Positions 1 to 64,000 of a DNA stretch of 64,000 bases are shown piece after piece. Where the stretch lies: contig CAJWYF010000004.1 of the NCBI GenBank assembly GCA_913049535.1, positions 1-64,000 on the forward strand, read 5' to 3'. Source of the DNA: an uncultured Synechococcus sp. Lineage in GTDB: Bacteria; Cyanobacteriota; Cyanobacteriia; PCC-6307; Cyanobiaceae. The notes beneath the pieces are model-generated. The model saw nothing but the letters and a program-made list of their open reading frames with translations. It did not search any database and was not told the origin of the DNA. A program made the position numbers and the translations under genes. Position 1 is the stretch's first letter, and each line of letters opens with the position of its first letter.

Positions 1-5
1 TTGAG

Positions 6-341
6 TTAATCGAGCGGAAGCTCCCCTCGCGCGCAGAGATCACCCCAGCACAGAGCGCCTGATCCACTCCAGCGGGGTCTTACCGATTGCCACGGGGCAT
101 CCCCCTCGCGCATTTGAACCACGCCGCTGCCGTCATGGCTGAACTGCCACCGGCGTCCCTGCATGCTCACCTGCCAGCGACTGCCCGGTTCATCCATCTG
201 GAGCCGGCATGGTTGCCACTTGCTGCTGTTGTCGCGGCACTCAGCGGCGCCGGCAGCACCCGAGACCAGCAACAGCATCAGCGTCGCCAGGTGGAGCAAA
301 GGTCGGGGCACTGCAGCGGCCGCTCTTTTTTCACCATGCAC
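6..341 (-). CDS. Small secreted hypothetical protein
   Basis: I do not recognise the family. The frame reads 111 residues from a GTG at 341. An upstream ATG-containing extension to 425 would run into purS, so I prefer the GTG. Residues 15-33 form a hydrophobic, Ala/Leu-rich stretch ending in an Ala-rich cleavage-like site, which suggests export. The mature part is Trp-rich and has four cysteines, two near 35 and 45 and two near the C-terminus, so disulfides are possible. It is divergent from purS with 57 bases between them, a gap that must hold both promoters. Function unknown. Confidence 0.5.
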   Translation of the reverse strand: MHGEKRAAAAVPRPLLHLATLMLLLVSGAAGAAECRDNSSKWQPCRLQMDEPGSRWQVSMQGRRWQFSHDGSGVVQMREGDAPWQSVRPRWSGSGALCWGDLCARGELPLD

Positions 342-398
342 AGAAACGTTTCTGTTGGCAGCACCGGCTGCCAAGATCGAAGCAATTGCCCTCTCCTT

Positions 399-659
399 TT
401 GGCCCGTTTTCACGCTCGGGTGCAAGTGCAGCTGCGCCCGTCGGTCCTTGATCCCGCTGGGGAGGCCACCCGTGCTGCCGCTGGTCGTCTTGGCGTTGCG
501 GGTCTGCAGAGCCTGCGGATCGGCAAGGCGGTGGAGCTGAGTCTTGATGCAGAAAGTGAGGCCCAGGCCCGCGAGCAGGTTCAGCTGCTCTGCGATCGTC
601 TGCTGGCCAACCCAGTCACCGAAAACTGGACCATGAGCTTGGAGGAGCGCAAGGCGTGA
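399..659 (+). CDS. purS: Phosphoribosylformylglycinamidine synthase subunit PurS
   Basis: PurS is the small structural subunit of the three-part FGAM synthase (PurL-PurQ-PurS) of purine biosynthesis and helps channel ammonia from PurQ to PurL. The 86-residue product has the family's length and typical segments: an [16 protein letters not shown] start, a central RIGKxVEL strand and a C-terminal NPVTENW motif. The open frame extends far upstream, but family similarity begins at a TTG codon at 399, which gives a normal-length PurS. No ATG fits. The stop overlaps the purQ start in a GTGA, implying translational coupling. Confidence 0.88.
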
Positions 660-1309
660 GCGTCGGCATCGTCGTCTTTCCCGGATCCAACTGCGATCGG
701 GACATGGCCTGGGCGCTTGAGGGGGTGCTTGGCCTGTCGACCCGTTTTCTCTGGCATGAAGACACCGGGTTGGAGGACATCGACGCTGTTGTGCTCCCCG
801 GTGGGTTCAGCTATGGCGACTACCTGCGTTGTGGCGCCCTGGCTGGCCATGCTCCCCTGCTCCATGCCGTTCATGCCTTTGCAGCCGATGGTGGACCGGT
901 TCTCGGCATCTGTAACGGCTTCCAGATCCTCACGGAAATGGGCCTTCTCCCCGGTGCCTTGACTCGCAATCGCGGTTTGCATTTCATCTGCGAGCCCTGT
1001 CAGTTGAGCGTCAATCCCGGTCGTTGCCGCCTGCTCAAGGACTACAGCGATGGCGACAGGGCGACCTTCCCCATTGCCCACGGTGAGGGTTGCTATCAGT
1101 GCCCACCGGAGACGCTGGTGGAACTTGAGCAGAACGGTCAGCTGGTGCTGCGCTATTGCCGCAACCCCAACGGCTCTGTTCTGGATGTGGCCGGGGTTTG
1201 CAATGAGCAGGGCAATGTGCTCGGGTTGATGCCCCACCCTGAACGTGCCTGTGATCCACTCCTTGGTGGCCAGGACGGTCAAGCGTTGCTGAAGGCACTG
1301 CTGGGATGA
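656..1309 (+). CDS. purQ: Phosphoribosylformylglycinamidine synthase glutaminase subunit PurQ
   Basis: PurQ is the class I glutamine amidotransferase subunit that releases ammonia from glutamine for FGAM synthase. The 217-residue product has the nucleophile Cys86 in GICNGFQ and the His194/Glu196 pair in PHPE. It also has the [11 protein letters not shown] and GALTRNRG segments typical of PurQ. It starts with GTG at 656, overlapping the purS stop. Its own stop overlaps the next start as ATGA, so purS, purQ and the peptidase gene are probably translated as one operon. The cytosolic purine role is certain from the family. Confidence 0.97.
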
Positions 1310-2253
1310 AGCTGAATCGGCGAGAGCTGCTCTTGGCCCTCTCGGCGATCACGGGCGCGTGGGCGTTGCAGCGACCGGTGCGTGCTGCCGCCGAGCGACC
1401 GGCACCGCTGCGGCAGGGGGACCGGCTGGTTGCGGTTTCTCCAGGCACCTGGGCCGATCCGGATTCGCTGCAAGGTGAGCGGGGTTGGTCCTCGCTTTAC
1501 AAGGGATGGGGGCTTGAGCTGATCATCCCTGCGGTGGCGTTGGAACAGTGGGCCTACTTCTCCGGCACGGATAAGGATCGCTCTGCAGCCCTGCGCCAGG
1601 CCTGGACTGATCCCAATGCCCGTGGTGTGGTGTGCATCGCCGGCGGCTGGGGTGCAGCACGAACCTTGGAAGCCGGCTTTGACGTGCCGGCGCATCCCCG
1701 CTGGTGCGTTGGATTCTCAGATAACAGTGCGCTGCTGCTGGCCCAGCTTGCTGCGGGCTCGCAGGGCGGCATCCACGGCTGGAAAGATGATCGCGTGCGT
1801 CAGCTGCTGATGGGTGAACCTGTTGCTCCGCTGCAGGGGCGCCCACGCCGCAGTGGCGTGGCGGAGGGTCCGCTGGTTGTCAGCAATCTGACGGTGGCCA
1901 CGCACCTGATCGGCACGCCCTGGATGCCCAATCTTGATGGCGCACTGCTGGTGCTGGAAGACACCGGAGAGGCGCCGTATCGCGTGGATCGCATGCTGAC
2001 CCACTGGCGTACGGCCGGCCTGCTGGGGAACCTTGCAGGGGTGGGAATCGGACGCTTTGGATGGCGGCCCGACCCGGGTGATGTCTACCCCGGTGATCTC
2101 AGCCTGGATGAGGTGCTCATGGACCGCCTCGGCAGCCTTGGTGTGCCGGTGATCAGCGATCTGCCCGTCGGCCATGGCCAACCGAACAAGGCCCTGCCGA
2201 TGGGTGGCAGGGCCCGGCTCGATGGGACAAACGGTCAGCTGACCGTTCTTTGA
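1306..2253 (+). CDS. LD-carboxypeptidase (peptidase S66 family)
   Basis: This is a serine peptidase of the LdcA/MccF family, which trims L,D-peptide bonds such as those of murein tetrapeptides. Of 315 residues, the first 27 or so look like a signal with an [10 protein letters not shown] start, possibly Tat-type. The catalytic set matches S66: Ser138 in GFSDNS, Glu218 in VLEDTGE and His290 in VGHGQPN. It overlaps the purQ stop by ATGA. An exported murein peptidase coupled to purine genes is an odd operon partner. The substrate could also be another L,D-peptide or a microcin-like conjugate. The family call is firm, the exact substrate inferred. Confidence 0.88.
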
Positions 2254-2853
2254 TCAGTTGACGGCGGCAAAGAAATCCTTGCTGCCGACAGGATCGGGAT
2301 TCATGGTGCGATCGCCAGGAGTCCAGTTGGCGGGGCAGACCTCGTCGGGGTTGGACTCGACGTGCTGGAAGGCCTGCAGCACGCGCAGGGTTTCTTCCAC
2401 GTTGCGGCCCACGGGCAGGTTGTTGATGGTGGCGTGCTGAACCACACCTTCAGGATTGATGATGAACAGACCGCGCAGGGCCACACCTTCCTCCTCATCG
2501 AGAACGCCATAGGCGCGCGCGATGTCCTTCTTGAGGTCAGCGACGAGGGGGTAGTTGATATCACCCAGGCCGCCTTGCTTCCGGTCGGTCTGCACCCAGG
2601 CGAGGTGGCTGAACTGGCTATCGACCGAGACGCCGAGCACTTCGGTGTTCAGGGCCTTGAAGGCGTCATAGCGATCGGAGAACGCGGTGATCTCCGTGGG
2701 GCAGACAAAGGTGAAATCGAGCGGATAGAAGAACAGCACCACATACTTGCCGCGGTACTGGGACAGCTTGATGTCCTGAAATTCCTGGTCGACCACTGCG
2801 GTGGCGGTGAAGTCAGGGGCCTGCAGGCCAACGCGGAAGACGCCGTTGCTCAT
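2254..2853 (-). CDS. 2-Cys peroxiredoxin
   Basis: A typical 2-Cys peroxiredoxin (AhpC/TSA family) that reduces hydrogen peroxide and organic peroxides using thioredoxin. In 199 residues I see the peroxidatic Cys51 in FVCPTE and the resolving Cys173 in EVCPA. There is a GGLG loop at 94-97 and a C-terminal FF in place of the usual YF. The GGLG plus C-terminal aromatic pair are features linked to overoxidation sensitivity. It converges with the LD-carboxypeptidase with no gap and is divergent from the small gene at 2978. Cytosolic antioxidant defence in a phototroph is the expected role. Confidence 0.96.
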
Positions 2854-2977
2854 GGGTGATGCGTGGAATCAGGCAACTCAGCTTATGCGGACTGAGTACG
2901 CCTAAGGGCCATGAAAAATTAACACGGCCCCCCCTGCGCTGCGACGTAGCCTGAAGCTCTCTGAGCAAGAAACTCCA

Positions 2978-3247
2978 TTGGCTTGGGACCAGGCGTTGAT
3001 GCGCAAATACAACAACACGGGCCACTTCCGTCTGCTGAATCAGCTGCGCAATGAGTTGAAGAAAAATCCAGTCGTGCGCCCGAAGGCCAGCGACAGCGCC
3101 GATGTCAGCAGCAGCAGCCGAACCGTGGAGGTAAGACCCCAGCACCCCACGTATCAGAACCGCACAGCCAGGCGCAGCGCTCCTGCTGAAACCAACCCTT
3201 CAGCCAGCAGCTTCCGGGAACGCCTCAACGCCATTGAAATGCGCTAG
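2978..3247 (+). CDS. Small basic conserved hypothetical protein
   Basis: An 89-residue basic protein. The first 30 residues, around RKYNNTGHFRLLNQLR, look like a folded helical segment that I associate with a short marine-cyanobacterial family. The rest is Ser/Pro/Arg-rich and probably disordered, ending in a short amphipathic stretch (FRERLNAIEM). The start is a TTG at 2978. An ATG at 2999 would remove seven residues, but the WDQAL segment before it seems part of the family pattern. It is followed by tRNA-Met on the opposite strand. Function unknown. Confidence 0.6.
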   Translation: MAWDQALMRKYNNTGHFRLLNQLRNELKKNPVVRPKASDSADVSSSSRTVEVRPQHPTYQNRTARRSAPAETNPSASSFRERLNAIEMR

Positions 3248-3273
3248 GTGGCGCCAGATGCACGATCAAACAA

Positions 3274-3347
3274 TGGCTCGGGGGAGACTTGAACTCCCGA
3301 CCCCAGGGTTATGAATCCTGTGCTCTGACCAGCTGAGCTACCGAGCC
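3274..3347 (-). tRNA. trnM: tRNA-Met (anticodon CAT, elongator type)
   Basis: The reverse strand folds as a 74-base cloverleaf: a 7-bp acceptor stem GGCTCGG/CCGAGCC, discriminator A, a GCTC/GAGC D stem, anticodon loop TTCATAA and a GGGAG/CTCCC T stem with TTCAAGT loop. CCA is not encoded, since TTG follows the discriminator. The lowest anticodon-stem pair (31-39) is an A-C mismatch. The absence of initiator features at the acceptor end supports elongator tRNA-Met. It lies 27 bases downstream of the M23 peptidase stop on the same strand, so it may share that transcript. Confidence 0.95.
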
Positions 3348-3374
3348 GTGGTGATCCCTGACTTTAAGGGATGA

Positions 3375-4430
3375 TCAACCCCTCGAGGCCAGGAGAACCA
3401 TCGGGTTGACCGCACCGCGGCCGGGACGATGAATCTCGAAATGGAGATGGGGCCCTGTGCTGCGACCGGTGCTTCCCATCCGGGCGATCGGTGTGCCCTG
3501 ACGCACTTGCATGCCCTTGCGCACAAGCAGACGACTGTTGTGGGCATAACGGGTTTTGCTGCCATCGCTATGGACCAGTTCGACCAAATAGCCATAACCA
3601 CCGGAACTCCAGCCTGAGAAGGCCACACGCCCATCGGCCGCCGCAATGATCGGTGTGCCCACGCTGTTGGCCACGTCGATGCCCTTGTGCATGCGCCCCC
3701 AACGCCAGCCATAACCAGAGGTCAACGACCCCTTGGCTGGCCAGATGAACCCTGACAACTCAGGCCGGCGCAGTTCACCGAAATCGGGCAACTGGGGCCA
3801 GCTGAGGCCGCCGCTGCTGGTCGGAATCACAGCCAGGCTCGTCCTGCGGGCATGGGCTGCACCCATGGCTGCGTTGGCCACCGTTGAATGCAGGGCTGAA
3901 ACCTTGGCGAGCAGCGGACGGCGCTTGAGATCAGTCGGGCGCTGCTCTTGGAGCGTCTCTTCATCCAGAGAGGCGACCATGAATAGCGATGACCTGCTGC
4001 TGCCTGGGATGGCAACCCAGCTGCGATCAGGGAAGGTGTGATCGTCAGCCACCCCGTTGAGCTGGGCGAGACGCTCGGCTGAATAATCGAGCTCATCGGC
4101 CAGCTCGCTCAAGGTGATGTCCTGCTGGGCGCGAATCCACAGGGTGGAGGGCTCCGCTGCCGCGGTGGTCTCAGCGCTGAATGCTTCTGCGTCCTGCTCG
4201 GCTTGAGCGTCGCTGCTGATACCGGGCTCGCTGCCGAAAGGATCAACATCCAAGGCAATGCCTTCAGCCACCTCGGGCTCAAGGGCCGGAGGAGCGATTA
4301 GGGGCGTTGGAATCGGGGGGAGATCAGCAAGATCGAAGCTCGACTGGCTCCAGCTTGGAAACCCTGCTGCTGCCATCAATCCCAGCGGAAAGGAGCAGGT
4401 GCCAAGTAGAAACAGAGTCGTGGGCTTCAT
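3375..4430 (-). CDS. LysM and M23 family metallopeptidase, murein hydrolase-like
   Basis: A 351-residue exported zinc endopeptidase of the LytM/lysostaphin family, acting on murein cross-links or as a NlpD/EnvC-type activator. From ATG 4430 it has an N-terminal hydrophobic signal at about 5-23, a Pro/Glu-rich linker and a LysM-like murein-binding segment near 97-143. The C-terminal M23 domain keeps the zinc ligands: His248 and Asp252 in HKGID, and His328/His330 in HLHFE. All catalytic positions are present, so it is probably an active enzyme. An inverted repeat lies about 60 bases upstream of the start. tRNA-Met follows it. Confidence 0.93.
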   Translation of the reverse strand: MKPTTLFLLGTCSFPLGLMAAAGFPSWSQSSFDLADLPPIPTPLIAPPALEPEVAEGIALDVDPFGSEPGISSDAQAEQDAEAFSAETTAAAEPSTLWIRAQQDITLSELADELDYSAERLAQLNGVADDHTFPDRSWVAIPGSSRSSLFMVASLDEETLQEQRPTDLKRRPLLAKVSALHSTVANAAMGAAHARRTSLAVIPTSSGGLSWPQLPDFGELRRPELSGFIWPAKGSLTSGYGWRWGRMHKGIDVANSVGTPIIAAADGRVAFSGWSSGGYGYLVELVHSDGSKTRYAHNSRLLVRKGMQVRQGTPIARMGSTGRSTGPHLHFEIHRPGRGAVNPMVLLASRG

Positions 4431-4489
4431 GCACAACCAAACAAAGAACAACCCCTCCGGAGAAGCCGATATCCAGGGGTCGAGTGGAA

Positions 4490-4509
4490 TTTACCTGTCT
4501 GTAGGTAAA
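4490..4509. promoter_or_regulatory. Perfect inverted repeat TTTACCT-N6-AGGTAAA
   Basis: Two 7-base arms, TTTACCT and AGGTAAA, flank a 6-base spacer in the 136-base gap between the trmL stop and the M23 peptidase start (both genes leftward). Its position 60-80 bases upstream of the peptidase ATG suits an operator. It has no GC-rich stem and no T-run, so it is a poor terminator. The regulator is unknown. The repeat is seen directly and the role is inferred. Confidence 0.4.
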
Positions 4510-4566
4510 CCCACAAGGGTTGCGCTGTCGATCAATCCTCTGGCCATTGGATAACGACAGCCAGTC

Positions 4567-5022
4567 TCAGAGTTTGAGTTGCCTGCGGGCCTCGAACAGC
4601 ACGATGCCAACGGCAACCGACAGATTCAGGCTACGAACGGCCTCGCAGGGCATTGGAATCTGCAGCAGCACGTCGCAGGTTTCTCTGACCTCATTGGAGA
4701 GACCTTTGGTTTCACAGCCGAACAACAACCAATCGTCGTTGCGGTAGTCCCACTCCAAATAGGAGCAACGTGCATGCCGGCTGAGGCCCACCAAGCGACC
4801 ACCCAGGGGCCTTTGGTGGTCATGAAACCGCTGCCAGTCGTCGTGGCGGGTCAGGGGGACATGGGGCCAGTAGTCCAGTCCAGCGCGGCGCAGCTGGCGA
4901 TCATTGATCTCAAATCCCAGGGGTTCCACCAGGTGCAGCGGTGTTGCCGTCGCAGCGCAGGTGCGCGCCACATTGCCGGTGTTGGGCGGAATCTCCGGTT
5001 CGACCAGGACGATCTGTGGCAT
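4567..5022 (-). CDS. trmL: tRNA (cytidine/uridine-2'-O-)-methyltransferase TrmL
   Basis: A small SPOUT-fold methyltransferase that modifies the 2'-O of the wobble base (position 34) of tRNA-Leu in E. coli. The 151-residue product begins MPQIVLVEPEIPPNTGN at ATG 5022. It has the SAM-knot motifs LLFGCETKGLS and IPMPCEAVRSLNLSVAVGI, diagnostic of TrmL. The longer open frame to 5181 lies inside cobU and lacks family similarity. The start follows the cobU stop within a base or two, so the two are probably co-transcribed. Length is normal and no key residue is missing. Confidence 0.94.
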   Translation of the reverse strand: MPQIVLVEPEIPPNTGNVARTCAATATPLHLVEPLGFEINDRQLRRAGLDYWPHVPLTRHDDWQRFHDHQRPLGGRLVGLSRHARCSYLEWDYRNDDWLLFGCETKGLSNEVRETCDVLLQIPMPCEAVRSLNLSVAVGIVLFEARRQLKL

Positions 5023-5023
5023 C

Positions 5024-5596
5024 TCAGCCCGCGGACGGCACAACGGTTGCCAGCCCATGCAACGGCAAAGCCCGCCCGGCGCTGACCAGCCAGCATTGCT
5101 GGCAGCGCTCGCCGCAGCGGCGCACCAACGCTCCGTTGCGATCGCGGAACACACCGCCGATGGCTGTGGGCGGAACCACACCCCAACCCACTTCCTCAGC
5201 GACGATCACCAGGCTGCTGCTGCGATGCTCCACAGCCGCAAGAAACGCGATCTGTTGTTGCTCCCAGGCGGTGGCATCGGCATCAAGCCCAGCAGCAACG
5301 ATGCCTCCAAGGGAATCCAGCAGGATGTGATGCTCACGCAGGGATGGATCAGCCAACACCTTGATGACCTCATCGGCTTGGGCGGCCTCCACCAGATTCC
5401 AGTGGGCAGGCCTCCTGAGGCGATGTTTCTCAAGACGCGCCTCCCAGCTGGCGTCGCCAGCGGCAGCTGGTCCTGTTGCCAGGTACGTCACTGGGGAGGA
5501 CGTTGCCGCTGAGAGGACACCGACTTGATGCTCGGCCCACTCGCTTTTGCCGCCGCGACTGGGTCCTGTGATGAGTTGGTGCTCAGCCACCGCCAT
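5024..5596 (-). CDS. cobU: Adenosylcobinamide kinase / guanylyltransferase CobU
   Basis: A bifunctional enzyme of the cobalamin nucleotide-loop pathway: it phosphorylates adenosylcobinamide and then transfers GMP to give AdoCbi-GDP. The 190-residue product has the P-loop GPSRGGKS at 11-18, the RLEKHRLRRP block with the conserved His58 of the nucleotide-transfer region, the LLDSLGG strand and VAEEVGWGVVP near the C-terminus. It overlaps the PxcA gene by 14 bases upstream and abuts trmL downstream. With cobN at 33.8 kb and B12-dependent metH, it supports corrinoid self-sufficiency. Confidence 0.95.
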   Translation of the reverse strand: MAVAEHQLITGPSRGGKSEWAEHQVGVLSAATSSPVTYLATGPAAAGDASWEARLEKHRLRRPAHWNLVEAAQADEVIKVLADPSLREHHILLDSLGGIVAAGLDADATAWEQQQIAFLAAVEHRSSSLVIVAEEVGWGVVPPTAIGGVFRDRNGALVRRCGERCQQCWLVSAGRALPLHGLATVVPSAG

Positions 5597-6722
5597 TCAT
5601 GCCCCGCAGTGTCGTCACCGAAGACGGCGAGACACGGTTGAGGTAGCGGAAGATCCAGTACTTGAAGATCGTCGCCAGGATCACTGGGAATGTGGCGATG
5701 AATAAGTCAATGAACTTCTCCTCTGCCGGGATCCCGAGGTGCGACGAGATGCCTTGCAACAGCACCGTCCAGCCCTCCGGGCTGTGGAAGCCGACAAAGA
5801 TGTCGGTGAACAGGATGATGACGAAGGCCTTGGCGTTGTCGCTGAGGCCGTAGACGACTTCATCAAAGAAACCCCGTAGGACGCGGATTTCATCGCGACC
5901 AAACAGGCACACCAGCACAAATCCAGCGGTGGCTACCAGATCGGCCAGGACATTTTTGATCGCCGTTGTGCTCTCAGAATCAGCTTCGTCCTTGAGTTCC
6001 TCTGCCTTTTGACTGAGCTTGAGCCGCAGCTCCTCGCTGGAGGGGGCGTCCTGGCCTTCCAGTAGCGCGGCAAATTCCAGTTCTGCTTTGTATTCCCTCA
6101 AGCTGGCAACCGCTGACTGCTGCAGCCGCGGCTTGGTGTAGCTGAGAAACGGGACATCCGGTGCGATCTGATCCACCACCGGGGAGATCAGGTAGGTGCG
6201 TGAGATCTGCTGCAGCAGCAAGGGCACCAGCACCATCAGCAGCAGGATGCGCAGGGACACCAGCGTGGAGTCACGACGCCGCCGGAAGCCAGCCACCACA
6301 TTGGCTTCTGCTTCCGGGTCCAACTGGTTCCGCACACGGTCAAACACCCCCAGCAAGCTGCGAGGCAGCGGGTCCGGCCGCTGCGAGAGCCCCTGATTGT
6401 CATTGCCGCGATAACGGCGAACCACGGACTCGATCAGCTGCAGCTGCCGTAGCTCCTGGTTGTCGAGTTCACCACGCCGGCGCTCAATGCTGCCCAGCAA
6501 TTCGCGGCAAACGATCAGTGCTGAACGAAACCGCCGGAAGATCTGAACCTGGGTGGCCTGCGGCAGGCCCAGATCCACATTGGTGCGGACCGGCCTGTCG
6601 TTGAAATATTCCAGTTCAAGACCCTGAATCATCAAGGCGGCCTCGTAGGCCTGCTCCAGATCGCTGCTGAGCTCAAGCGAATCTGCCTTGGAGAAAGCGC
6701 CCAGCCAGTTGTTCAATCCCAT
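5583..6722 (-). CDS. pxcA: Proton extrusion protein PxcA (CemA family)
   Basis: PxcA is a plasma-membrane protein needed for light-induced, sodium-dependent proton release in cyanobacteria. Its plastid counterpart is CemA/Ycf10. The 379-residue product has a long hydrophilic N-terminal half, rich in Arg/Glu and likely helical. A first membrane segment lies near 155-185, followed by a charged region, then the C-terminal CemA-like block with FVLVCLFGRDEIRVLRGF, FTDIFVGFHSPEGW and FPVILATIFKYWIFRYLN. That block is the family signature. It heads a leftward cluster with cobU and trmL and overlaps cobU by 14 bases. Confidence 0.93.
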   Translation of the reverse strand: MGLNNWLGAFSKADSLELSSDLEQAYEAALMIQGLELEYFNDRPVRTNVDLGLPQATQVQIFRRFRSALIVCRELLGSIERRRGELDNQELRQLQLIESVVRRYRGNDNQGLSQRPDPLPRSLLGVFDRVRNQLDPEAEANVVAGFRRRRDSTLVSLRILLLMVLVPLLLQQISRTYLISPVVDQIAPDVPFLSYTKPRLQQSAVASLREYKAELEFAALLEGQDAPSSEELRLKLSQKAEELKDEADSESTTAIKNVLADLVATAGFVLVCLFGRDEIRVLRGFFDEVVYGLSDNAKAFVIILFTDIFVGFHSPEGWTVLLQGISSHLGIPAEEKFIDLFIATFPVILATIFKYWIFRYLNRVSPSSVTTLRGMNGGG

Positions 6723-6758
6723 GCCGCGGCCAGGGTCATGGCCACATCATGGCCATGA

Positions 6759-7412
6759 TCAGCGAGAGAACACCCACCAGGTGGCCATCGGCACAAGCGT
6801 GCCGAGCACCATCAAGACCGTGATCCAAACCCAGGCTTTGCTCTCGGCAGTCTCTTCTTTGGTCGGCACATTGCTGACGACAACCTGGGTTTCTGCCAGC
6901 AGCGGTGGGCCGGGGTCCTCTCCGCCAGCCAAGACGGTTTCCAGACGGGTCAATCCATCGACCACGGCTTGGCGGTAGCGATCCCCATCGCGCAGGGGAA
7001 GGGCCATGGTCTCCTCTGCGGTGCTCTCGAGCAGGCTCTCTGGCAGACGCTGCTGCACCCCGGCATCAGCCTTGATCGCGGCTGAATTGGTGGCTGTTTC
7101 AACGACAAGCAATAGTGAGCCGTCATCACCGGCATGCCAGCGCTTCAGCAGATCGCTCGCAAAACCATCAAGGTCGACGCCGTAATCCAAGCGACGCAGC
7201 GTCACCAGATTGGCGTTGATGTGGTCTTGCTCGAGTCGCTCCAATCGCTTGGAGAGCTCACCATTGGTGGCGCGGCTGAGAACGTCGGCTCCATCCACCA
7301 GATGGTTCTCCGGAGCCTGGGCAGGAAAGTCCTGGGGGGCGACAGCCAGCGCTGAACCAGCAGGAACCAGCAGGGCCAACGACAGCACCAGGGCCAGCAG
7401 CACGCGGGTCAT
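6759..7412 (-). CDS. TPM-domain protein, Psb32-like photosystem II repair factor
   Basis: A 217-residue membrane-anchored TPM-domain protein resembling cyanobacterial Psb32, which protects photosystem II and speeds its repair after light damage. From ATG 7412 there is a cleavable signal (about 1-22), then a lumenal or periplasmic TPM domain with the VDGADVLSR start and the LLVVETATNSAAIKADAGV core. A C-terminal membrane helix lies at about 190-212. The longer frame to 7460 overlaps the TerB-like gene and adds a basic, Pro-rich stretch, so I prefer 7412. Family call firm, PSII role inferred. Confidence 0.82.
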   Translation of the reverse strand: MTRVLLALVLSLALLVPAGSALAVAPQDFPAQAPENHLVDGADVLSRATNGELSKRLERLEQDHINANLVTLRRLDYGVDLDGFASDLLKRWHAGDDGSLLLVVETATNSAAIKADAGVQQRLPESLLESTAEETMALPLRDGDRYRQAVVDGLTRLETVLAGGEDPGPPLLAETQVVVSNVPTKEETAESKAWVWITVLMVLGTLVPMATWWVFSR

Positions 7413-7450
7413 CGCTTGGAGAGGAGCTGGGGCCAGTCTGCCCCGTCGCT

Positions 7451-7861
7451 TTACTCGCAAGCCAGGGCATCACGGTGCAGCATGTCCATCACCTCAACGA
7501 TGGCCTTGCTGGTCTGCTCAGGCAGCTGCAGCTGCTGGGCCAGATCCGTGATGAAGGCATGCTCTTCTGGCTCCAGCACGCGATCGGCGCGCACCAGCTG
7601 GATCGCCACCGCCAGCGCTGTCTCCCGCTGCTGTTCATTCAACTGCGGGACGGCCTGACTCACCAGGGCTTCGGTGCCCTTCTCCCGCCAGATGGCCAGT
7701 AGATCATCAAAGAGCGAGGCCATGGCCTGCTCATCCATGGCGACGTAGGGCGTGCGAAATTCCAGCTCAATGCGCAGGCTGCGGGCTTCATCACGGCCGA
7801 GCACCCCATCACTTGCCACGGCGGCAAGACAAATGGCGGCAAAGGCTTGCGCCGGGGTCAT
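7451..7861 (-). CDS. TerB-like tellurite resistance family protein
   Basis: A 136-residue all-helical cytosolic protein of the TerB superfamily, many members of which have two acidic clusters that bind metal at the membrane surface. Visible pattern: AAVASDGVLGRDE at 14-26 and a second similar ADRVLEPEEHAF segment near 89-100, the duplicated acidic loop typical of TerB. Stand-alone TerB proteins like this are common in cyanobacteria without a tellurite operon, so tellurite resistance should not be assumed. It sits upstream of the Psb32-like gene on the same strand, 38 bases away. Confidence 0.8.
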   Translation of the reverse strand: MTPAQAFAAICLAAVASDGVLGRDEARSLRIELEFRTPYVAMDEQAMASLFDDLLAIWREKGTEALVSQAVPQLNEQQRETALAVAIQLVRADRVLEPEEHAFITDLAQQLQLPEQTSKAIVEVMDMLHRDALACE

Positions 7862-7933
7862 GGAGATCAGGCGGTTTCCTCCATTTCAGCCACGGCAGCG
7901 CAGGATGGCAGCTCTGGTTGACCCAATCGGTTC

Positions 7934-8647
7934 ATGCCTGCTTCGGCGCTGACGGTGTTGATCGGTGGCCTGGTCGGGCTGCTGCTGACGGTGATCAATG
8001 CCGTCACGTTCCATCCAGCTGCGGATGCGGTGCCTCCAGCCTTTGAGCGAGCCTCGGTGCTGAGCGGCGCCTTGGCGGTGGTGTTGCTGCTGGTGGCCAT
8101 CCTGTGGACCCAGGCCAATCCCCGTGACCCTGAACGGGTCGAGCTCAATGGAGCCAAGGGCTTGGAGCTCGATGCCTCTCTTCCGGATCCCCTGAAGCAG
8201 GAGCTGGGCTGGGGCAGCACGATGCTGCTGACCGCCACACCAGCAGCAACCCTGCTTCTGGTCTGGCAGCAGCAGACCGTGCTCAGGCGCGGCGTTCTGG
8301 GCTCTGCTGGGTTCAAGGCCGGGCCGATCGTGCAGCGGGCCCTCGAGAAGCAACAGCTGATTTCACTGGTGAACCTGGCGCTGTATCCGGGCCGTGATGA
8401 ATTCAGCTACCTGCCGGAATCAACACCAGCGGTGGTGGTGCAACCCATCGGTTCGGCGGGGGTGTTGATTGTCGGTGGGTGGTCCCCCCGCTGTTTCAGC
8501 CGCAGTGATGAGGTCTGGATCACTGGTTGGGCCCAAAAGCTCAGAACTGAACTGGAGCAGCTGCCGGGCTTGGGGCTGAGGGATCAGGGCTCTTCTCCTG
8601 AATCTGAAGCTGGGTCTCCACCCGTTGACCGGGAGCAGAAAACTTGA
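7934..8647 (+). CDS. Cofactor assembly of complex C subunit B (CCB-type)
   Basis: A 237-residue membrane protein resembling the CCB2/CCB4 family that attaches heme c(n) to cytochrome b6 on the stromal side. There are two N-terminal membrane helices (about 5-25 and 42-60) with a short loop. A soluble domain follows, with ATLLLVWQQQTVLRRG, a KAGPIVQRALEKQQLISL segment and a VVVQPIGSAGVLIVGGWSPRCFS block. The last 30 residues are Ser/Pro/Glu-rich. The 3' 107 bases are antisense to the end of lptC, an unusually long convergent overlap. Function follows from family similarity. Confidence 0.8.
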   Translation: MPASALTVLIGGLVGLLLTVINAVTFHPAADAVPPAFERASVLSGALAVVLLLVAILWTQANPRDPERVELNGAKGLELDASLPDPLKQELGWGSTMLLTATPAATLLLVWQQQTVLRRGVLGSAGFKAGPIVQRALEKQQLISLVNLALYPGRDEFSYLPESTPAVVVQPIGSAGVLIVGGWSPRCFSRSDEVWITGWAQKLRTELEQLPGLGLRDQGSSPESEAGSPPVDREQKT

Positions 8648-9701
8648 TCCGCCCATCGTCACCGGTGACGCCTTCCAGGCGACTGGCCCGGGTCACCTGT
8701 TGCAGCTCATCGCGGCGCAGCACGACATCGCCCTCGGCAAGAACGGCGCCGCTGTCCCAGTTCCAGCTGCAACGTTGCGCGCTGAGGTCCTGGTCGGGTT
8801 GCAGCAGGCGGCAGTCCTGTTTGATGGTCAGGAGAGACTGCTTCTGCTGAATTTCCAAGGCACGGCCTGAGACGTTCAGCTCCTTGAGGCTGCCCTGGGC
8901 TGGCTCAGCGGAGGTGATGCGCTCTTCGGCAGCCCACCAACGGGAACGCCCTGCCCGAATGCTCAGCGCTTCCTCAGGCTCGGTGATCAGCACAGGCGCG
9001 CTGAAGTCGTACCACTCCTTTCGGGTGTTGCCGACCAGTGAGGGGGACGACAGCCTCCGGGTCTGCTTGGGCGACGGTCTCTGGATGCCTTTGATTGGAA
9101 AATCCATGTTGATAGCGCCACTGGATGTGTTCCAGTTGACTTGTTGTGTTTCCACCTCAAGGGCTGGTGTCGCTGTCTCATCTCGCTGACCATTCCAGCT
9201 CTTGAGCTTGATACCTTTCCAGGCGAAAAGCGTATCGGTATTGGTGTGAAATCGGGCCTGGCCGGCGACAACCCTGCGGGTCAGATCAAGGAGTGTTGGC
9301 TGACCTTCAAAATTGACAACTTCATAATCACGTTGCCAGAAGACGCGTTCTGCGCGTACCACGATCTGACGATCGTCGAGAACGCGAAAGGTCACACCCT
9401 CATACAATTCAACCCGACGCCCATCATCAATCACCAGCCCTTTTGGTGCGGTAATGGTGTATTTCGGCTTGCCATCTTTGTAGATGGTGGCCACCGGATC
9501 GCTGAGGGAGGATCGTCGCTCCTCGAGTTGATAGCGCGTGAGTGGGCTGACCAGCCGCCAAAGGGGCTGGCCGTTTTCATCGGAGCGGGTCAGGTCAAGC
9601 TTCTCAAAGCGAAACGGGCGCGCTTTTTCTTTCGGTGGCTGCAGCTGCCCGCAGCTGCTCACGAGCAACCCCACCAAGACCAGGACCCATTGATGCCTCA
9701 A
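8541..9701 (-). CDS. lptC: LPS export protein LptC (lipoprotein-like)
   Basis: LptC bridges the inner-membrane LptBFG transporter to the periplasmic LPS path. The 386-residue product has an N-terminal lipobox-like signal (LVSSCG, Cys17), then repeated beta-strand segments such as KYTITAPKGLVIDDGRRVELYEG and VVRAERVFWQRDYEVVNFEG, the beta-jellyroll typical of LptC/OstA. It is roughly twice the length of E. coli LptC, which is usual in cyanobacteria. It starts at a TTG that overlaps the metG stop as TTGA. Its C-terminal 35 codons overlap the convergent CCB-type gene, where the protein is Pro/Ser/Ala-rich. Confidence 0.87.
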   Translation of the reverse strand: MRHQWVLVLVGLLVSSCGQLQPPKEKARPFRFEKLDLTRSDENGQPLWRLVSPLTRYQLEERRSSLSDPVATIYKDGKPKYTITAPKGLVIDDGRRVELYEGVTFRVLDDRQIVVRAERVFWQRDYEVVNFEGQPTLLDLTRRVVAGQARFHTNTDTLFAWKGIKLKSWNGQRDETATPALEVETQQVNWNTSSGAINMDFPIKGIQRPSPKQTRRLSSPSLVGNTRKEWYDFSAPVLITEPEEALSIRAGRSRWWAAEERITSAEPAQGSLKELNVSGRALEIQQKQSLLTIKQDCRLLQPDQDLSAQRCSWNWDSGAVLAEGDVVLRRDELQQVTRASRLEGVTGDDGRIKFSAPGQRVETQLQIQEKSPDPSAPSPAAAPVQF

Positions 9702-11233
9702 ATCGCTTCCTCCAGCTCCAGCCGCTGCAGCAGGGGGATGGGTTCAGGCAGAGGGACACCGGCTGATAGGCGTCCCCAGATCGCATCACGCTGCCAGTCG
9801 ATGGCAGGTTGATCCAGTTGCATCAGCAGACGGGAACTCAGATCGGGCAACAGCGGAGCCAGAAGCACACCAACAAGACGAGCGGTCTCTAGAACCGCAT
9901 AGAGATCCATGGCGACGGCATCACGATTCGCCGGATCTTTGATCGCGCTCCAGGGTGCTTTCTCGCTGAGATAGCCGTTGGCATCAATGGCCAGTTGCAG
10001 CGCATCCTGCGCCGCAAGGTGAAAGGCCAAAGCGCGGTAGTGAGCAGGCGCTTGATCGAGCGCTAAAGCAGCGGCGCTGGCCAAGGGGTGTTGGGTATCG
10101 GGCAGCGCCTCGGGCGCTGGTACACCGTCAAACCATTTGCGTGCCATCGCCACGGTTCGGTTCACCAGATTGCCGATGGTGTTGGCCAGATCGTTGTTGA
10201 CAAGATCCAGCAGACGCTGCTGCTGAATGTCACCATCCTCGCCGAATTGAATGTCTCTGAGTAGGTACCAGCGCACCGCATCCGCGCCGCAGCGCTCCAG
10301 CAGTCGGGCGGGATCAATGGTGTTGCCAAGGGACTTGCCCATCTTCTGGCCTTCCCTGGTGAGGAACCCGTGACCAAACACAGCTCTTGGCGGTTCGATC
10401 CCCGCTGAGAGGCACATGGCCGGCCAGTACACGGCATGAAAACGCAGAATGTCCTTGCCGATCACATGCAGGTCTGCAGGCCAGCCACGGGCGAGGGCTT
10501 TCTCAAGATCGGGCTCCTCATCGGGCTCCAGCAGGGCTGTGATGTAGCCCAGCAGCGCATCAAACCACACATAGAACGTGTGCCCGTCATGGCCGGGTAC
10601 GGGGAGTCCCCAGGGCAGATCCAGGCGTGAGATCGAGAAATCACGCAGTCCACCTTCCACGAAGCGCTCCACCTCCCGTCTGCGGCTCAAGGGTCGGATG
10701 AAACCCTCTTGCGCGATCAGTGATTCGATGTCCTGCTGATAGCGACTGAGCCGGAAAAAGAGATTGCTTTCATCGCGCCACTCCAGGCTGCGTTGATGAA
10801 TCGGGCAGATGGGGTCAGTGGCATCAGCCGCATCATCTTTGTATTCCTCACAGGCCACGCAGTACCAGCCCTGCTGGCGACCTTCAACGATGTCGCCATT
10901 GGCTTCCACCCGTTGAAAGAACTGCTCAACGATGCTGCGATGACGTGGATCCGTGGTGCGGATGAAGCGGTCATTGCTGATCCCCCAGTCCTTCCAGTTG
11001 GCCTTGAATTGGGCGCTGATCTGATCGCAATGCTGCTGTGGCTCAACGCCAGCAGCAGCAGCTGTGCGCTGAATCTTTTGCCCATGTTCATCGCAGCCGG
11101 TGATGAACATGACGTCATCACCCTGAAGTCGTTCAAACCGTGCCAAGGTGTCCACGGCCAACGTTGTATAAACGCTGCCGATGTGCGGCTTGTCGTTGAC
11201 GTAATAAAGAGGTGTTGTGAGTGTGTCAGTCAT
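9698..11233 (-). CDS. metG: Methionyl-tRNA synthetase
   Basis: Class I aminoacyl-tRNA synthetase charging tRNA-Met. The 511-residue product starts at ATG 11233, where the typical TTPLYYVNDKPHIGS begins. An in-frame extension to 11293 would collide with the divergent FAD gene. Motifs include HIGS (residues 17-20), a zinc-knuckle-like CVACEEY...CPIH, and the KMSKS-equivalent KMGKS. It lacks the C-terminal tRNA-binding homodimer domain of E. coli MetG, as in many cyanobacteria. It overlaps lptC downstream by TTGA, suggesting co-translation. Cytosolic and essential. Confidence 0.97.
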   Translation of the reverse strand: MTDTLTTPLYYVNDKPHIGSVYTTLAVDTLARFERLQGDDVMFITGCDEHGQKIQRTAAAAGVEPQQHCDQISAQFKANWKDWGISNDRFIRTTDPRHRSIVEQFFQRVEANGDIVEGRQQGWYCVACEEYKDDAADATDPICPIHQRSLEWRDESNLFFRLSRYQQDIESLIAQEGFIRPLSRRREVERFVEGGLRDFSISRLDLPWGLPVPGHDGHTFYVWFDALLGYITALLEPDEEPDLEKALARGWPADLHVIGKDILRFHAVYWPAMCLSAGIEPPRAVFGHGFLTREGQKMGKSLGNTIDPARLLERCGADAVRWYLLRDIQFGEDGDIQQQRLLDLVNNDLANTIGNLVNRTVAMARKWFDGVPAPEALPDTQHPLASAAALALDQAPAHYRALAFHLAAQDALQLAIDANGYLSEKAPWSAIKDPANRDAVAMDLYAVLETARLVGVLLAPLLPDLSSRLLMQLDQPAIDWQRDAIWGRLSAGVPLPEPIPLLQRLELEEAI

Positions 11234-11291
11234 CGCTGGGAGTTTACCGACTGAATCCGGGGCAGCATGGTGATTCAGGCAGGCCTGGGCC

Positions 11292-12998
11292 ATGGTGACT
11301 GATCGTCAGCACACCCCTGTTCTCGTGCTTGGCGGTGGTTGTGGTGGCGCTGCTGCGGCGCTGCAAACGGCCCGCTGTGGTGTCGAGGTCGTTCTCGTCA
11401 CGCCGGGCATCTGGTTGGGGGGGATGCTCACCGCTGGTGGGGTGAGTGCCCCCGACGGCAATGAACTGGCGGCATGGCAGACGGGACTCTGGGGTGCCCT
11501 GCTGCAGCAGTTGCGCCTGGAGATCAGGGACGGTCTCGATCACAACTGGGTCAGCTGCTTTGGTTTTCCGCCTGCTGCTGCAGAAGCGGTGCTGCAGCGT
11601 TGGGTGCAGCAGGAGCCCTTGCTGCACTGGAGGCCCTGCACCCTGGTGCGGAGCTTGCAGCGGCAGGGGGACCGCTTGCTCAGTGTGCAGCTCGAGGGTC
11701 GCGACGGTCTGACAACCATGGCGTTTGATCTGCTGGTGGATGGCAGTGAACTGGCCGACAGCCTGGCGCTGGCGGATCTCCCCCACCGCCAAGGCTGGGA
11801 AGCCCAGCAGCAGTGGGATGAACCCAGTGCGCCCACGGCTGAGCGTCTCGCAGCCGATCCGTTTTTGATGGCACAGCCGTTGCAATCGCCGACCTGGGTG
11901 TTGACAGCACGCTGGAGCGGCCCATGGGCTCAGATCAAGCCACCACAGCAGAAGCCGCCTGCACCCTTTTCCAGTTGCCTCGATCGCTTTGATCTCGGCC
12001 AGCTGCTCAGTTACGGGCGCCTGCCTGGTGGGTTGGTCATGCTCAATTGGCCCCTCGATGGCAATGACTGGCACGAGGACCCCGGCGCCTGCCTGAGCGG
12101 TGATCCAGCCAGAGCCAGGAGGCAGTTGGAGGCCATGGCCGAACACAGCCGTTCGTTTTTAAGCGCGTTGCAGGACCTTGCCGGGCCCCAGCTGCAGGAT
12201 TCCGGTGCCTATCCCGGCGGGTCGCTCGCCCTGCAGCCCTACTGGCGTGAATCCCGGCGGTTGATCGGCCACAGCACGGTCACCGAGCTCATGTTGTTGC
12301 CTGGCCACGACGCAGGCGATCCCTCAGGGGCCGTCGCAGTGGGCAACTACGCCAATGACCATCACTACCCCGGCGATGACTGGCCCCTGGCGACCAAGCA
12401 ACACCTCTGGGGTGGTCGCTGCAGCGGGACGCCCTTCACGATCCCGCTGAGCGCTTTGCATGGTCCTGATGCTGTGAATCTGGTGATGGCCGAGAAGGGG
12501 TTCAGCGTCTCCCACATCGCCAATGGAGCCACACGCCTTGGGCCGCTGCTGTTGCAGATCGGTCAGGCTGCAGGCGGTGCCGCTGCCCTCTGCGCGCGCC
12601 ACCGTTGCCTGCCAGCCGATCTTGCTGTCGCCGAGCTGCAGAGCCTCTTGATCCACGACAGCAAAGCTCCGGTCGCCGTGGCTCCTGCCGCTGATCTGGC
12701 CTGGCATGACCCCCATTGGCGCGACCTGCAGCAGCAGCTCATTGATGGGGAGAATCCGAGGATTCAGCCTGCTGTGGCGCCTGCTGAGCCCGGCGAGGAA
12801 TCCGCCTGGATGCAGATCAGTATCGAAGCGGAGGACGGGTGGTTCGGCCTTGATGCCGCTGGCAGGCGTTGGCGCCTGATCACCCTGGAGCCTGCGGTGG
12901 TCCACGTTCTGCCCTTGGCCCATGGTCAACACCGCCAGCTCGTTGGTCGCGCCAACCCCTGGGGCCCCTGGTGGCGGATCAACAGGGTGTTGCCGTGA
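11292..12998 (+). CDS. FAD-dependent oxidoreductase
   Basis: A 568-residue flavoprotein with an N-terminal Rossmann motif GGGCGGAAAA (about 14-24) and an LGGMLTAGGVSAPDG segment typical of the FAD-dependent oxidoreductase family that includes xanthan-lyase-associated and LodB-like proteins. The central HYPGDDWP and GRCSGTPFTIPLSAL segments also fit. The substrate cannot be read from sequence. It is divergent from metG with 58 bases between starts, and its last 20 bases overlap the convergent RNase gene. No signal peptide, so probably cytosolic. Confidence 0.78.
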   Translation: MVTDRQHTPVLVLGGGCGGAAAALQTARCGVEVVLVTPGIWLGGMLTAGGVSAPDGNELAAWQTGLWGALLQQLRLEIRDGLDHNWVSCFGFPPAAAEAVLQRWVQQEPLLHWRPCTLVRSLQRQGDRLLSVQLEGRDGLTTMAFDLLVDGSELADSLALADLPHRQGWEAQQQWDEPSAPTAERLAADPFLMAQPLQSPTWVLTARWSGPWAQIKPPQQKPPAPFSSCLDRFDLGQLLSYGRLPGGLVMLNWPLDGNDWHEDPGACLSGDPARARRQLEAMAEHSRSFLSALQDLAGPQLQDSGAYPGGSLALQPYWRESRRLIGHSTVTELMLLPGHDAGDPSGAVAVGNYANDHHYPGDDWPLATKQHLWGGRCSGTPFTIPLSALHGPDAVNLVMAEKGFSVSHIANGATRLGPLLLQIGQAAGGAAALCARHRCLPADLAVAELQSLLIHDSKAPVAVAPAADLAWHDPHWRDLQQQLIDGENPRIQPAVAPAEPGEESAWMQISIEAEDGWFGLDAAGRRWRLITLEPAVVHVLPLAHGQHRQLVGRANPWGPWWRINRVLP

Positions 12999-15009
12999 GG
13001 CGGAGCAGATCCTCTGCAGGGTTGACGTCTGTGACAACGAGCTGGAGTGCCTGGCCGGGTTCCGCGTTGCCTTCAATCCGAGCTGGTAGATCCATCGCCC
13101 AGGCATCGACTCTGACCAGGGCCAGTTGCAGGTCTTCCCGCAACCACCGCAGCAGCAGGCTTTGGAAAGGGCCTTTCCCTTGCTGGCTTTCGAACAACCA
13201 CTGCAACAGAGCCTGACGTTGGTCCTGCCGGGCAATGAGGCTGGCTTCACGATTGAGCTGATCGCTGCGCTCCAGCAGCGGCGTCAGCTGTTCAGCGCTC
13301 AGCGGTGGGCTGCTGGGATGGAGCAAGCCCATCTGGGCGAGCCACTGGCGATGGGCCAGCAGGTCACCGTAACGACGGATCGGTGATGTCCACTGCAGGT
13401 AGGCCTGCAGACCCAGGGATTGGTGGGGTTCAGCAACGCAGCTGGTGCGGCTGCGGCTGAGGGCACCGCGTTGATGCGCCCAGCGCACCGGGCCGTCCTC
13501 AAAGCGCAAGGCAGCCTCCATGCGCTCAGGCTCGGCACCCGGCTGCCCCCGGAAGGGCATGGCCAGATCGTGCTCACTGCACCACTGGGCCATTGCCGCT
13601 CCAGCGAGCACCATGGCTTCGGCCACAAGCAAACGGGCCGGGCTTGGTTCACTTACCTCCAATTGAAGTTCAGCCGTTTCTCCCTTGCGGAACAACCGAC
13701 CTTCCGCCTGATCCATCAGTAGACCGCCCTGGGCTTGGCGCCAGAGGCGGCGTTGCTGCATCAATCCATGCAGATCAGCGAGATCAGGATCTTCCGGTGG
13801 AGCCAGTTCAATCAAATCATCAGCGTCCTCATAGCTGAGGCGGTAGGACACCTTGATCCAGCTGCGGCAGCTCTGCACAAGGCTGATGGCACCGTTTTGA
13901 TCCAGGCCGATCGCCACGCTGATCGCCGCTTGGCGGCGTCCGGGCAGCAGGCTCAAGGGACCGGCTGCCAATTCGAGCGGCAGCATCGGCTGTAATCCAC
14001 TGCTGAGATACAAGGTGCTGCCGCGCCGTCGGGCCTCCTGATCGAGGGGGGACCCTGGGGCGATCAGGCGGTGGGGATCGGCGATGTGGACCCAGATTCG
14101 GTCGCCCTCCGAGCGCCGCTCGATGCCGATGGCGTCATCCACCTCGCGGGTGTCAGCCGAGTCAATCGCGAAGCAGGGCAGGGCACTGAGGTCCTGGCGT
14201 GATTCATCACCAGGGGCTGTGAGCTCAGAGGTGAGCAGTTCCTTCACCTGCTGCAGGCAGTCCGCTGGAAAGCCCTGCTGCCAGGCCGATCCCAGCAAGG
14301 CCAACGGCTGTCCTTGCTGCAGGAGTCCGAGATCCATCAGCAAGGACTGCAGGCTTGTGGCTGAACCGTCGTAGCCCGCTGTGTTCAAGGCCCCGTTGAT
14401 GTCCTCATCCAGCGCGATGGCCTTGGGATCGTCGGCAACGGCCAACCGCTCCAGCTGCTGCCGCAGGTGCTGAATCAGGGGCTCGTCCTGGCCCCAATCA
14501 AGGCTCTGGCGTTGGGCCAGCTGCTCGAGAACATGGCGGTCGCGCTGCTCACGCAGCTGTTTGAGACGACGCTCTCGCCGCATCAACCTGAGCTCTGCCG
14601 CTGAGCGGGGAATGATCTCCTCTTTGCGCAGACGAAAGAGATCCTGCGGGCCCATCAAGCTCAACCAGGCCGAAGCCCGATCAGCCAAATCAGGCTCTGC
14701 GCGCAGCAAGCGGCAGAACTCCGCCAGATCCAGTGGTTGTTCCGGCTCAGAGCGGGCGGTCGCCTCCTGCCATGCGGTGGCCAGCAGCGTCCGCGGCAGT
14801 GGCATGGCTTGGAGCGCATGCCTGATCGACCCGGCATCATCCAATCCCGAGCTGATCAGGCTTAACTCACGCACTGCAACGGGTTTGCTGCCAGCCCCAC
14901 CCGATGGATCAGCCAGCCGTGCCTTGCCTTTGAGCACGTCCTGAATCAGGGCGAGGCGCGCCGAGCGGTTGGCGGCCAGATGGCCGACCAGATCACCGGA
15001 TTTCAGCAC
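12979..15009 (-). CDS. RNase II/RNase R family exoribonuclease
   Basis: A 676-residue protein with an RNB catalytic domain from about residue 280. The FAIDSADTREVDDAIGIE motif supplies the metal-binding aspartates and is followed by VWVHIADP-like and RRRGSTLYL segments. The N-terminal half is helical and charged. The C-terminal 60 residues look like a degenerate S1 RNA-binding fold. Cyanobacterial homologs are annotated as RNase II/R or as Zam. It starts at GTG 15009, just 13 bases after rpsR, and probably forms an operon rpmG-rpsR-RNase. The link to ribosomal proteins suggests a role in rRNA or mRNA turnover. Confidence 0.9.
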   Translation of the reverse strand: MLKSGDLVGHLAANRSARLALIQDVLKGKARLADPSGGAGSKPVAVRELSLISSGLDDAGSIRHALQAMPLPRTLLATAWQEATARSEPEQPLDLAEFCRLLRAEPDLADRASAWLSLMGPQDLFRLRKEEIIPRSAAELRLMRRERRLKQLREQRDRHVLEQLAQRQSLDWGQDEPLIQHLRQQLERLAVADDPKAIALDEDINGALNTAGYDGSATSLQSLLMDLGLLQQGQPLALLGSAWQQGFPADCLQQVKELLTSELTAPGDESRQDLSALPCFAIDSADTREVDDAIGIERRSEGDRIWVHIADPHRLIAPGSPLDQEARRRGSTLYLSSGLQPMLPLELAAGPLSLLPGRRQAAISVAIGLDQNGAISLVQSCRSWIKVSYRLSYEDADDLIELAPPEDPDLADLHGLMQQRRLWRQAQGGLLMDQAEGRLFRKGETAELQLEVSEPSPARLLVAEAMVLAGAAMAQWCSEHDLAMPFRGQPGAEPERMEAALRFEDGPVRWAHQRGALSRSRTSCVAEPHQSLGLQAYLQWTSPIRRYGDLLAHRQWLAQMGLLHPSSPPLSAEQLTPLLERSDQLNREASLIARQDQRQALLQWLFESQQGKGPFQSLLLRWLREDLQLALVRVDAWAMDLPARIEGNAEPGQALQLVVTDVNPAEDLLRLTATPC

Positions 15010-15022
15010 TGCGGCTGGGGGA

Positions 15023-15244
15023 TCAACCCTCCGGGTTGACGAAAGGCAGCAGCGCCATGATGCGCGCCCGCTTCACCGAGGTGGTGAGATCACGTTGCTG
15101 CTTAGCCGTCAGGCCGGTCATCCGGCGGGGCAGCAACTTGCCGCGCTCAGTGATGAATTTCTTGAGCAGATCGATGTCCTTGTAATCGATCGGATCACCA
15201 GGCTTGATCGGGGAAAGACGCTTTTTGAAGAAAGAGCTGGACAT
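15023..15244 (-). CDS. rpsR: 30S ribosomal protein S18
   Basis: A 73-residue S18, which sits on the 30S platform beside S6 and S11. The [17 protein letters not shown] and [31 protein letters not shown]-type segments are diagnostic, and length is normal for cyanobacteria. The start at ATG 15244 is well supported by family similarity. It lies 72 bases downstream of rpmG and 13 bases upstream of the RNase II-like gene. Confidence 0.98.
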
Positions 15245-15316
15245 GAAAAATCAAAGAGAGTCGTTGAAAACAGTCATGGGCCGGATGGCTTATGCCTCCA
15301 CTGATGCCCCTGGGAA

Positions 15317-15511
15317 TCACTTGATTTCCTTGTGGACAGTCATCTTGTTGTCGTAAGGACAGAACTTCTTGATCTCCAGCCTTTCGGTGGTGTTGCGGCG
15401 ATTCTTCTCAGTCGTGTAACGGGACACGCCTTGAGCCCGCTTATCAGTGTTGGACCGGCATTCGGTGCACTCGAGAGTGACCGTGATCCGGACGCCCTTG
15501 TTCTTGGCCAT
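15317..15511 (-). CDS. rpmG: 50S ribosomal protein L33
   Basis: A 64-residue L33 starting [15 protein letters not shown] at ATG 15511. A longer in-frame extension to 15907 runs across pheT and is spurious. The N-terminal CTEC pair is present, but the second pair reads CPYD where I expect CPxC, so one of the four zinc cysteines is replaced by Asp. The rest ([20 protein letters not shown]) is canonical. It is the first gene of the rpmG-rpsR-RNase run and divergent from pheT, with 102 bases between. Confidence 0.97.
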
Positions 15512-15613
15512 GGAAGGACGTGCGCTGCTTGAGCGAGACGTTGTGACAATCCGCCACCATAGCCGATAGACATTGGCTGATCGGTAGGATCCGCCGGTCT
15601 CAGGCAAAGATCG

Positions 15614-18067
15614 ATGCGCGTTTCGCTGCAGTGGCTTCAGGAGCTGGTGCCGTTTCGCTGCGAGCCCGATGAACTGGCTGAGCGTCTCTCCATGGCGGGC
15701 TTTGAAGTCGAGGAAGACGAGAATCTTGCCGCCAGAGCCCAGGGCGTTGTGGTCGGGCGGGTGCTGAGCAAGGAACCCCATCCCGATGCCAACAAGCTCA
15801 ACGTTTGCCGCGTCGATGCCGGCGGCAGCGAACCGTTGCAGATCGTTTGCGGCGCTGCCAATGTCCGAGAGGGCATGGACGTGGCCGTCGCCACCGTCGG
15901 CAGCCACCTGCCCGCCGTCGAGCTGACCATCAAGCCCGCCAAATTGCGCGGCGTTGACAGCTGCGGGATGCTCTGCTCGCTCTCGGAGATGGGCCTGGAA
16001 ACCAGTTCTGCCGGCCTAGTGGACCTGGCGGAGGTGGCGGAGCAAGCCGGAGTGCCAGTGCCTGCCATCGGCTCACCCGTTGGCCCATTGCTTGGGCTCA
16101 CCGATCGCATTTTTGAGCTGGCAATCACGGCAAACCGTCCCGATGGCCTCTCGATGCTGGGCATCGCGCGCGAAGTGGCGGCCCTCGAGCAGGTCGAACT
16201 CCAGGCGCCACCAGTCCATGCGTTGGCTCCTGCCGAGCCGCTTGATGATGCGGGCCTGCTGGAGAACAGCCGCATCTTTTCGCTCACCGCACTCAGCGGG
16301 GTCACGGTTGGGCCTTCGCCGCAGTGGTTGCAACAGCGGCTTGATGCGGCCGGGCAGCGCAGCGTCAACAACCTGGTGGATATCACCAATTTGGTGATGC
16401 TGGAAACCGGGCAACCCCTGCACGCTTACGACAGCAGCCGCCTTGAGCAGCCTGCGGCCCAAGCCTTTTCGCTTCGGGCTGCCCGCCCCGGTGAGACCTT
16501 GTTGCTGCTCGATGGTGAGCAGCGTGAGCTCGGTTGCGACAACCTCCTGGTGACCAATGCGGACCAACCCATCGCATTGGCTGGTGTGATGGGTGGTGAG
16601 ACCAGCTCGGTGCGCGAAGGCACCACCACCGTGCTGCTTGAGGCCGCTGTCTTTGCGCCACCGCGCGTTCGACGCAGCAGCCGTGCTGCTGGATTGCGCA
16701 GCGAATCCAGTGCCCGCTTCGAGCGCGGTGTCCCTGAGGCCCTGACGTTGCGCGCGGCTGATCGGGCTGTGGCGTTGATCCAGGAGCTCTGCGGCGCCAG
16801 CGTTGAGGGGCGCTGGTGTGCTGGAGGTGCTGCCGTTGACCAGGCTCCCGTGGTGCTGCGCCGCCTCGCCCTTGATCGCTTGCTTGGCCCCATCCAGGAC
16901 AGCGAGGGGCAGGAGTCCGTTATCGCCGATGACGTCGTCGCGGAGATCCTCCAACGCCTTGGTTGCCGTGTTGAGGCCGACCTCGATGCAGACGGTCAAG
17001 TGGAGTGTTGGCAGGTGGTGGTTCCCCCCTCCAGGAGCCATGACCTGCTGCGGGAGGTGGACCTGATCGAGGAGATCGGCCGCCTGATCGGCTTTGATCG
17101 TTTCGGCAGCCACCTACCCGATCCTGTTGTGCCCGGTGGGCTTGAGCTGCAGCAGCAGCTCGTGCGACGCCTGCGTGCGGCCCTGCGTCACGGAGGCCTG
17201 CAGGAGCTCAGCCACCTGTCCTTGGTCCCCAAAGACGCTGACGGCGATGGGACCCAGGTGGCGCTCAGCAATCCTCTGCTGGCCGACTACGGCCATTTGC
17301 GCACCGAGCTGAGCACTGGCCTGCTGCAAGCGGCACAACGCAATCTCCAGGCATCCCAGCCAGCGTTCTGGGGCTTTGAATTCGGCAAGGTGTTCACCCG
17401 GCTGGAGGGCGATTACGCAGAAGAAGAGCGTGTGTGTGGAGTCCTGGCTGGTGTGCGCCGCAGCGAGTCCTGGAGTGCGAGCCCAGACAGTTCCCAGCTG
17501 GACTACCACCAGGGGCGTGGCTTGCTGCAACAGGCCTTGGCCGAGATCGGTCTGTGGCTGCAGGACCGTCGCCTCAGCGATCACCCTCAACTTCATCCTG
17601 GGCGAGCCGCGTCATTGGTTCTCGAGGGCAAGGTGATCGGCGTGTTTGGTGAGCTGCATCCCGCTGTGGCAGAAGCCCACGATCTGCCCGCCGGGTGTCT
17701 GCTCTTTGATCTGGCCATGGCGCCGGTGCTGACGGCAGCAGCACGCCCCAATCGCTCGACCCCGGTCTTCAAGCCCTACGCCACGGTTCCTGCGAGCGAG
17801 CGCGACATCGCTTGTGTTGTTGACGATGCCGTGGAAGCCGGTGCCGTGCTCCAGGCCATCAACAAAGCAGGTGGTGCCTTGTTGGAACACGTGGAGTTGC
17901 TCGACCGCTACAGCGGCGACCCCATTCCTGCAGGTCAGTGCAGCCTGGCCGTGCGCATGCGATTCCGCGATGCCAAGGCAACGTTGCGCGATGAGCAGGT
18001 GGAGCCCCTGGTCGAGAAGGTGCGTGCTGCCTTGCAGCGGCAGTTCAACGCTGAGCTCCGGGTCTGA
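15614..18067 (+). CDS. pheT: Phenylalanyl-tRNA synthetase beta subunit
   Basis: The large subunit of the alpha2-beta2 PheRS that charges tRNA-Phe. At 817 residues it has normal domain order: an N-terminal EMAP/tRNA-binding fold ([19 protein letters not shown], about 45-160), the B3/B4 editing region ([19 protein letters not shown] onward), the B5 DNA-binding-like domain, a catalytic-like core, and the FDX-ACB anticodon-binding domain at the end ([17 protein letters not shown]). pheS is not in the window. The 3' end overlaps the convergent rlmD by 23 bases. Confidence 0.98.
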
Positions 18068-19415
18068 CCAGAACAGCCATGGCCTCGGTGTGCGTGGTCT
18101 GGGGAAAGAAATCAAGCGGTTGCACGCTGCTGAGCTCCAAGCTGCCTTTGGCCGTTAGTCGCGCCAGATCGCGGGCCAAGGTGGAGGGATTGCAACTGAC
18201 GTAGGCGATGCGCGCCGGCGGTTCGGCTGCGATGGCATCACAGAGCCTCTCACTCAGGCCTTTGCGTGGCGGATCCAGCAGCAGCGCATCGGTGAAGGGC
18301 AGCACCTCTTCAAGACTGCGCTCCATGGAGCCCACCTTGAACTCGGCGTTGTCCATGCCGTTGAGCAGGGCATTGCAGCGCGCCCGTTCGATGCTGGATG
18401 GGTGCAGCTCAATGCCAATCAGCCTCATCTCCGGTTTGGTCAGTGGCAGGCCAAGCGTGCCAATGCCGCAGTAACCGTCCACGAGCACCTCACCGGCTTT
18501 GAGATCAAGCACCTGATGCAGTCGCTCCACCAGTTGCTCCGCCTGATGGGTATGCACCTGAAAAAACGTGTCCAGGGCAATCTGGAAGCGTTTGCCGGCA
18601 AAGCTTTCCATCAGCCAGGGCCTGCCTGCCAGCAGCACTTCAGTTGGTCCGAGCAGGGTGTTGGTGGGTTTGGGCTGCAGGTTGAGCACCACGCCCACAA
18701 GCTGGGGCCAACGCTCCATCCACTGCTGCGCCAGGTCCTCAGCACCAGGAAGTGACGCGTGGCGCGCCACCAGTCCCGCCAGCAGCTCACCACTGTTGGC
18801 ACCAATCCTCATCACCAGATGGCGCAGCAGTCCGCTCTGGTCGGTTTCGTCATAAATCGGCCAGTCCATTGCAGCGAGATCGGCCTTCATCGGCTCGATC
18901 AAGGCATCGAGTCTTGGGTCCAGCACAGGGCAGTGGTTCATGTTGACCACGCTGTGGCTGCCCCGTCTGTAGAACCCGGCGCGCAACCCCTGCTCGCCCT
19001 TCTGGATCGGAATGATCGCCCGGTTGCGGTACCCCAGCGGTTCTGGGGAGGCAACGATGGGCTCGACATTGAGCTCAAGCGAGCCAATCCGCCGCAGCAG
19101 TTGCTGCAGATGCTGCTCTTTCCACGCGACCTGGGCCCCATCGCTCCAGTGCTGCAAGCTGCAACCACCGCAATCGTTGGCGAGGATGCAGGGGGGGTGG
19201 CGTCGCTCTTTTGATTCCTGCTTGATGCCGTGCAATTCCCCATGCAGGCGTCCGCGGCTGCCTGCCGTGATGCGGGCCTCAACCCATTCGCCGGGCAGGG
19301 CACCTTCAACGAACACCACGCGCCCGTCACTTTCACCGATCCCGGCACCATCGGTGCTCAGATCGCGGATCTGAACCTCCAGCAGGTTCGGGTGGCCTGG
19401 TTTGAAACTCACCAT
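18045..19415 (-). CDS. rlmD: 23S rRNA (uracil-5-)-methyltransferase RlmD-type
   Basis: A SAM-dependent RNA methyltransferase of the TrmA/RlmD family. The 456-residue product has an N-terminal TRAM domain (about 5-65) and four cluster-binding cysteines, Cys76, Cys82, Cys85 and Cys162, which indicate a [4Fe-4S] centre as in RumA. The SAM site includes LVDGYCGIGTLGL, and the catalytic Cys408 is in YVSCNPSTLARDL. The cluster fits RlmD (U1939) rather than TrmA. A second cyanobacterial paralog could have another target. Its 3' end overlaps pheT by 23 bases. Confidence 0.9.
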   Translation of the reverse strand: MVSFKPGHPNLLEVQIRDLSTDGAGIGESDGRVVFVEGALPGEWVEARITAGSRGRLHGELHGIKQESKERRHPPCILANDCGGCSLQHWSDGAQVAWKEQHLQQLLRRIGSLELNVEPIVASPEPLGYRNRAIIPIQKGEQGLRAGFYRRGSHSVVNMNHCPVLDPRLDALIEPMKADLAAMDWPIYDETDQSGLLRHLVMRIGANSGELLAGLVARHASLPGAEDLAQQWMERWPQLVGVVLNLQPKPTNTLLGPTEVLLAGRPWLMESFAGKRFQIALDTFFQVHTHQAEQLVERLHQVLDLKAGEVLVDGYCGIGTLGLPLTKPEMRLIGIELHPSSIERARCNALLNGMDNAEFKVGSMERSLEEVLPFTDALLLDPPRKGLSERLCDAIAAEPPARIAYVSCNPSTLARDLARLTAKGSLELSSVQPLDFFPQTTHTEAMAVLVRPGAQR

Positions 19416-19514
19416 CGGACACTACCAATCGGCATTACAGCTGACGCCAATTCCCGTTGGCTCAGCAGTTGTGGGGTTCGATCTGGATAAAGTACGGCGA
19501 GCTCCGGTGCCGCG

Positions 19515-20009
19515 GTGAGCGTTGTACGCGATCTGATCCTCCAAGCTGACGATGAACTGCGTTACCCGTCCAGCGGGGAACTGCAGTCCATGCAGGCTTA
19601 TCTCAGCGATGGCAGTGGTCGCATTCGAGTGGCCAGAGTGCTGACGGACAACGAACGCAAGATCGTTGATGAATCCGCCAAGCAGCTCTTCAGCCGCAAA
19701 CCCGAATACGTCGCCCCTGGTGGCAACGCCTATGGCCAGAAGCAACGTGCCCAGTGTTTGCGTGATTACAGCTGGTACCTGCGTCTGGTGACCTATGGCG
19801 TTCTGGCTGGCAGCACGAGCTTCATTGAAAGCACCGGTCTGGTCGGTGCTCGTGAGATGTACAACAGCCTGGGTGTGCCCATGCCTGGCATGGTCGAGGC
19901 GATGCGTTGCTTAAAAGAAGCATCGCTGGCCCTGCTCTCACCGGATGACATTCGTATTGCAGCTCCGTATTTCGACTTCCTGATTCAGGGCATGCAGACC
20001 AGCACCTGA
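19515..20009 (+). CDS. apcD: Allophycocyanin alpha-B subunit ApcD
   Basis: ApcD is a minor core subunit of the phycobilisome and one of its terminal emitters, implicated in energy transfer toward photosystem I and in state transitions. The 164-residue product begins at GTG 19515 with [17 protein letters not shown]. The chromophore-binding Cys81 lies in [11 protein letters not shown]. The [16 protein letters not shown] and [11 protein letters not shown] segments are typical of ApcD and distinguish it from ApcA. A strong terminator hairpin follows at 20052. The gene is isolated, 99 bases from divergent rlmD, so it likely has its own promoter. Confidence 0.96.
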
Positions 20010-20051
20010 TCATTCGCGCGTCGCAATCAAGACCCATTACTGGTCTCGTAC

Positions 20052-20083
20052 AGAGCCCCATCTGATACAGATGGGGCTCTTTT
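20052..20083 (+). terminator. Rho-independent terminator after apcD
   Basis: A 12-bp perfect stem, AGAGCCCCATCT/AGATGGGGCTCT, with a 5-base loop is followed by TTT then GTGTT. It lies 42 bases after the apcD stop. A second perfect hairpin, GGTCTTG-CAT-CAAGACC, sits just beyond at 20094-20110 and may be a backup. Confidence 0.85.
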
Positions 20084-20859
20084 GTGTTGAGTGGGTCTTG
20101 CATCAAGACCTAGCTTGAGTCCTGATTCCTTGCAATGGGATTCACTTTTATTAGCTAAGACACCTCTTTGGACCCTTTCTGTGTCTTGAGCTAGCTGTTT
20201 GAGACACATCAGGCGCCAGGGATCCGGCTTGAGGTCCGTTCATGCCTGCTCGCTGCTCTTTGAGGTTGCGTACCTGTGTTTGACACAGATGGGCGAGCTT
20301 CATCAGATGGTTCAAAAGCCTGTTGTGGCAGTGCATCTGTGATGGCGTTGTCGTTATGTCCATCAAGGCTGGACACAGCTCCTGGACCGGCTGACGAGGG
20401 GTTGACTGATTTCTAAATCTCTACCATTTGGTTTGGCATGCTTGGTCAGCTGGTCATGAGCGAATCAATCAGAAATGACGTGTTTTCGCTTTTTTTATCT
20501 TTTCATTAGAAATTGATTGCTTGTCATATCTTGGACGCTTTCTGAGACCCGTCCTGCGTCCCACCTGGGATGAACCAGATTCCCGAAGTGTCGAATGCCC
20601 TGGGGCTCAGCTGGCTCAAATTCAGCACGAGCCTGAGCGCATGGGCTCGCGCAATCCTGTCTTGCTTGTATTGGATAGGGCTTGCATCGCGACTCCTGGA
20701 GCGTCTCTTCTGTGACGGGTGAGATGCAATTCGGTGTGTCGTTGTGCGCAGTGAAGACTGCCTGATGTCCTGGCTGCGTGATGTCCATGATTCCGGCCCA
20801 GCCCAGGCGCTGATCTCTTCTGTCCCTGATGAGATGAATCGCGGGACGCGGCCTGGGTC
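20084..20859. other. Gene-free interval rich in inverted repeats
   Basis: About 780 bases between two convergent genes (apcD and the RHH/J-domain gene) hold no reading frame I can support. I see GGTCTTG-N3-CAAGACC at 20094-20110, a TGTCC...GGACA pair near 20357-20375, and a long imperfect hairpin with AATCAAT/ATTGATT outer arms and AATGA/TCATT inner arms at 20463-20518, with a T-rich loop. GGACGC/GCGTCC lies near 20534-20560 and TGATGTCC is repeated near 20764 and 20779. Composition is more T-rich than the flanks. Small RNA genes, gene remnants or an old insertion are all possible. Confidence 0.5.
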
Positions 20860-21828
20860 TCATCTGGGACGAATGTAACGCTGTTTGAGCAGCTGGTAAG
20901 CCTCATTGAGGCGCCGCATGTCATCAGCGTTGCCCCCGGCATCCGGATGGCTGGCCAGTGCTTTTTGGCGATAGGCCTCTCGGATTTCGACCAAGGTCAA
21001 CTTGTGCCCCGCAGCCGTCGGCAACCCGAGCAGTTTCAACGAACCCTGGGTGCTCATCGTGCTTTGCAAATCCAGGAAAGGTGAACCTCGTCGCCGTCGC
21101 CTCAGCCGTTGCACCATCCGACCCACAAGTGACGGCACCCTTGCGGGCAGTTCTGCGGCACTGAAGGGATCTTCGAGCACACCCGCCGCCACGATGACCC
21201 GATCAACACTTGCTTCTCTGATCTCCCAGCCAGGGACGTAGCCCAACATCACTTGCTGCAGGGCATTCCAGGTGAAGGGTTTTCCCTCTGCGGCATCGGC
21301 ACTGGGCCAGATGTCATGACTGAGCCAGTGCACTGCCGCCTCCAGAACAGCGTTGTTGGGTTCACTGCCATACAGCGCCATCCAGTGCTGCTGCACGGCG
21401 CGGACCGCATCATGGAGCTGGGCCTCCTCCATCACCGCAAAGCGCTCGCCTCCGGCTTGAGCCTCACTCAGCTTGGGTTCTTTGAGGCTGTGACGCAGCT
21501 GGGTGGTGCGCCTGGAGACAAAGCCCGGCAGGTTGATGCCCAGTCCACGGGCCTGTTGATCACTTTGGTCCTCTTGTTCGTCGCTTTGAGCGTCATCGCC
21601 ACCGATCAGAACGATGGCCCCTTGCAGATGCTCTTCCTGCTGCGTCTCCTGATCCTCTGCAGCAAGGTCAGGCTCCTCATCGAGGTCACTGAGAACGGTA
21701 TCGAGCATCCGTTGGATGGCCTGTCCCCGGCTACGCAGTGACCATTGCTTGCGCAGCTCATCAAGCCGCTGAATGGTGTCCTTGCGCAGTTCCAGGCTGA
21801 CCCTCTTTGTTTCGCTTTCTGCTGACAA
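20860..21828 (-). CDS. Ribbon-helix-helix and J-domain fusion protein
   Basis: A 322-residue protein of unusual make-up. Residues about 6-45 (KRVSLELRKDTIQRLDELR...) look like a ribbon-helix-helix or CopG-type DNA-binding unit. Residues 50-85 are an acidic Gln/Glu/Asp linker. A helical middle domain contains QQHWMALYGSEPNNAVLEAA. An Arg-rich stretch (RLRRRRRG) precedes a C-terminal J-domain with His294-Pro295-Asp296, the DnaK-stimulating triad. It starts at TTG 21828, with no nearby ATG. It may bring DnaK to a DNA-bound or coiled-coil partner. Domain calls are by eye, the function inferred. Confidence 0.72.
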   Translation of the reverse strand: MSAESETKRVSLELRKDTIQRLDELRKQWSLRSRGQAIQRMLDTVLSDLDEEPDLAAEDQETQQEEHLQGAIVLIGGDDAQSDEQEDQSDQQARGLGINLPGFVSRRTTQLRHSLKEPKLSEAQAGGERFAVMEEAQLHDAVRAVQQHWMALYGSEPNNAVLEAAVHWLSHDIWPSADAAEGKPFTWNALQQVMLGYVPGWEIREASVDRVIVAAGVLEDPFSAAELPARVPSLVGRMVQRLRRRRRGSPFLDLQSTMSTQGSLKLLGLPTAAGHKLTLVEIREAYRQKALASHPDAGGNADDMRRLNEAYQLLKQRYIRPR

Positions 21829-21854
21829 GAGAGAATCGACCTCTGCGCCGGAGC

Positions 21855-23456
21855 CTATCGAGTCAGCCAGTTGCGCATCAACTTGATCGTGCGGGTGGGG
21901 TCCACCATCGCAGGTGCACCTGGTGGCCAGGCTCCCTGAGGCAGCACGGGCGGTGCGCTGGGCTCAAGCGCCGGTGGTGCTGGGGGTTCGCCAGCGAGCG
22001 CTGTGACCGGTTGTTCCTTGTCAACTTGAGGTGCTGTCTTCTGCAGCGCTCCCACCGGATTGGTCTTGAGTTGCGCCTCGCCGGGCGCTGGCGGAGCCGT
22101 GACGGCCATTGGTGCTGCAGCAGCTGTCTGCCGGGCCGTTTCCATCAAGCTCTCCTTCTGGCGCAGCGACGCCACTTGGCTGTCGGGAACAACACTGAGG
22201 AGATGCCCAGGTGTTGCATCAGCCGGGTAAACCAGGCTCACGCGCACCTTGCGGGGACGCTCAGCGTCGAGGTGCAGGGTCTTGAGCTCCAGGCTCTGAC
22301 CGGAGCGCATGCCGACATGAACTTCTTCATAGGCATCGCCTTCGCTGATGCCGATGGTTCCGCGGAAGGCGGTGAACTGCTTGCCCGCAAAGGTGGGGTG
22401 GCTGAGCATCAGGCGATGCATGCCCTCTCCCTTGAGATCGAGATCAATGTCGTATCGCACCCCGTAGGTCCCCACGTTGTCGAGGGAGGAATCACGCATG
22501 CGGCTGGCAAGCCTGTTGACCTGGTTCTCACCGGTGCCGAAGTGATGGCGGCTGGTGGTGGTGAGCGGAACGTGCAGGGGGAAGTGGCGCAGGTCGTGAA
22601 CGACATTGGCCTGGAAGCGATCGCCAATGGCCACACCGGCTACGCGGGAGAAGACCTCGCGTCTGACGATCTTCTCGACCTTGTCGAGGTAGACGCGACC
22701 ATCGGCAAGCTTGTTTGAATCCAGGACCGCCATCAGATCACTGTCCGTGCGTGGGTCCTCCGCGGCAACCACCGCCATTTGAAAGGGTCCGCTGCTGCGG
22801 CCTTTGATCAGGGCGTTGGCGATGCCCCGTGCTGGCAGGGTCGTGGAGAACAGCACAATGCGGCTTTTGGCCGGAATGACCACGCGCTCGGGCAGATCGC
22901 GATCCAGGTTGCCCCGCAACATCTGCACCGAGGTGGCATCCCCGGGGCCTGCATTCCAGGGGCGATGGCCCTGCGCCTTGACCCCCATCAGGCCGTTGGC
23001 TTTGTAAGGCGCCTGAAAGCTGTTTTGAACCGAACCACGATCCAAGCTCAACTCCACATCCTCATTGCCTGGATTGATGGCGATGGCGGCAATGGTCAGG
23101 GTTCCCCGTTGACGGGCAGAGCCCAGTCGTGCCCTGTCCTTGGGGTAGTACTTGTGATGGGCATGAATGCCGAAATCGCCGTTGAAGGTGTACTCGGCGT
23201 TGCGCAGCACCTCACCGGTCTCCGCCTTGGCTGAACCTGGCGCTGTGCTGACCAGGATCCCAGGCCCCACGACCTCCTCCGGCTGGTTGGAGTGCAGCAC
23301 CGGAACGGCATTGAACTGACCCTTGAGGGGGATCGCGCGTTGACCGGCCATCAAGGCCACATCAGCCCAGGCGGCCGGTGCAGCTCCAAGAACAACGGCG
23401 GCTGCGGCCAGGCAGAGGGGGCGCATGGGACTCACGAGGCTGACTGCTCTCACCAT
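21855..23456 (-). CDS. DUF3370 family exported protein
   Basis: A 533-residue cyanobacterial protein matching my memory of DUF3370. From ATG 23456 there is a signal peptide whose hydrophobic part is about 15-30, ending in AWADVALMAGQ. The body has RAIPLKGQFNAVPVLHSNQPE, ILVSTAPGSA, FGIHAHHKYYPKD and HFGTGENQVNRLASRMRDSSLDNVGTYG-type segments. The last 90 residues are Pro/Ala-rich and disordered. An ATG at 23426 would leave the signal intact and is the alternative start. It is probably periplasmic or outer-envelope. It lies 26 bases upstream of the RHH/J-domain gene and is likely co-transcribed with it. Function unknown. Confidence 0.78.
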   Translation of the reverse strand: MVRAVSLVSPMRPLCLAAAAVVLGAAPAAWADVALMAGQRAIPLKGQFNAVPVLHSNQPEEVVGPGILVSTAPGSAKAETGEVLRNAEYTFNGDFGIHAHHKYYPKDRARLGSARQRGTLTIAAIAINPGNEDVELSLDRGSVQNSFQAPYKANGLMGVKAQGHRPWNAGPGDATSVQMLRGNLDRDLPERVVIPAKSRIVLFSTTLPARGIANALIKGRSSGPFQMAVVAAEDPRTDSDLMAVLDSNKLADGRVYLDKVEKIVRREVFSRVAGVAIGDRFQANVVHDLRHFPLHVPLTTTSRHHFGTGENQVNRLASRMRDSSLDNVGTYGVRYDIDLDLKGEGMHRLMLSHPTFAGKQFTAFRGTIGISEGDAYEEVHVGMRSGQSLELKTLHLDAERPRKVRVSLVYPADATPGHLLSVVPDSQVASLRQKESLMETARQTAAAAPMAVTAPPAPGEAQLKTNPVGALQKTAPQVDKEQPVTALAGEPPAPPALEPSAPPVLPQGAWPPGAPAMVDPTRTIKLMRNWLTR

Positions 23457-23647
23457 GCGTCGCGCTTGAGACTCCGGTGGTGTCTCTGCAGATTTTCTTC
23501 TCCCTAGAGAGAAATGAAACCCAGAGGGGGCCTTGCGAGCTGCGCGAGTCACAGGGCCAGGGCGCGAGACAACAGATGCGACGTGCCGCGAGCTAGAACG
23601 AGCGCGTCGCGCACCATTTTCCCATGTTTCCCCTGTCTGGTTGCTGC

Positions 23648-23812
23648 ATGTCCGATCCCTTTTCGGATGAATCCCGCGCACGCCACCAGCGCCGCAAATT
23701 GCAGATGCTCAAAGGCTGGCGTGATGCGGTCGAGCGCCAGCTCTCCGCGGTCAATGCCGCCATCGGCACCCTTGAAAGCCAGATGCAGCGCGACGGCAAC
23801 GCCTCGTCCTGA
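23648..23812 (+). CDS. Small charged conserved protein
   Basis: A 54-residue protein starting at ATG 23648 and ending five bases before the convergent Ap4A phosphorylase stop. The sequence SDESRARHQRRKLQMLKGWR followed by an amphipathic helical segment (RDAVERQLSAVNAAIGTLESQM) predicts a helical, basic protein. I associate this pattern with a conserved small protein of marine Synechococcus. It is divergent from the DUF3370 gene with 191 bases between. Function unknown. Confidence 0.6.
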   Translation: MSDPFSDESRARHQRRKLQMLKGWRDAVERQLSAVNAAIGTLESQMQRDGNASS

Positions 23813-23817
23813 GGGCA

Positions 23818-24642
23818 TCAGCCGCAGACCTGATCCAGCAAATGGCTGGGGCCGTGGGACTGCAGCCATGGCAGTTGTGCCTCACTGGTGGCGAGCAAAT
23901 AACCGGCAAAGCCCAGGGCATTGACGCTGAATCCCGCGTGCGCCTCCTGCTTTCTGGGCACCATCACCATCCAGTCCCTGGCGATCAGAAGGTTGTAGGG
24001 GCGAGTTGGTTTTGTTTGCGCAGCAGTGTCCCCCAGACCCACCGCATCGGCCATCTCCTGGTATGTGCGGAGCAACATGGCGCCGCTGCAGCCCTCGCCA
24101 TCTTCAAGCTGCCGGCTGCAAAGCTTCTGCTGCCAGAGCGCCTCACCTGCTTCCCCTGACAAGTGCCTGCGGTACACCTCTTCCATCGGGCAGGTAAGTT
24201 CCTCAGCAGACCTGGGCAGCAACTGCAGGTGGCGATGGGGCTGGCTGGCTCCGGCTTCAGGGCTGCTGTTGAAAAACCACAAGCCCCTCTGCTCCCGCCA
24301 GAGGCGCGCGAGGGCTTCAAAATCAGCCAGGGTCAGCCAGCCATTCTGCGGTTGCCATGTCTGCGTAATCAGCAACAGGTGTCCAGGTTGAACCGGATAT
24401 TTGTTGAGCAGAACCACATGCTCATCAAACCTGCAAACCTCCAGACGAGGATCCCAGGGACGAAAAGGGTTGGGTTTGGGGCCGGCCCGCCGCAGGTGTT
24501 TGGGTGTAGCGCTGAGCAGTCGCCGAATCACAAAGGGTTCTGCAGCAGGCAGCTGCAGAACATCGGTCTGCAGCGGCACCAGAGCACCACTCGCCAGAGC
24601 TGTTTGCTGCACGCTCAGGGACCTCTGGGGCAGGCATTCCAT
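23818..24642 (-). CDS. Ap4A phosphorylase / ATP adenylyltransferase (HIT-like)
   Basis: This enzyme phosphorolyses diadenosine tetraphosphate to ATP and ADP (APA1/APA2 type). The 274-residue product has the family signature NSSPEAGASQPHRHLQLLP with the HxHxQ triad (His136, His138, Gln140), and NKYPVQPGHLLLITQ upstream. The start at ATG 24642 (MECLPQRSL) avoids the SpoIID gene, and the longer frame to 24741 overlaps it. It lies 4 bases downstream of the SpoIID-like stop, suggesting an operon with PhzF and gpsA upstream. It likely controls Ap4A alarmone levels in the cytosol. Confidence 0.9.
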   Translation of the reverse strand: MECLPQRSLSVQQTALASGALVPLQTDVLQLPAAEPFVIRRLLSATPKHLRRAGPKPNPFRPWDPRLEVCRFDEHVVLLNKYPVQPGHLLLITQTWQPQNGWLTLADFEALARLWREQRGLWFFNSSPEAGASQPHRHLQLLPRSAEELTCPMEEVYRRHLSGEAGEALWQQKLCSRQLEDGEGCSGAMLLRTYQEMADAVGLGDTAAQTKPTRPYNLLIARDWMVMVPRKQEAHAGFSVNALGFAGYLLATSEAQLPWLQSHGPSHLLDQVCG

Positions 24643-24646
24643 TGCG

Positions 24647-25621
24647 TCAGCGGCGCTCCAGCCGGGACAGACTCGCACCCGGGTAATAGGTCGCCAAGAT
24701 CTGGCTGTAGCGATACCCCTTCTCGGCCAGTTCACGGGCACCGTGCTGGCTCATGCTCGCCCCAAGCCGCCCGTGGGCTTCAACGGTGAGCTGGCGTGTC
24801 GCGGCATAGAGGCTTTCAACGATTCCGCCATCGACACTGAGGATCAAGCCCCGTGTGGCTTGTGCCGCCTGACGCCCCCGGGTGCTTTCGCTGCCAAGAC
24901 CGTGATAAGCCTGCCAGCGGGTGGTGTCGCCCAGGTTCCAGTGGCGATCTGCCGGTCGGGCCAGGTGGGCCATGGCATACGAGCGGGCAGCGATGGCCTG
25001 GGCCTGCAGGGCTTGCTCAGGCCAATGGGAGGGCATTTCGGCTCCCACCACAGAGGCGATGTAGTCCTCCAGGGGGATGTGGTTGATCACGTGCAGCTGT
25101 TGGTTCCTGCAGATCAGCCGCAGGCGACCGCGATAACGGTTGGCGCCGACGACCACAGCCAAGCCGGGCCGAGGCTGCAGCCAGAGCTCGCCCGGTCCGG
25201 ACACCTCAGCAAGATTGAGGGCACCATCGCGGCAGCTGAGCGGCTCCTTTGGCCCAGGAATCTTCCATGGTCTGCCGTCATTGAACTGCAGCGGCACGCC
25301 ACCGCCGCTGCTGGAGACCAGCGTTAAACCGTCCTGCTGCAGTAGCACGCGGATTTCAATGGCCGGCTCAGGGCTTCGCCTCAGCGGTATCGCCAGATCA
25401 GGTGGCGCCGTTGATGGCGCTGGGGCAGCCGCTGTTTCAGCCAGGAGCTCGTCCACCACCGGGGCATCCGGTTGGACTTGCCTGGCCGGTCTCAGAGCCG
25501 GTGCCATCAGGCTCAACATCACGGCGCTGAGGGCCAGGGGCGAGGCGATCAGCAGCAGTTCAGGCAGCTGGGCGCAGCAGCGGCGGAGCAGTGGTCCTAG
25601 TCGTTGCTGCAGCGGCGCCAT
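24647..25621 (-). CDS. SpoIID/LytB domain exported protein
   Basis: A 324-residue protein from ATG 25621. It has an N-terminal membrane anchor (about 20-42), a Pro/Ala-rich linker to about 75, then an SpoIID/LytB domain with NHIPLEDYIASVVGAEMPSHWP, LQAQAIAARSYAM and a terminal YSQILATYYPGASL. These are the hallmarks of SpoIID-like proteins, which act on peptidoglycan glycans in sporulators and recur in cyanobacteria without sporulation. The catalytic Glu in VGAEMPSHWPEQAL is present. It overlaps the PhzF gene by 25 bases. The cell-wall role is an inference from the family. Confidence 0.9.
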   Translation of the reverse strand: MAPLQQRLGPLLRRCCAQLPELLLIASPLALSAVMLSLMAPALRPARQVQPDAPVVDELLAETAAAPAPSTAPPDLAIPLRRSPEPAIEIRVLLQQDGLTLVSSSGGGVPLQFNDGRPWKIPGPKEPLSCRDGALNLAEVSGPGELWLQPRPGLAVVVGANRYRGRLRLICRNQQLHVINHIPLEDYIASVVGAEMPSHWPEQALQAQAIAARSYAMAHLARPADRHWNLGDTTRWQAYHGLGSESTRGRQAAQATRGLILSVDGGIVESLYAATRQLTVEAHGRLGASMSQHGARELAEKGYRYSQILATYYPGASLSRLERR

Positions 25622-26460
25622 GATTCGGGTGTGGTGCAGACCGGTTGCTGCAGCAACCGCCCGTCCCAGAGGACCACAGCGGAACCCTGCAGACGGATCA
25701 TGCCCGAGGTTTGCGGTGTCGCCCACAGCCCCCCTGGACGGTGCGAGGGCTGCCAGCCGTGAACCGACGCTTGACCCAGCTCGCGGCACCACCATGGCGC
25801 CACCAGGGCATGGGCCGAGCCGGTCACAGGGTCTTCCCTCAGCCCAAGTCCAGGGGCAAAGAAGCGCAGGCGGTAATCAATGGCGCCAGATCCGGCCTGC
25901 ATCACCACCCAGCCCACTTCCGCGCCAGCCGCCCAGCCGCTGTGGTCAGGGTCCAGAGACTCGAGAGAGGCTGCTGGTGGCAGCAGCAGAACCCCATACC
26001 CCAGCTCAGAGGTCCAGCACCGCAGCGGATCCACACCGGCGGCGCGGCTCATCCAATCCTCCTGTTGGCGGATCACGAGCTCCCCACCGGGGAGCTCCAC
26101 ACTCGCCTCCCCGGGCCCGAGCAGGGTCACCGGCAGGCTGCCGCTGCGTGTGCGGAAGCTGCTGGTGTGGCCTGCAGCGAGCTTGCCCCAGTGCTGCAGC
26201 GCGACGGCTGCTGCGAGGGTGGCGTGGCCGCAGAGCTGCACTTCACAGGACGGCGTGAACCAGCGCAACCGCCAGGTGGGGCCATCGACCCAGAGAAATG
26301 CCGTTTCAGATTGGTTCAACTCCGCTGCCAGATGTTGCATCCAGTGCTCATCGGCCGGTTGCTCCAGCAGGACCACGCCGGCCCCATTGCCGGTCAGGGG
26401 AGTGGTGGTGAAGGCATCCACCGCTGCCAGTCTGATTCCGCTGTCGTCAGAGCTCCTCAT
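25597..26460 (-). CDS. PhzF family isomerase-like protein
   Basis: A 287-residue protein of the PhzF/diaminopimelate-epimerase-like fold. The catalytic Glu52 sits in NQSETAFLW, and the VDAFTTTPLTGNGAGVVLL start and CGHATLAAAVAL motif are typical. Housekeeping PhzF-like proteins have no assigned substrate, and phenazine synthesis is not implied because no other phz gene is present. It overlaps gpsA upstream by ATGA and the SpoIID gene downstream by 25 bases, so the three are probably one transcript. Cytosolic. Confidence 0.9.
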   Translation of the reverse strand: MRSSDDSGIRLAAVDAFTTTPLTGNGAGVVLLEQPADEHWMQHLAAELNQSETAFLWVDGPTWRLRWFTPSCEVQLCGHATLAAAVALQHWGKLAAGHTSSFRTRSGSLPVTLLGPGEASVELPGGELVIRQQEDWMSRAAGVDPLRCWTSELGYGVLLLPPAASLESLDPDHSGWAAGAEVGWVVMQAGSGAIDYRLRFFAPGLGLREDPVTGSAHALVAPWWCRELGQASVHGWQPSHRPGGLWATPQTSGMIRLQGSAVVLWDGRLLQQPVCTTPESWRRCSND

Positions 26461-27362
26461 TCGCGCCGCAGATCGCGCCGCATCAGCTGCTGCAGGGCCG
26501 CAGCTGGTTCCAGCTCGCCGCGGATCAGGCTGAGCACGTTGGTGGCAATCGGCAACTGCCAGTTGTGCTCAGCGGCCAGAGCGCAGAGCGCTTCGCAGGT
26601 GGGCAGACCCTCCACGGTGGCACCCACGCTCAAAAGCGCTGCATCGCTGCTTTGGCCGGCGGCAAGGTGATGCCCATAGCGGTAATTCCGGCTCAGGGGG
26701 CTTGTGGCCGTCGCCATGAGATCGCCAACACCAGCAAGGCCATAGAGCGTTTCGGCGCGGCCGCCGAGCTGCTCGATCACCAGCGCCATCTCCGCCAGGG
26801 CCCTGGTGAGCAGCGACGCCCGCGCGTTGGCTCCCAGGGCGAGGCCATCGCAAATGCCGGCGGCAATCGCCATCACATTCTTGAGGCCGCCCGCCAGTTC
26901 CGTGCCGCGGGGATCGCTGTTGCGATAAAGCCGCAGTTGTTCACTGCTGAGGTCCTGCTGCAACTGCCTTGAAAGGGCCTCATCCTCGCCAGCCAGCACA
27001 CTCGCCGCCGGCAGTCCCTGCTGCAGTTCTGCCGCCAGATTCGGGCCGCTGAGCACCAGCACCGGCCAGCTTGGGCAGGCCCGATGCCAGAGACCGCTGG
27101 CGGTGGCTCCCGTTCTCGGATCAAGCCCTTTCGAGCAGCTCAACACAGGCCGTGCTGACCATGGGCTGATCCGGCTCGCCAGAGGCGCCACCCCCACCAG
27201 GGCCACCGCTGAAACCAGCAGATCAGCGTCCTGGAGCCGCTCCAGTGCAGCGTCACCATCACGGCGTCTCCAGGTCCTCAGCCGGTGGCCCTGGGCCCCA
27301 AGCAGGGCCGTCAGTGTTGAACCCCACGCTCCCCCACCAAGGACGGCAATGTCGCGAACCAA
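26457..27362 (-). CDS. gpsA: NAD(P)-dependent glycerol-3-phosphate dehydrogenase
   Basis: GpsA makes sn-glycerol-3-phosphate from dihydroxyacetone phosphate for phospholipid and glycolipid synthesis. The 301-residue product has the N-terminal dinucleotide fold VLGGGAWGSTL (about 7-17). It also has SCSKGLDPRTG, VLSGPNLAAEL, the catalytic-lysine segment AGGLKNVMAIAAG, and GLAGVGDLMATATSPLSRNYR. The start reads as TTG at 27362, since no ATG lies before the glycine-rich loop. It overlaps the PhzF start by ATGA. It is divergent from the SDR gene with 51 bases between. Confidence 0.96.
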   Translation of the reverse strand: MVRDIAVLGGGAWGSTLTALLGAQGHRLRTWRRRDGDAALERLQDADLLVSAVALVGVAPLASRISPWSARPVLSCSKGLDPRTGATASGLWHRACPSWPVLVLSGPNLAAELQQGLPAASVLAGEDEALSRQLQQDLSSEQLRLYRNSDPRGTELAGGLKNVMAIAAGICDGLALGANARASLLTRALAEMALVIEQLGGRAETLYGLAGVGDLMATATSPLSRNYRYGHHLAAGQSSDAALLSVGATVEGLPTCEALCALAAEHNWQLPIATNVLSLIRGELEPAAALQQLMRRDLRRE

Positions 27363-27413
27363 CCGGAAGCGGCGAGACGCCCGCCATCATGCGACAAAGC
27401 GTTCCATTCGCCC

Positions 27414-28130
27414 ATGAGCACGGCACCGAGCTGGGAAAGCCTGCAGGGAACCGCGCTGGTGGTCGGTCAAGGCGGCATCGGCACCGCCTTGGTGGAGGCA
27501 CTGCGGCAGCGACAGCCACAGCTGGAGCTGCTCTGGCTTGGCCGCCGCAGCACCCCTCGCCTTGATCTGACCTGCGACACCGACCTCGATCAGCTCGGCG
27601 AGGTGCTTCGCGGCAAGCCACCCCTGCGGCTGGTGCTCAACACCGCTGGCTGGCTGCACGATGGGCAGCGCGGCCCTGAAAAACGCCTCTCGCGCGTTGA
27701 ACGTGCCGGGTTGGAGCAAGCCTTCAGCATCAACGCCTACGGGGCGATCCTTCTGGCCCGCGCGGTGGAATCAGCTCTTGGCCATGGCCAGAGCGCCTGG
27801 TTCGCGAGCCTTTCGGCCCGCGTCGGCAGCATTGGAGACAACCGCCTGGGTGGCTGGTACGGCTACCGGGCCGCCAAGGCGGCACAAAATCAGCTGCTCC
27901 GCACCCTGGCTGTCGAGTGGCAACGGCGCCTGCCATCGGTGTGTGTGACCTTGCTCCACCCCGGCACCACCGCCACGGCCTTATCGGAACCCTTCAGGCG
28001 AGGTGTGCCCCCTGAAAAACTGTTCAGCGCAGAGCGGGCGGCTGGCCATCTGCTGGATGTGCTGGCGACGCAGGGATCTGACGATTCAGGTCGCTTCCTG
28101 GCCTGGGATGGCAGCACTATCCCCTGGTGA
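27414..28130 (+). CDS. Short-chain dehydrogenase/reductase (CsgA-like)
   Basis: A 238-residue SDR enzyme with a Rossmann glycine motif GQGGIGTAL (about 18-26), an NTAGWL strand and the catalytic YGYRAAK (YxxxK). LLHPGTTATALSEPF near the C-terminus matches C-factor-like SDRs. The nicotinamide cofactor is likely but the substrate is unknown. It is divergent from gpsA, and its last 45 bases overlap the convergent DUF2237 gene. Confidence 0.85.
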   Translation: MSTAPSWESLQGTALVVGQGGIGTALVEALRQRQPQLELLWLGRRSTPRLDLTCDTDLDQLGEVLRGKPPLRLVLNTAGWLHDGQRGPEKRLSRVERAGLEQAFSINAYGAILLARAVESALGHGQSAWFASLSARVGSIGDNRLGGWYGYRAAKAAQNQLLRTLAVEWQRRLPSVCVTLLHPGTTATALSEPFRRGVPPEKLFSAERAAGHLLDVLATQGSDDSGRFLAWDGSTIPW

Positions 28131-28499
28131 GGCCATCGATTTGAGCAGTTCAAGCGGCACCACCTTGAGTGCCCGCTGCTCACAGCGCTCCAGAATGACG
28201 GGAGGAGCCATGCCATCGGCATGGGCCTCGAGCCAACGGGCCGCACACACACACCAGTGATCGCCGGGCTTGAGTCCGGGGAACTGGAACTGGGGCATCG
28301 GTGTGCTCAGGTCATTGCCCTGGGCCTTGCTGTAGCTCAGAAATGATTCTGAAACGACGCAGCAGACCGTATGGCTGCCTCGATCGGCGTCATCGGTGCG
28401 GCAGAAACCGTCGCGATACCAACCGGTCATCGGTTCACAACCGCAGCGCTGCAGGGGGGTGCCGAGCACGTTGAGATCCGGGCTGACGGTGGATTCCAT
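28086..28499 (-). CDS. DUF2237 family protein
   Basis: A 137-residue DUF2237 protein. Segments NVLGTPLQRCGCEPMTGWYRDGFC, HTVCCVVSESFLSYSKAQGNDLSTP and PGLKPGDHWCVCAARW are the family hallmark, with several conserved cysteines (CGC, CC, CVC) that could bind metal. The family's function is unknown. Its 3' end overlaps the SDR gene by 45 bases. It is divergent from the 76-residue gene at 28647 across 147 bases that include a perfect CCATCTG-CGC-CAGATGG repeat at 28538-28554. Confidence 0.88.
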   Translation of the reverse strand: MESTVSPDLNVLGTPLQRCGCEPMTGWYRDGFCRTDDADRGSHTVCCVVSESFLSYSKAQGNDLSTPMPQFQFPGLKPGDHWCVCAARWLEAHADGMAPPVILERCEQRALKVVPLELLKSMASPGDSAAIPGQEAT

Positions 28500-28646
28500 G
28501 GCTGCACTGATTTGTTACCAGTGTCTCCATCCGTAGCCCATCTGCGCCAGATGGCTTGACGAAATCGGGGGGGTAGGCGCTATGGGTCTTGGAGTGATCG
28601 CCCACTTGGGCGGCATGTTCCTCCTGAAACGACGCGCGCTGACCTG

Positions 28647-28877
28647 ATGAGCTGGGATTTCACCGAAGATGCGGCATTCCATGCTCTGGTGGATGCCTTC
28701 ACCGAGAGTGGCGAAACCTCCGCCATGGAGTTCCTTGCCAATGGCGAAGGCGCCTTCCACTTTCAAGACCTGACGCAGAACGCCGCCGGCGAGGGTGTTG
28801 ATCTCTCCGACTCCGGCGCCCTCGACGCGTTTCAGCAGGAGATCATCGACACCCTCGAAGGCCGCGTTAGCGAGTGA
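28647..28877 (+). CDS. Small acidic hypothetical protein
   Basis: A 76-residue, strongly acidic protein with few basic residues. The MSWDFTEDAAFHALVDAF start and AMEFLANGEGAFHF middle look globular and helical. I think the family is restricted to marine picocyanobacteria, but I cannot confirm that. The ATG at 28647 is the only sensible start. The stop is three bases from the convergent gene at 28881. No membrane segment or signal. Function unknown. Confidence 0.6.
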   Translation: MSWDFTEDAAFHALVDAFTESGETSAMEFLANGEGAFHFQDLTQNAAGEGVDLSDSGALDAFQQEIIDTLEGRVSE

Positions 28878-28880
28878 GCC

Positions 28881-29186
28881 TCAGCTGAAGAAGAAGGCAA
28901 TCTCCTTCTCTTTGAGCCCGTCCCAGCCCGCATCGATCAGGCGCTGGTTCAACGTCTGCTGATCGAAATGCTTGGCGCCCGTTTTGACGATCCGGTTGCG
29001 CATCGACTTCTTCACCCCGCTGCGAGCTCGCTTGCTCTCAAGCTCCATCACCTCGTTGTAGAGGCTGAGCATCGCTTCAGGGATGGGTGTGCCGTCGAGA
29101 TCCACACCTGATGCGATGGCTTCATCAACGCCACCGGGACCGGCGATCGCCATGGTTGTTCTGTCAAAGCGGCCATAGGCTGCCAC
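28881..29186 (-). CDS. Small conserved hypothetical protein downstream of metH
   Basis: A 101-residue protein of unknown function that ends in a basic-then-acidic segment (RNRIVKTGAKHFDQ...LKEKEIAFFFS). I read the start as GTG 29186, which has AGAGG a few bases upstream and lies 12 bases after the metH stop. An internal ATG at 29153 (MAIAGPGGVDEAI) is an equally good family-type start. The close spacing suggests co-transcription with ilvE-metH. No catalytic motif seen. Confidence 0.62.
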   Translation of the reverse strand: MAAYGRFDRTTMAIAGPGGVDEAIASGVDLDGTPIPEAMLSLYNEVMELESKRARSGVKKSMRNRIVKTGAKHFDQQTLNQRLIDAGWDGLKEKEIAFFFS

Positions 29187-29198
29187 GGCCGCCTCTGA

Positions 29199-32100
29199 CT
29201 AGGCGCTGAAGTAACGGGCTTTGGTGTGAAGCGCGACCAGTGCCGTGGTGCTCTGCTCTGGATCGAGCTGATCACTCTCATCCATCCGCAGCCCGATGCG
29301 TTCCGCTTCGAGCCAGTCCAGCTGAGGCCTCGAGTCAGCCACATTCGGGCAGGCCGGGTAGCCAAAGGAGTAGCGACTGCCGCGGTAACGCTGGGCCAGC
29401 ACATCTCTGAGGGCCTGCGGCTCATCAGCGGCAAAGCCCAACTCGCTGCGAATGCGGGCATGGGTCCATTCCGCCAAGGCTTCGGCCATCTGCACCCCAA
29501 GACCGTGGAAGTAGAGGTAATCGCTGTAGCGATCGGCCGCAAAAAGCTCCTTGGCTGTGGTGGTGGCGATCTCACCCATGGTCACCGCTTGCATGGGGAT
29601 CACATCGCTCGGGCCTCCCTCTGCTGTGAGATCCCGGTAGAAATCAGCGATGCAATAGCGATTGCCTGAGCGCTGCCGCGGCAATTCAAAGCGACCAAGC
29701 TCCTTGCTGCGCTCCTCAGGATCAAAGACCACCACGGCATTGCCATCCCGCCCACAGGGGAAGTAGCCGTAGGCAACCCGTGGTGTGAGCAAGCCCTCTT
29801 GACGCACACGCGTCATCCACTGCTGCAGAACGGGTTCAGCCTTGTCAATCAGGTCCTGCTCATACGCCTCGCGGCTCTGATCCTTGCTCTTGCGCATCTG
29901 CCACTGGCCGGCAAAGAGGGCATTGCGATCGAGGTATGCAAAGACCTCCTCCAGATCGATGGCTGTTTCGTCCAACACCCGCGTGCCCCAGAAAGGAGGC
30001 TCCAGTGCCGGTTCTTCGGCAACGGCCTCCGAGCGTTCACGGCTGACAGGAGCAGCAGGCTGCTCTGGCTCACCGGTGCTCTCCACCTCAGCCGGTTTCG
30101 GTTCATCGACACCACTGTCGCCATTGAGACCGAGACCATCGGGAATGGTGCCGAGGAAACCCTTGGTGTTGTCCCATTCCCCCTCGCGCTTCGCTTCAAC
30201 CAGTGCATCCATGAAGCGCAGATCAGCAAAGGCATCGCGTCCATAGATCACTTGACCGTTGTAAACCTCACGGCAGTCCTTGTTCACAAACCTTGGTGTG
30301 AGTGCTGCTCCTCCAAGAATCACCGGAACGGAGATCCCGGCATCGTTGAAGGACTGCAGGTTGTCCTTCATGAATGCCGTCGATTTCACCAGCAATCCAC
30401 TCATGGCAATGCAATCAGCCTGGTGTGTTTGCTGAGCTTCGATGATGGCGTCAACGGATTGCTTGATCCCCAGGTTGACCACCTCGTAACCGTTGTTGGT
30501 CAGAATGATGTCGACCAGATTTTTACCGATGTCATGAACATCTCCTTTGACGGTGGCGATCAGAAACTTCGCCTTGGCTGACGACTCACCCTCTGTTTTC
30601 TCCATGTGGGGTTCGAGATAAGCCACCGCACTCTTCATCGTTTCAGCGCTTTGCAGCACAAAAGGCAGTTGCATCTGACCGGAGCCGAACAGCTCACCAA
30701 CCACTTTCATGCCATCAAGCAAGAAGGTATTGACGATCTCCAGCGGCTTGTACTGGCTCAAGCCTTCCTCCAGCGCAGGCTCCAGGCCGATGCGTTCCCC
30801 GTCAATGATGTGCTGCTTGAGTCTCTCCTCCACCGGGAGGTCGGCAAGCGAAGGCCCTGAGGCGCGCGCATCCTTCGTGGAGACGCCCTCAAACAGCTTG
30901 GTCAGCTCTGTGAGTGGGTCATAAATGCAAACATCACCGTCAAAGCGACGCTTGTCGTTGATGAGATCACGGCAGATCTGCTGGTGCTCATCACTGATCT
31001 TCATCAGCGGCAGAATCTTGGCCGGACTGACGATGGCTGCATCCATGCCGGCTTCACAGCAGTCATGCAGGAAGACGGAGTTCAGCGTGATCCTTGCCGC
31101 TGGGGACAAGCCAAAACTGATGTTGCTGACTCCAAGCAGCACATGAACGCCAGGTAGATCGGCGGTGATGCGCCGGATCGATTCGATGGTCTCGCAACCA
31201 TTGCGCCGGTCCTCTTCGATGCCTGTTGAGATCGGCAGGGCCAGGGGGTCGTAAAAGATCTCATGGGCCGGAATGCCGAATTCCAGCGCGTCACGGTAAG
31301 CACGTTGGGCGATCGCAAACTTGCGCTCAGCAGTGCGCGCCATGCCGTCCTCATCAATCGTGCCAACGACCACTCCAGCGCCGTAGGCGCGTGCGAGCTC
31401 CAGCACCTTGAAAAACCGCTCGTCTCCGTCCTCATAGTTGGTGGAGTTCAGCAAACACTTGCCCCCAGCCACCTTGAGGCCGGCTTCCATTTTTTGCCAC
31501 TCCGTCGAATCAAGCATCAACGGCAGGTTGACATTGGTGACCAGACGGCTCACCAGCTGGTGCATGTCCCGCTCACCATCGCGTCCTACGTAGTCGACGT
31601 TGACGTCGAGCACATGGGCGTTTTCCTTGACCTGGCCGCGGGCCACCGCCACGAGTCCGTCCCAGTCCTCCTCATTGAGCAGATCACGCACTTTGCGGGA
31701 GCCACTTGCGTTGAGACGCTCGCCAATGATCAGGAATGAGTTGTCCTGCAGGTAAGGCGTCGTGCCATAGATCGATGACACACCTGCCTCGGCTCCAAGC
31801 AGGGGCCGGCTCTGCTTGAGCTCCGGTGTCCGGACCGGGCGTTCAGCCGGGGTCATCTCAGCGGAGAGCTCCACGAGAGCGGCGATGTGAGCCGGGGTAG
31901 TACCGCAGCATCCACCGATGACCTGCACGCCGAGATCTTCAATGAAATGGTGCATGGCCATTTTCATCTCCACGGGCGTGAGCCGGTAGTGGGCCACCCC
32001 GCCGACGTTCTCCGGCAGACCTGCATTGGGAATGCAGCTGACCACAAACGGGGCATGGTCACTGAGATAGCGGATGTGCTCCTTCATCTGCTCAGGACCG

Positions 32101-32786
32101 GTGGCGCAGTTGAGGCCCAGCACGTCAATGGGAAACGGCTCAAGAATCGAGACGACCGCAGCGATATCTGAGCCCACCAGCATCGTGCCGGTGGTTTCCA
32201 TCGTGACGCTCACCATCAAGGGGCGCCGTTCACCACATTGTTCAAAAGCCGCTTCAATGCCTAATAGCGCCGCCTTGATCTGCAGCACGTCCTGACAGGT
32301 CTCGATGATGAACAGGTCCACATCACCTGCGAGCAAGCCTTTGGCTTGTTCGGTGAAGGAATCGCGCATTTCATCAAAGCCGACATGCCCAAGCGTCGGC
32401 AGCTTTGTTGTGGGCCCCATGGACCCAGCGACAAACCGCGGCTTTTCGGGCGTGCTGTAGCGGTCAGCCATCTCCCTGGCCAGGCGAGCCGCTCTGACGT
32501 TGAGGTCGAATGCTTCGTTCTGCAGGTCGTATTCGGCCAACACCAGCGACGACGCACCAAAGGTGTCGGTCTCGATCACATCGCAACCGGCCTCAAGAAA
32601 CTGGCGATGCACCTCCTGCACCGCATCAGGCCTTGTGACGACAAGATTCTCGTTGCAGCCTTCCAGAGCGGCGCCACCGAAATCGTCTGGACCCAAGTCC
32701 ATCTGCTGAAGCGACGTGCCCGTGGCACCGTCAAACACCAGCACCGGCCGCTCCGATGCGTGCAGCCGTTCAAGGAACCTGCTCAT
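29199..32786 (-). CDS. metH: Cobalamin-dependent methionine synthase
   Basis: MetH transfers a methyl group from methyl-tetrahydrofolate to homocysteine through methylcobalamin. The 1195-residue product has all four modules: the homocysteine domain with zinc ligands Cys227 and Cys293/Cys294, the pterin-binding domain ([17 protein letters not shown]), the B12 domain with the DxHxxG motif in DVHDIGKNL, and the reactivation domain ([16 protein letters not shown]). A Pro/Glu-rich linker separates the B12 and reactivation domains. It starts at ATG 32786, overlapping the ilvE stop as ATGA. An upstream in-frame extension lies inside ilvE and is unlikely. Confidence 0.98.
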
Positions 32787-33700
32787 CCGTCCAGCCGCAC
32801 CCGAGTCACCCACCCCTCAAAGTTAGGGTCTCGCCCCTCGGTGATGGCGGTCAGTTGCTCACGCAAGGCATTCATGATCGGTCTCTCACCGCCCAGATCG
32901 GTGCATTCCACCCGTCTGATCGGTGTGATCTTGGCGGCAGTGCCGGTCAGGAAGACCTCATCGGCAATGAACAGTTCGCTCTTATCAATCGGCCTCTCCA
33001 CCACCGTGTAGCCCATGTGACGGGCCAGTTCGATCACGCTGGCGCGGGTGATGCCCTCGAGGATGTCCTGGTCCACCCCTGGGGTGAAGAGCACACCGTC
33101 GCGGATGATGAACAGGTTCATGCCGCTGGCCTCACTCACCTTGCCGCGGGTGTTGAGCAGCAACGCCTCATCAAAACCACTCTTGACCGCTTCTGTCTTG
33201 GCCAGGGAGCTGGTGATGTACGCGCCGCTGATTTTTCCTCGCAGCGGCAGGGAACGATCTTCCTGACGGGTCCAGGAACTGATGCGGCAACTCACCCCAT
33301 CTGGTGAGAGGTAATCCCCGAGCTCCAGGCCATAAATCAAAAAGTCAGTTTCGATGTCATGCAATCTCGGGGCGATGCCCAGATCTGATGTGTAGACGAA
33401 CGGCCTCAGGTAGATCGGGCAGCTGGGACGGTTGGCCTTCAGGAAGGTCCTGACGGCCTCAAGGATCGTTTCAGGGGCCAGCTCCGTCAGCAGCAGGTGG
33501 GCGCTCTGACTCAGGCGTCTGGCGTGGCGATCTGCCCGAAACAGGAGAATCTCAGCTGGATCTTGCGGGTTGGGCAGGGCTCGCATGCCCCCGAAAGCCG
33601 CTGTGCCGTAGTGCAGGGCGTGCGTCGCGATCGAGAGGGTCGCTTCAGCGAAAGGCACGCACTGACCACCGAACCAGGCGTAGGGCAGAAAGCGAGGCAT
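32783..33700 (-). CDS. ilvE: Branched-chain amino acid aminotransferase
   Basis: A PLP-dependent fold-type IV transaminase for leucine, isoleucine and valine. From ATG 33700 ([13 protein letters not shown]) the product is 305 residues. The PLP lysine is Lys156 in [13 protein letters not shown], and [13 protein letters not shown] and [15 protein letters not shown] fit the family. The longer frame to 33832 would cross into divergent cobN. Its stop overlaps metH by ATGA, coupling branched-chain amino acid and methionine synthesis. A 14-base perfect palindrome lies between this gene and cobN at 33735-33748. Confidence 0.94.
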
Positions 33701-33756
33701 AGGGCTGGGCTGACCAGGGTGGATCTTCTCATCCCCTGCTGCAGCAGGATGGTTCG

Positions 33757-36700
33757 ATGCACAGGCTGGCCGCGCTTCCGGGCGATCCCCGAGATGATGA
33801 TGTCCTGCTGGTGGAGCAGCGGTCGGCGCCATTGCTGCTGCTCACCAGTGCAGACAGCGATCTCAAACTTCTCTCCGAACGCCTTGGTGCTGAGGCAGAT
33901 CCGCCGATGCGGGGACTGAATCTCGCCAGCCTTCAGCACCCCGCCGCGGTTGATCACTACCTGCGCAGCAGCCTCGGTGGCACCGCCCTTGTTCTGGTCA
34001 GGCTGCTGGGTGGTCGCGGTCACTGGAGCTACGGACTTGAGCAGCTGAGGGCATGGAGTTCAGCAGCCCAAGGCCGAACCCTGGTGGTCATGGCCGGGAC
34101 CAGCGACGGTGCAATGGAGCTGGCGTCGCTCAGCTCCATTGATCCTTCCATTGCTCTGGCTCTTGGGCGCTGCCTGCAAGAGGGCGGTCCCGAGAACATG
34201 GACCAAGTGCTGAACTGGTGCCGCAGCTGGATGGCCGGTGCGTCGCCGGCTGCCCCCGAGGTCCAGCCTTTGCAGGATCCCCAGGCCCATGACTGGCGGC
34301 AGGACGCAGGCCCCCGCGTCGGGGTCATCCTCTACCGGGCGCTGCTGAGCAGCGCGGATCTCGATCTCGCCGACGCCACACTGGACGCGTTGCGGCGTCA
34401 GGGACTCTGCCCGCGTCTGCTGCTGGTCAGCGGTCTTAGGGACCGGGCGATTCAGCAGGCCGTTGCGCGCCTGCTGCAGCGTGAACAGGTTCAGGCCGTG
34501 CTCTGCGGCACAGGTTTTGCCTCAGTCCAGGCTGATCAAGCCGGCGATGGCGCCCCGCTCTGGCGTGAGCTGGCAGTCCCTGTGCTGCAGCTGCTCAGCA
34601 GCACAGGCCCCAGGCAGCGATGGGAGCAAAGCAGCGTCGGGCTCTCACCCCTTGATCTGAGCATGCAGGTGGCTCTGCCAGAGCTGGACGGTCGTCTTGG
34701 CACCCGCATCGGCAGTTTCAAGGAACTGCGTCGTGCCGATCCGCAGCTGCAATGCGCCATCCAGAGCTATGAGCCCGATGCGGAAGCCCTGGACTGGTGC
34801 GCTGAACTCACCGCCCGTTGGATCCATCTGCGCAGCCTGGATGCAGCGGCCAAACGGGTGGCCGTGGTGCTGGCGAATTACCCGACGCGCAATTCCAGGC
34901 TGGCCAATGGCGTCGGCCTCGACACGCCAGCCAGTGCTGTTCAACTGCTGCATTGGCTCGAGGCTGAGGGCTACGACCTGGGCGGTTGTGAGCTGCCGGG
35001 GACGTCTCAAGCGCTGATCAGCGCCCTGACAGCAGGACGCACGCCCGACGCTGAAAGTTGGCATCTCTCTGCCTGCAGCCACCTCAGCCTTGAGGCCTAT
35101 CGCCATTGGTGGGACGAGCTCGAGCCCTCCGCGCGCGAGCGGCTGGAAGAGCGCTGGGGAACGCCTGAGCAGGACCCCAGCCTGGAAGCCGCAGGCTTTC
35201 CCATCGCCGGTGTTCGTTACGGCTCGGTGGTGATCATGTTGCAGCCATCACGGGGCTATGACCGTGATCCAAGCCTGAGCTATCACAGCCCGGATCTACC
35301 GCCCACCCACGCGTATCTGGCCCACTACCTCTGGCTGAGAACCAGCTTCAGGGCTGATGTGTTGTTGCACCTGGGCAAACATGGAAACCTCGAGTGGCTC
35401 CCTGGTAAGGGCATTGGCCAGTCCAGCGGCTGCTATCCCCAGCTGGCCCTCGGACCCTTGCCCCACCTCTACCCATTCATCGTCAATGACCCCGGAGAAG
35501 GGTCCCAGGCCAAACGCCGCAGCCAGGCGCTGATCCTTGATCACCTCACGCCACCACTGGGACGGGCAGGGCTCTACGGCCCCCTGGCTGAACTGGAGGG
35601 ACTGCTGGATGAGTACTGGGAAGCGCAGCAACTGGGCAGTGAGCGGACGCCGTTGCTCGAGCAACGGCTGAAAGTCGAGCTCAAAGCACTGGAATTGCCC
35701 TGTGGCGGCGAGACGCTGCTGGAGCAGCTCGATGGCGTGGATGGCTACCTCTGCGAACTCAAGGAGGCCCAGATCCGCACCGGTCTGCACATCTATGGAC
35801 AAGCACCCCAGCCGGGTGCTTTCCAGGAGCTGCTGTTGGCCCTCGCACGGGCCCCTGGCGGGCAGCGCCTCGGTCTGACGAGGGCCCTGGCCGAGGATCT
35901 GCGGCTGAGTTTTGATCCCTGGGTGGCTCAGGAGTCTGAGGCCCTGACGGCTGAGGACCTCGCCATGCTTCAGACACTGGCGCCGGAGAACACCACGCTC
36001 CGGTTGGTTGGCGATGGCATCACAGCTCTTGAAAAGCTTGCTGCCTCACTGCTGGCTGACCCCGAGCAGCGGCCACCAGGGCCGAGCAGCAAAAGCGAAA
36101 TGGAACGCATCCGCGCGCAGCTTGAACCCCGTCTGGTGGCCTGCGCTGCGGCTGAACGCCACAACCTGATGGCCGCGTTGCGTGGTGAGCGGGTGGAGGC
36201 AGGACCATCCGGTGCCCCAACCCGCGGTCGCCCTGATGTGCTGCCCACAGGGCGCAACTTCTACGCTGTTGATCTGCGCTCCGTGCCAACCGAGGCGGCC
36301 TGGGATCTTGGTCGCCGCGCTGCAGAAGCCCTGCTGGATCAGCATCTGCAGGCAGAGGGAGAGCATCTCCAGCATCTGGCCCTCTCGATCTGGGGCACCA
36401 GCACGATGCGCAGCGGTGGCGATGACGTGGCCCAGGTGCTGGCCCTGATGGGGGTTCGCCCCCGTTGGGACGGCCCGAGCCGGCGCATGGCCGGCCTGGA
36501 ACTGATTCCAGTGGGCGCTCTGGGTCGGCCCCGCGTGCGGGTGACTGTCAGGATCTCTGGCTTTTTCCGTGACGCCTTTCCCCAACTCATCACCTGGTTG
36601 AACCAGGCTGCTGAACTGGTGGGTGGTCACACACCCGCTGAGCAGCGCTGGTGCTCGGTGTATGGCTCAGCGCCTGGGGCCTATGGCGCGGGTCTTCAGG

Positions 36701-37389
36701 GTCTGATTGACAGTGGCCAGTGGGAGAGCGCTGATGATCTGGCCGAGGCCTTTTTGAACTGGAGTCAGTGGAACTACGACCAGGGGCCTGAGGGCATCAG
36801 CGATCGCTCCGGCATTGAGCAACGGCTCAAGCAGGTTCAACTTGTGCTCCACAACCAGGACAACCGGGAGCATGACCTGCTGGATTCAGACGATTACTAC
36901 CAGTTCCAAGGCGGGCTCAGCGCCGCTGTGCAGCGCCTCAGCGGCAGCAGGCCCGCCCTGTGGCATGGCGACCACTCAAGGCCGGAGCGACCGCGCCCCA
37001 GGCCCTTATCCCTTGAGCTTGATCGCGTGATTCGCAGCCGCATGCTGAATCCCCGCTGGATCGAGGGGATGCAACGGCATGGATATAAAGGCGGATTTGA
37101 GTTGGCTGCCAGCCTCGATTACCTCTTCGCCTATGACGCCTGCACCGACCTGGTGCCGGACTGGTCCTACAGCGCGATCTGCAGCACGTGGTTACAGAAC
37201 CCGAAGCTCGAGAGCTTCCTCAGGCAGCACAACCCATGGGCACTGCGTGACATGGCAGAACGACTGTTGGAGGCCCACCACCGGGGCTTGTGGACCTCCC
37301 CTGATGACGGTCAATTGGATCACCTCAGGGATCTGGTGATCAGCAGTGAGGGGCAGATCGAGCAGGGCTGGGGAGGTGAGGAGCGGTAA
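33757..37389 (+). CDS. cobN: Cobaltochelatase subunit CobN
   Basis: The large subunit of the cobalt chelatase that inserts cobalt into hydrogenobyrinic a,c-diamide or an early equivalent in corrinoid synthesis. At 1210 residues the length is normal. The family block LHLGKHGNLEWLPGKGIG lies mid-protein, with PSRGYDRDPSLSYHSPDLPPTHAY before it and PTGRNFYAVDLRSVPTEAAW further on. It resembles ChlH, but these motifs and context favour CobN. AGGA lies 7 bases before ATG 33757. I see no cobalamin riboswitch in the 56-base gap to ilvE. Confidence 0.93.
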   Translation: MHRLAALPGDPRDDDVLLVEQRSAPLLLLTSADSDLKLLSERLGAEADPPMRGLNLASLQHPAAVDHYLRSSLGGTALVLVRLLGGRGHWSYGLEQLRAWSSAAQGRTLVVMAGTSDGAMELASLSSIDPSIALALGRCLQEGGPENMDQVLNWCRSWMAGASPAAPEVQPLQDPQAHDWRQDAGPRVGVILYRALLSSADLDLADATLDALRRQGLCPRLLLVSGLRDRAIQQAVARLLQREQVQAVLCGTGFASVQADQAGDGAPLWRELAVPVLQLLSSTGPRQRWEQSSVGLSPLDLSMQVALPELDGRLGTRIGSFKELRRADPQLQCAIQSYEPDAEALDWCAELTARWIHLRSLDAAAKRVAVVLANYPTRNSRLANGVGLDTPASAVQLLHWLEAEGYDLGGCELPGTSQALISALTAGRTPDAESWHLSACSHLSLEAYRHWWDELEPSARERLEERWGTPEQDPSLEAAGFPIAGVRYGSVVIMLQPSRGYDRDPSLSYHSPDLPPTHAYLAHYLWLRTSFRADVLLHLGKHGNLEWLPGKGIGQSSGCYPQLALGPLPHLYPFIVNDPGEGSQAKRRSQALILDHLTPPLGRAGLYGPLAELEGLLDEYWEAQQLGSERTPLLEQRLKVELKALELPCGGETLLEQLDGVDGYLCELKEAQIRTGLHIYGQAPQPGAFQELLLALARAPGGQRLGLTRALAEDLRLSFDPWVAQESEALTAEDLAMLQTLAPENTTLRLVGDGITALEKLAASLLADPEQRPPGPSSKSEMERIRAQLEPRLVACAAAERHNLMAALRGERVEAGPSGAPTRGRPDVLPTGRNFYAVDLRSVPTEAAWDLGRRAAEALLDQHLQAEGEHLQHLALSIWGTSTMRSGGDDVAQVLALMGVRPRWDGPSRRMAGLELIPVGALGRPRVRVTVRISGFFRDAFPQLITWLNQAAELVGGHTPAEQRWCSVYGSAPGAYGAGLQGLIDSGQWESADDLAEAFLNWSQWNYDQGPEGISDRSGIEQRLKQVQLVLHNQDNREHDLLDSDDYYQFQGGLSAAVQRLSGSRPALWHGDHSRPERPRPRPLSLELDRVIRSRMLNPRWIEGMQRHGYKGGFELAASLDYLFAYDACTDLVPDWSYSAICSTWLQNPKLESFLRQHNPWALRDMAERLLEAHHRGLWTSPDDGQLDHLRDLVISSEGQIEQGWGGEER

Positions 37390-37392
37390 ACC

Positions 37393-37905
37393 TCAGCGCA
37401 GGTCACGCAGCATGTCCTTGAAAGGATCAATCGATCCGGGCTTGGCCGATGGAGCGCCACTGACAGGCTTGGGCTCAGGCGCTGCAGGGGCCGATGGTGC
37501 CTTGACATCACCCTTGGAAGCCGTCCCAGGCACGTTGGTACCCGTCACTGCAGTGCCCTTGATGCGGTTCTGCAGTTCCTCCTGCGTCATGGTCTGAGCA
37601 AAGGTCTTCTTCACCGGCTTGGGAACACCCGGGTCGATGCGCATGGCGGCTGGATCGGGAGCCTGTGATTCCGGCAGGCCATCGGAGACGCGCTGCAGAC
37701 GATTTTCCATCGAGGCCACTTCCTCGATGCGCTCCTTGGTGCCGGGGTTGTCAGCCGTTCCGGGGAACGTGCGCCGGATGCTGTTGGAGCGGCGCATGAA
37801 GTCCACGTCCCCCAGGCTGCTGGCTTTATCAGGTTCGAGGAAAAAGCTCTTTTCCGTGTTGTCTTCTTCGCCGGGCTTACGGCGGAATCGATCAAAGAGA
37901 CCCAT
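37393..37905 (-). CDS. Conserved hypothetical protein of cyanobacteria
   Basis: A 170-residue protein I recognise only as a conserved cyanobacterial hypothetical. The N-terminus MGLFDRFRRKPGEED is a basic amphipathic start, possibly a membrane-touching helix, followed by VDFMRRSNSIRRTFPG and VPKPVKKTFAQTMTQEELQNRIKG. The C-terminal third is Ala/Pro/Ser-rich and probably disordered, ending IDPFKDMLRDL. No catalytic motif or membrane segment. It converges on cobN with three bases between. Confidence 0.7.
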   Translation of the reverse strand: MGLFDRFRRKPGEEDNTEKSFFLEPDKASSLGDVDFMRRSNSIRRTFPGTADNPGTKERIEEVASMENRLQRVSDGLPESQAPDPAAMRIDPGVPKPVKKTFAQTMTQEELQNRIKGTAVTGTNVPGTASKGDVKAPSAPAAPEPKPVSGAPSAKPGSIDPFKDMLRDLR

Positions 37906-37930
37906 GGCAGCCGATAGGAGTGCAGAGAAC

Positions 37931-38596
37931 CTAGCGGCCCTTCAGGCTGAACCCGTGGGAATCAGTCCCACATGTCTGCAAAAGGTTGAGTTCATCGGCC
38001 AGGGCTGCCACTCGCTCACAGATCAAGGGGCTCGGCCGCCAGCTCGGCAGCATTTCGTAGTCGTACCAGCATTCGGCCCCATCGAAGCCCAGGGCCGCGG
38101 CAGATCGCATCAACGGAATGAAGCTGATGCGATAGCGAGCGGGGTGGGCCAGGACCGCCAAACCGTTGGCGGCATGAATGGCCTTGACCACCTCTGCGGC
38201 TTCGAGGTGGTCACCGATGACTGTGTCGCCCTGCAGGTACGGCTGGATCGCAGTGTCATCAGGCTCGTAGCCCAGGGCCAGCACATGAACCAGGCAGGTC
38301 TCGAGCACGCAACTGATCTCAGTGCCTGTCCATAGCGTTGGCACCGTCATCCCCTGCTGCTGCAACTGCTGCAGGCGGGCAGCAACACCGCCATGGGCGC
38401 CGATGCTGTGGTGGTCGGTGACAGCGAAATGCTGCAGCCCCAGCTCAACGGCTTGATCAGCAATGGCCTCAGCCGAGAGGCTCCCATCACTCCAGAGGCT
38501 GTGGCAGTGAAAATTCAGCTGATGCGGACAGCTGCCTGAATCCACCTGGGCCAGAACATCAACCAGGGGATGGGGGTCGCTGGGCTTATGCCGCAT
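37931..38596 (-). CDS. PHP-domain phosphoesterase
   Basis: A 221-residue protein of the polymerase-and-histidinol-phosphatase superfamily, which binds two or three metals at a histidine-rich site. Seen: NFHCHSLWSDGSLS (HxH), VTDHHSIGAHGG, the LAHPARY strand and the CGTDSHGF end, all metal-ligand segments. The likely activity is a phosphatase, or 5'-3' exonuclease as in RNase AM-like members. It starts at ATG 38596 and overlaps hemJ upstream by 11 bases. It is probably the third gene of a photolyase-hemJ-PHP run. Cytosolic. Confidence 0.87.
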   Translation of the reverse strand: MRHKPSDPHPLVDVLAQVDSGSCPHQLNFHCHSLWSDGSLSAEAIADQAVELGLQHFAVTDHHSIGAHGGVAARLQQLQQQGMTVPTLWTGTEISCVLETCLVHVLALGYEPDDTAIQPYLQGDTVIGDHLEAAEVVKAIHAANGLAVLAHPARYRISFIPLMRSAAALGFDGAECWYDYEMLPSWRPSPLICERVAALADELNLLQTCGTDSHGFSLKGR

Positions 38597-39170
38597 GGCT
38601 TGCCTCCCGCTCAGCACGCAGACGGCGCCAACGGGCATAGAACTGTATGGACCCTGCCATGAAAACAACCAGGCCGGCGGTCAGCCAGGTGGCTGCACCG
38701 GTCGGGAATTGCTGTTTGAACACAACCAGCAGCACCACGATCACCAACAACAGGGTGGGTAGTTCGTTGAGCGCCCGCAGTTGACGGCCGCTCCAGCCGC
38801 ACTCCTGCCGGCTGAGCTGCCCCATCAGCCGGTAGCAAAGCCAGTGGTAAGCAAGCAGCCCCAAGACGAAAGCCAGCTTGGCGTGCATCCACCCCTGTTT
38901 GAGCCAGGCGGGATTGCCGAGCAGGAGACCCACGGCGCAGAAGACCGTGACCGCCATCCCCGGCGTGGTGATGATGTTGGCCAGGCGGCGCTCCATCAGA
39001 CCGTATTGCTGCTCAAAGGCGGCGCGGATCGGAGGCTCGTGCTCAGCGGCCTCGATGTGATAGATGAACAGCCGCACCAGGTAGAACAGCCCGGCAAACC
39101 AGACCACAACGCCAACGATGTGGAAGGTTTTGAACCAGAGATAGCTCTCTGGAGGCAGGCTCAAGAGCAT
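38586..39170 (-). CDS. hemJ: Protoporphyrinogen IX oxidase HemJ
   Basis: HemJ oxidises protoporphyrinogen IX to protoporphyrin IX, shared by heme and chlorophyll synthesis. The 194-residue integral membrane protein has about four helices. TM1 contains WFKTFHIVGVVVWFAGLFYL with the conserved His, and MHAKLAFVLGLLAYHW carries the conserved Lys. A charged C-terminus follows. I use ATG 39170. An in-frame ATG at 39194 is possible but overlaps the photolyase gene further. Head of the overlap with the PHP gene. Confidence 0.94.
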   Translation of the reverse strand: MLLSLPPESYLWFKTFHIVGVVVWFAGLFYLVRLFIYHIEAAEHEPPIRAAFEQQYGLMERRLANIITTPGMAVTVFCAVGLLLGNPAWLKQGWMHAKLAFVLGLLAYHWLCYRLMGQLSRQECGWSGRQLRALNELPTLLLVIVVLLVVFKQQFPTGAATWLTAGLVVFMAGSIQFYARWRRLRAEREASHAA

Positions 39171-40696
39171 GGTGGCTGACCGGGTTGAGCCCATTCAAAC
39201 CCTGCGGCCGTGGCGCGGATCGCAGCAAGCTCCTCCGTGCTGATGCGCTCCAGTTGGCGGATCATCAGCGCCATGCGCGGGTGCTTCCGGAATCGTTCCT
39301 GATGGCGCGCCATGAAGTCCCAGTAGAGGACAGTGAAGGGGCAGGCCTCAGGGCCCGTTCGCTCGGTTGGCTTGAAGCGGCACCCCTTGCAGTAGGTGCT
39401 CATTTTTTTGATGTAACGGCCACTGGCGGCATAGGGCTTGCTGCCCAGACGGCCTCCATCAGCCCACAGCCCCATGCCGACCACGTTGGTCTGCATCACC
39501 CAGTCATGGGCATCAACGAACTGAGCCTTGAACCAGGCCGTCAACGCTTGAGGCTCAATCCCAGCCAGGAGTCCCAGGTTGGTGAGCACCATCAGCCGCT
39601 GGATGTGGTGGGCATAGCCGCTGCCCGCCAACTCCTCCAGCACGGTGTCAACACAGGCCATGCCACTACCGCCGAGGTTTTCAAGAAAGGACGGCAAAGG
39701 GGCCGTGGCCTCGAGAACGTTGCTGTTGGGGTAGTCAGCTCCGAAATGGTGATAGAGGCCATGGGTGAACTCACGCCAACCCAGCAGCTGGCGGATCACC
39801 CCCTCCAGGCTGGCCAGTGGAACGTCCAGCTGCAGGCCCCGCTGCTCGAGCTCCTTGATCACCTCCAAGGGCCTCAGCAGACCCAGATTGATGTATGGGC
39901 TGATGAGTGAATGCCACATGGTGGGCTGGCCGCTGACCATGGCGTCCTGATAAGGGCCAAAGCCCGCAAGACGTGTGGTGATGAAGGTTTCAAGCACCTC
40001 CAACGCTTGCGATCGCTGCACAGCCCACCGAAAGGGGCGAGCGAGCCCAGGCAGGTTGTGAACGCGCTGCAGACGCTCCAGCTTCTCGAGCACCACAGCG
40101 CTCAGATCATCCGGTTCAAACCACAGCGGTGGTGGACCTTGAAGCCCTTTCGGTGGTGACTTGCGGTTCTCCTGATCAAAATTCCAGCGCCCGCCGAGGG
40201 GTTCAGCGCCATCCATCAAGACGTTGAAGCGGCGGCGTCCCTCGCGGTAGAAGAACTCCATGCGCAGCTGCTTCTTGCTGCCGGCCCAGTGATGAAACTC
40301 CTCAGGGCTCCAGAGAAAGTGATTGTTGGCCAACCAGCTGATCGGTGCGCGCCAACGGCACTGGATACCCAGCCGTTCAATGGCATCGCGGATGGGTCGA
40401 TCCGCAGGTTCCATCACCCGCAGCTCATCGATGCTGTGCTGCTCAAGCCAACCGGCTAGGGCGTCTCCATGGCCATCGGCCTCCAACAGGTCCACTGTCC
40501 AACCCTGCTGCCGGAGCTCTTGCGCGAAATGGCGCTGGGCGCTCCAGAACAGGATCTGTTTCTGGACATGGGGCCTCTGTCGCAGGAGCGCCTCGGCTTC
40601 CACCAACACAACACGGGCTTCTGCAGGAGTGCTGGAGGCCAGCGCAGCCTGCATCGGATCGAGCTGGTCGTTAAGCACCCAGATGCCGACGGCCAT
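39161..40696 (-). CDS. Iron-sulfur (6-4)-type photolyase / FeS-BCP family
   Basis: A 511-residue cryptochrome/photolyase of the prokaryotic FeS-BCP group, whose Agrobacterium member PhrB repairs (6-4) photoproducts. Four cysteines (348, 436, 439, 452) and a nearby His-His (363/364) match the spacing of PhrB's [4Fe-4S] ligands and active-site histidines. The C-terminal GRYIKKMSTYCKGCRFKPTE segment is diagnostic, and the N-terminal Rossmann half (VGIWVLNDQLDP) fits. I start at ATG 40696. A TTG at 40711 is an alternative. It overlaps hemJ by 10 bases. Light-dependent DNA repair is the expected role. Confidence 0.92.
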   Translation of the reverse strand: MAVGIWVLNDQLDPMQAALASSTPAEARVVLVEAEALLRQRPHVQKQILFWSAQRHFAQELRQQGWTVDLLEADGHGDALAGWLEQHSIDELRVMEPADRPIRDAIERLGIQCRWRAPISWLANNHFLWSPEEFHHWAGSKKQLRMEFFYREGRRRFNVLMDGAEPLGGRWNFDQENRKSPPKGLQGPPPLWFEPDDLSAVVLEKLERLQRVHNLPGLARPFRWAVQRSQALEVLETFITTRLAGFGPYQDAMVSGQPTMWHSLISPYINLGLLRPLEVIKELEQRGLQLDVPLASLEGVIRQLLGWREFTHGLYHHFGADYPNSNVLEATAPLPSFLENLGGSGMACVDTVLEELAGSGYAHHIQRLMVLTNLGLLAGIEPQALTAWFKAQFVDAHDWVMQTNVVGMGLWADGGRLGSKPYAASGRYIKKMSTYCKGCRFKPTERTGPEACPFTVLYWDFMARHQERFRKHPRMALMIRQLERISTEELAAIRATAAGFEWAQPGQPPCS

Positions 40697-40737
40697 CACT
40701 GCAGCGGACAAGATGTGGTCATCCTGTCGCGAGAACC

Positions 40738-42069
40738 ATGGACGTTGACCTGCTGGTGATCGGCGCCGGCTCCGGTGGATTGGCCGCCTCCAAGCGAGCA
40801 GCCAAACACGGCGCCAAGGTGGCCATCATCGAGGGCGACCGGGTGGGGGGCACCTGCGTCATCCGCGGTTGTGTGCCAAAAAAACTGCTTGTTTACGGCT
40901 CGGAATACCGCGAGTTGCTGGCCGAGGCGGCCAGTTTTGGTTGGTCTGTTCCCCATCCCAGCTGTGATCCGGCTGTGCTGTTCAACAACGTGCGCCAGGA
41001 GGTGATGCGTCTGAACGGAATTCATCGAACCTCCCTGGAGAACCACGGTGTCGAACTTGTTGAAGGCTGGGGCCGTTTCCTGGATGCCCACACCGTTCAG
41101 GTGGGAGAGCGACAGATCACGGCTAAGCAGATGGTGATTGCCGTGGGTGGTCGCCCGCAGCGTCTGGCCATTCCCGGTGGCGAACTGGGCTGGGTCAGTG
41201 ATGACCTGTTTGAACAGAAGCAGTTGCCAGGGGCCATCACGATCGTGGGCGCTGGCTACATCGCCTGTGAATTCGCCTGCATCCTCCAGGGACTCGGGGT
41301 CCAGGTCACCCAGGTGATACGCGGTGATCGGATCTTGAAAGGGTTCGATCGCGAGCTGGCTTTGGCGGTGCAGGAAGGCATGCAGGAGCTGGGCGTCAGC
41401 CTGCGTTTTGGCCTGCAGCCAACGGCCATCAGCACCACGGCAACCGGAATGGATCTGGTGTGTGGTGACACGTGCATCCATGGGGATGTGGTGCTTCAGG
41501 CCACAGGCCGCTTGGCCTGGCTGGAGGGCCTTGGCCTCGAGCAGGCCGGGATCCAGCACGAGCCCCATCGCATTCCTGTCGATGCGATGCACCGCACCAA
41601 CGTGCCCCACATCTATGCCGTGGGTGATGTCACCGATCGGGTGAATCTCACCCCGGTGGCCATCGATGAGGGCCGGGCTCTGGCCGATGCCCTCTTTGCC
41701 GGTCTCCAGCGTGAGGTCAACCACGACCTGGTGGCCACCGCTGTGTTCACCCAGCCTGAGCTGGCCAGTGTGGGCCTGGGAGAGGAGGAGGCTGTGCAGC
41801 GCTATGGCGCGGACAGGGTGCGGGTGCACCGGGCCCGCTTCCGCAATTTGCGCCAATCACTGCCCAAGAGTGGTCCCCGTTGCCTGCTGAAGCTCGTGGT
41901 GGATCAAGCCAACGATCGGGTTTTGGGCTGTCACATGGTGGGCAGCCATGCCGGCGAGATCATCCAGATGGGCGCGATCGCGGTTGGCATGGGTGCCACC
42001 AAGGCCGATTTTGATCGCACCATGGCCCTACATCCCAGTATTTCCGAGGAGTTTGTGACGATGGGGTGA
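40738..42069 (+). CDS. gor: Glutathione-disulfide reductase
   Basis: A flavoprotein disulfide reductase that regenerates glutathione with NADPH. The 443-residue product has IGAGSGGLAASK (FAD site, about 8-19), the redox disulfide Cys40/Cys45 in GGTCVIRGCVPKK, IVGAGYIACEFA for NADPH, YAVGDVT and the C-terminal ALHPSISEEFV with the catalytic His/Glu pair. The RGCVPKK form is typical of glutathione reductase rather than mercuric or lipoamide reductase. It is divergent from the FeS photolyase. A small hairpin follows it at 42076. Confidence 0.96.
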   Translation: MDVDLLVIGAGSGGLAASKRAAKHGAKVAIIEGDRVGGTCVIRGCVPKKLLVYGSEYRELLAEAASFGWSVPHPSCDPAVLFNNVRQEVMRLNGIHRTSLENHGVELVEGWGRFLDAHTVQVGERQITAKQMVIAVGGRPQRLAIPGGELGWVSDDLFEQKQLPGAITIVGAGYIACEFACILQGLGVQVTQVIRGDRILKGFDRELALAVQEGMQELGVSLRFGLQPTAISTTATGMDLVCGDTCIHGDVVLQATGRLAWLEGLGLEQAGIQHEPHRIPVDAMHRTNVPHIYAVGDVTDRVNLTPVAIDEGRALADALFAGLQREVNHDLVATAVFTQPELASVGLGEEEAVQRYGADRVRVHRARFRNLRQSLPKSGPRCLLKLVVDQANDRVLGCHMVGSHAGEIIQMGAIAVGMGATKADFDRTMALHPSISEEFVTMG

Positions 42070-42075
42070 AGTGCT

Positions 42076-42091
42076 CTGCCCATCGGGGCAG
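42076..42091 (+). terminator. Hairpin after gor, weak terminator candidate
   Basis: CTGCCC-ATCG-GGGCAG forms a 6-bp GC stem seven bases after the gor stop. No T-run follows, so intrinsic termination is uncertain. It could instead protect the 3' end. Confidence 0.35.
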
Positions 42092-42132
42092 GCGAGGGAG
42101 CAGGCTGGCTGCAGTGAAACGGTTCAATAAGC

Positions 42133-42348
42133 ATGAGCGAACCGAAGATCACCATCGGCGAACTGGAAGCCAAGTACCCGCTGTACTGCCAAGTGCTCGG
42201 ACGACTGGTGGAGGAGGGCCGCAGTGTGGAAGCGATTCAGCGCACCCTCTGCTGGGACCGTCTTGCCCTGCTGCATCACTGCCTGCCCAACCGTTACAAA
42301 GACCCCGACCACCTGCTGGCACTGCTGCGGCGGCCACAGGCCGCTTAG
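42133..42348 (+). CDS. Small conserved hypothetical protein
   Basis: A 71-residue protein beginning [22 protein letters not shown]. The pattern is helical, with two mid-protein cysteines (Cys19 and Cys40) and a [18 protein letters not shown] segment. I recognise this as a small cyanobacterial family of unknown function. The ATG at 42133 is well placed. Its stop overlaps the uvrC stop by four bases on the opposite strand. No known catalytic motif. Confidence 0.7.
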
Positions 42349-44285
42349 TCCTGCTCTGAGTCAGCTTCCACCGGATGGAAGAACCGGTGGATCTGTTCGG
42401 CCAGCGCTGGACCGACACCGGGGCAGGCACCGATGTCACGGGCACTGGCCAGCTGGATGGCATCGATGGAATGGAAGTGGGCCAGCAGGTCTTTGACCCG
42501 TTTGGGCCCAAGGCCTGGAATGTCGCTCAAGCGTGAACGCTTCATCCTCTCGCCGCGTTGCTGGCGGTGGAAGCTGACGGCGAAACGGTGGGCTTCATCG
42601 CGCAGCCGCCGCAGCAGCATCACGCCCAGCTGATCAGCGTCGCTCTCCACGGGCTCTGATGCCCCTGGAAGAAATACCTCCTCCCTTTGCTTTGCCAGCG
42701 AACACACCACCAGCTCATCGGCCAGGTTGAGTTCCCGCAGGGCCTCCATCACCGCAGACAACTGGCCCTTGCCGCCATCAATCATCACCACATCAGGCCA
42801 ATCGGTGAGCCCATCGGTCTGCAGCGCTGCACCAGGACGCTTTCGGATTTCCGCAATGCTGGCCCCTTCTGCCTTGACCTGGCTCCAGCGGCGGAAACGG
42901 CGGCGCATGATCTCTGCCATCGCCATGAAGTCATCGCTGTGACCGGCGGTGATGCTGCTGCTGCGGATTTTGTATTTGCGGTAGTGCTGCTTGGCAGGGA
43001 GGCCATCGACGAAGACCACCTGAGATGCCACGGCATCGCTGCCCTGGATGTGGCTGATGTCGTAGCCCTCAATGCGCCGGGGGGGGTGATCGAGATCGAG
43101 CAGCTGGGCCAGATCCTCCATGGAGAGGTGCTGTTGTTCGGCTCCGCGCTGGGCGCGTTCCAGTTCATAGGTGGCATTACGCACCACCATCTCGATCAGA
43201 TCAGCCTTCTGTTGCCGTTGCGGCGTCAACAGCGTGACCTTGCGCCCGCGTCGCTCACGCAACCATGCCTCCAGCAGTTCCTGTTCAGGCAGCGCATGTT
43301 GCAGCAGCACCTCCGGTGGAATCTCCACCGGATCCACCTGGCTGTAGTGCTCTTCCAGCACGTGCTGAAGAATGGACCCCGGTGCTGCCGCTTCCGCATC
43401 AGCGGTGTAGCCCAGGCGCCCCACCAACTTGCCGGCGCGGACCTGAAAGAGCTGGACTGCGGCAACGCGTTCATCAGCGGCCAGCGCGATGACATCGCGA
43501 CTGACCTGGGCATCCGGCAGGGTCACCTTCTGATCTGCCGTGAGCAATTCCAACCCCTGCAGCTGATCGCGCACCCTGGCGGCTGATTCGTAATCCAGCC
43601 GCTCGGCGTAGCGGTGCATTTGCTGCTGCAGCAGCTCCAGCAGCTCTTCGTTGCGGCCTTGGAACACCATGGCCACCTTGCGCAGGGTTTGCTGGTAGTC
43701 CTCCGAGCTGATCTTCTGCTGACACACCCCTGGACAGCGTCCGATGTCGAAATTCAGGCAGGTGCGGTCGCGATGGAGCGGCTGCGGCCGCTGTCGCAGC
43801 GGAAAGACACGCTTGACCATGAACAGGGTGCGGCGCAGAAGGCCCACATCCACATACGGTCCATAAAAACGATCCAGGGGGCTGCGGAAGCGGCGCCGCC
43901 GGGTGATGAAGATGCGCGGATAAGCCTCACTCCATGTGATGCACAGATATGGATACTTCTTGTCGTCCTTGAGCAGCACATTGAAGTGCGGCTGATGGTT
44001 CTTGATCAGGTTGGACTCGAGTGCCAGGGCCTCGGCTTCGCTGTCGGTGACGATGAACTCGATCTCCACCACCTGACGCACCATCAATCGGATGCGTGGA
44101 CTGATCGGCTGGCCATCCCTGAAATAGCTGCGAACGCGGCTGCGCAGCTTCTTGGATTTACCGATGTAGAGGATGCGGTCCTCCCCATCCCGCATCAGGT
44201 AACAGCCCGGTTCGGTCGGCAACGCCTTGAGCAGGGATTCCAAACGCTCAGGTTCTTGAACCAGCGGCTGCTTGACCGAACTCAC
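42345..44285 (-). CDS. uvrC: Excinuclease ABC subunit C
   Basis: UvrC makes the dual incisions of nucleotide excision repair. The product, 646 residues from GTG 44285, has an N-terminal GIY-YIG nuclease ([26 protein letters not shown]), a Cys-containing middle with [10 protein letters not shown], a UVR motif ([24 protein letters not shown]), a C-terminal RNase H-like endonuclease ([29 protein letters not shown]) and tandem HhH repeats ([25 protein letters not shown]). Alternative TTG/GTG starts exist up to 44309. It fits the photolyases nearby in a UV-repair theme. Confidence 0.97.
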
Positions 44286-44347
44286 CCCGGAAATCGCGCC
44301 CACCAACAACCCGTTAAGCCACTCTAAGGAGATCGGTCTGATTGCCC

Positions 44348-44833
44348 ATGCGCGCCCTTTACCCGGGCAGTTTTGATCCCGTCACCCTCGGTCACCTCGA
44401 TCTGATCCAACGGGCCAGTGGCCTGTTCGATGAGGTCATCGTCGCGGTGCTGCGTAATCCGAACAAACAGCCCAGCTTCAGCCTCGAGCAACGGCTGGAG
44501 CAACTCACCTGCGCGACCCGTCATCTTCCCCAGGTGCGCGTGGCCAGCTTTGAAGGGCTCACCGTGCACTTCGCCCTGCAGGTTCAGGCCCGTGTGATCC
44601 TGCGGGGCCTGCGGGCCCTGAGCGATTTCGAGTTTGAACTGCAACTCGCCCACACCAATGCCAGCCTTTCAGCCGAGGTGGACACACTCTTCATGGCAAC
44701 GGCGGTTCATCACAGTTTTCTGAGCAGCAGCGTTGTGAAGGAGGTGGCGCGCTTTGGCGGCGATGTGCAACACATGGTTCCGGCTGCGGTGGCGGAAGAT
44801 CTCCACAGGTTGTTTAATCGGGCCGTTGGTTAA
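44348..44833 (+). CDS. coaD: Phosphopantetheine adenylyltransferase
   Basis: CoaD makes dephospho-CoA from 4'-phosphopantetheine and ATP. The product is 161 residues from ATG 44348, or 163 from an in-frame TTG at 44342. AAGGAG at 44326-44331 is 10 bases before the TTG but 16 before the ATG, so the TTG is a real competitor. The nucleotidyltransferase motifs are [17 protein letters not shown] (about 6-22), [12 protein letters not shown] and the SSSVVKEVA block. It is divergent from uvrC and 15 bases upstream of the coiled-coil gene, so probably co-transcribed. Confidence 0.96.
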
Positions 44834-44848
44834 TGACGGCCGTTGGCG

Positions 44849-45778
44849 ATGACTCAGGCGCGTTTTGAAGTTCTGGAACAACTGGATCAGCTCGAGGAGA
44901 TCGTGCTTGAAGGCACGCGCGTGCCCTTCTCCGGTGGTCGCCTGGTCAATGAACAGGATGCCGTCGAACTGCTTGACGCTGTTCGTCAGGCTCTGCCCAA
45001 GGAAGTGGAGCGAGCGGTTGAGCTGCTGCGGCAGCGCGAGGCCTTTCTTGATCAGGCCCGCAAGCAGGCCGAAGAGATCGTCAATCACGCCCGCCGCGAG
45101 CGTGAATCACTGATTAACAGCTCCAGCATCCGCCAGGAAGCCGAGCGCCAGGGCAGCGAGCTCCGCGAGCAGGCACGTCAGCAAGGTGAGCAGCTCCTGC
45201 TGCAGGCCCGCCGCCAGGCTGCCAGCGCCGAGCAGGAGCATCAGACCACCATGGCTCAGATGGAGCAGCAGCTGGCGCAGCGTCGCCAGAAGATGGAGCA
45301 GGAAGCAGCCACCCGCTTCCAGCAGCTGGACCAGGAGCATCAACAGATCAAGCGTTCCCAGGCCGAAGCGCACGAGCGCAACCGGCAGCAATGCCTCAAG
45401 GAGCTCGATCAGATCCGACAGGAGGCTGCCCGCCTTCAGGCTGAAACCCAGAACGAAGCGGAACGGGTTCGCCAGGAGGCTTTGGCCTTCCGCCAGAGCA
45501 CCCAGCAGCAGGCTGAATCATTGATGCAGCGCAGCCGTCAGGAAGCGGCCACCGTGCAGCAGGGGGCCAACCGCTATGCCGAACAGGTGCTTGGTGAGCT
45601 CGACAGCCGTCTGCAGGAACTAGCCAAAGTCGTCATCGGCGGTCGTCGTGAATTGATTCGCCTGCAGAGCACTGATGTCGAGGCCAGCGAGCCGTCTACT
45701 GAAAGCAAGGCGGTCTCCATCAACCGCAATCGCCGCTCGGGCGGTCGGATCAAAGAGGCTGCGGGCGGCAAGCGCTGA
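44849..45778 (+). CDS. DivIVA-like coiled-coil protein (Cdv3-like)
   Basis: A 309-residue protein dominated by a long coiled coil from about residue 70 to 260, very rich in Gln/Glu/Arg/Ala. The N-terminal 60 residues contain LDQLEEIVLEGTRVPFSGGRLVNEQDAVELLDAVR, which resembles the start of cyanobacterial DivIVA/Cdv3 cell-division proteins. The C-terminus is basic. Division-site function is inferred only from this likeness. I start at ATG 44849. TTG 44843 is in frame. It lies 15 bases after coaD and overlaps the convergent dacB by 29 bases. Confidence 0.7.
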   Translation: MTQARFEVLEQLDQLEEIVLEGTRVPFSGGRLVNEQDAVELLDAVRQALPKEVERAVELLRQREAFLDQARKQAEEIVNHARRERESLINSSSIRQEAERQGSELREQARQQGEQLLLQARRQAASAEQEHQTTMAQMEQQLAQRRQKMEQEAATRFQQLDQEHQQIKRSQAEAHERNRQQCLKELDQIRQEAARLQAETQNEAERVRQEALAFRQSTQQQAESLMQRSRQEAATVQQGANRYAEQVLGELDSRLQELAKVVIGGRRELIRLQSTDVEASEPSTESKAVSINRNRRSGGRIKEAAGGKR

Positions 45779-47147
45779 GCTTGTCGCTGGACTCCAGCAC
45801 CCTGCGCATCTTCGCCACAGGTCCATAGGAGCCGTTGGCGATCATGCTTACGTACAAGGGGCCCTGGGGCGTTTGCAAACGTCCCGAAACAGCCTTGACA
45901 CCTCGGATGGTGCCGGTCTTGCCTGCAAAGCGGCCCTTCAGGCGCGAGCCGGGGAAGTAGTAGCGCAGGGTCCCCCGCTCTCCAGCCACCGCCATGCTGG
46001 CGTAGTAGTTCTTGGCATAAGGGTGCTGCGCCATCCGCAGCAACAGGGCCGTGAGGGTCCGACTGGTCAAGCGATTGGCCCGATCCAGGCCTGAACCATC
46101 GGCGACGCGGACACCGGCGGTGGGCAGGCCCTGCTGGCGCAGCCAACTCAGGGCACGGCCCTGGGCTTCTGGCAGTTTCCATGAGCCTGTGCCCTCGCGC
46201 AGGAGCACTTCAGCGGTGAAGTTATGGCTTTCACCGTTGGCAAGACTCATCAGGTGATGCATCGATTTGGATGCTTCGGTGAAGAGCAGCACACTGCCGG
46301 CCGGCTCCGGTGTGCCAGCTGGAATCGTGCTGAGTTGTACCTTCCGGCCGTTGCGGCTGATCTCCCTGCTAAGCAGACGCTGCATCCGCTGGGGTGGATT
46401 GCGGATGGACATGTCCAAAGCGTTGGAGGTCAGGGCCAGACGCGTGATCGGTGCGCCGTAGGCGTACTGGCGATCAGGTACGGACCATCCTTGGGGCCAC
46501 CAACTGGCGGCAGGCTCCTCCTCGAGCTGCAGCTTCACGGTGCTGGAGCGGCCACTGCCGCTGCTGCCACCGGAGCCAGCAGCCAATTTGGCGAAACGTC
46601 GCAAGCCACTGAAGCCAAGGGTCGGATCGCCACCACCCTGTAGACGTAAGGTGCCATCTGGCAGCTGCCACAGCTCGGTGCGGATGCGGTGATCCGGACC
46701 CAGACGGTCGATGGCGATGGCCGTGCTGACCAGCTTCTGGTTGGAGGCAGGAATGCGCGAGCTGCTGCCGTTGACATCCGCCATGACATAGCCCTGGCTG
46801 TTGATCACGGTGATGCTCCAGGCGTTCTTCTCACCGCCCAGCGCCGTGATGATCTGCTTCTGCAGCGCTGGACATACCGTCTTGGTCTGCTGCATCGGCA
46901 GGCCCATCGGGGCCAAGGCCGGAGGGGGCGTCAACGGCGGTGCTTCCACCACCTCAGCTGCATCGGCTTCACCATCGTCTGCTTCAGAAACGTTGGTCTT
47001 GGCATCGCCGCCATCGAGGCGCTCAAGGGAATCAGCCTCAAGCGAGTTGAGAAGGTCTTCCAGACCACTGGCCATGGCCACTGGCGCTGACAGGGGGATG
47101 GAGAGCGCCAGCAGGGCCCAGAAACGGGTGGCGTGATGGGGGCTCAT
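45750..47147 (-). CDS. dacB: D-alanyl-D-alanine carboxypeptidase, PBP4 class (S13)
   Basis: A penicillin-binding protein of family S13 that trims or cleaves murein cross-links in the periplasm. In 465 residues: a signal (about 8-27), an acidic Glu/Asp/Ala linker (28-90), the active Ser135-x-x-Lys138 in PASNQKLV, an SxN motif in GESHNF and KTG in GKTGTIRG. All three are intact, so it is likely active. It starts one base after the DUF4330 stop, and the two probably form one operon. It overlaps the coiled-coil gene by 29 bases at the 3' end. Confidence 0.93.
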   Translation of the reverse strand: MSPHHATRFWALLALSIPLSAPVAMASGLEDLLNSLEADSLERLDGGDAKTNVSEADDGEADAAEVVEAPPLTPPPALAPMGLPMQQTKTVCPALQKQIITALGGEKNAWSITVINSQGYVMADVNGSSSRIPASNQKLVSTAIAIDRLGPDHRIRTELWQLPDGTLRLQGGGDPTLGFSGLRRFAKLAAGSGGSSGSGRSSTVKLQLEEEPAASWWPQGWSVPDRQYAYGAPITRLALTSNALDMSIRNPPQRMQRLLSREISRNGRKVQLSTIPAGTPEPAGSVLLFTEASKSMHHLMSLANGESHNFTAEVLLREGTGSWKLPEAQGRALSWLRQQGLPTAGVRVADGSGLDRANRLTSRTLTALLLRMAQHPYAKNYYASMAVAGERGTLRYYFPGSRLKGRFAGKTGTIRGVKAVSGRLQTPQGPLYVSMIANGSYGPVAKMRRVLESSDKLSACRPQPL

Positions 47148-47148
47148 C

Positions 47149-47673
47149 TCAGTTGCCCTCCACAGCGATGCCGCTGACTGTGCCCTTCACCCGATAGAGG
47201 GGCCCTTCCAATTCCACCGCCGAGCCGAGCTTGAGGGCCTGGTTGCCGAGGACCACGCCGCCACCGCGGAGCTGGCCCTCTCCCTCGATGGTGATCCGCG
47301 CATCAAAGGTGGAGAAGTCGCCGTTGTTGGGATCAGGAACCACCGTCACGGTCCCCTGGGGAGTCATCAGCGCCACTTGCCTGGTGAGCAGACGGACGCT
47401 GTTGAGCTTTACCGAGCCATGGGGCTGGTTGCGAATCACCAGGCTGGTACGACCTTCCTTTTGCATCTGCTCAACCAAGGCCTGGGGTTCAGCGGCAGGC
47501 ACATGCTTGACGTCGATCGTGACCTCAACGGTCTGCATCGCACCGGTGGCGCGGGCCACTGTTCCTGAAAGCTTTGGACTCCAGATGACTCCCGCAGCAG
47601 CCAGGCCAACGGCAGCTGCTGCGCCAAGATCCACCAGACTGAGACGGCGCCATGAATGAAGCGGCTCAGCCAT
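47149..47673 (-). CDS. DUF4330 family membrane-anchored protein
   Basis: A 174-residue protein of DUF4330, common in cyanobacteria. From ATG 47673 there is one N-terminal membrane helix (LSLVDLGAAAAVGLAAAGVIW, about 11-30). A beta-rich extracytoplasmic domain follows with VEVTIDVKHVPAAEPQALV, GSVKLNSVRLL and a C-terminal VELEGPLYRVKGTVSGIAV. An in-frame ATG at 47733 would add 20 residues before the helix and is less likely. It lies directly upstream of dacB. Function unknown. Confidence 0.85.
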   Translation of the reverse strand: MAEPLHSWRRLSLVDLGAAAAVGLAAAGVIWSPKLSGTVARATGAMQTVEVTIDVKHVPAAEPQALVEQMQKEGRTSLVIRNQPHGSVKLNSVRLLTRQVALMTPQGTVTVVPDPNNGDFSTFDARITIEGEGQLRGGGVVLGNQALKLGSAVELEGPLYRVKGTVSGIAVEGN

Positions 47674-47740
47674 CAGGAGCAAGCAATTTCTTACAGCTGA
47701 TTTTAGTTGGATGCGCCAGCTCTGCTGAGACAAACGCGAA

Positions 47741-48415
47741 TCATCCGTTCAGCTCGCGCATGAAGCGATCCACAGCCCGTAGGCCCGCCTGGGAGCCACT
47801 CACCAGAGCCTCATCCAGCTCTTCCGGTGCTGGTCGTTGCTCAAAGCGTCCAGCCAGGCGGTATCCATCTGGATCCAAGCGATAGAGCTCCCACTCGCGG
47901 GGGTGGGCATGCATCAAGGCGGCACTGGCCAACGGTTGCAGGGTGTAGGCACTGCGCCAGGCCGCCATAAAACCGCGGCGGCGCTCGCGGGCAACGCTGC
48001 CGATGCCCACCGCGGCGTCCTCAAGGCGGCCGTTGAGCAGCACGACCGCACCACGGTGCGCGCTGCAGACAGCCTCGACGTCGTCGTAATCGGGGGGGCC
48101 GGGGGTCACGGCCAGCAGTAGGCACTCAGGATCAAGACTGCGCGCCAGCCAATCACCAAGGCTGTTGATCGATGTGGCTTGATCAGGGGCATCACGTTTG
48201 GCCAAAGCTGTTGCGCCGGCATCGGCAAACAACAGTTGGCATCGCCTCCCCGGTCGATCCAGCTGACGCTGCAAACGCAGTGCCACCGGAGTGAGCCGCA
48301 GACCCTCAAAGCGCAGTTCGGTGGTCCATCGACCCTTGGCGTTCTCCGTCAGGGCCGATTCCAGGGCTTGGAGCAGTTGGCCCTCAGCCGCGGAGAGATC
48401 ATCAGGAAGGCTCAT
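47741..48415 (-). CDS. DUF1995 family protein
   Basis: A 224-residue protein of DUF1995, a family found in cyanobacteria and plastids. One plant member, LPA3, aids photosystem II assembly. The start at ATG 48415 (MSLPDDLSAAEGQLL) overlaps the stop of the cysteine desulfurase by ATGA. Family-type features include RLTPVALRLQRQL, ADAGATALAKRD, a VTPGPPDYDDVEAVC segment and REWELYRLDPDGYRL near the end. No signal peptide. A photosynthesis-related role is possible by homology but unproven here. Confidence 0.82.
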   Translation of the reverse strand: MSLPDDLSAAEGQLLQALESALTENAKGRWTTELRFEGLRLTPVALRLQRQLDRPGRRCQLLFADAGATALAKRDAPDQATSINSLGDWLARSLDPECLLLAVTPGPPDYDDVEAVCSAHRGAVVLLNGRLEDAAVGIGSVARERRRGFMAAWRSAYTLQPLASAALMHAHPREWELYRLDPDGYRLAGRFEQRPAPEELDEALVSGSQAGLRAVDRFMRELNG

Positions 48416-49584
48416 GGCGCCGGGGCGTTCGGGATGCGCAGCTGTGATTCCAGCAAATCGGGTAGATCGGCGAGCTGATTGTCCTCGATCCAAGGGCCCA
48501 GACTGATCCGAATCCCGCTGCTGGCTTCATGACTCGGCACTCCAGTCGCCAGCAGTGACGCGCTCGGACGGTCACGACCGCTGCTGCAGGCCGAGCCGCT
48601 GCTGATGGCGACGCCATGGGCAGCAAGAGCCCGCACGATGGCCCGGCCGGACACCGGCTCACCGGCTGAATCGCTGAGGAGCAGGCTGATGTGGTGAGGC
48701 AATCGCTGATCCAGATCACTGCTGCCGCTCAGGCGAATGCCGCCGCGTTTGAGCAGATCCTCCAGCAGCTGATCGCGCTGCCGCCGCAGCCGCCTGGCCA
48801 GCTGGGGCTGCTGGGCCTCCCGGCGCTCCAGGGCCTGGACCAAGGCGGCTGCCAGCCAGGGGGATTCGGTCCCAGAGCGCAGGCCTGACTCTTGCCCGCC
48901 CCCCAGGAGCTGGGGTTTCAAGTGCAGCGGGCGTTGCATCACCAGAGCACCGATGCCGCGTGGGCCCTGGAACTTGTGGGCGCTGAGACTGATCAAATCA
49001 GGGCCGATGGGCTGAAGCCCAGCGAGCGGCAACTGACCGATGACCTGGACTGCGTCGCTGTGCAGGGGAATGCCAGCAGCGGCGCAGCGTGCGGCAATGG
49101 CATCCATCGGTTGCAACGTGCCCAGTTCCGAGCTGGCCCAGGCGATGCTGACCAGTTGGGTCGGAGGTTCCAGCAGACCCTCCAGGGCATCCAAATCAAT
49201 CTGGCCTCGCTCGTTGAGCGGCAGCAGCTCCAACGTCCACCCCTCCTGCTGCAGCTGAGCTGCCGCAGCGCTGACGGCTGGATGCTCCAACGGCGAGATC
49301 AGCAGGCGAGCGGGCTCCATGCTGCGGGCAACGCCCAGCAGCGCCAGGTTGTCGGCCTCCGTGCCTCCTGAGGTGAACACCACCTGCCCCTGCGGCCAGC
49401 CCAGGAGCTCAAGCAGGCGTTGACGGCTGCGCTCGAGCAACTCAGCAGCGGCGATACCTGCTGGATGGACGCTGGAGGGGTTCCCCCAGAACCGATTCTG
49501 CTGCTGCTGCATCTGCTCGAGCACCTGTGGATCGGGCGGCGTGGCCGCACAGGCATCGAGATACAGCAGGGGCTTAGAAACCAA
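48412..49584 (-). CDS. Cysteine desulfurase (NifS/IscS family)
   Basis: A PLP-dependent enzyme that removes sulfur from cysteine for Fe-S cluster and thiocofactor assembly. The 390-residue product has the PLP lysine Lys204 in SAHKFQGPRG, His101 in PLEHPAVS, and the sulfur-accepting Cys333 in SSGSACSSGR. The SGGTEADNLALLG segment is typical. The start is a TTG at 49584 that overlaps the dapF end by 11 bases, with no ATG nearby. Whether it supplies general Fe-S assembly or one pathway cannot be told from this sequence. Confidence 0.92.
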   Translation of the reverse strand: MVSKPLLYLDACAATPPDPQVLEQMQQQQNRFWGNPSSVHPAGIAAAELLERSRQRLLELLGWPQGQVVFTSGGTEADNLALLGVARSMEPARLLISPLEHPAVSAAAAQLQQEGWTLELLPLNERGQIDLDALEGLLEPPTQLVSIAWASSELGTLQPMDAIAARCAAAGIPLHSDAVQVIGQLPLAGLQPIGPDLISLSAHKFQGPRGIGALVMQRPLHLKPQLLGGGQESGLRSGTESPWLAAALVQALERREAQQPQLARRLRRQRDQLLEDLLKRGGIRLSGSSDLDQRLPHHISLLLSDSAGEPVSGRAIVRALAAHGVAISSGSACSSGRDRPSASLLATGVPSHEASSGIRISLGPWIEDNQLADLPDLLESQLRIPNAPAP

Positions 49585-50647
49585 TGCGGCGGCGTGTTCG
49601 CTCCTCTACTGAATTATTGGCGAGATTCACCATTTGATCGAGTGAGACCTGGTCGAGAAACGCCAAGGCCTGTTCTCTGGCGGCGGCACTGGGGCAGGCC
49701 TGTGGCCTTTGGCAACCCTCGCTGCAGGCTGTGGCGCAATCGATCTCCGCCTCCTGTGATGGGTCCTCAGACGCGTTGACAGCTGAGCCGCCGCTGGCGT
49801 CAGCGCTGGTTGGATCAGCCAGCGTGCCGCTGAACACCAGCACAGCCGGACCTGCCATCTGCAGATGGTTGCTCTGATCCCAGCTGATCTGCAGCGGTCC
49901 ACCCGGCAATTCCACCGTGGCGTTGCGCTCACATGCGCCGCGAAGGTGGGTGGCCACCAGCGTGGCGCAGGCGCCTGTACCGCAGGCCAACGTCGGCCCT
50001 GCACCCCGTTCCCAGACCCTGACCCGCAAACGATCAGGGGACTCGACGGCGACGAAATGCACATTGGTGCGGGCCGGGAAAGCAGGATGCTGCTCAAGCG
50101 CCGGACCGAGGCGCTCGAGATCAACCGAGGCGGTATCGCTGACCTGGACCACCGCATGGGGATTGCCCATGCCGACAGCAGCCACCTGCAATCTCAGGCC
50201 ATCGACCTCAAGCTCGGCATCAGCCAGGGGATGTCCTGGGGCAATGGTGCTGGGCACACCGGCGGGCTCAAGGATGGGCTCCCCCATATCGACGGTGATC
50301 TGGCAGCCCTCCAGCAGCTTGGGAATGATCACGCCAGCGGGTGTTTCAACACGCCAGGACATCCCAACGCCTGAGCCATCGAGATCGGCAAGAAAGCGTG
50401 CAAAACAACGAATACCGTTGCCACACATCTCGGCCTCGGATCCATCGGCATTGAGGATCTGCATCCTCACGTCACCCCCATCACGCGCCGGCAGCGCCAG
50501 GATCAGGCCATCTGCGCCAATCCCGAAGCGGCGATCACAGAGGGCGCGCGCCGGTTCACCGCTGTAATCAGGCAGGTCACCACGACGGCCATCCATGAGG
50601 ATGAAGTCGTTGCCCAACCCCTGATACTTGCGAAACGGCCGTGTCAC
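49574..50647 (-). CDS. dapF: Diaminopimelate epimerase with Cys-rich C-terminal extension
   Basis: DapF converts LL- to meso-diaminopimelate for lysine and murein. From GTG 50647, with GGAGG about 7 bases upstream, the product is 357 residues. The catalytic cysteines are Cys75 (EMCGNGIRC) and Cys222 (LACGTGAC), and the start (FRKYQGLGNDFILMD) is canonical. The catalytic part ends near residue 275. A further 80 or so residues begin with a Ser/Ala/Glu linker, then carry four cysteines (304, 308, 312, 318) and a helical tail. That extension is not normal for DapF. It faces hfq with 26 bases between starts. Confidence 0.93.
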   Translation of the reverse strand: MTRPFRKYQGLGNDFILMDGRRGDLPDYSGEPARALCDRRFGIGADGLILALPARDGGDVRMQILNADGSEAEMCGNGIRCFARFLADLDGSGVGMSWRVETPAGVIIPKLLEGCQITVDMGEPILEPAGVPSTIAPGHPLADAELEVDGLRLQVAAVGMGNPHAVVQVSDTASVDLERLGPALEQHPAFPARTNVHFVAVESPDRLRVRVWERGAGPTLACGTGACATLVATHLRGACERNATVELPGGPLQISWDQSNHLQMAGPAVLVFSGTLADPTSADASGGSAVNASEDPSQEAEIDCATACSEGCQRPQACPSAAAREQALAFLDQVSLDQMVNLANNSVEERTRRRIGF

Positions 50648-50673
50648 CGGGACCCTCCATCTGACTTGATCGT

Positions 50674-50952
50674 ATGGCCCACGACCGCGAGCTCGACACC
50701 TCACTGCCGGGGGTACGTCTGCTGCAGCAGTGGATCCGTCAGCGGCGGCAGTTGCAGATCATGCTGAGTGGTGGCCGCGAGTTACAGGGGCGACTGCTGT
50801 GGCAAGACCCGGAATTTCTGGCCCTGCTGGCGGCGGGCCGGGAGCGTCCGGATTTGCTCAGCCGCTCTCATGTGCAACTGATCTCGCCGATTGAGGCGGA
50901 CCCATCAGCGGCGACAATGCCGTCTCCGCGGTTGCCGCTGCCGCCGCTCTGA
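50674..50952 (+). CDS. hfq: RNA chaperone Hfq, cyanobacterial type
   Basis: A 92-residue Hfq of the divergent cyanobacterial form. The DTSLPGVRLLQQWI start and a GGRELQGRLLWQDPEFLAL strand fit the Sm fold's Sm1. The SRSHVQLIS near residue 70 corresponds to Sm2 but lacks the KH pair of E. coli Hfq. In other cyanobacteria hfq also lies next to dapF, which supports the call. Cyanobacterial Hfq affects motility and phototaxis and binds pilus proteins rather than acting as a classical sRNA chaperone. leuS follows 10 bases later. Confidence 0.82.
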   Translation: MAHDRELDTSLPGVRLLQQWIRQRRQLQIMLSGGRELQGRLLWQDPEFLALLAAGRERPDLLSRSHVQLISPIEADPSAATMPSPRLPLPPL

Positions 50953-50961
50953 TTCGCACCG

Positions 50962-53556
50962 ATGGCCAGTCAAGAGTCCCGTTACAGCCCTGCCGAGCTC
51001 GAGCCGCGCCGGCAACAGCGCTGGGCTGAGCTTGGTCTTGATCGCACGCCTGAGCCCAGTGATCAGCGCAGCGACAATTTCTATGCCCTCTCGATGTTCC
51101 CGTACCCATCGGGAAATCTGCACATGGGCCATGTGCGGAACTACGTCATCACCGATGTCATCGCCCGCGCGCAACGGTTGAAGGGCAAGCGGGTGCTGCA
51201 TCCCATGGGCTGGGATGCCTTTGGACTTCCAGCTGAGAACGCTGCGATTGAACGGGGAGTGGACCCCGCCGCTTGGACGGAGCAGAACATCGCCCAGATG
51301 CGGCAGCAACTCAGTCGCTTGGGCCTCTCGATCGATTGGGAGCGTGAGGTGACCACCTGCCGCTCTGATTACTACCGCTGGACCCAGTGGCTGTTTCTCC
51401 AGTTTCTCGATGCCGGGCTGGCTTATCGCAAAGAAGCAACGGTCAACTGGGATCCCGTTGATCAGACGGTGCTGGCCAATGAACAGGTGGACGCCGATGG
51501 TCGCTCCTGGCGCTCCGGTGCACTGGTTGAAAAGCGCAAGCTGCGCCAGTGGTTCTTGAAGATCACGGCTGTGGCCGATGAGCTGCTTGATGACCTCGAG
51601 TCGCTCAAGGGATGGCCTGAGCGTGTCCGCACCATGCAGGCCAATTGGATCGGCCGCTCCACCGGTGCCACCCTGCGCTTTCCCCTGGCTGCGAAGGCGA
51701 GCGAGGCGGTCGAGGTGTTCACCACCCGGCCCGACACGGTGTACGGGGTGAGTTACGTCGTGCTGGCACCGGAGCATGCGCTGGTGGATCAACTCACCAC
51801 GGATGAGCAGCGACCTGCGGTGGAGCAGTTCCGTCAGGAGCTTGAGGCCATCAGTGATCAGGATCGTGTCGCGGAAGACCGCCCCAAACGCGGTGTTGCC
51901 ACCGGCGGCACCGTGGTGCATCCATTCAGCGGCGAGAGCGTGCCGGTATGGATCGCTGACTACGTGTTGCCCGATTACGGCACCGGTGCGGTGATGGGGG
52001 TTCCGGCCCATGACAGCCGCGATTATGCCTTCGCCAGCCACTACGGCCTGCCGATCACCACGGTGGTGGTCAAGCCAGGATCCACAGCGGCCGACGGCCC
52101 TGCTGACGAGGCGTTCACGGAGCTGGGTGAACTGATCCACTCCGGCCCGTTTGACGGGCTGCGCGATGAGGCCGCCAAACAGGCGGTGATTGATGCGGCC
52201 GCCGCCGCCGGGGTGGGTGAAGCCAAGGTGAGTTATCGCCTCAGGGACTGGTTGATCTCACGCCAGCGCTACTGGGGTTGTCCGATTCCTGTCATCCACT
52301 GCGATGACTGCGGCGCGGTGCCTGTGCCGGAGGAGCAATTGCCGGTGGAGCTGCCCGCCGATGCCGAGTTAGGTGCCAGCGGCGGGAGTCCTTTGGAGCG
52401 TCATCCAACCTGGTCCCAGGTGGCTTGTCCACGTTGCGGCAAACCCGCACGGCGCGAGACCGACACTATGGACACCTTCATGTGCTCCAGCTGGTATTAC
52501 CTGCGCTACACCGACGCGGCCAACAACGAGCAACCCTTCAGCGTTGAGGCCACCAAGGCCTGGTTGCCGGTTGACCAGTATGTCGGTGGCGTGGAGCACG
52601 CCATCCTGCACCTGCTCTATTCACGCTTTTTCACCAAGGTGTTGAACCAGCGCGGCCTGGTGGAATGCCGCGAACCCTTCGCTCGTCTCCTGACCCAGGG
52701 CATGGTGCAGGGGATCACCTACCGCAATCCAACAACCCGGCGCTATGTCGCCCCCGCGGCGGTCACGGATCCTCAGCAGCCGCTGGATCCCGAAAGCGGC
52801 GAAGCGCTTGAGGTGTTCTTCGAGAAGATGTCGAAGTCCAAGTACAACGGCGTTGACCCAGGCACGGTTGTTGATCGCTATGGCGCGGATACCGCGCGCA
52901 TGTTCATTCTCTTCAAGGCCCCGCCGGAGAAAGATCTCGAATGGGATGACGCTGATGTGGAGGGTCAGTACAGGTTTCTCCAACGCATTTGGCGCCTCTG
53001 CGCTGCCGCTCAGGAATCAGGCCTGTCGATTGCTGAGCCGTTGCCACTGCCTTCGCAACTGGAAAGCAGCGATCAGGAGCTCAGACGTGCAGTGCACACC
53101 GCCATTGAGGCGATCAGCGACGATCTCGAGGGTGAAGAGCTGCAGTTCAACACGGCCGTCTCCGAGCTGATGAAACTCAGCAATGCCATGGGCTCATCCT
53201 TGGCTGAGGCGGCAGCACCTGTGGCTCAGGAGGCGGTCCGTACGTTGTTGATCCTGTTGGCGCCCTTTGCTCCGCATCTGGCCGATGACCTGTGGGAACA
53301 GCTTGGGGGCGCTGGCAGCATCCATCAGCAGCAATGGCCCCATCTGGATCCAAATGCTTTGGTGCGGGACACCATCACGGTCGTCCTGCAGGTCAAAGGC
53401 AAGGTACGAGGCAATTTGGAGGTCCCTGCTGACACCGACAAGGCGGAGCTGGAGCAGCTGGCCCTGGCGTCTGATGTGGCCAAGAAATGGCTCGAGGGCA
53501 ACGCACCGAGACGCGTGATTGTGGTGCCTGGAAAACTGGTGAATCTGGTTCCCTGA
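50962..53556 (+). CDS. leuS: Leucyl-tRNA synthetase
   Basis: A class I synthetase that charges tRNA-Leu. At 864 residues it has the HIGH-equivalent HMGH in [13 protein letters not shown] (about 48-60), the CP1 editing domain ([27 protein letters not shown]), a zinc-like CDDC knuckle and a CPRC knuckle, the [23 protein letters not shown] block, and KMSKS in [14 protein letters not shown]. It follows hfq by 10 bases, so the two may be co-transcribed. Cytosolic and essential. No domain is missing. Confidence 0.98.
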
Positions 53557-53568
53557 ACCTCGATCGTT

Positions 53569-54033
53569 TCAGTGGTGGCGGTGCCCCAGAGATTGAGCGT
53601 TCTGGGTCTGCATCAACTCAGCCATGGTGTTGCAAGGCATCCACTGATCAGCGGCATCGCCATGCTGGTGTGCACCGCTGCAACCCAAGGCAAGGGCACG
53701 TGATTCGGCTTCAGCTCGGCTCGCAAACACCAAGGTTTGTGGGCTGCCAGCTGATGTTTGTGGGTTGGATGCAGCGCCGGTTGACCCCAGTTGATAGGGA
53801 CCCATTCCGACAATCCCGCTCCAGGCCACACCCATGGTGGTGACGCCTGCTGTGAGCACACCCATGTTCACCGCAGCAGCACTGATCAACCCCATGCCCA
53901 CAGCGCCCAGGGAGATGACACCCATGGGCACAACACCAATGGCCACCACCCCCATGGGAACAATGCCGATGGCGATGATTCCAAGTGGTGCGATACCGGT
54001 CGCGACAAGCTGGGGGCGGCCGTTGTGCTGCAT
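53569..54033 (-). CDS. Decapeptide-repeat hydrophobic protein
   Basis: A 154-residue protein whose first half (about residues 9-78) is a tandem, Gly-rich 10-residue repeat with pattern xIGhVPMGhh, for example AIGIVPMGVV and AIGVVPMGVI. Repeated PMG or xMG turns every five residues suggest a beta-helix-like or glycine-zipper membrane element. The C-terminal half is soluble and carries a CSGAHQHG cluster and another Cys (MPCNTM), a possible metal site. It starts at ATG 54033, is divergent from the ArsM-like gene, and is near leuS on the opposite strand. The family is unknown to me. Confidence 0.65.
   Translation of the reverse strand: MQHNGRPQLVATGIAPLGIIAIGIVPMGVVAIGVVPMGVISLGAVGMGLISAAAVNMGVLTAGVTTMGVAWSGIVGMGPYQLGSTGAASNPQTSAGSPQTLVFASRAEAESRALALGCSGAHQHGDAADQWMPCNTMAELMQTQNAQSLGHRHH
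53800..54009 (-). repeat. Tandem decapeptide-coding repeat
   Basis: Roughly seven 30-base units encode an AIGhVPMGhh-type decapeptide in the gene at 53569-54033. Later units are degenerate (SLGAVGMGLI, SAAAVNMGVL, TAGVTTMGVA). The complementary strand reads as a His/Asn/Gly-rich frame, a side effect of the repeat. Confidence 0.75.
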
Positions 54034-54072
54034 GGCACCGTCTCAACTCCGCGCAAGTTAAGGTCGATTCCT

Positions 54073-54885
54073 ATGGACGACACGAAGGCCAGTTCAGGGT
54101 GTTGCGCCCCTGACCACAGCGCTGCTGTTGATGCTCGCTACGGCGCTGCTGCCCAGGAGCAGGAGCCATGTCTTTGCACCGCCGTCCCGTTTGAGCCTTC
54201 CCTGCTGGAAGCCATCCCCAGAGATGTGATCGAGCGGGATTACGGCTGCGGCGATCCAACCCGTTGGGTGCAGCGCGGTGATCGTGTGCTGGATCTGGGC
54301 AGCGGCAGTGGCAAGAACGCCTTCATCGCTGCCCAGCTGGTCGGCCCCGAAGGATCCGTGCTCGGCCTGGATCGCAATGACGAGATGCTGAAACTGTCCC
54401 GCGGGGCCTGCGGCGCCGTGGCGGCTGCGATTGGCTACGGAAATGTGACGTTCTCCTGCGGCGAGATCGATCAGCTTGGGGTGGATCGTGACGGTCAGGC
54501 GCTATTGGCGGACCAGAGCATTGATCTGGTGCTGAGCAACTGTGTGCTGAACCTCCTGCACCCCTCTCGGCGTGAGGGTTTGCTCGCAGAAATCACACGG
54601 GTCCTGGCTCCCGCAGGTCGTGTCGCCATCAGCGACATCATCTGCGATCAACCCGTGCCAATAAGCATGCAGCGCGATCCTGATCTCTGGAGCGGCTGCA
54701 TCAGTGGCGCCTGGGTGGAGCAGGATTTTCTCGATGCTTTTCGGCAACTGGGTTTTGAGCAAGTGCGCTACGCCGACCGCATGGCTCAGCCTTGGCGTGT
54801 GGTGGAGGGCATTGAATTCCGTGCCGCCACCGTGGTGGCCGTCAAACCAGCAGCGGACTCCACTGAGGCCGAACACTCCAGGTGA
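54073..54885 (+). CDS. ArsM-like SAM-dependent methyltransferase
   Basis: A 270-residue methyltransferase resembling arsenite S-adenosylmethyltransferase. ATG 54073 has AAGG about 10 bases upstream. It has an N-terminal SSGCCAPD, a CLC pair, YGCGDP, the SAM motif LDLGSGSGKNAF (about 75-87), and SNCVLNLL typical of ArsM. Several cysteines are present, but I cannot confirm that all arsenic-binding ones are. A longer in-frame upstream region is antisense to the decapeptide repeat and I do not include it. The 3' end overlaps the convergent gene by 44 bases. Confidence 0.78.
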   Translation: MDDTKASSGCCAPDHSAAVDARYGAAAQEQEPCLCTAVPFEPSLLEAIPRDVIERDYGCGDPTRWVQRGDRVLDLGSGSGKNAFIAAQLVGPEGSVLGLDRNDEMLKLSRGACGAVAAAIGYGNVTFSCGEIDQLGVDRDGQALLADQSIDLVLSNCVLNLLHPSRREGLLAEITRVLAPAGRVAISDIICDQPVPISMQRDPDLWSGCISGAWVEQDFLDAFRQLGFEQVRYADRMAQPWRVVEGIEFRAATVVAVKPAADSTEAEHSR

Positions 54886-55258
54886 AGCAGGTGTCTTGAT
54901 CCATCAAGGGCCGGTCGCATAATTCATAGTGGCGTTTGCGCTCGAACGTGAGCAGCAAGTCAATCCACATCCCTTTGCTGGGTTTTTCCCAGCCGAGTGC
55001 ATCGGCGATCTTGTGGCAGCTGCCGCCGACGGTGCTGCTCCACTGGCTGGCCAGCCAGGGACCGGGAGCTTCTCCGGGTGGGACATCACCGAGACCGAGC
55101 CCAGCGGCTTGTGCGCCGCGCAGAGCTGTGCCGTATTGCAACCGTGCGGTGGCGCGCAGCCAGTGCAGCTCTTTTTCGGAGAGGTTCGCCGCGATCAGCG
55201 CCTGGGACAGGCGCTGCGCATCACAGAGCACCGCGCTGAGGTTGGAGGAATCGTCCAC
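54842..55258 (-). CDS. Conserved hypothetical protein
   Basis: A 138-residue protein starting at GTG 55258. It has a helical N-terminal half (LSAVLCDAQRLSQALIAANLSEKELHWLRATA) and a tail with GWEKPSKGMWIDLLLTFERKRHYELCDR. I think it is a small cyanobacterial family but cannot name it. No signal or membrane segment. Its last 44 bases overlap the ArsM-like gene. It is divergent from the DUF427 gene, with an inverted repeat in the 80-base gap. Confidence 0.62.
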   Translation of the reverse strand: MDDSSNLSAVLCDAQRLSQALIAANLSEKELHWLRATARLQYGTALRGAQAAGLGLGDVPPGEAPGPWLASQWSSTVGGSCHKIADALGWEKPSKGMWIDLLLTFERKRHYELCDRPLMDQDTCFTWSVRPQWSPLLV

Positions 55259-55275
55259 AGGCGCACGCGTTCATT

Positions 55276-55322
55276 AACCAGCCCTTATTCATAGCAATGG
55301 GCCTGCGATTTCTAGGCTGGTT
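55276..55322. promoter_or_regulatory. Inverted repeat AACCAGCC...GGCTGGTT in a divergent promoter
   Basis: Two perfect 8-base arms, at 55276-55283 and 55315-55322, lie within the 80-base gap between the hypothetical gene at 55258 and the DUF427 gene at 55339. They enclose an AT-rich stretch that could hold promoters for both. Spacing is wide for a simple operator. Role inferred. Confidence 0.3.
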
Positions 55323-55338
55323 CCATTGACCCTGTGCC

Positions 55339-55821
55339 ATGCCAACCCCCGAGTGTGTGGCGGACTACCCACGGCCCCCCTTGATCGAGGTGTTGGAGGG
55401 TCCGGTCCGTGTCGTGATTGCGGGCGAAACGGTGGCCACCAGCCATCGCTACTGCCGCGTCTGCGAGACCTTCCACCCCCCCACCATCTATCTGCCTCCT
55501 GAATGCTTTGTCAGCGGCAGCCTGCATGCCACCACGGGGCGACCGAGCTTCTGTGAATGGAAAGGCGTGGCCAGCTACTGGGATCTCAGCTGCAGAGATG
55601 GTTCTGATCGGCGCCAGCGTGCCGGCTGGAGCTACCCCTCCCCGACGCAGCGCTTTGAGGCATTGGCCGGCTGGATCAGCCTTTATCCCCGTCTCGTCGA
55701 TGCCTGCTTCTTGGAAGGGGAGTTGGTGCAACCTCAACCCGGGCCCTTTTATGGCGGCTGGATCACTAGCTGGACCGTTGGACCGTTCAAAGGTGATCCT
55801 GCCCATCCAGAACTGATCTGA
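55339..55821 (+). CDS. DUF427 domain protein
   Basis: A 160-residue DUF427 protein from ATG 55339. The family's typical segments are present: VRVVIAGETVATSHR, PPTIYLPPECF and CEWKGVASYWDL. The C-terminus includes FYGGWITSW. The family is common in bacteria and has no assigned reaction. Cys39 and Cys42 form a CxxC (YCRVCE) in the N-terminal part. It converges with the photolyase gene with two bases between and may serve stress responses, but nothing in the sequence shows that. Confidence 0.88.
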   Translation: MPTPECVADYPRPPLIEVLEGPVRVVIAGETVATSHRYCRVCETFHPPTIYLPPECFVSGSLHATTGRPSFCEWKGVASYWDLSCRDGSDRRQRAGWSYPSPTQRFEALAGWISLYPRLVDACFLEGELVQPQPGPFYGGWITSWTVGPFKGDPAHPELI

Positions 55822-55823
55822 GT

Positions 55824-57326
55824 TCAACCGAGATCCAGCATCAATTGCCCCGGTGATTCCTTCCTGCGCCGAGATGGGCTGCTGCGTCTGCCATTGGAGC
55901 GGCGCCTGGACCCGTGCTGTTTCTGAATCGCATCAGCTTCCTTGCGGTAAGCATCGCCTTGGCGCACAGCCCAGACCCGATCACGGGCCTGGCGTGCGGC
56001 CTCGAGATGATCAACGAGGGGCTTGGGGTAGTCCTGACCGAGCACACAGCATGCCTGCTGCTGTTCCCGTTCGGTCATGGTCCACGGTGTGTGCAGATGC
56101 ACCAAAGGAACGTTGGCGAGCTCGGGCAGCCATTGGCGAATGAAGACCCCATTGGGGTCATGGTCCTGTCCTTGTTTGATCGGGTTGTAGATGCGAACGG
56201 TGTTGATACCGGTGGTGCCGCTCTGCATCTGGCACTGATTCCAGTGAATACCGGGTTCGTAATCGACGAAACGGCGCGCCAGCACCTCGCCGCTGTCGCG
56301 CCAATGAAGCCAGAGGTGGTAGCTGGCCACCGCCATCAACATCGCGCGCATGCGGAAGTTGATCCAACCGGTGTGACGCAACGCCCGCATGCAGGCATCA
56401 ACGAATGGCCAGCCGGTCCTTCCCTCTGCCCACGCCGTCAGCCGTTCAAGATCCGATTGGCGCATGCCGTCGTAGGCGCGATGGGCATTCATCCGCTCAA
56501 GCGATGGCTGGCTTTCAAGTTTTTGGATGAAGTGGCAATGCCAGTGCAGTCGTTCAATGAAGGCTTTCGATCCCTTGCGGGCGCGCGCGGTCTGCAACAC
56601 CTCACGCATGGACACAGTGCCCAGTGCCAGATGGGCTGAAAGCCTGGAGCAGGAACGAAAAGCCGTGAGGGGACTGGAGAGCTCCTTGGCGTAGTTATGG
56701 CCGCGACCTGTGAGAAAACTATCGATCAGGGCGAGCGCCGCTCGCCGGCCACCGGGTTGACGGTCCGGGCAGGGGTCGGCCTTCAGGCCAAGATCATCGG
56801 CGCTGGGGATGCCGCCACATTCCATCCCAGTCAACGGCATCAGTGACACCGGAGCTGGGTGACAGGGGAGGGCCATCTGCCGTTCCCAGGCTGGGGCCCA
56901 GCCGTTGCGATCCCCCAAGCGACGAATTACCCCGAAGGTTTGCAATTCCTGGCGCGGAATCCCCTGCTGCCGCAGCCAGCGCCTGACGGAACGATCTCTG
57001 GCGTAGGTGAAACCATTGCCGGTTTCTTCATGACTCCATAGCTGGGCAATGCCTCGCTGACGGTGCAACGCCTGCAGAACGGGAAGTGCTTCTCCGACGC
57101 GAACCACCAGAGGCTGGCCAACGGCCGACAGCGCTTGCTGCAGTTCCTGCAGACACTCCCTGATGAAGCACCACTGCCGAGCTGAGGTGTCCGCTTGATT
57201 CCAGAGTTCTGGCTCAATGATGTAGAGCGGCAGCACTAGCCCGCTCTCAGAGGCCCTCAACAGCGGTTGGTGGTCCTCCATCCGCAGGTCCCGCTTGAAC
57301 CAGACCACCTGTAGAGGCGAAGCCAA
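55824..57326 (-). CDS. Class I deoxyribodipyrimidine photolyase / cryptochrome
   Basis: A 500-residue FAD-binding DNA photolyase. The N-terminal Rossmann half begins LQVVWFKRDLRMEDHQPL. The FAD domain has SCSRLSAHLALGTVSMREVL, FIERLHWHCHFIQKLE, MNAHRAYDG, TGWPFVDACMRALRHTGWINFRMR and YEPGIHWNQCQMQSGTTGINTVRIYNP. These fit a photolyase, and CPD repair versus cryptochrome signalling cannot be told apart here. The last 40 residues are basic (RRRSNGRRSS). It starts at a TTG at 57326, with no better codon. It is unrelated in sequence to the FeS photolyase at 39 kb. Confidence 0.92.
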   Translation of the reverse strand: MASPLQVVWFKRDLRMEDHQPLLRASESGLVLPLYIIEPELWNQADTSARQWCFIRECLQELQQALSAVGQPLVVRVGEALPVLQALHRQRGIAQLWSHEETGNGFTYARDRSVRRWLRQQGIPRQELQTFGVIRRLGDRNGWAPAWERQMALPCHPAPVSLMPLTGMECGGIPSADDLGLKADPCPDRQPGGRRAALALIDSFLTGRGHNYAKELSSPLTAFRSCSRLSAHLALGTVSMREVLQTARARKGSKAFIERLHWHCHFIQKLESQPSLERMNAHRAYDGMRQSDLERLTAWAEGRTGWPFVDACMRALRHTGWINFRMRAMLMAVASYHLWLHWRDSGEVLARRFVDYEPGIHWNQCQMQSGTTGINTVRIYNPIKQGQDHDPNGVFIRQWLPELANVPLVHLHTPWTMTEREQQQACCVLGQDYPKPLVDHLEAARQARDRVWAVRQGDAYRKEADAIQKQHGSRRRSNGRRSSPSRRRKESPGQLMLDLG

Positions 57327-57728
57327 GGTGTGAACAAGCGCAGCTGCAGGTCATGACCTTAACGAGAATCTCTCGGCCAAGGACCGGTGATCTCAGGCTG
57401 GTCCAGCCCTGCAATCCATTGCAAGCTCAATATGCGTCAACTGGGACTCTCTTAGAGACCAATCCCATTAACAAGTGCGGGAAATGTTCGTCAACCAAGC
57501 AGCGATTGACACCTTGCCCGATGTTCAAGGGAGGCGCACAATCTGCTGAGCGCATGGATCAATCAACGGCTTAAGCGCTTATGCCGAGCAGATGATTGTG
57601 AACCAGGAGCAGACAAGAACAACGGCGAATACTTCCATGGTTTCAGTGATATTCGACACATGAATCATGGGGCATGACTGCAGCAACAATCAGAAGGGAT
57701 TGCAAAGATTGCGGGTCTTGCTGGTCCC
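57327..57728. other. Intergenic region upstream of the photolyase gene
   Basis: About 400 bases between the rhomboid stop and the photolyase start, both leftward. I see no reading frame with protein-like composition. A short rightward frame at 57353-57574 is unsupported. The stretch is more AT-rich than the flanks and should contain the photolyase promoter. No hairpin with a T-run follows the rhomboid gene. Confidence 0.55.
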
Positions 57729-58274
57729 TCAAGGCATACTTTGCGTTTTTTCATCACGAGCGGTTGCCCAGGCAGCCAAAACACCTCCGCCAAAGCCCGA
57801 GATGTGGCCGATCCAGCTGACGCCTTGCGGCGAGAGAAACGGCAGCAGGCTGGGCAGCAATCCGCCGTACAGCAGCAGGCAGCCCAATGACAGCATCACG
57901 CTGGTGAGGCGCCGCTCCAGCCAGCCGATGCACAGCAGATAGCCCAACAGGCCATACACAACACCTGAAAGACCATGGCTGGCAGTGGGCACGAGCCACC
58001 AGACCAGAGCGGCTGTGGCGTAGACACCAATCCATACCGCCAGGTAATCCCTGACGCCTCGCAGCAGCACCAGCCAGGAGAGAGGCAAGAACCAGAGAGA
58101 GTTGCTGATCAGGTGGGACCAATCCGCATGGCTGAACGGTGCTGTCAAAACACCCCAGAACGGGCCACCGTGCACCATCGGCAGGGCCCAGCGACCTGCA
58201 AACACCAGCTGATCCACCAGCTCCTGCAGCCAGGCCAGGCCCAGGAGCAACAACGGCAGAACAACAGGCGCCAT
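57729..58274 (-). CDS. Rhomboid family intramembrane protease
   Basis: A 181-residue polytopic membrane protein with about six helices. The catalytic Ser is in HGLSGVVYGL (GxSG) and the His in WIGHISGFGGG, both at the expected helices. FSHADWSHLISNSLWFLPLSWL is the typical N-terminal part. It probably cleaves single-pass membrane substrates. I start at ATG 58274, and an extension to 58337 would overlap the divergent 2OG gene. The rhomboid and 2OG starts are 46 bases apart, leaving a very short shared promoter space. Confidence 0.9.
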   Translation of the reverse strand: MAPVVLPLLLLGLAWLQELVDQLVFAGRWALPMVHGGPFWGVLTAPFSHADWSHLISNSLWFLPLSWLVLLRGVRDYLAVWIGVYATAALVWWLVPTASHGLSGVVYGLLGYLLCIGWLERRLTSVMLSLGCLLLYGGLLPSLLPFLSPQGVSWIGHISGFGGGVLAAWATARDEKTQSMP

Positions 58275-58320
58275 GGAGGTGGAGGCTGGTGGGTAACCAT
58301 TCAAGCCACGGCCTGCTCGT

Positions 58321-58941
58321 ATGCGACTGATCGGCACCTACAGCGGTGATGAACTCACCTCAGCGGCAGATGCTGCCCTGGCGTTTTTTCAGCGCCGCCA
58401 AGACCTGCACCGCGATGGAGCCAGCTTTGGCGATGATCCCCAGAAACCACGCAAGGTCTCGACCGACATTTCCCTGGTCTGGCTGGATCGCTCCGACCCT
58501 GATGCATTCGCCATCAGCGATCAATTGATGCGCGCGGTCGCCGGTGGGCTCGGTCGTTACTTGAAGGAGCGTCCGCTGTGGATGGAGACCGTGCCTGAGC
58601 GGTCCTTGTTCGTGATGCCCCTGTTCAACATCCAGCATTACGGCCCAGGTGAAGGCTTCAAGGCCTGGCACGCCGACTGGAGCACCGCGGACGATGCCAC
58701 CCAGCCGATTCGGCGTGTTCTGGCCTGGATCCTCTATCTCAATGACGTCGCCGATGCAGGCACGGAATTTCACTGGCAGGAGCACCACGTGGATGCCGTT
58801 CGCGGCCGACTGGCGATCTTCCCGGCTGATCTCTCCCACATCCATCGCGGACGCATCAGTGCAAGCGACAGCAAGACCATCGCCACGGGCTGGATCAACG
58901 CTGGATCGCTCGAGACCTTTGTGCAAAGCCTGCAGTCCTGA
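58321..58941 (+). CDS. 2OG-Fe(II) oxygenase, prolyl-hydroxylase-like
   Basis: A 206-residue 2-oxoglutarate/iron(II) oxygenase. The HxD ligand pair is in WHADWS (about 116-121), and the third ligand with the 2OG-binding basic residue is in SHIHRGRIS. The VLAWILYLNDVADAGTEFHW strand is typical of P4H/PhyH-like enzymes of the PiuC/Ofd group. The substrate is unknown, and peptidyl-proline or small-molecule hydroxylation are candidates. Divergent from the rhomboid gene. No signal peptide. Confidence 0.87.
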   Translation: MRLIGTYSGDELTSAADAALAFFQRRQDLHRDGASFGDDPQKPRKVSTDISLVWLDRSDPDAFAISDQLMRAVAGGLGRYLKERPLWMETVPERSLFVMPLFNIQHYGPGEGFKAWHADWSTADDATQPIRRVLAWILYLNDVADAGTEFHWQEHHVDAVRGRLAIFPADLSHIHRGRISASDSKTIATGWINAGSLETFVQSLQS

Positions 58942-58993
58942 CGCCTTATCCCAGCAGCGCTACAGCGAGATGGTCTGATCCGATCGCCGTTCC

Positions 58994-59212
58994 ATGGTTT
59001 CATCGCAGGACGCCCGTCGCCACGATGGCGACAGGCGGCACCATCCCGTTGCGCCGCAGCCGGCCGAGCTCCAGGTTGATCTCGAGCGGAACCGCGGCAT
59101 CAACCATCCCAGAGCGGAGTCCATCGATCTGCCGCTGGAGCAGATCGAGCAGGCCACCAATGCTCTGCTGAACGAGCAGGGGCCAGCGCAGTTTCGTGGT
59201 GATCAGCCATGA
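58994..59212 (+). CDS. Small hydrophilic hypothetical protein
   Basis: A 72-residue protein starting MVSSQDARRHDGDRRHH. The first half is basic and disordered-looking, and the second half (IDLPLEQIEQATNALLNEQG) is a plausible helix. Its stop overlaps the next small gene's ATG (ATGA at 59209), suggesting coupling. I do not recognise it. ATG 58994 is the only start option. Confidence 0.5.
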   Translation: MVSSQDARRHDGDRRHHPVAPQPAELQVDLERNRGINHPRAESIDLPLEQIEQATNALLNEQGPAQFRGDQP

Positions 59213-59412
59213 GCAATGAGCACCATCAGACGGGTCGCCGCCCCGATAAGGCCAGCGAGGCTCGCCTCAACCCCGAACACCGGGATAAACAGCCACTGAA
59301 TCAGGCCAGTGAGGCTGAGCACCACAACGAAGCCAACAGCAAGCCGCAACGGGAGCATCCGCACCGCAGCTTCATCGATGCGGTCAGGGAACTCGACTCA
59401 CCTCAGGACTGA
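59209..59412 (+). CDS. Small disordered hydrophilic hypothetical protein
   Basis: A 67-residue protein rich in His, Glu, Asn, Lys and Gln, with no hydrophobic core, likely intrinsically disordered. The end (SFIDAVRELDSPQD) may be a short helix. It overlaps the preceding gene by four bases, which supports both being real. Unknown family, possibly a stress or nucleic-acid partner, but nothing in the sequence decides this. Confidence 0.45.
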   Translation: MSNEHHQTGRRPDKASEARLNPEHRDKQPLNQASEAEHHNEANSKPQREHPHRSFIDAVRELDSPQD

Positions 59413-59465
59413 GGTCCCACCACCCGGCACACGTTTGTAACGTATTGATAAGTTACGTCCGAGCG

Positions 59466-59657
59466 ATGCCGCTACCCCTGAGCCGTGAGTTCACGGTCGC
59501 CATGCACGAGCGGGCCATCGATCGTTGCGAGGATGTTGCCGAGCTGCGCGACATGGCCAAGTCTTTACTGCGGATCTGGCAGCTGCAGGCTTCGATGAGT
59601 GAAGCCTATGGGGCCGAACTGCTCAAGCTCGATCGCAAGGATGTCTTCGGTGGCTGA
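59466..59657 (+). CDS. Small conserved hypothetical protein
   Basis: A 63-residue protein starting MPLPLSREFTVAMHERAID, predicted to be helical, with CEDVAELRDMAKSLLRIWQLQASM. I associate this pattern with a small conserved family of cyanobacteria. An ATG at 59445 is in frame seven codons earlier. The 3' end overlaps the DCC-family gene by 17 bases, in another frame on the same strand. Function unknown. Confidence 0.68.
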   Translation: MPLPLSREFTVAMHERAIDRCEDVAELRDMAKSLLRIWQLQASMSEAYGAELLKLDRKDVFGG

Positions 59658-60066
59658 ATTGACCTTGTTGTTTGACGGGGGTTGCCCCCTCTGTCTGCGC
59701 GAGGTGCGCACCCTGCAACGCCTCGATCGTGGGCGCGGTCGAATCGCCTTTGCCGACATCGATGCCGCTGACTATCAGCCGAGTCAGTACGGCGGAATCG
59801 ACTATCGCCGCGCCATGGGCCGTATCCACGCCGTTCGCGCCGATGGCACGGTCATCACCGACGTCGAGGTGTTCCGTCAGGCTTACAGCCTGGTGGGTCT
59901 TGGCTGGCTCTACGCTCCCACCCAATGGCCGCTGCTGCGTCCGCTGATCGACGCGGCCTACGGCTGGTGGGCCCAACGGCGGTTGCAGCTGACGCGCCGA
60001 CCAGATCTTGATGTGCTCTGCAACGAACGTTGTCAGCTGATGAGTGGGCAGCCTTCGCCGCGCTGA
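59641..60066 (+). CDS. DCC-family thiol-disulfide oxidoreductase-like protein
   Basis: A 141-residue protein of DUF393, whose start motif is LLFDGGCPLCLREVRTL. The CPLC is a thioredoxin-like CxxC, and the following RIAFADIDAADYQ is typical. The C-terminal part is helical, with Leu/Tyr/Trp (LGWLYAPTQW). Family members are thought to be thiol oxidoreductases. Start at ATG 59641, with GTG 59650 as an alternative. The 17-base overlap with the upstream small gene implies coupling. Confidence 0.87.
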   Translation: MSSVAELTLLFDGGCPLCLREVRTLQRLDRGRGRIAFADIDAADYQPSQYGGIDYRRAMGRIHAVRADGTVITDVEVFRQAYSLVGLGWLYAPTQWPLLRPLIDAAYGWWAQRRLQLTRRPDLDVLCNERCQLMSGQPSPR

Positions 60067-60111
60067 GCACAATTCGGGCAGTTCGGCTCTTGAAGGCCTG
60101 CACCGCCCTCG

Positions 60112-61029
60112 ATGCGATTCGCTTCAGCCCGTTCCTATGCCGTGATCTCGGTGCTGGCGGCCATTGCCACGATCGTGATCAAAACGATGGCCTGGCGTTT
60201 GACCGGCTCGGTTGGTCTGCTCTCCGATGCCATCGAGTCCAGCATCAATCTCATTGCCGCGCTGATGGCCTTCTGGGCCCTGGGCATGGCCTCCAAGCCA
60301 GCCGATCGCTCCCACAGCTACGGCCATTCCAAAGCTGAATACTTCTCAAGCGGTCTGGAGAGTGCCCTGATCGTGGTGGCTGCTTTCGGCATCATCTGGG
60401 CTGCCGCCGGTCAGCTGGCCAACCCCTCACCCCTGCAGCGAGTGGATCTGGGGTTGGCACTGTCACTGGTGGCCACAGCCATCAACGCCGGGGTGGCCTT
60501 GCTGTTGATGCGCGCGGCCAAGCGATTCCGCTCGATCACCCTGCGGGCCGATGCCCAGCATCTGCTCAGTGATGTCTGGACCTCGGTCGGCATCGTCCTG
60601 GCCATTGCCCTGGTTCAGCTCACCGGCTGGAGTGTGCTCGATCCACTGGTGGCCATTGCCGTGGCCATACAGATCAGCATCACAGGCTTTCGGCTGTTGC
60701 GCGAGACCGCCAATGGGCTGATGGATCGCTCCTTGCCAGAAGAGGAGCTGCAGCAGCTCGAGGCCCTGCTGCAACGGCGCAGCGGCAGCGGCATTGACTT
60801 CCACGCCCTGCGCACGCGGGTGGCCGGCTCGCGTCGCTTTGTCTCACTCCATGTGCTCGTGCCCGGTGGTTGGACGGTCAAGCGCGGGCACGATTACTGC
60901 GAGACCCTCGAGCAGGAGGTGTGCACGCTGCTGGATTCCTGCCATGTGTTCACCCATCTCGAGCCCATCGAGGACCCCGTCAGCTGGCAGGACGGTGGAT
61001 TCCGCTGGGAGAACGAAGCTGAGGCTTGA
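60112..61029 (+). CDS. Cation diffusion facilitator transporter
   Basis: A 305-residue CDF antiporter exporting divalent metals in exchange for protons. It has about six helices, then a cytoplasmic ferredoxin-like C-terminal domain from about 210. TM5 has the canonical HxxxD (HLLSD). TM2 reads SDAIESSIN, so Glu and Asn fill the positions where D/HxxxD is usual. A loop HSYGHSKAEYF follows TM2. The metal cannot be assigned; Zn, Mn and Fe are all possible. The CxxH-like tail region DSCHVFTHLEP may bind metal. Confidence 0.9.
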   Translation: MRFASARSYAVISVLAAIATIVIKTMAWRLTGSVGLLSDAIESSINLIAALMAFWALGMASKPADRSHSYGHSKAEYFSSGLESALIVVAAFGIIWAAAGQLANPSPLQRVDLGLALSLVATAINAGVALLLMRAAKRFRSITLRADAQHLLSDVWTSVGIVLAIALVQLTGWSVLDPLVAIAVAIQISITGFRLLRETANGLMDRSLPEEELQQLEALLQRRSGSGIDFHALRTRVAGSRRFVSLHVLVPGGWTVKRGHDYCETLEQEVCTLLDSCHVFTHLEPIEDPVSWQDGGFRWENEAEA

Positions 61030-61108
61030 TCCATTCCTGCAGCTGGCACCAGACCCATCCCTCATCCGTCTCATCGCTGGCAACTTGAGACGCAGTTGAC
61101 CGTTTCTG

Positions 61109-62233
61109 TTGAGCGCCGCACCCGAGCCCGCCGCGTTGAATCTCAGCAGCATCGCCGACCGCTTTGTGGCCGGAGCCAGCATTCGCCGGATCACGCCACT
61201 GGGCAACGGCAATGTCAACGACACCTTCCTGGTGGAGCCCCACGACAGCGGCGGGGAAGCCTTTGTGATGCAGCGCGTCAACACCGAGGTGTTCCGCTCA
61301 CCGGAGCGGGTGATGCACAACCTGCTCAGGGTGAGTCGCCATGTTGGCGACAAGCTCAGCAGCTCCCCCGAGGCTCTGCAGGGACGGCGCTGGGAGATGC
61401 CGCGGGTGATTCGGCTCCGCCATAGCAACGGCCACTGGGTGGAGGATCAGGGGGATTTCTGGCGCGGCATTAGTTACATCGGTGCTGCCGTCACCCTCGA
61501 TGTGGTGGAGAGCAATGAGCAGGCCCGCGAAGTGGGCTACGGCCTTGGCATGTTTCACCACTTGATCAGTGACCTGCCTGCCGATGAGCTGGAGGACACC
61601 CTTGAAGGCTTCCACATCACCCCGCAGTATCTGCAGCGCCATGCCGAAGTGCTGAAGCAGCACGCCCGAGCATTGGATCGCCAGGAGCAGGACTGCCAGA
61701 ACTTCATCGCAGCCCGTTCAGGCTCGGTGTCCGTTCTGGAAGATGCCAAAGCGCGCGGGGAGCTCCAATTGCGCCCGATCCATGGCGATCCCAAGGTCAA
61801 CAACTTGATGATGGATGCCGACAGCGGCAATGCCATCGCCCTGGTCGACCTGGATACGGTCAAACCCGGCTTGATTCACTACGACATCGGCGACTGTCTG
61901 CGCTCCGGTTGCAATCCCCTCGGGGAAGAAACCACCGATGTGGATCAGGTGAGCTTCAATCTTGAGCGCTGTGCCGCCATCCTCGAGGGGTATCTCAGTG
62001 CCGCGCGCGGATTCATGGTCGATGCGGATTTCCACTACCTCTTTGATGCCATCAGGCTGATCCCCTTTGAACTGGGCCTGCGCTTCTTCAGCGACCACCT
62101 CGATGGCAACCGCTATTTCAAGGCCCGCCACCAGCGTCACAATCTGCAGAGAGCGCGCGTGCAGTTCCAACTCTGCGCCAGTGTTGAGGCCCAGGAACGT
62201 GAGATCCGCGAGCTGATCGAACAGCTGCGCTGA
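61109..62233 (+). CDS. APH-family kinase, N-acetylhexosamine kinase-like
   Basis: A 374-residue kinase of the aminoglycoside-phosphotransferase fold. It has HGDPKVNNLMM (catalytic HxDxxxxN loop) and VDLDTVKPGLIHYDIGD (DxD metal motif). An NGNVNDTFLVE nucleotide loop is near the N-terminus. These motifs and length fit the NahK-like or AmgK-like sugar kinases. The start reads as TTG 61109. Its stop overlaps the next start (ATGA), beginning a coupled run. Substrate unknown, with an amino sugar inferred. Confidence 0.8.
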   Translation: MSAAPEPAALNLSSIADRFVAGASIRRITPLGNGNVNDTFLVEPHDSGGEAFVMQRVNTEVFRSPERVMHNLLRVSRHVGDKLSSSPEALQGRRWEMPRVIRLRHSNGHWVEDQGDFWRGISYIGAAVTLDVVESNEQAREVGYGLGMFHHLISDLPADELEDTLEGFHITPQYLQRHAEVLKQHARALDRQEQDCQNFIAARSGSVSVLEDAKARGELQLRPIHGDPKVNNLMMDADSGNAIALVDLDTVKPGLIHYDIGDCLRSGCNPLGEETTDVDQVSFNLERCAAILEGYLSAARGFMVDADFHYLFDAIRLIPFELGLRFFSDHLDGNRYFKARHQRHNLQRARVQFQLCASVEAQEREIRELIEQLR

Positions 62234-62781
62234 TGCACCGAAGCCACCCTCTGCACGCCTTTGAATCCGGAGGCGCTCCTGCCGTGGAGCTGAGCGCCAA
62301 GATGCAGCGCGCTGACACCAAGCTGCAGATCCACTACCTGCTGCATCACGCGGCTGATCTGAATCTCTCCTGGCCTGAACCTGCCGGCCATCCTGAGCGT
62401 CGCGACGGGCTCTGGGAGGGAACGTGCTTTGAACTCTTCATCGGTTCGCTTCAGCAGGCCAGCTACTGGGAGCTCAACGTCTGCCCCAGTGGTCAGTGGA
62501 ACTGGTACCGCCTGCAGAGCTATCGAGCCGCTCTCGCCCCAGCTCCATTAGCGATGGCCCCACTGCGCCACCAAAGCCTTCAACGCAGTGAGCAACGCAT
62601 CAGTCGATCCATGGAGATGGAGCTGGAACTGCCAGGGGAACTGCTCTGTGCAGGCCCACTGCAGGCGGGATTGTGTGTTGTGTTGCGCTGCGACGATGGG
62701 GCCATCAGCCATTGGGCGCTCCAACATGGCGGAGGTGAGGCTGATTTCCACCGGCGTGATGACTGGATCTTGAAGCCATGA
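62233..62781 (+). CDS. DOMON-like domain protein
   Basis: A 182-residue protein with a beta-rich DOMON-like fold, often a ligand- or sugar-binding module. Typical segments are DGLWEGTCFELFIGSL, YWELNVCPSGQWNWYRLQSYR and DFHRRDDWIL at the end. No signal peptide is apparent, so a cytosolic location is likely. It overlaps the kinase and the DUF1460 gene by four bases each, strong evidence of coupled translation. Role unknown. Confidence 0.78.
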   Translation: MHRSHPLHAFESGGAPAVELSAKMQRADTKLQIHYLLHHAADLNLSWPEPAGHPERRDGLWEGTCFELFIGSLQQASYWELNVCPSGQWNWYRLQSYRAALAPAPLAMAPLRHQSLQRSEQRISRSMEMELELPGELLCAGPLQAGLCVVLRCDDGAISHWALQHGGGEADFHRRDDWILKP

Positions 62782-63557
62782 TCCCGCTGCTGAACACGCT
62801 GCTGTTCGCCGTTGTCTACGTCGGTGGTTCCGCTGAGCTGCGCGATCGCATGCTGCAGCACTCTGATCTTCAACAGCCAGGCCTGCGCATGGTGCAGCTG
62901 GCACGGCAGTCCCTGGGACGGCCCTATCGCGCGTTTTCACTGGATCAGGCACCAGAACAGCTGCGCATTGATCTGACCGGTTTTGACTGCTTCCTATTTG
63001 TCGAGCAGTTGCTGGCCTTGGCCGTGGAGGACACCCGCGTTGGCTTTGAGCAGCGGGTGCGCCAGTTGCGCTACCAGGGCGGCTCCGTTGATTACTGCAC
63101 CAGGCAGCACTACTTCAGTCGCTGGAGCCAGCAGGCCCAAGCCAGTGGCTTGCTGCAAGACATCACGCCGGCCCTTCCCGGCGCCATCAGGCGCCAGCGG
63201 CGGCTGAACTTCATGAGTACGAATCAACAGAGCTATGCACCACTGCGGCAAGCACGCCACAGAGAGTGCATCGAGGATCTGGAGAGCACTCTGGTGGTGC
63301 AGCAGAGCTACATCCCCTTGCCGCGTGTTGCCGAGGTGGAGCCTTTACTGCGTGACGGTGACATCTTTGCTCTGGTGACCAGGGTGAGCGGTCTTGATGT
63401 CACCCATGTGGGCTTTGTGGAGCGATCAGGGCCCCACGTTCATGCCATCCATGCGGCTCCAGGCAGGGGGGTCATGCGCAGTCACCAGCTCAGTCGCTAT
63501 GCATCAGGTGTCGATGATGTCATCGGCCTCAGCTTTCACCGCCCGCTTCAGCCATGA
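62778..63557 (+). CDS. DUF1460 amidase-like protein
   Basis: A 259-residue protein of DUF1460, related to NlpC/P60 cysteine amidases. The N-terminal hydrophobic segment (LNTLLFAVVYVGG) may be a signal or anchor. The likely nucleophile is in GFDCFLFVEQLLAL, and the histidine in VTHVGFVERSG. The family is linked to N-acetylmuramoyl-L-alanine amidase activity. It overlaps its neighbours by ATGA on both sides. Confidence 0.83.
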   Translation: MIPLLNTLLFAVVYVGGSAELRDRMLQHSDLQQPGLRMVQLARQSLGRPYRAFSLDQAPEQLRIDLTGFDCFLFVEQLLALAVEDTRVGFEQRVRQLRYQGGSVDYCTRQHYFSRWSQQAQASGLLQDITPALPGAIRRQRRLNFMSTNQQSYAPLRQARHRECIEDLESTLVVQQSYIPLPRVAEVEPLLRDGDIFALVTRVSGLDVTHVGFVERSGPHVHAIHAAPGRGVMRSHQLSRYASGVDDVIGLSFHRPLQP

Positions 63558-64000
63558 ACCTCCAGGAACGCCGTGATCTGACGTTTCTGCTGCTCTCCGG
63601 CTTGTTCCTCGGCACGATGGCCATGCTCAACATCCTTGGGCTGACGCGGTTTGTCACGCTTGGATCCATCGGTGGCTGGCCTCTGGTGGTGGCGGTCGGT
63701 GCGCTGCCGTACCCGTTGACCTTCCTCTGCACGGATCTGATCAGTGAGATCTGGGGCGAGCAGAAAGCAACCCAACTGGTGTGGGTGGGTCTGCTGCTGA
63801 ATGGCTGGATCGTCTTCATCCTCTGGCTCGGCGGCGTGCTGCCGGGGACGGACAGCACCACGTACTTCGAGATCCAACGTCTTGCCTTTGGCTCAGTGGG
63901 AGCGTCGATGGCCGCATATCTGACCGCTCAGTACACCGATGTGCGGCTGTTTCACTTCTGGAAGAAGCTGACTCACGGCAGGGCCCTGTGGCTGCGCAAC
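63554..64000 (+). CDS. Queuosine precursor transporter (YhhQ/QPTR), partial
   Basis: The window ends inside this gene. The 149 visible codons begin MNLQERRDLTFLLLSGLFLG at ATG 63554, overlapping the DUF1460 stop by ATGA. They show several membrane helices, with the PYPLTFLCTDLISEIWGE motif typical of the queuosine-precursor transporter (YhhQ) family, imported for tRNA modification. Later residues continue to the end (GRALWLRN). Confidence 0.88.
   Translation, partial: MNLQERRDLTFLLLSGLFLGTMAMLNILGLTRFVTLGSIGGWPLVVAVGALPYPLTFLCTDLISEIWGEQKATQLVWVGLLLNGWIVFILWLGGVLPGTDSTTYFEIQRLAFGSVGASMAAYLTAQYTDVRLFHFWKKLTHGRALWLRN

Follow-up and report, generated by a model that had tools for sequence, protein, structure and literature searches.

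J-domains with an HPD motif stimulate DnaK; DnaJ brings DnaK to RepA, and T antigen works through a J-domain of its own. Ribbon-helix-helix (RHH) domains are obligate dimers that need dimerisation for folding, and they usually bind DNA with the ribbon. DNA binding and DnaK stimulation are known to meet in CbpA of Helicobacter pylori, a J-protein that binds DNA as a dimer and that acts on DnaK as a stimulator and on a repressor as a modulator (PMC7074700). In cyanobacteria, TrcR is an autoregulating RHH repressor that is reported missing from Prochlorococcus (PMC10272220). DnaK1 is reported missing in marine picocyanobacteria (PMC9239167), which leaves DnaK2 and DnaK3, and seven DnaJ proteins have been reported in marine Synechococcus WH7803 (PMC7393227).

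Here we describe a gene in a 64,000-nucleotide stretch of DNA (the window) from an uncultured Synechococcus sp., the predicted product of which joins an N-terminal RHH domain to a C-terminal J-domain. Our literature search for RHH domains combined with a J-domain found no published description of such a fusion; the architecture appears to be uncommon, and its function is predicted here from sequence.

Domain architecture

A first-pass annotation of the window had proposed an RHH domain fused to a J-domain at positions 20,860 to 21,828. The open reading frame has exactly these coordinates, and the fusion is a constant feature of the family, which we represent by an alignment of the window protein with ORFs from 59 loci (60 sequences). 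Its features are as follows, with residues numbered as in the window protein.

20860..21828, minus strand: fusion gene (RHH, linker, middle domain, J-domain); 322 aa, TTG start, TGA stop
21688..21807, minus strand: CopG-type ribbon-helix-helix, residues 8-47; RHH_1 profile matches, weak PDB matches to CopG and NikR
21541..21687, minus strand: acidic, poorly conserved linker, residues 48-96; 17 D/E versus 1 K/R, identity 0.19
Residues 73-75, inside the acidic linker: V-L-(I/V) patch; conserved, mean pairwise identity 0.60
21484..21540, minus strand: GIxLPGFVxxRTxxLRxSL motif, residues 97-115; mean pairwise identity 0.61
21097..21417, minus strand: helical middle domain, residues 138-244; without a Pfam family or PDB match
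21079..21120, minus strand: Arg-rich stretch, residues 237-250; 7 Arg in 14 residues
20875..21042, minus strand: C-terminal J-domain, residues 263-318; Pfam DnaJ match above cut-off, Foldseek matches
20941..20949, minus strand: HPD triad, residues 294-296; kept in 60/60 sequences

This domain order is close to certain. Both ends of the protein are conserved in all 60 sequences, which rules out a chance resemblance to, or a chance joining of, two domains. The acidic linker and the Arg-rich stretch that had been noted at first pass are both borne out by their residue composition. Mean pairwise identity in the aligned family is 0.48 for the RHH domain, 0.14 for the second linker, 0.51 for the middle domain, 0.63 for the Arg-rich stretch and 0.67 for the J-domain. 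A 34-row alignment has 40 invariant columns, distributed across all domains, and I98, L100, P101 and F103 of the LPGF motif are invariant in it. The VLI patch and the GIxLPGFVxxRTxxLRxSL segment, neither of which had been noted at first pass, may be short binding motifs within flexible linkers.

The middle domain had no match in the PDB and no Pfam family shared among the orthologues. It was present in 57 of the 58 genomes of the window's family (f1) in a phylum-wide sample of 386 cyanobacterial genomes, and in none of the 328 other cyanobacteria. The earlier annotation had considered that this region might belong to a J-domain co-chaperone of another type; we found no Pfam or PDB match to a known co-chaperone.

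The N-terminal domain

The Pfam profile RHH_1 (PF01402) has a cut-off of 20.5 bits, and the window copy scored below it, with 13.7 bits over residues 9-42 in the full chain and also 16.9 bits. We attribute this weak score to divergence and not to a wrong domain call, since the window RHH domain lacks the LP and WG residues present in most of its relatives. RHH_1 was matched in 23 of 34 full-length orthologues; when the RHH segments were cut out of orthologues, ten out of ten matched, five of them above the cut-off (top score 29.2 bits). In the PDB, a CopG regulator matched the N-terminus weakly, and NikR gave a profile match over the RHH domain (E 0.0096; 1q5v residues 2-55). Standalone RHH proteins of related genomes share 41-60% identity with the fused RHH domains, and two out of five tested exceeded the RHH_1 cut-off. 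These profile matches and standalone relatives support the RHH/CopG-like unit that had been suggested for the N-terminus.

The standalone proteins (L210-L216) are about 50-60 aa long and occur in several marine picocyanobacteria, where they are at most 60% identical to the fused domains. Two near-identical copies (L211 and L212) were found in one genome.

The start of helix B in RHH proteins forms the grip on the DNA backbone. R32, R34 and G35, which we take to be the start of helix B, are invariant in 60/60 sequences. In the ribbon, R9 is kept in 52/60 sequences and S/T11 in 59/60. At the third ribbon position, 50/60 sequences have E or D, an acidic residue in place of the usual contact residue of many RHH repressors. 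An AlphaFold model of the full chain reached a pLDDT of 48.7, a low value that reflects the three sequences in its alignment, and placed N-terminal helices at residues 16-28 and 34-50, where the RHH helices are expected. The isolated RHH segment was modelled as one continuous helix, an implausible shape that does not reproduce the RHH fold, from a three-sequence alignment and as a single chain of what would be an obligate dimer.

Our preferred, though tentative, interpretation is that an RHH dimer on DNA delivers DnaK to the bound complex. We consider the main rival, a client-specific co-chaperone, nearly as likely. Here the RHH domain would only dimerise or bind protein, and no DNA would be involved. 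The client, for instance a photosynthetic or ribosomal complex, would be held by the middle domain and the LPGF motif, and the J-domain would show it to DnaK. The acidic ribbon residue fits this alternative, as does the conservation of the middle domain (0.51) and the J-domain (0.67), which is at least that of the RHH domain (0.48), whereas the most invariant RHH residues, R32, R34 and G35, lie at the start of helix B, on the side turned to DNA, and not in the dimer core. Cyanobacterial DnaK/DnaJ pairs are also known in pilus-linked secretion (PMC9239167) and Rubisco assembly (PMC9948308). We regard a client-specific co-chaperone as a serious possibility, although short of probable.

The J-domain and its predicted DnaK partners

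A C-terminal J-domain with an HPD triad had also been predicted, and this holds throughout the family. In the window protein, Pfam DnaJ (PF00226) matched residues 277-316 with 28.1 bits against a cut-off of 27.8, and the profile was matched in 34/34 orthologues. In helix II, R283 is kept in 58/60 sequences (K in the others), Y286 in 59/60 and K/R287 in 60/60, the positions with which E. coli DnaJ contacts DnaK. The J-domain mostly has a pLDDT of 69-84 in the full-chain model, and in a Foldseek search with this model J-domains ranked first (Tim14: probability 1.00, target TM-score 0.78), with weak E-values owing to the uninformative remainder of the modelled chain. Structure prediction, which the first-pass annotation had proposed as a check, thus supports the J-domain.

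The NCBIfam DnaJ equivalog scored 17.8 in the window protein against a cut-off of 377. We found no Pfam domains corresponding to class A/B DnaJ traits, namely a G/F region, a zinc domain and CTD I/II after an N-terminal J-domain. Since the J-domain is C-terminal and these domains are lacking, the fusion protein is predicted to be a class C (type III) J-domain protein of picocyanobacteria.

Two alternatives concern this end of the protein. The first is a degenerate J-domain that acts as an interaction module, in the manner of Tim16, and does not stimulate DnaK. Foldseek does also match Tim16, a degenerate J-fold, and helix I is atypical, as the Pfam match picks up the model only from position 12. 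Degenerate J-folds, however, lose the HPD motif, and here 97-100% of the 60 sequences retain HPD and the contact residues of helix II. We consider this explanation very improbable. The second is a nucleoid protein of the CbpA kind, or a factor that remodels complexes of replication or partition, which would bind DNA broadly and bring DnaK with it. The Arg-rich stretch ahead of the J-domain would suit such a role, and the sequences nearest to the J part in the PDB are those of Tim14 and polyomavirus T antigens. RHH domains, however, usually bind specific sites, and the Pfam scan showed nothing in common with CbpA in the remaining chain, which makes this alternative unlikely even though DNA-binding J-proteins are known (PMC7074700).

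The window's genome encodes two full-length DnaK genes and has six J-domain matches, the fusion gene included. On the same contig, just past the window, an open frame of 172 codons has another weak match to the J-domain (C4:64266-64397, minus strand).

Distribution and evolutionary history

Long matches to the fusion protein were found in 57 of the 58 f1 genomes of the 386-genome sample. In the order that comprises Prochlorococcus, Synechococcus and their kin, the gene was present in 272/299 genomes (241/260 of those of good quality), and the best order-wide matches span the profile from end to end. Together with the confinement of the middle domain to the family, this answers the question of spread in cyanobacteria raised at first pass: the gene is near-universal, mostly single-copy and vertically conserved, and it is restricted to one cyanobacterial family. 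Prochlorococcus P9303_05031, considered as a candidate for the fusion gene, was ruled out as a GroES-like protein.

In genus g149 and its neighbour g158 (G530), we found ordinary J-domain matches only and no fusion gene. In a PheT tree with outgroups, a single-gene tree, these gene-less lineages fall on the outgroup side of a split (support 98/94) as sister to all carriers, the gene being absent from the deepest branch of the order, and the window's lineage is among the carriers closest to that split. G530 retains an intact PheT-RlmD-phycobilisome block without an adjoining fusion gene. The simplest reading is one early origin within the clade, followed by vertical descent.

The gene can also be lost. 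In one Prochlorococcus-like genome (G294), a decayed remnant with several stops lies between the Ap4A phosphorylase gene and PheT (L201, approximately 6130-6570), while the nearest sampled relative has an intact fusion gene; the decay indicates that the gene is dispensable there. In two further Prochlorococcus-like genomes, G583 and G520, the locus is without any match.

Searches of phages, plasmids and IMG/VR returned J-domain matches only, so a phage, a plasmid or a horizontally spread element was ruled out. One viral match (L145) reaches the middle region, with 25% identity over residues 140-310, but it comes from an ORF for a J-protein of 217 aa, and its clear similarity is confined to the J-domain.

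Genomic context

The gene directly upstream of the fusion gene is the following.

21855..23681, minus strand: DUF3370 gene; Pfam DUF3370, E 7e-97

The fusion ORF starts 26 nt past the DUF3370 stop on the same strand, and the two genes are likely to form one transcription unit in the window. The N-terminal stretch of the DUF3370 protein is signal-peptide-like by eye. The adjacency to an exported DUF3370 gene pointed out earlier thus stands in the window, but the link is weak: all examined Prochlorococcus-type loci keep the fusion gene without DUF3370 beside it, which rules out an obligate partnership. Our literature search found no mention of DUF3370.

The conserved gene order runs from a SpoIID-like gene through the Ap4A phosphorylase gene, a small opposite-strand ORF, DUF3370 and the fusion gene to a phycobilisome-family gene (opposite strand), an RlmD-like methyltransferase gene and PheT. 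In Prochlorococcus-type loci, the phycobilisome gene and the methyltransferase gene are often missing too; there the fusion frame lies approximately 320-390 nt from the Ap4A phosphorylase gene on the same strand, and the small opposite-strand ORF between them makes co-transcription unlikely. In the window, this small ORF (23624-23812, plus strand) lies between the Ap4A phosphorylase gene and DUF3370 and encodes 62 aa (MFPLSGCCMSDPF...TLESQMQRDGNASS) with no Pfam match. It is conserved in place in 30 of the 31 other loci checked, including those of Prochlorococcus type. The neighbourhood gives no firm pointer to a client.

No shared inverted repeat was found upstream of the gene, either in an upstream alignment of Prochlorococcus-type loci or among shared 7-mers of divergent intergenic regions. 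The strongest shared word upstream was GTTCTAGC, close to where the small opposite-strand gene begins. It is probably the promoter of that gene, and no conserved operator was found.

Proposed mechanism and comparison with known systems

From the domain content we infer that the fusion protein may bind DNA and may recruit and stimulate DnaK. In the favoured scheme of a DNA-bound class C J-protein, two chains would pair via the RHH ribbon and the dimer would bind an operator-like DNA site, while the flexible acidic linker would allow both J-domains to reach outward. The J-domains could then bind DnaK2 or DnaK3 and trigger ATP hydrolysis through HPD, loading DnaK onto a DNA-bound protein, either the J-protein's own chain or a partner that the middle domain holds. 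The loaded protein would be remodelled or released by DnaK, and the DnaK supply of the cell would in this way act directly on the DNA-bound complex.

Delivery of DnaK to DNA is supported at the C-terminal end by the universal HPD triad, the conserved helix II residues and the J-fold recovered by Foldseek, and at the N-terminal end by the RHH profile matches, the retention of R9, S/T11 and R32/R34/G35, and the standalone RHH relatives. The two full-length DnaK genes in the genome and the precedents of CbpA and TrcR point the same way. Against a DNA-bound protein are the acidic third ribbon position, the lack of an upstream inverted repeat, the single-helix model of the isolated RHH segment from a three-sequence alignment, and the score of the window RHH domain below the Pfam cut-off. 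On balance, we hold DnaK delivery to a DNA-bound complex with somewhat less than even confidence.

A narrower version, which we regard as rather doubtful, is a transcription factor that carries its own docking module for Hsp70: an RHH dimer bound to an operator would use the J-domain of the same protein to recruit DnaK in cis. If so, chaperone availability, and hence stress, would directly set how far promoters are occupied, and would do so in almost every Prochlorococcus and marine Synechococcus. These are among the most abundant phototrophs, with small genomes and few regulators, and a near-universal protein coupling RHH to DnaK would constitute a compact device for stress sensing or chaperone targeting. 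The domains predict HPD-dependent stimulation of DnaK and R34-dependent binding of DNA.

Several described systems share parts of this architecture. The J-domains of Tim14/Pam18 and polyomavirus T antigens are the best sequence and fold matches to the J-domain alone, of the HPDxGG type, but their hosts, roles and partner domains differ and only the J-domain is in common. NikR likewise has an RHH domain at its N-terminus with further domains after it; it ends in a nickel-binding regulatory domain, for which the fusion protein has no corresponding Pfam domain, and only the RHH part aligns. Standalone CopG/RHH regulators, including TrcR, share the RHH domain, and close small RHH proteins occur in related genomes, but these regulators are small and without a J-domain. 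CbpA of E. coli and H. pylori is a dimeric, DNA-binding and DnaK-stimulating J-protein (PMC7074700), as is proposed for the fusion protein. The CbpA J-domain is N-terminal and followed by a linker and CTD I/II, for which Pfam gave no match in the window protein or its orthologues; the fusion protein carries its J-domain at the C-terminus and has an RHH domain as its putative DNA-binding part.
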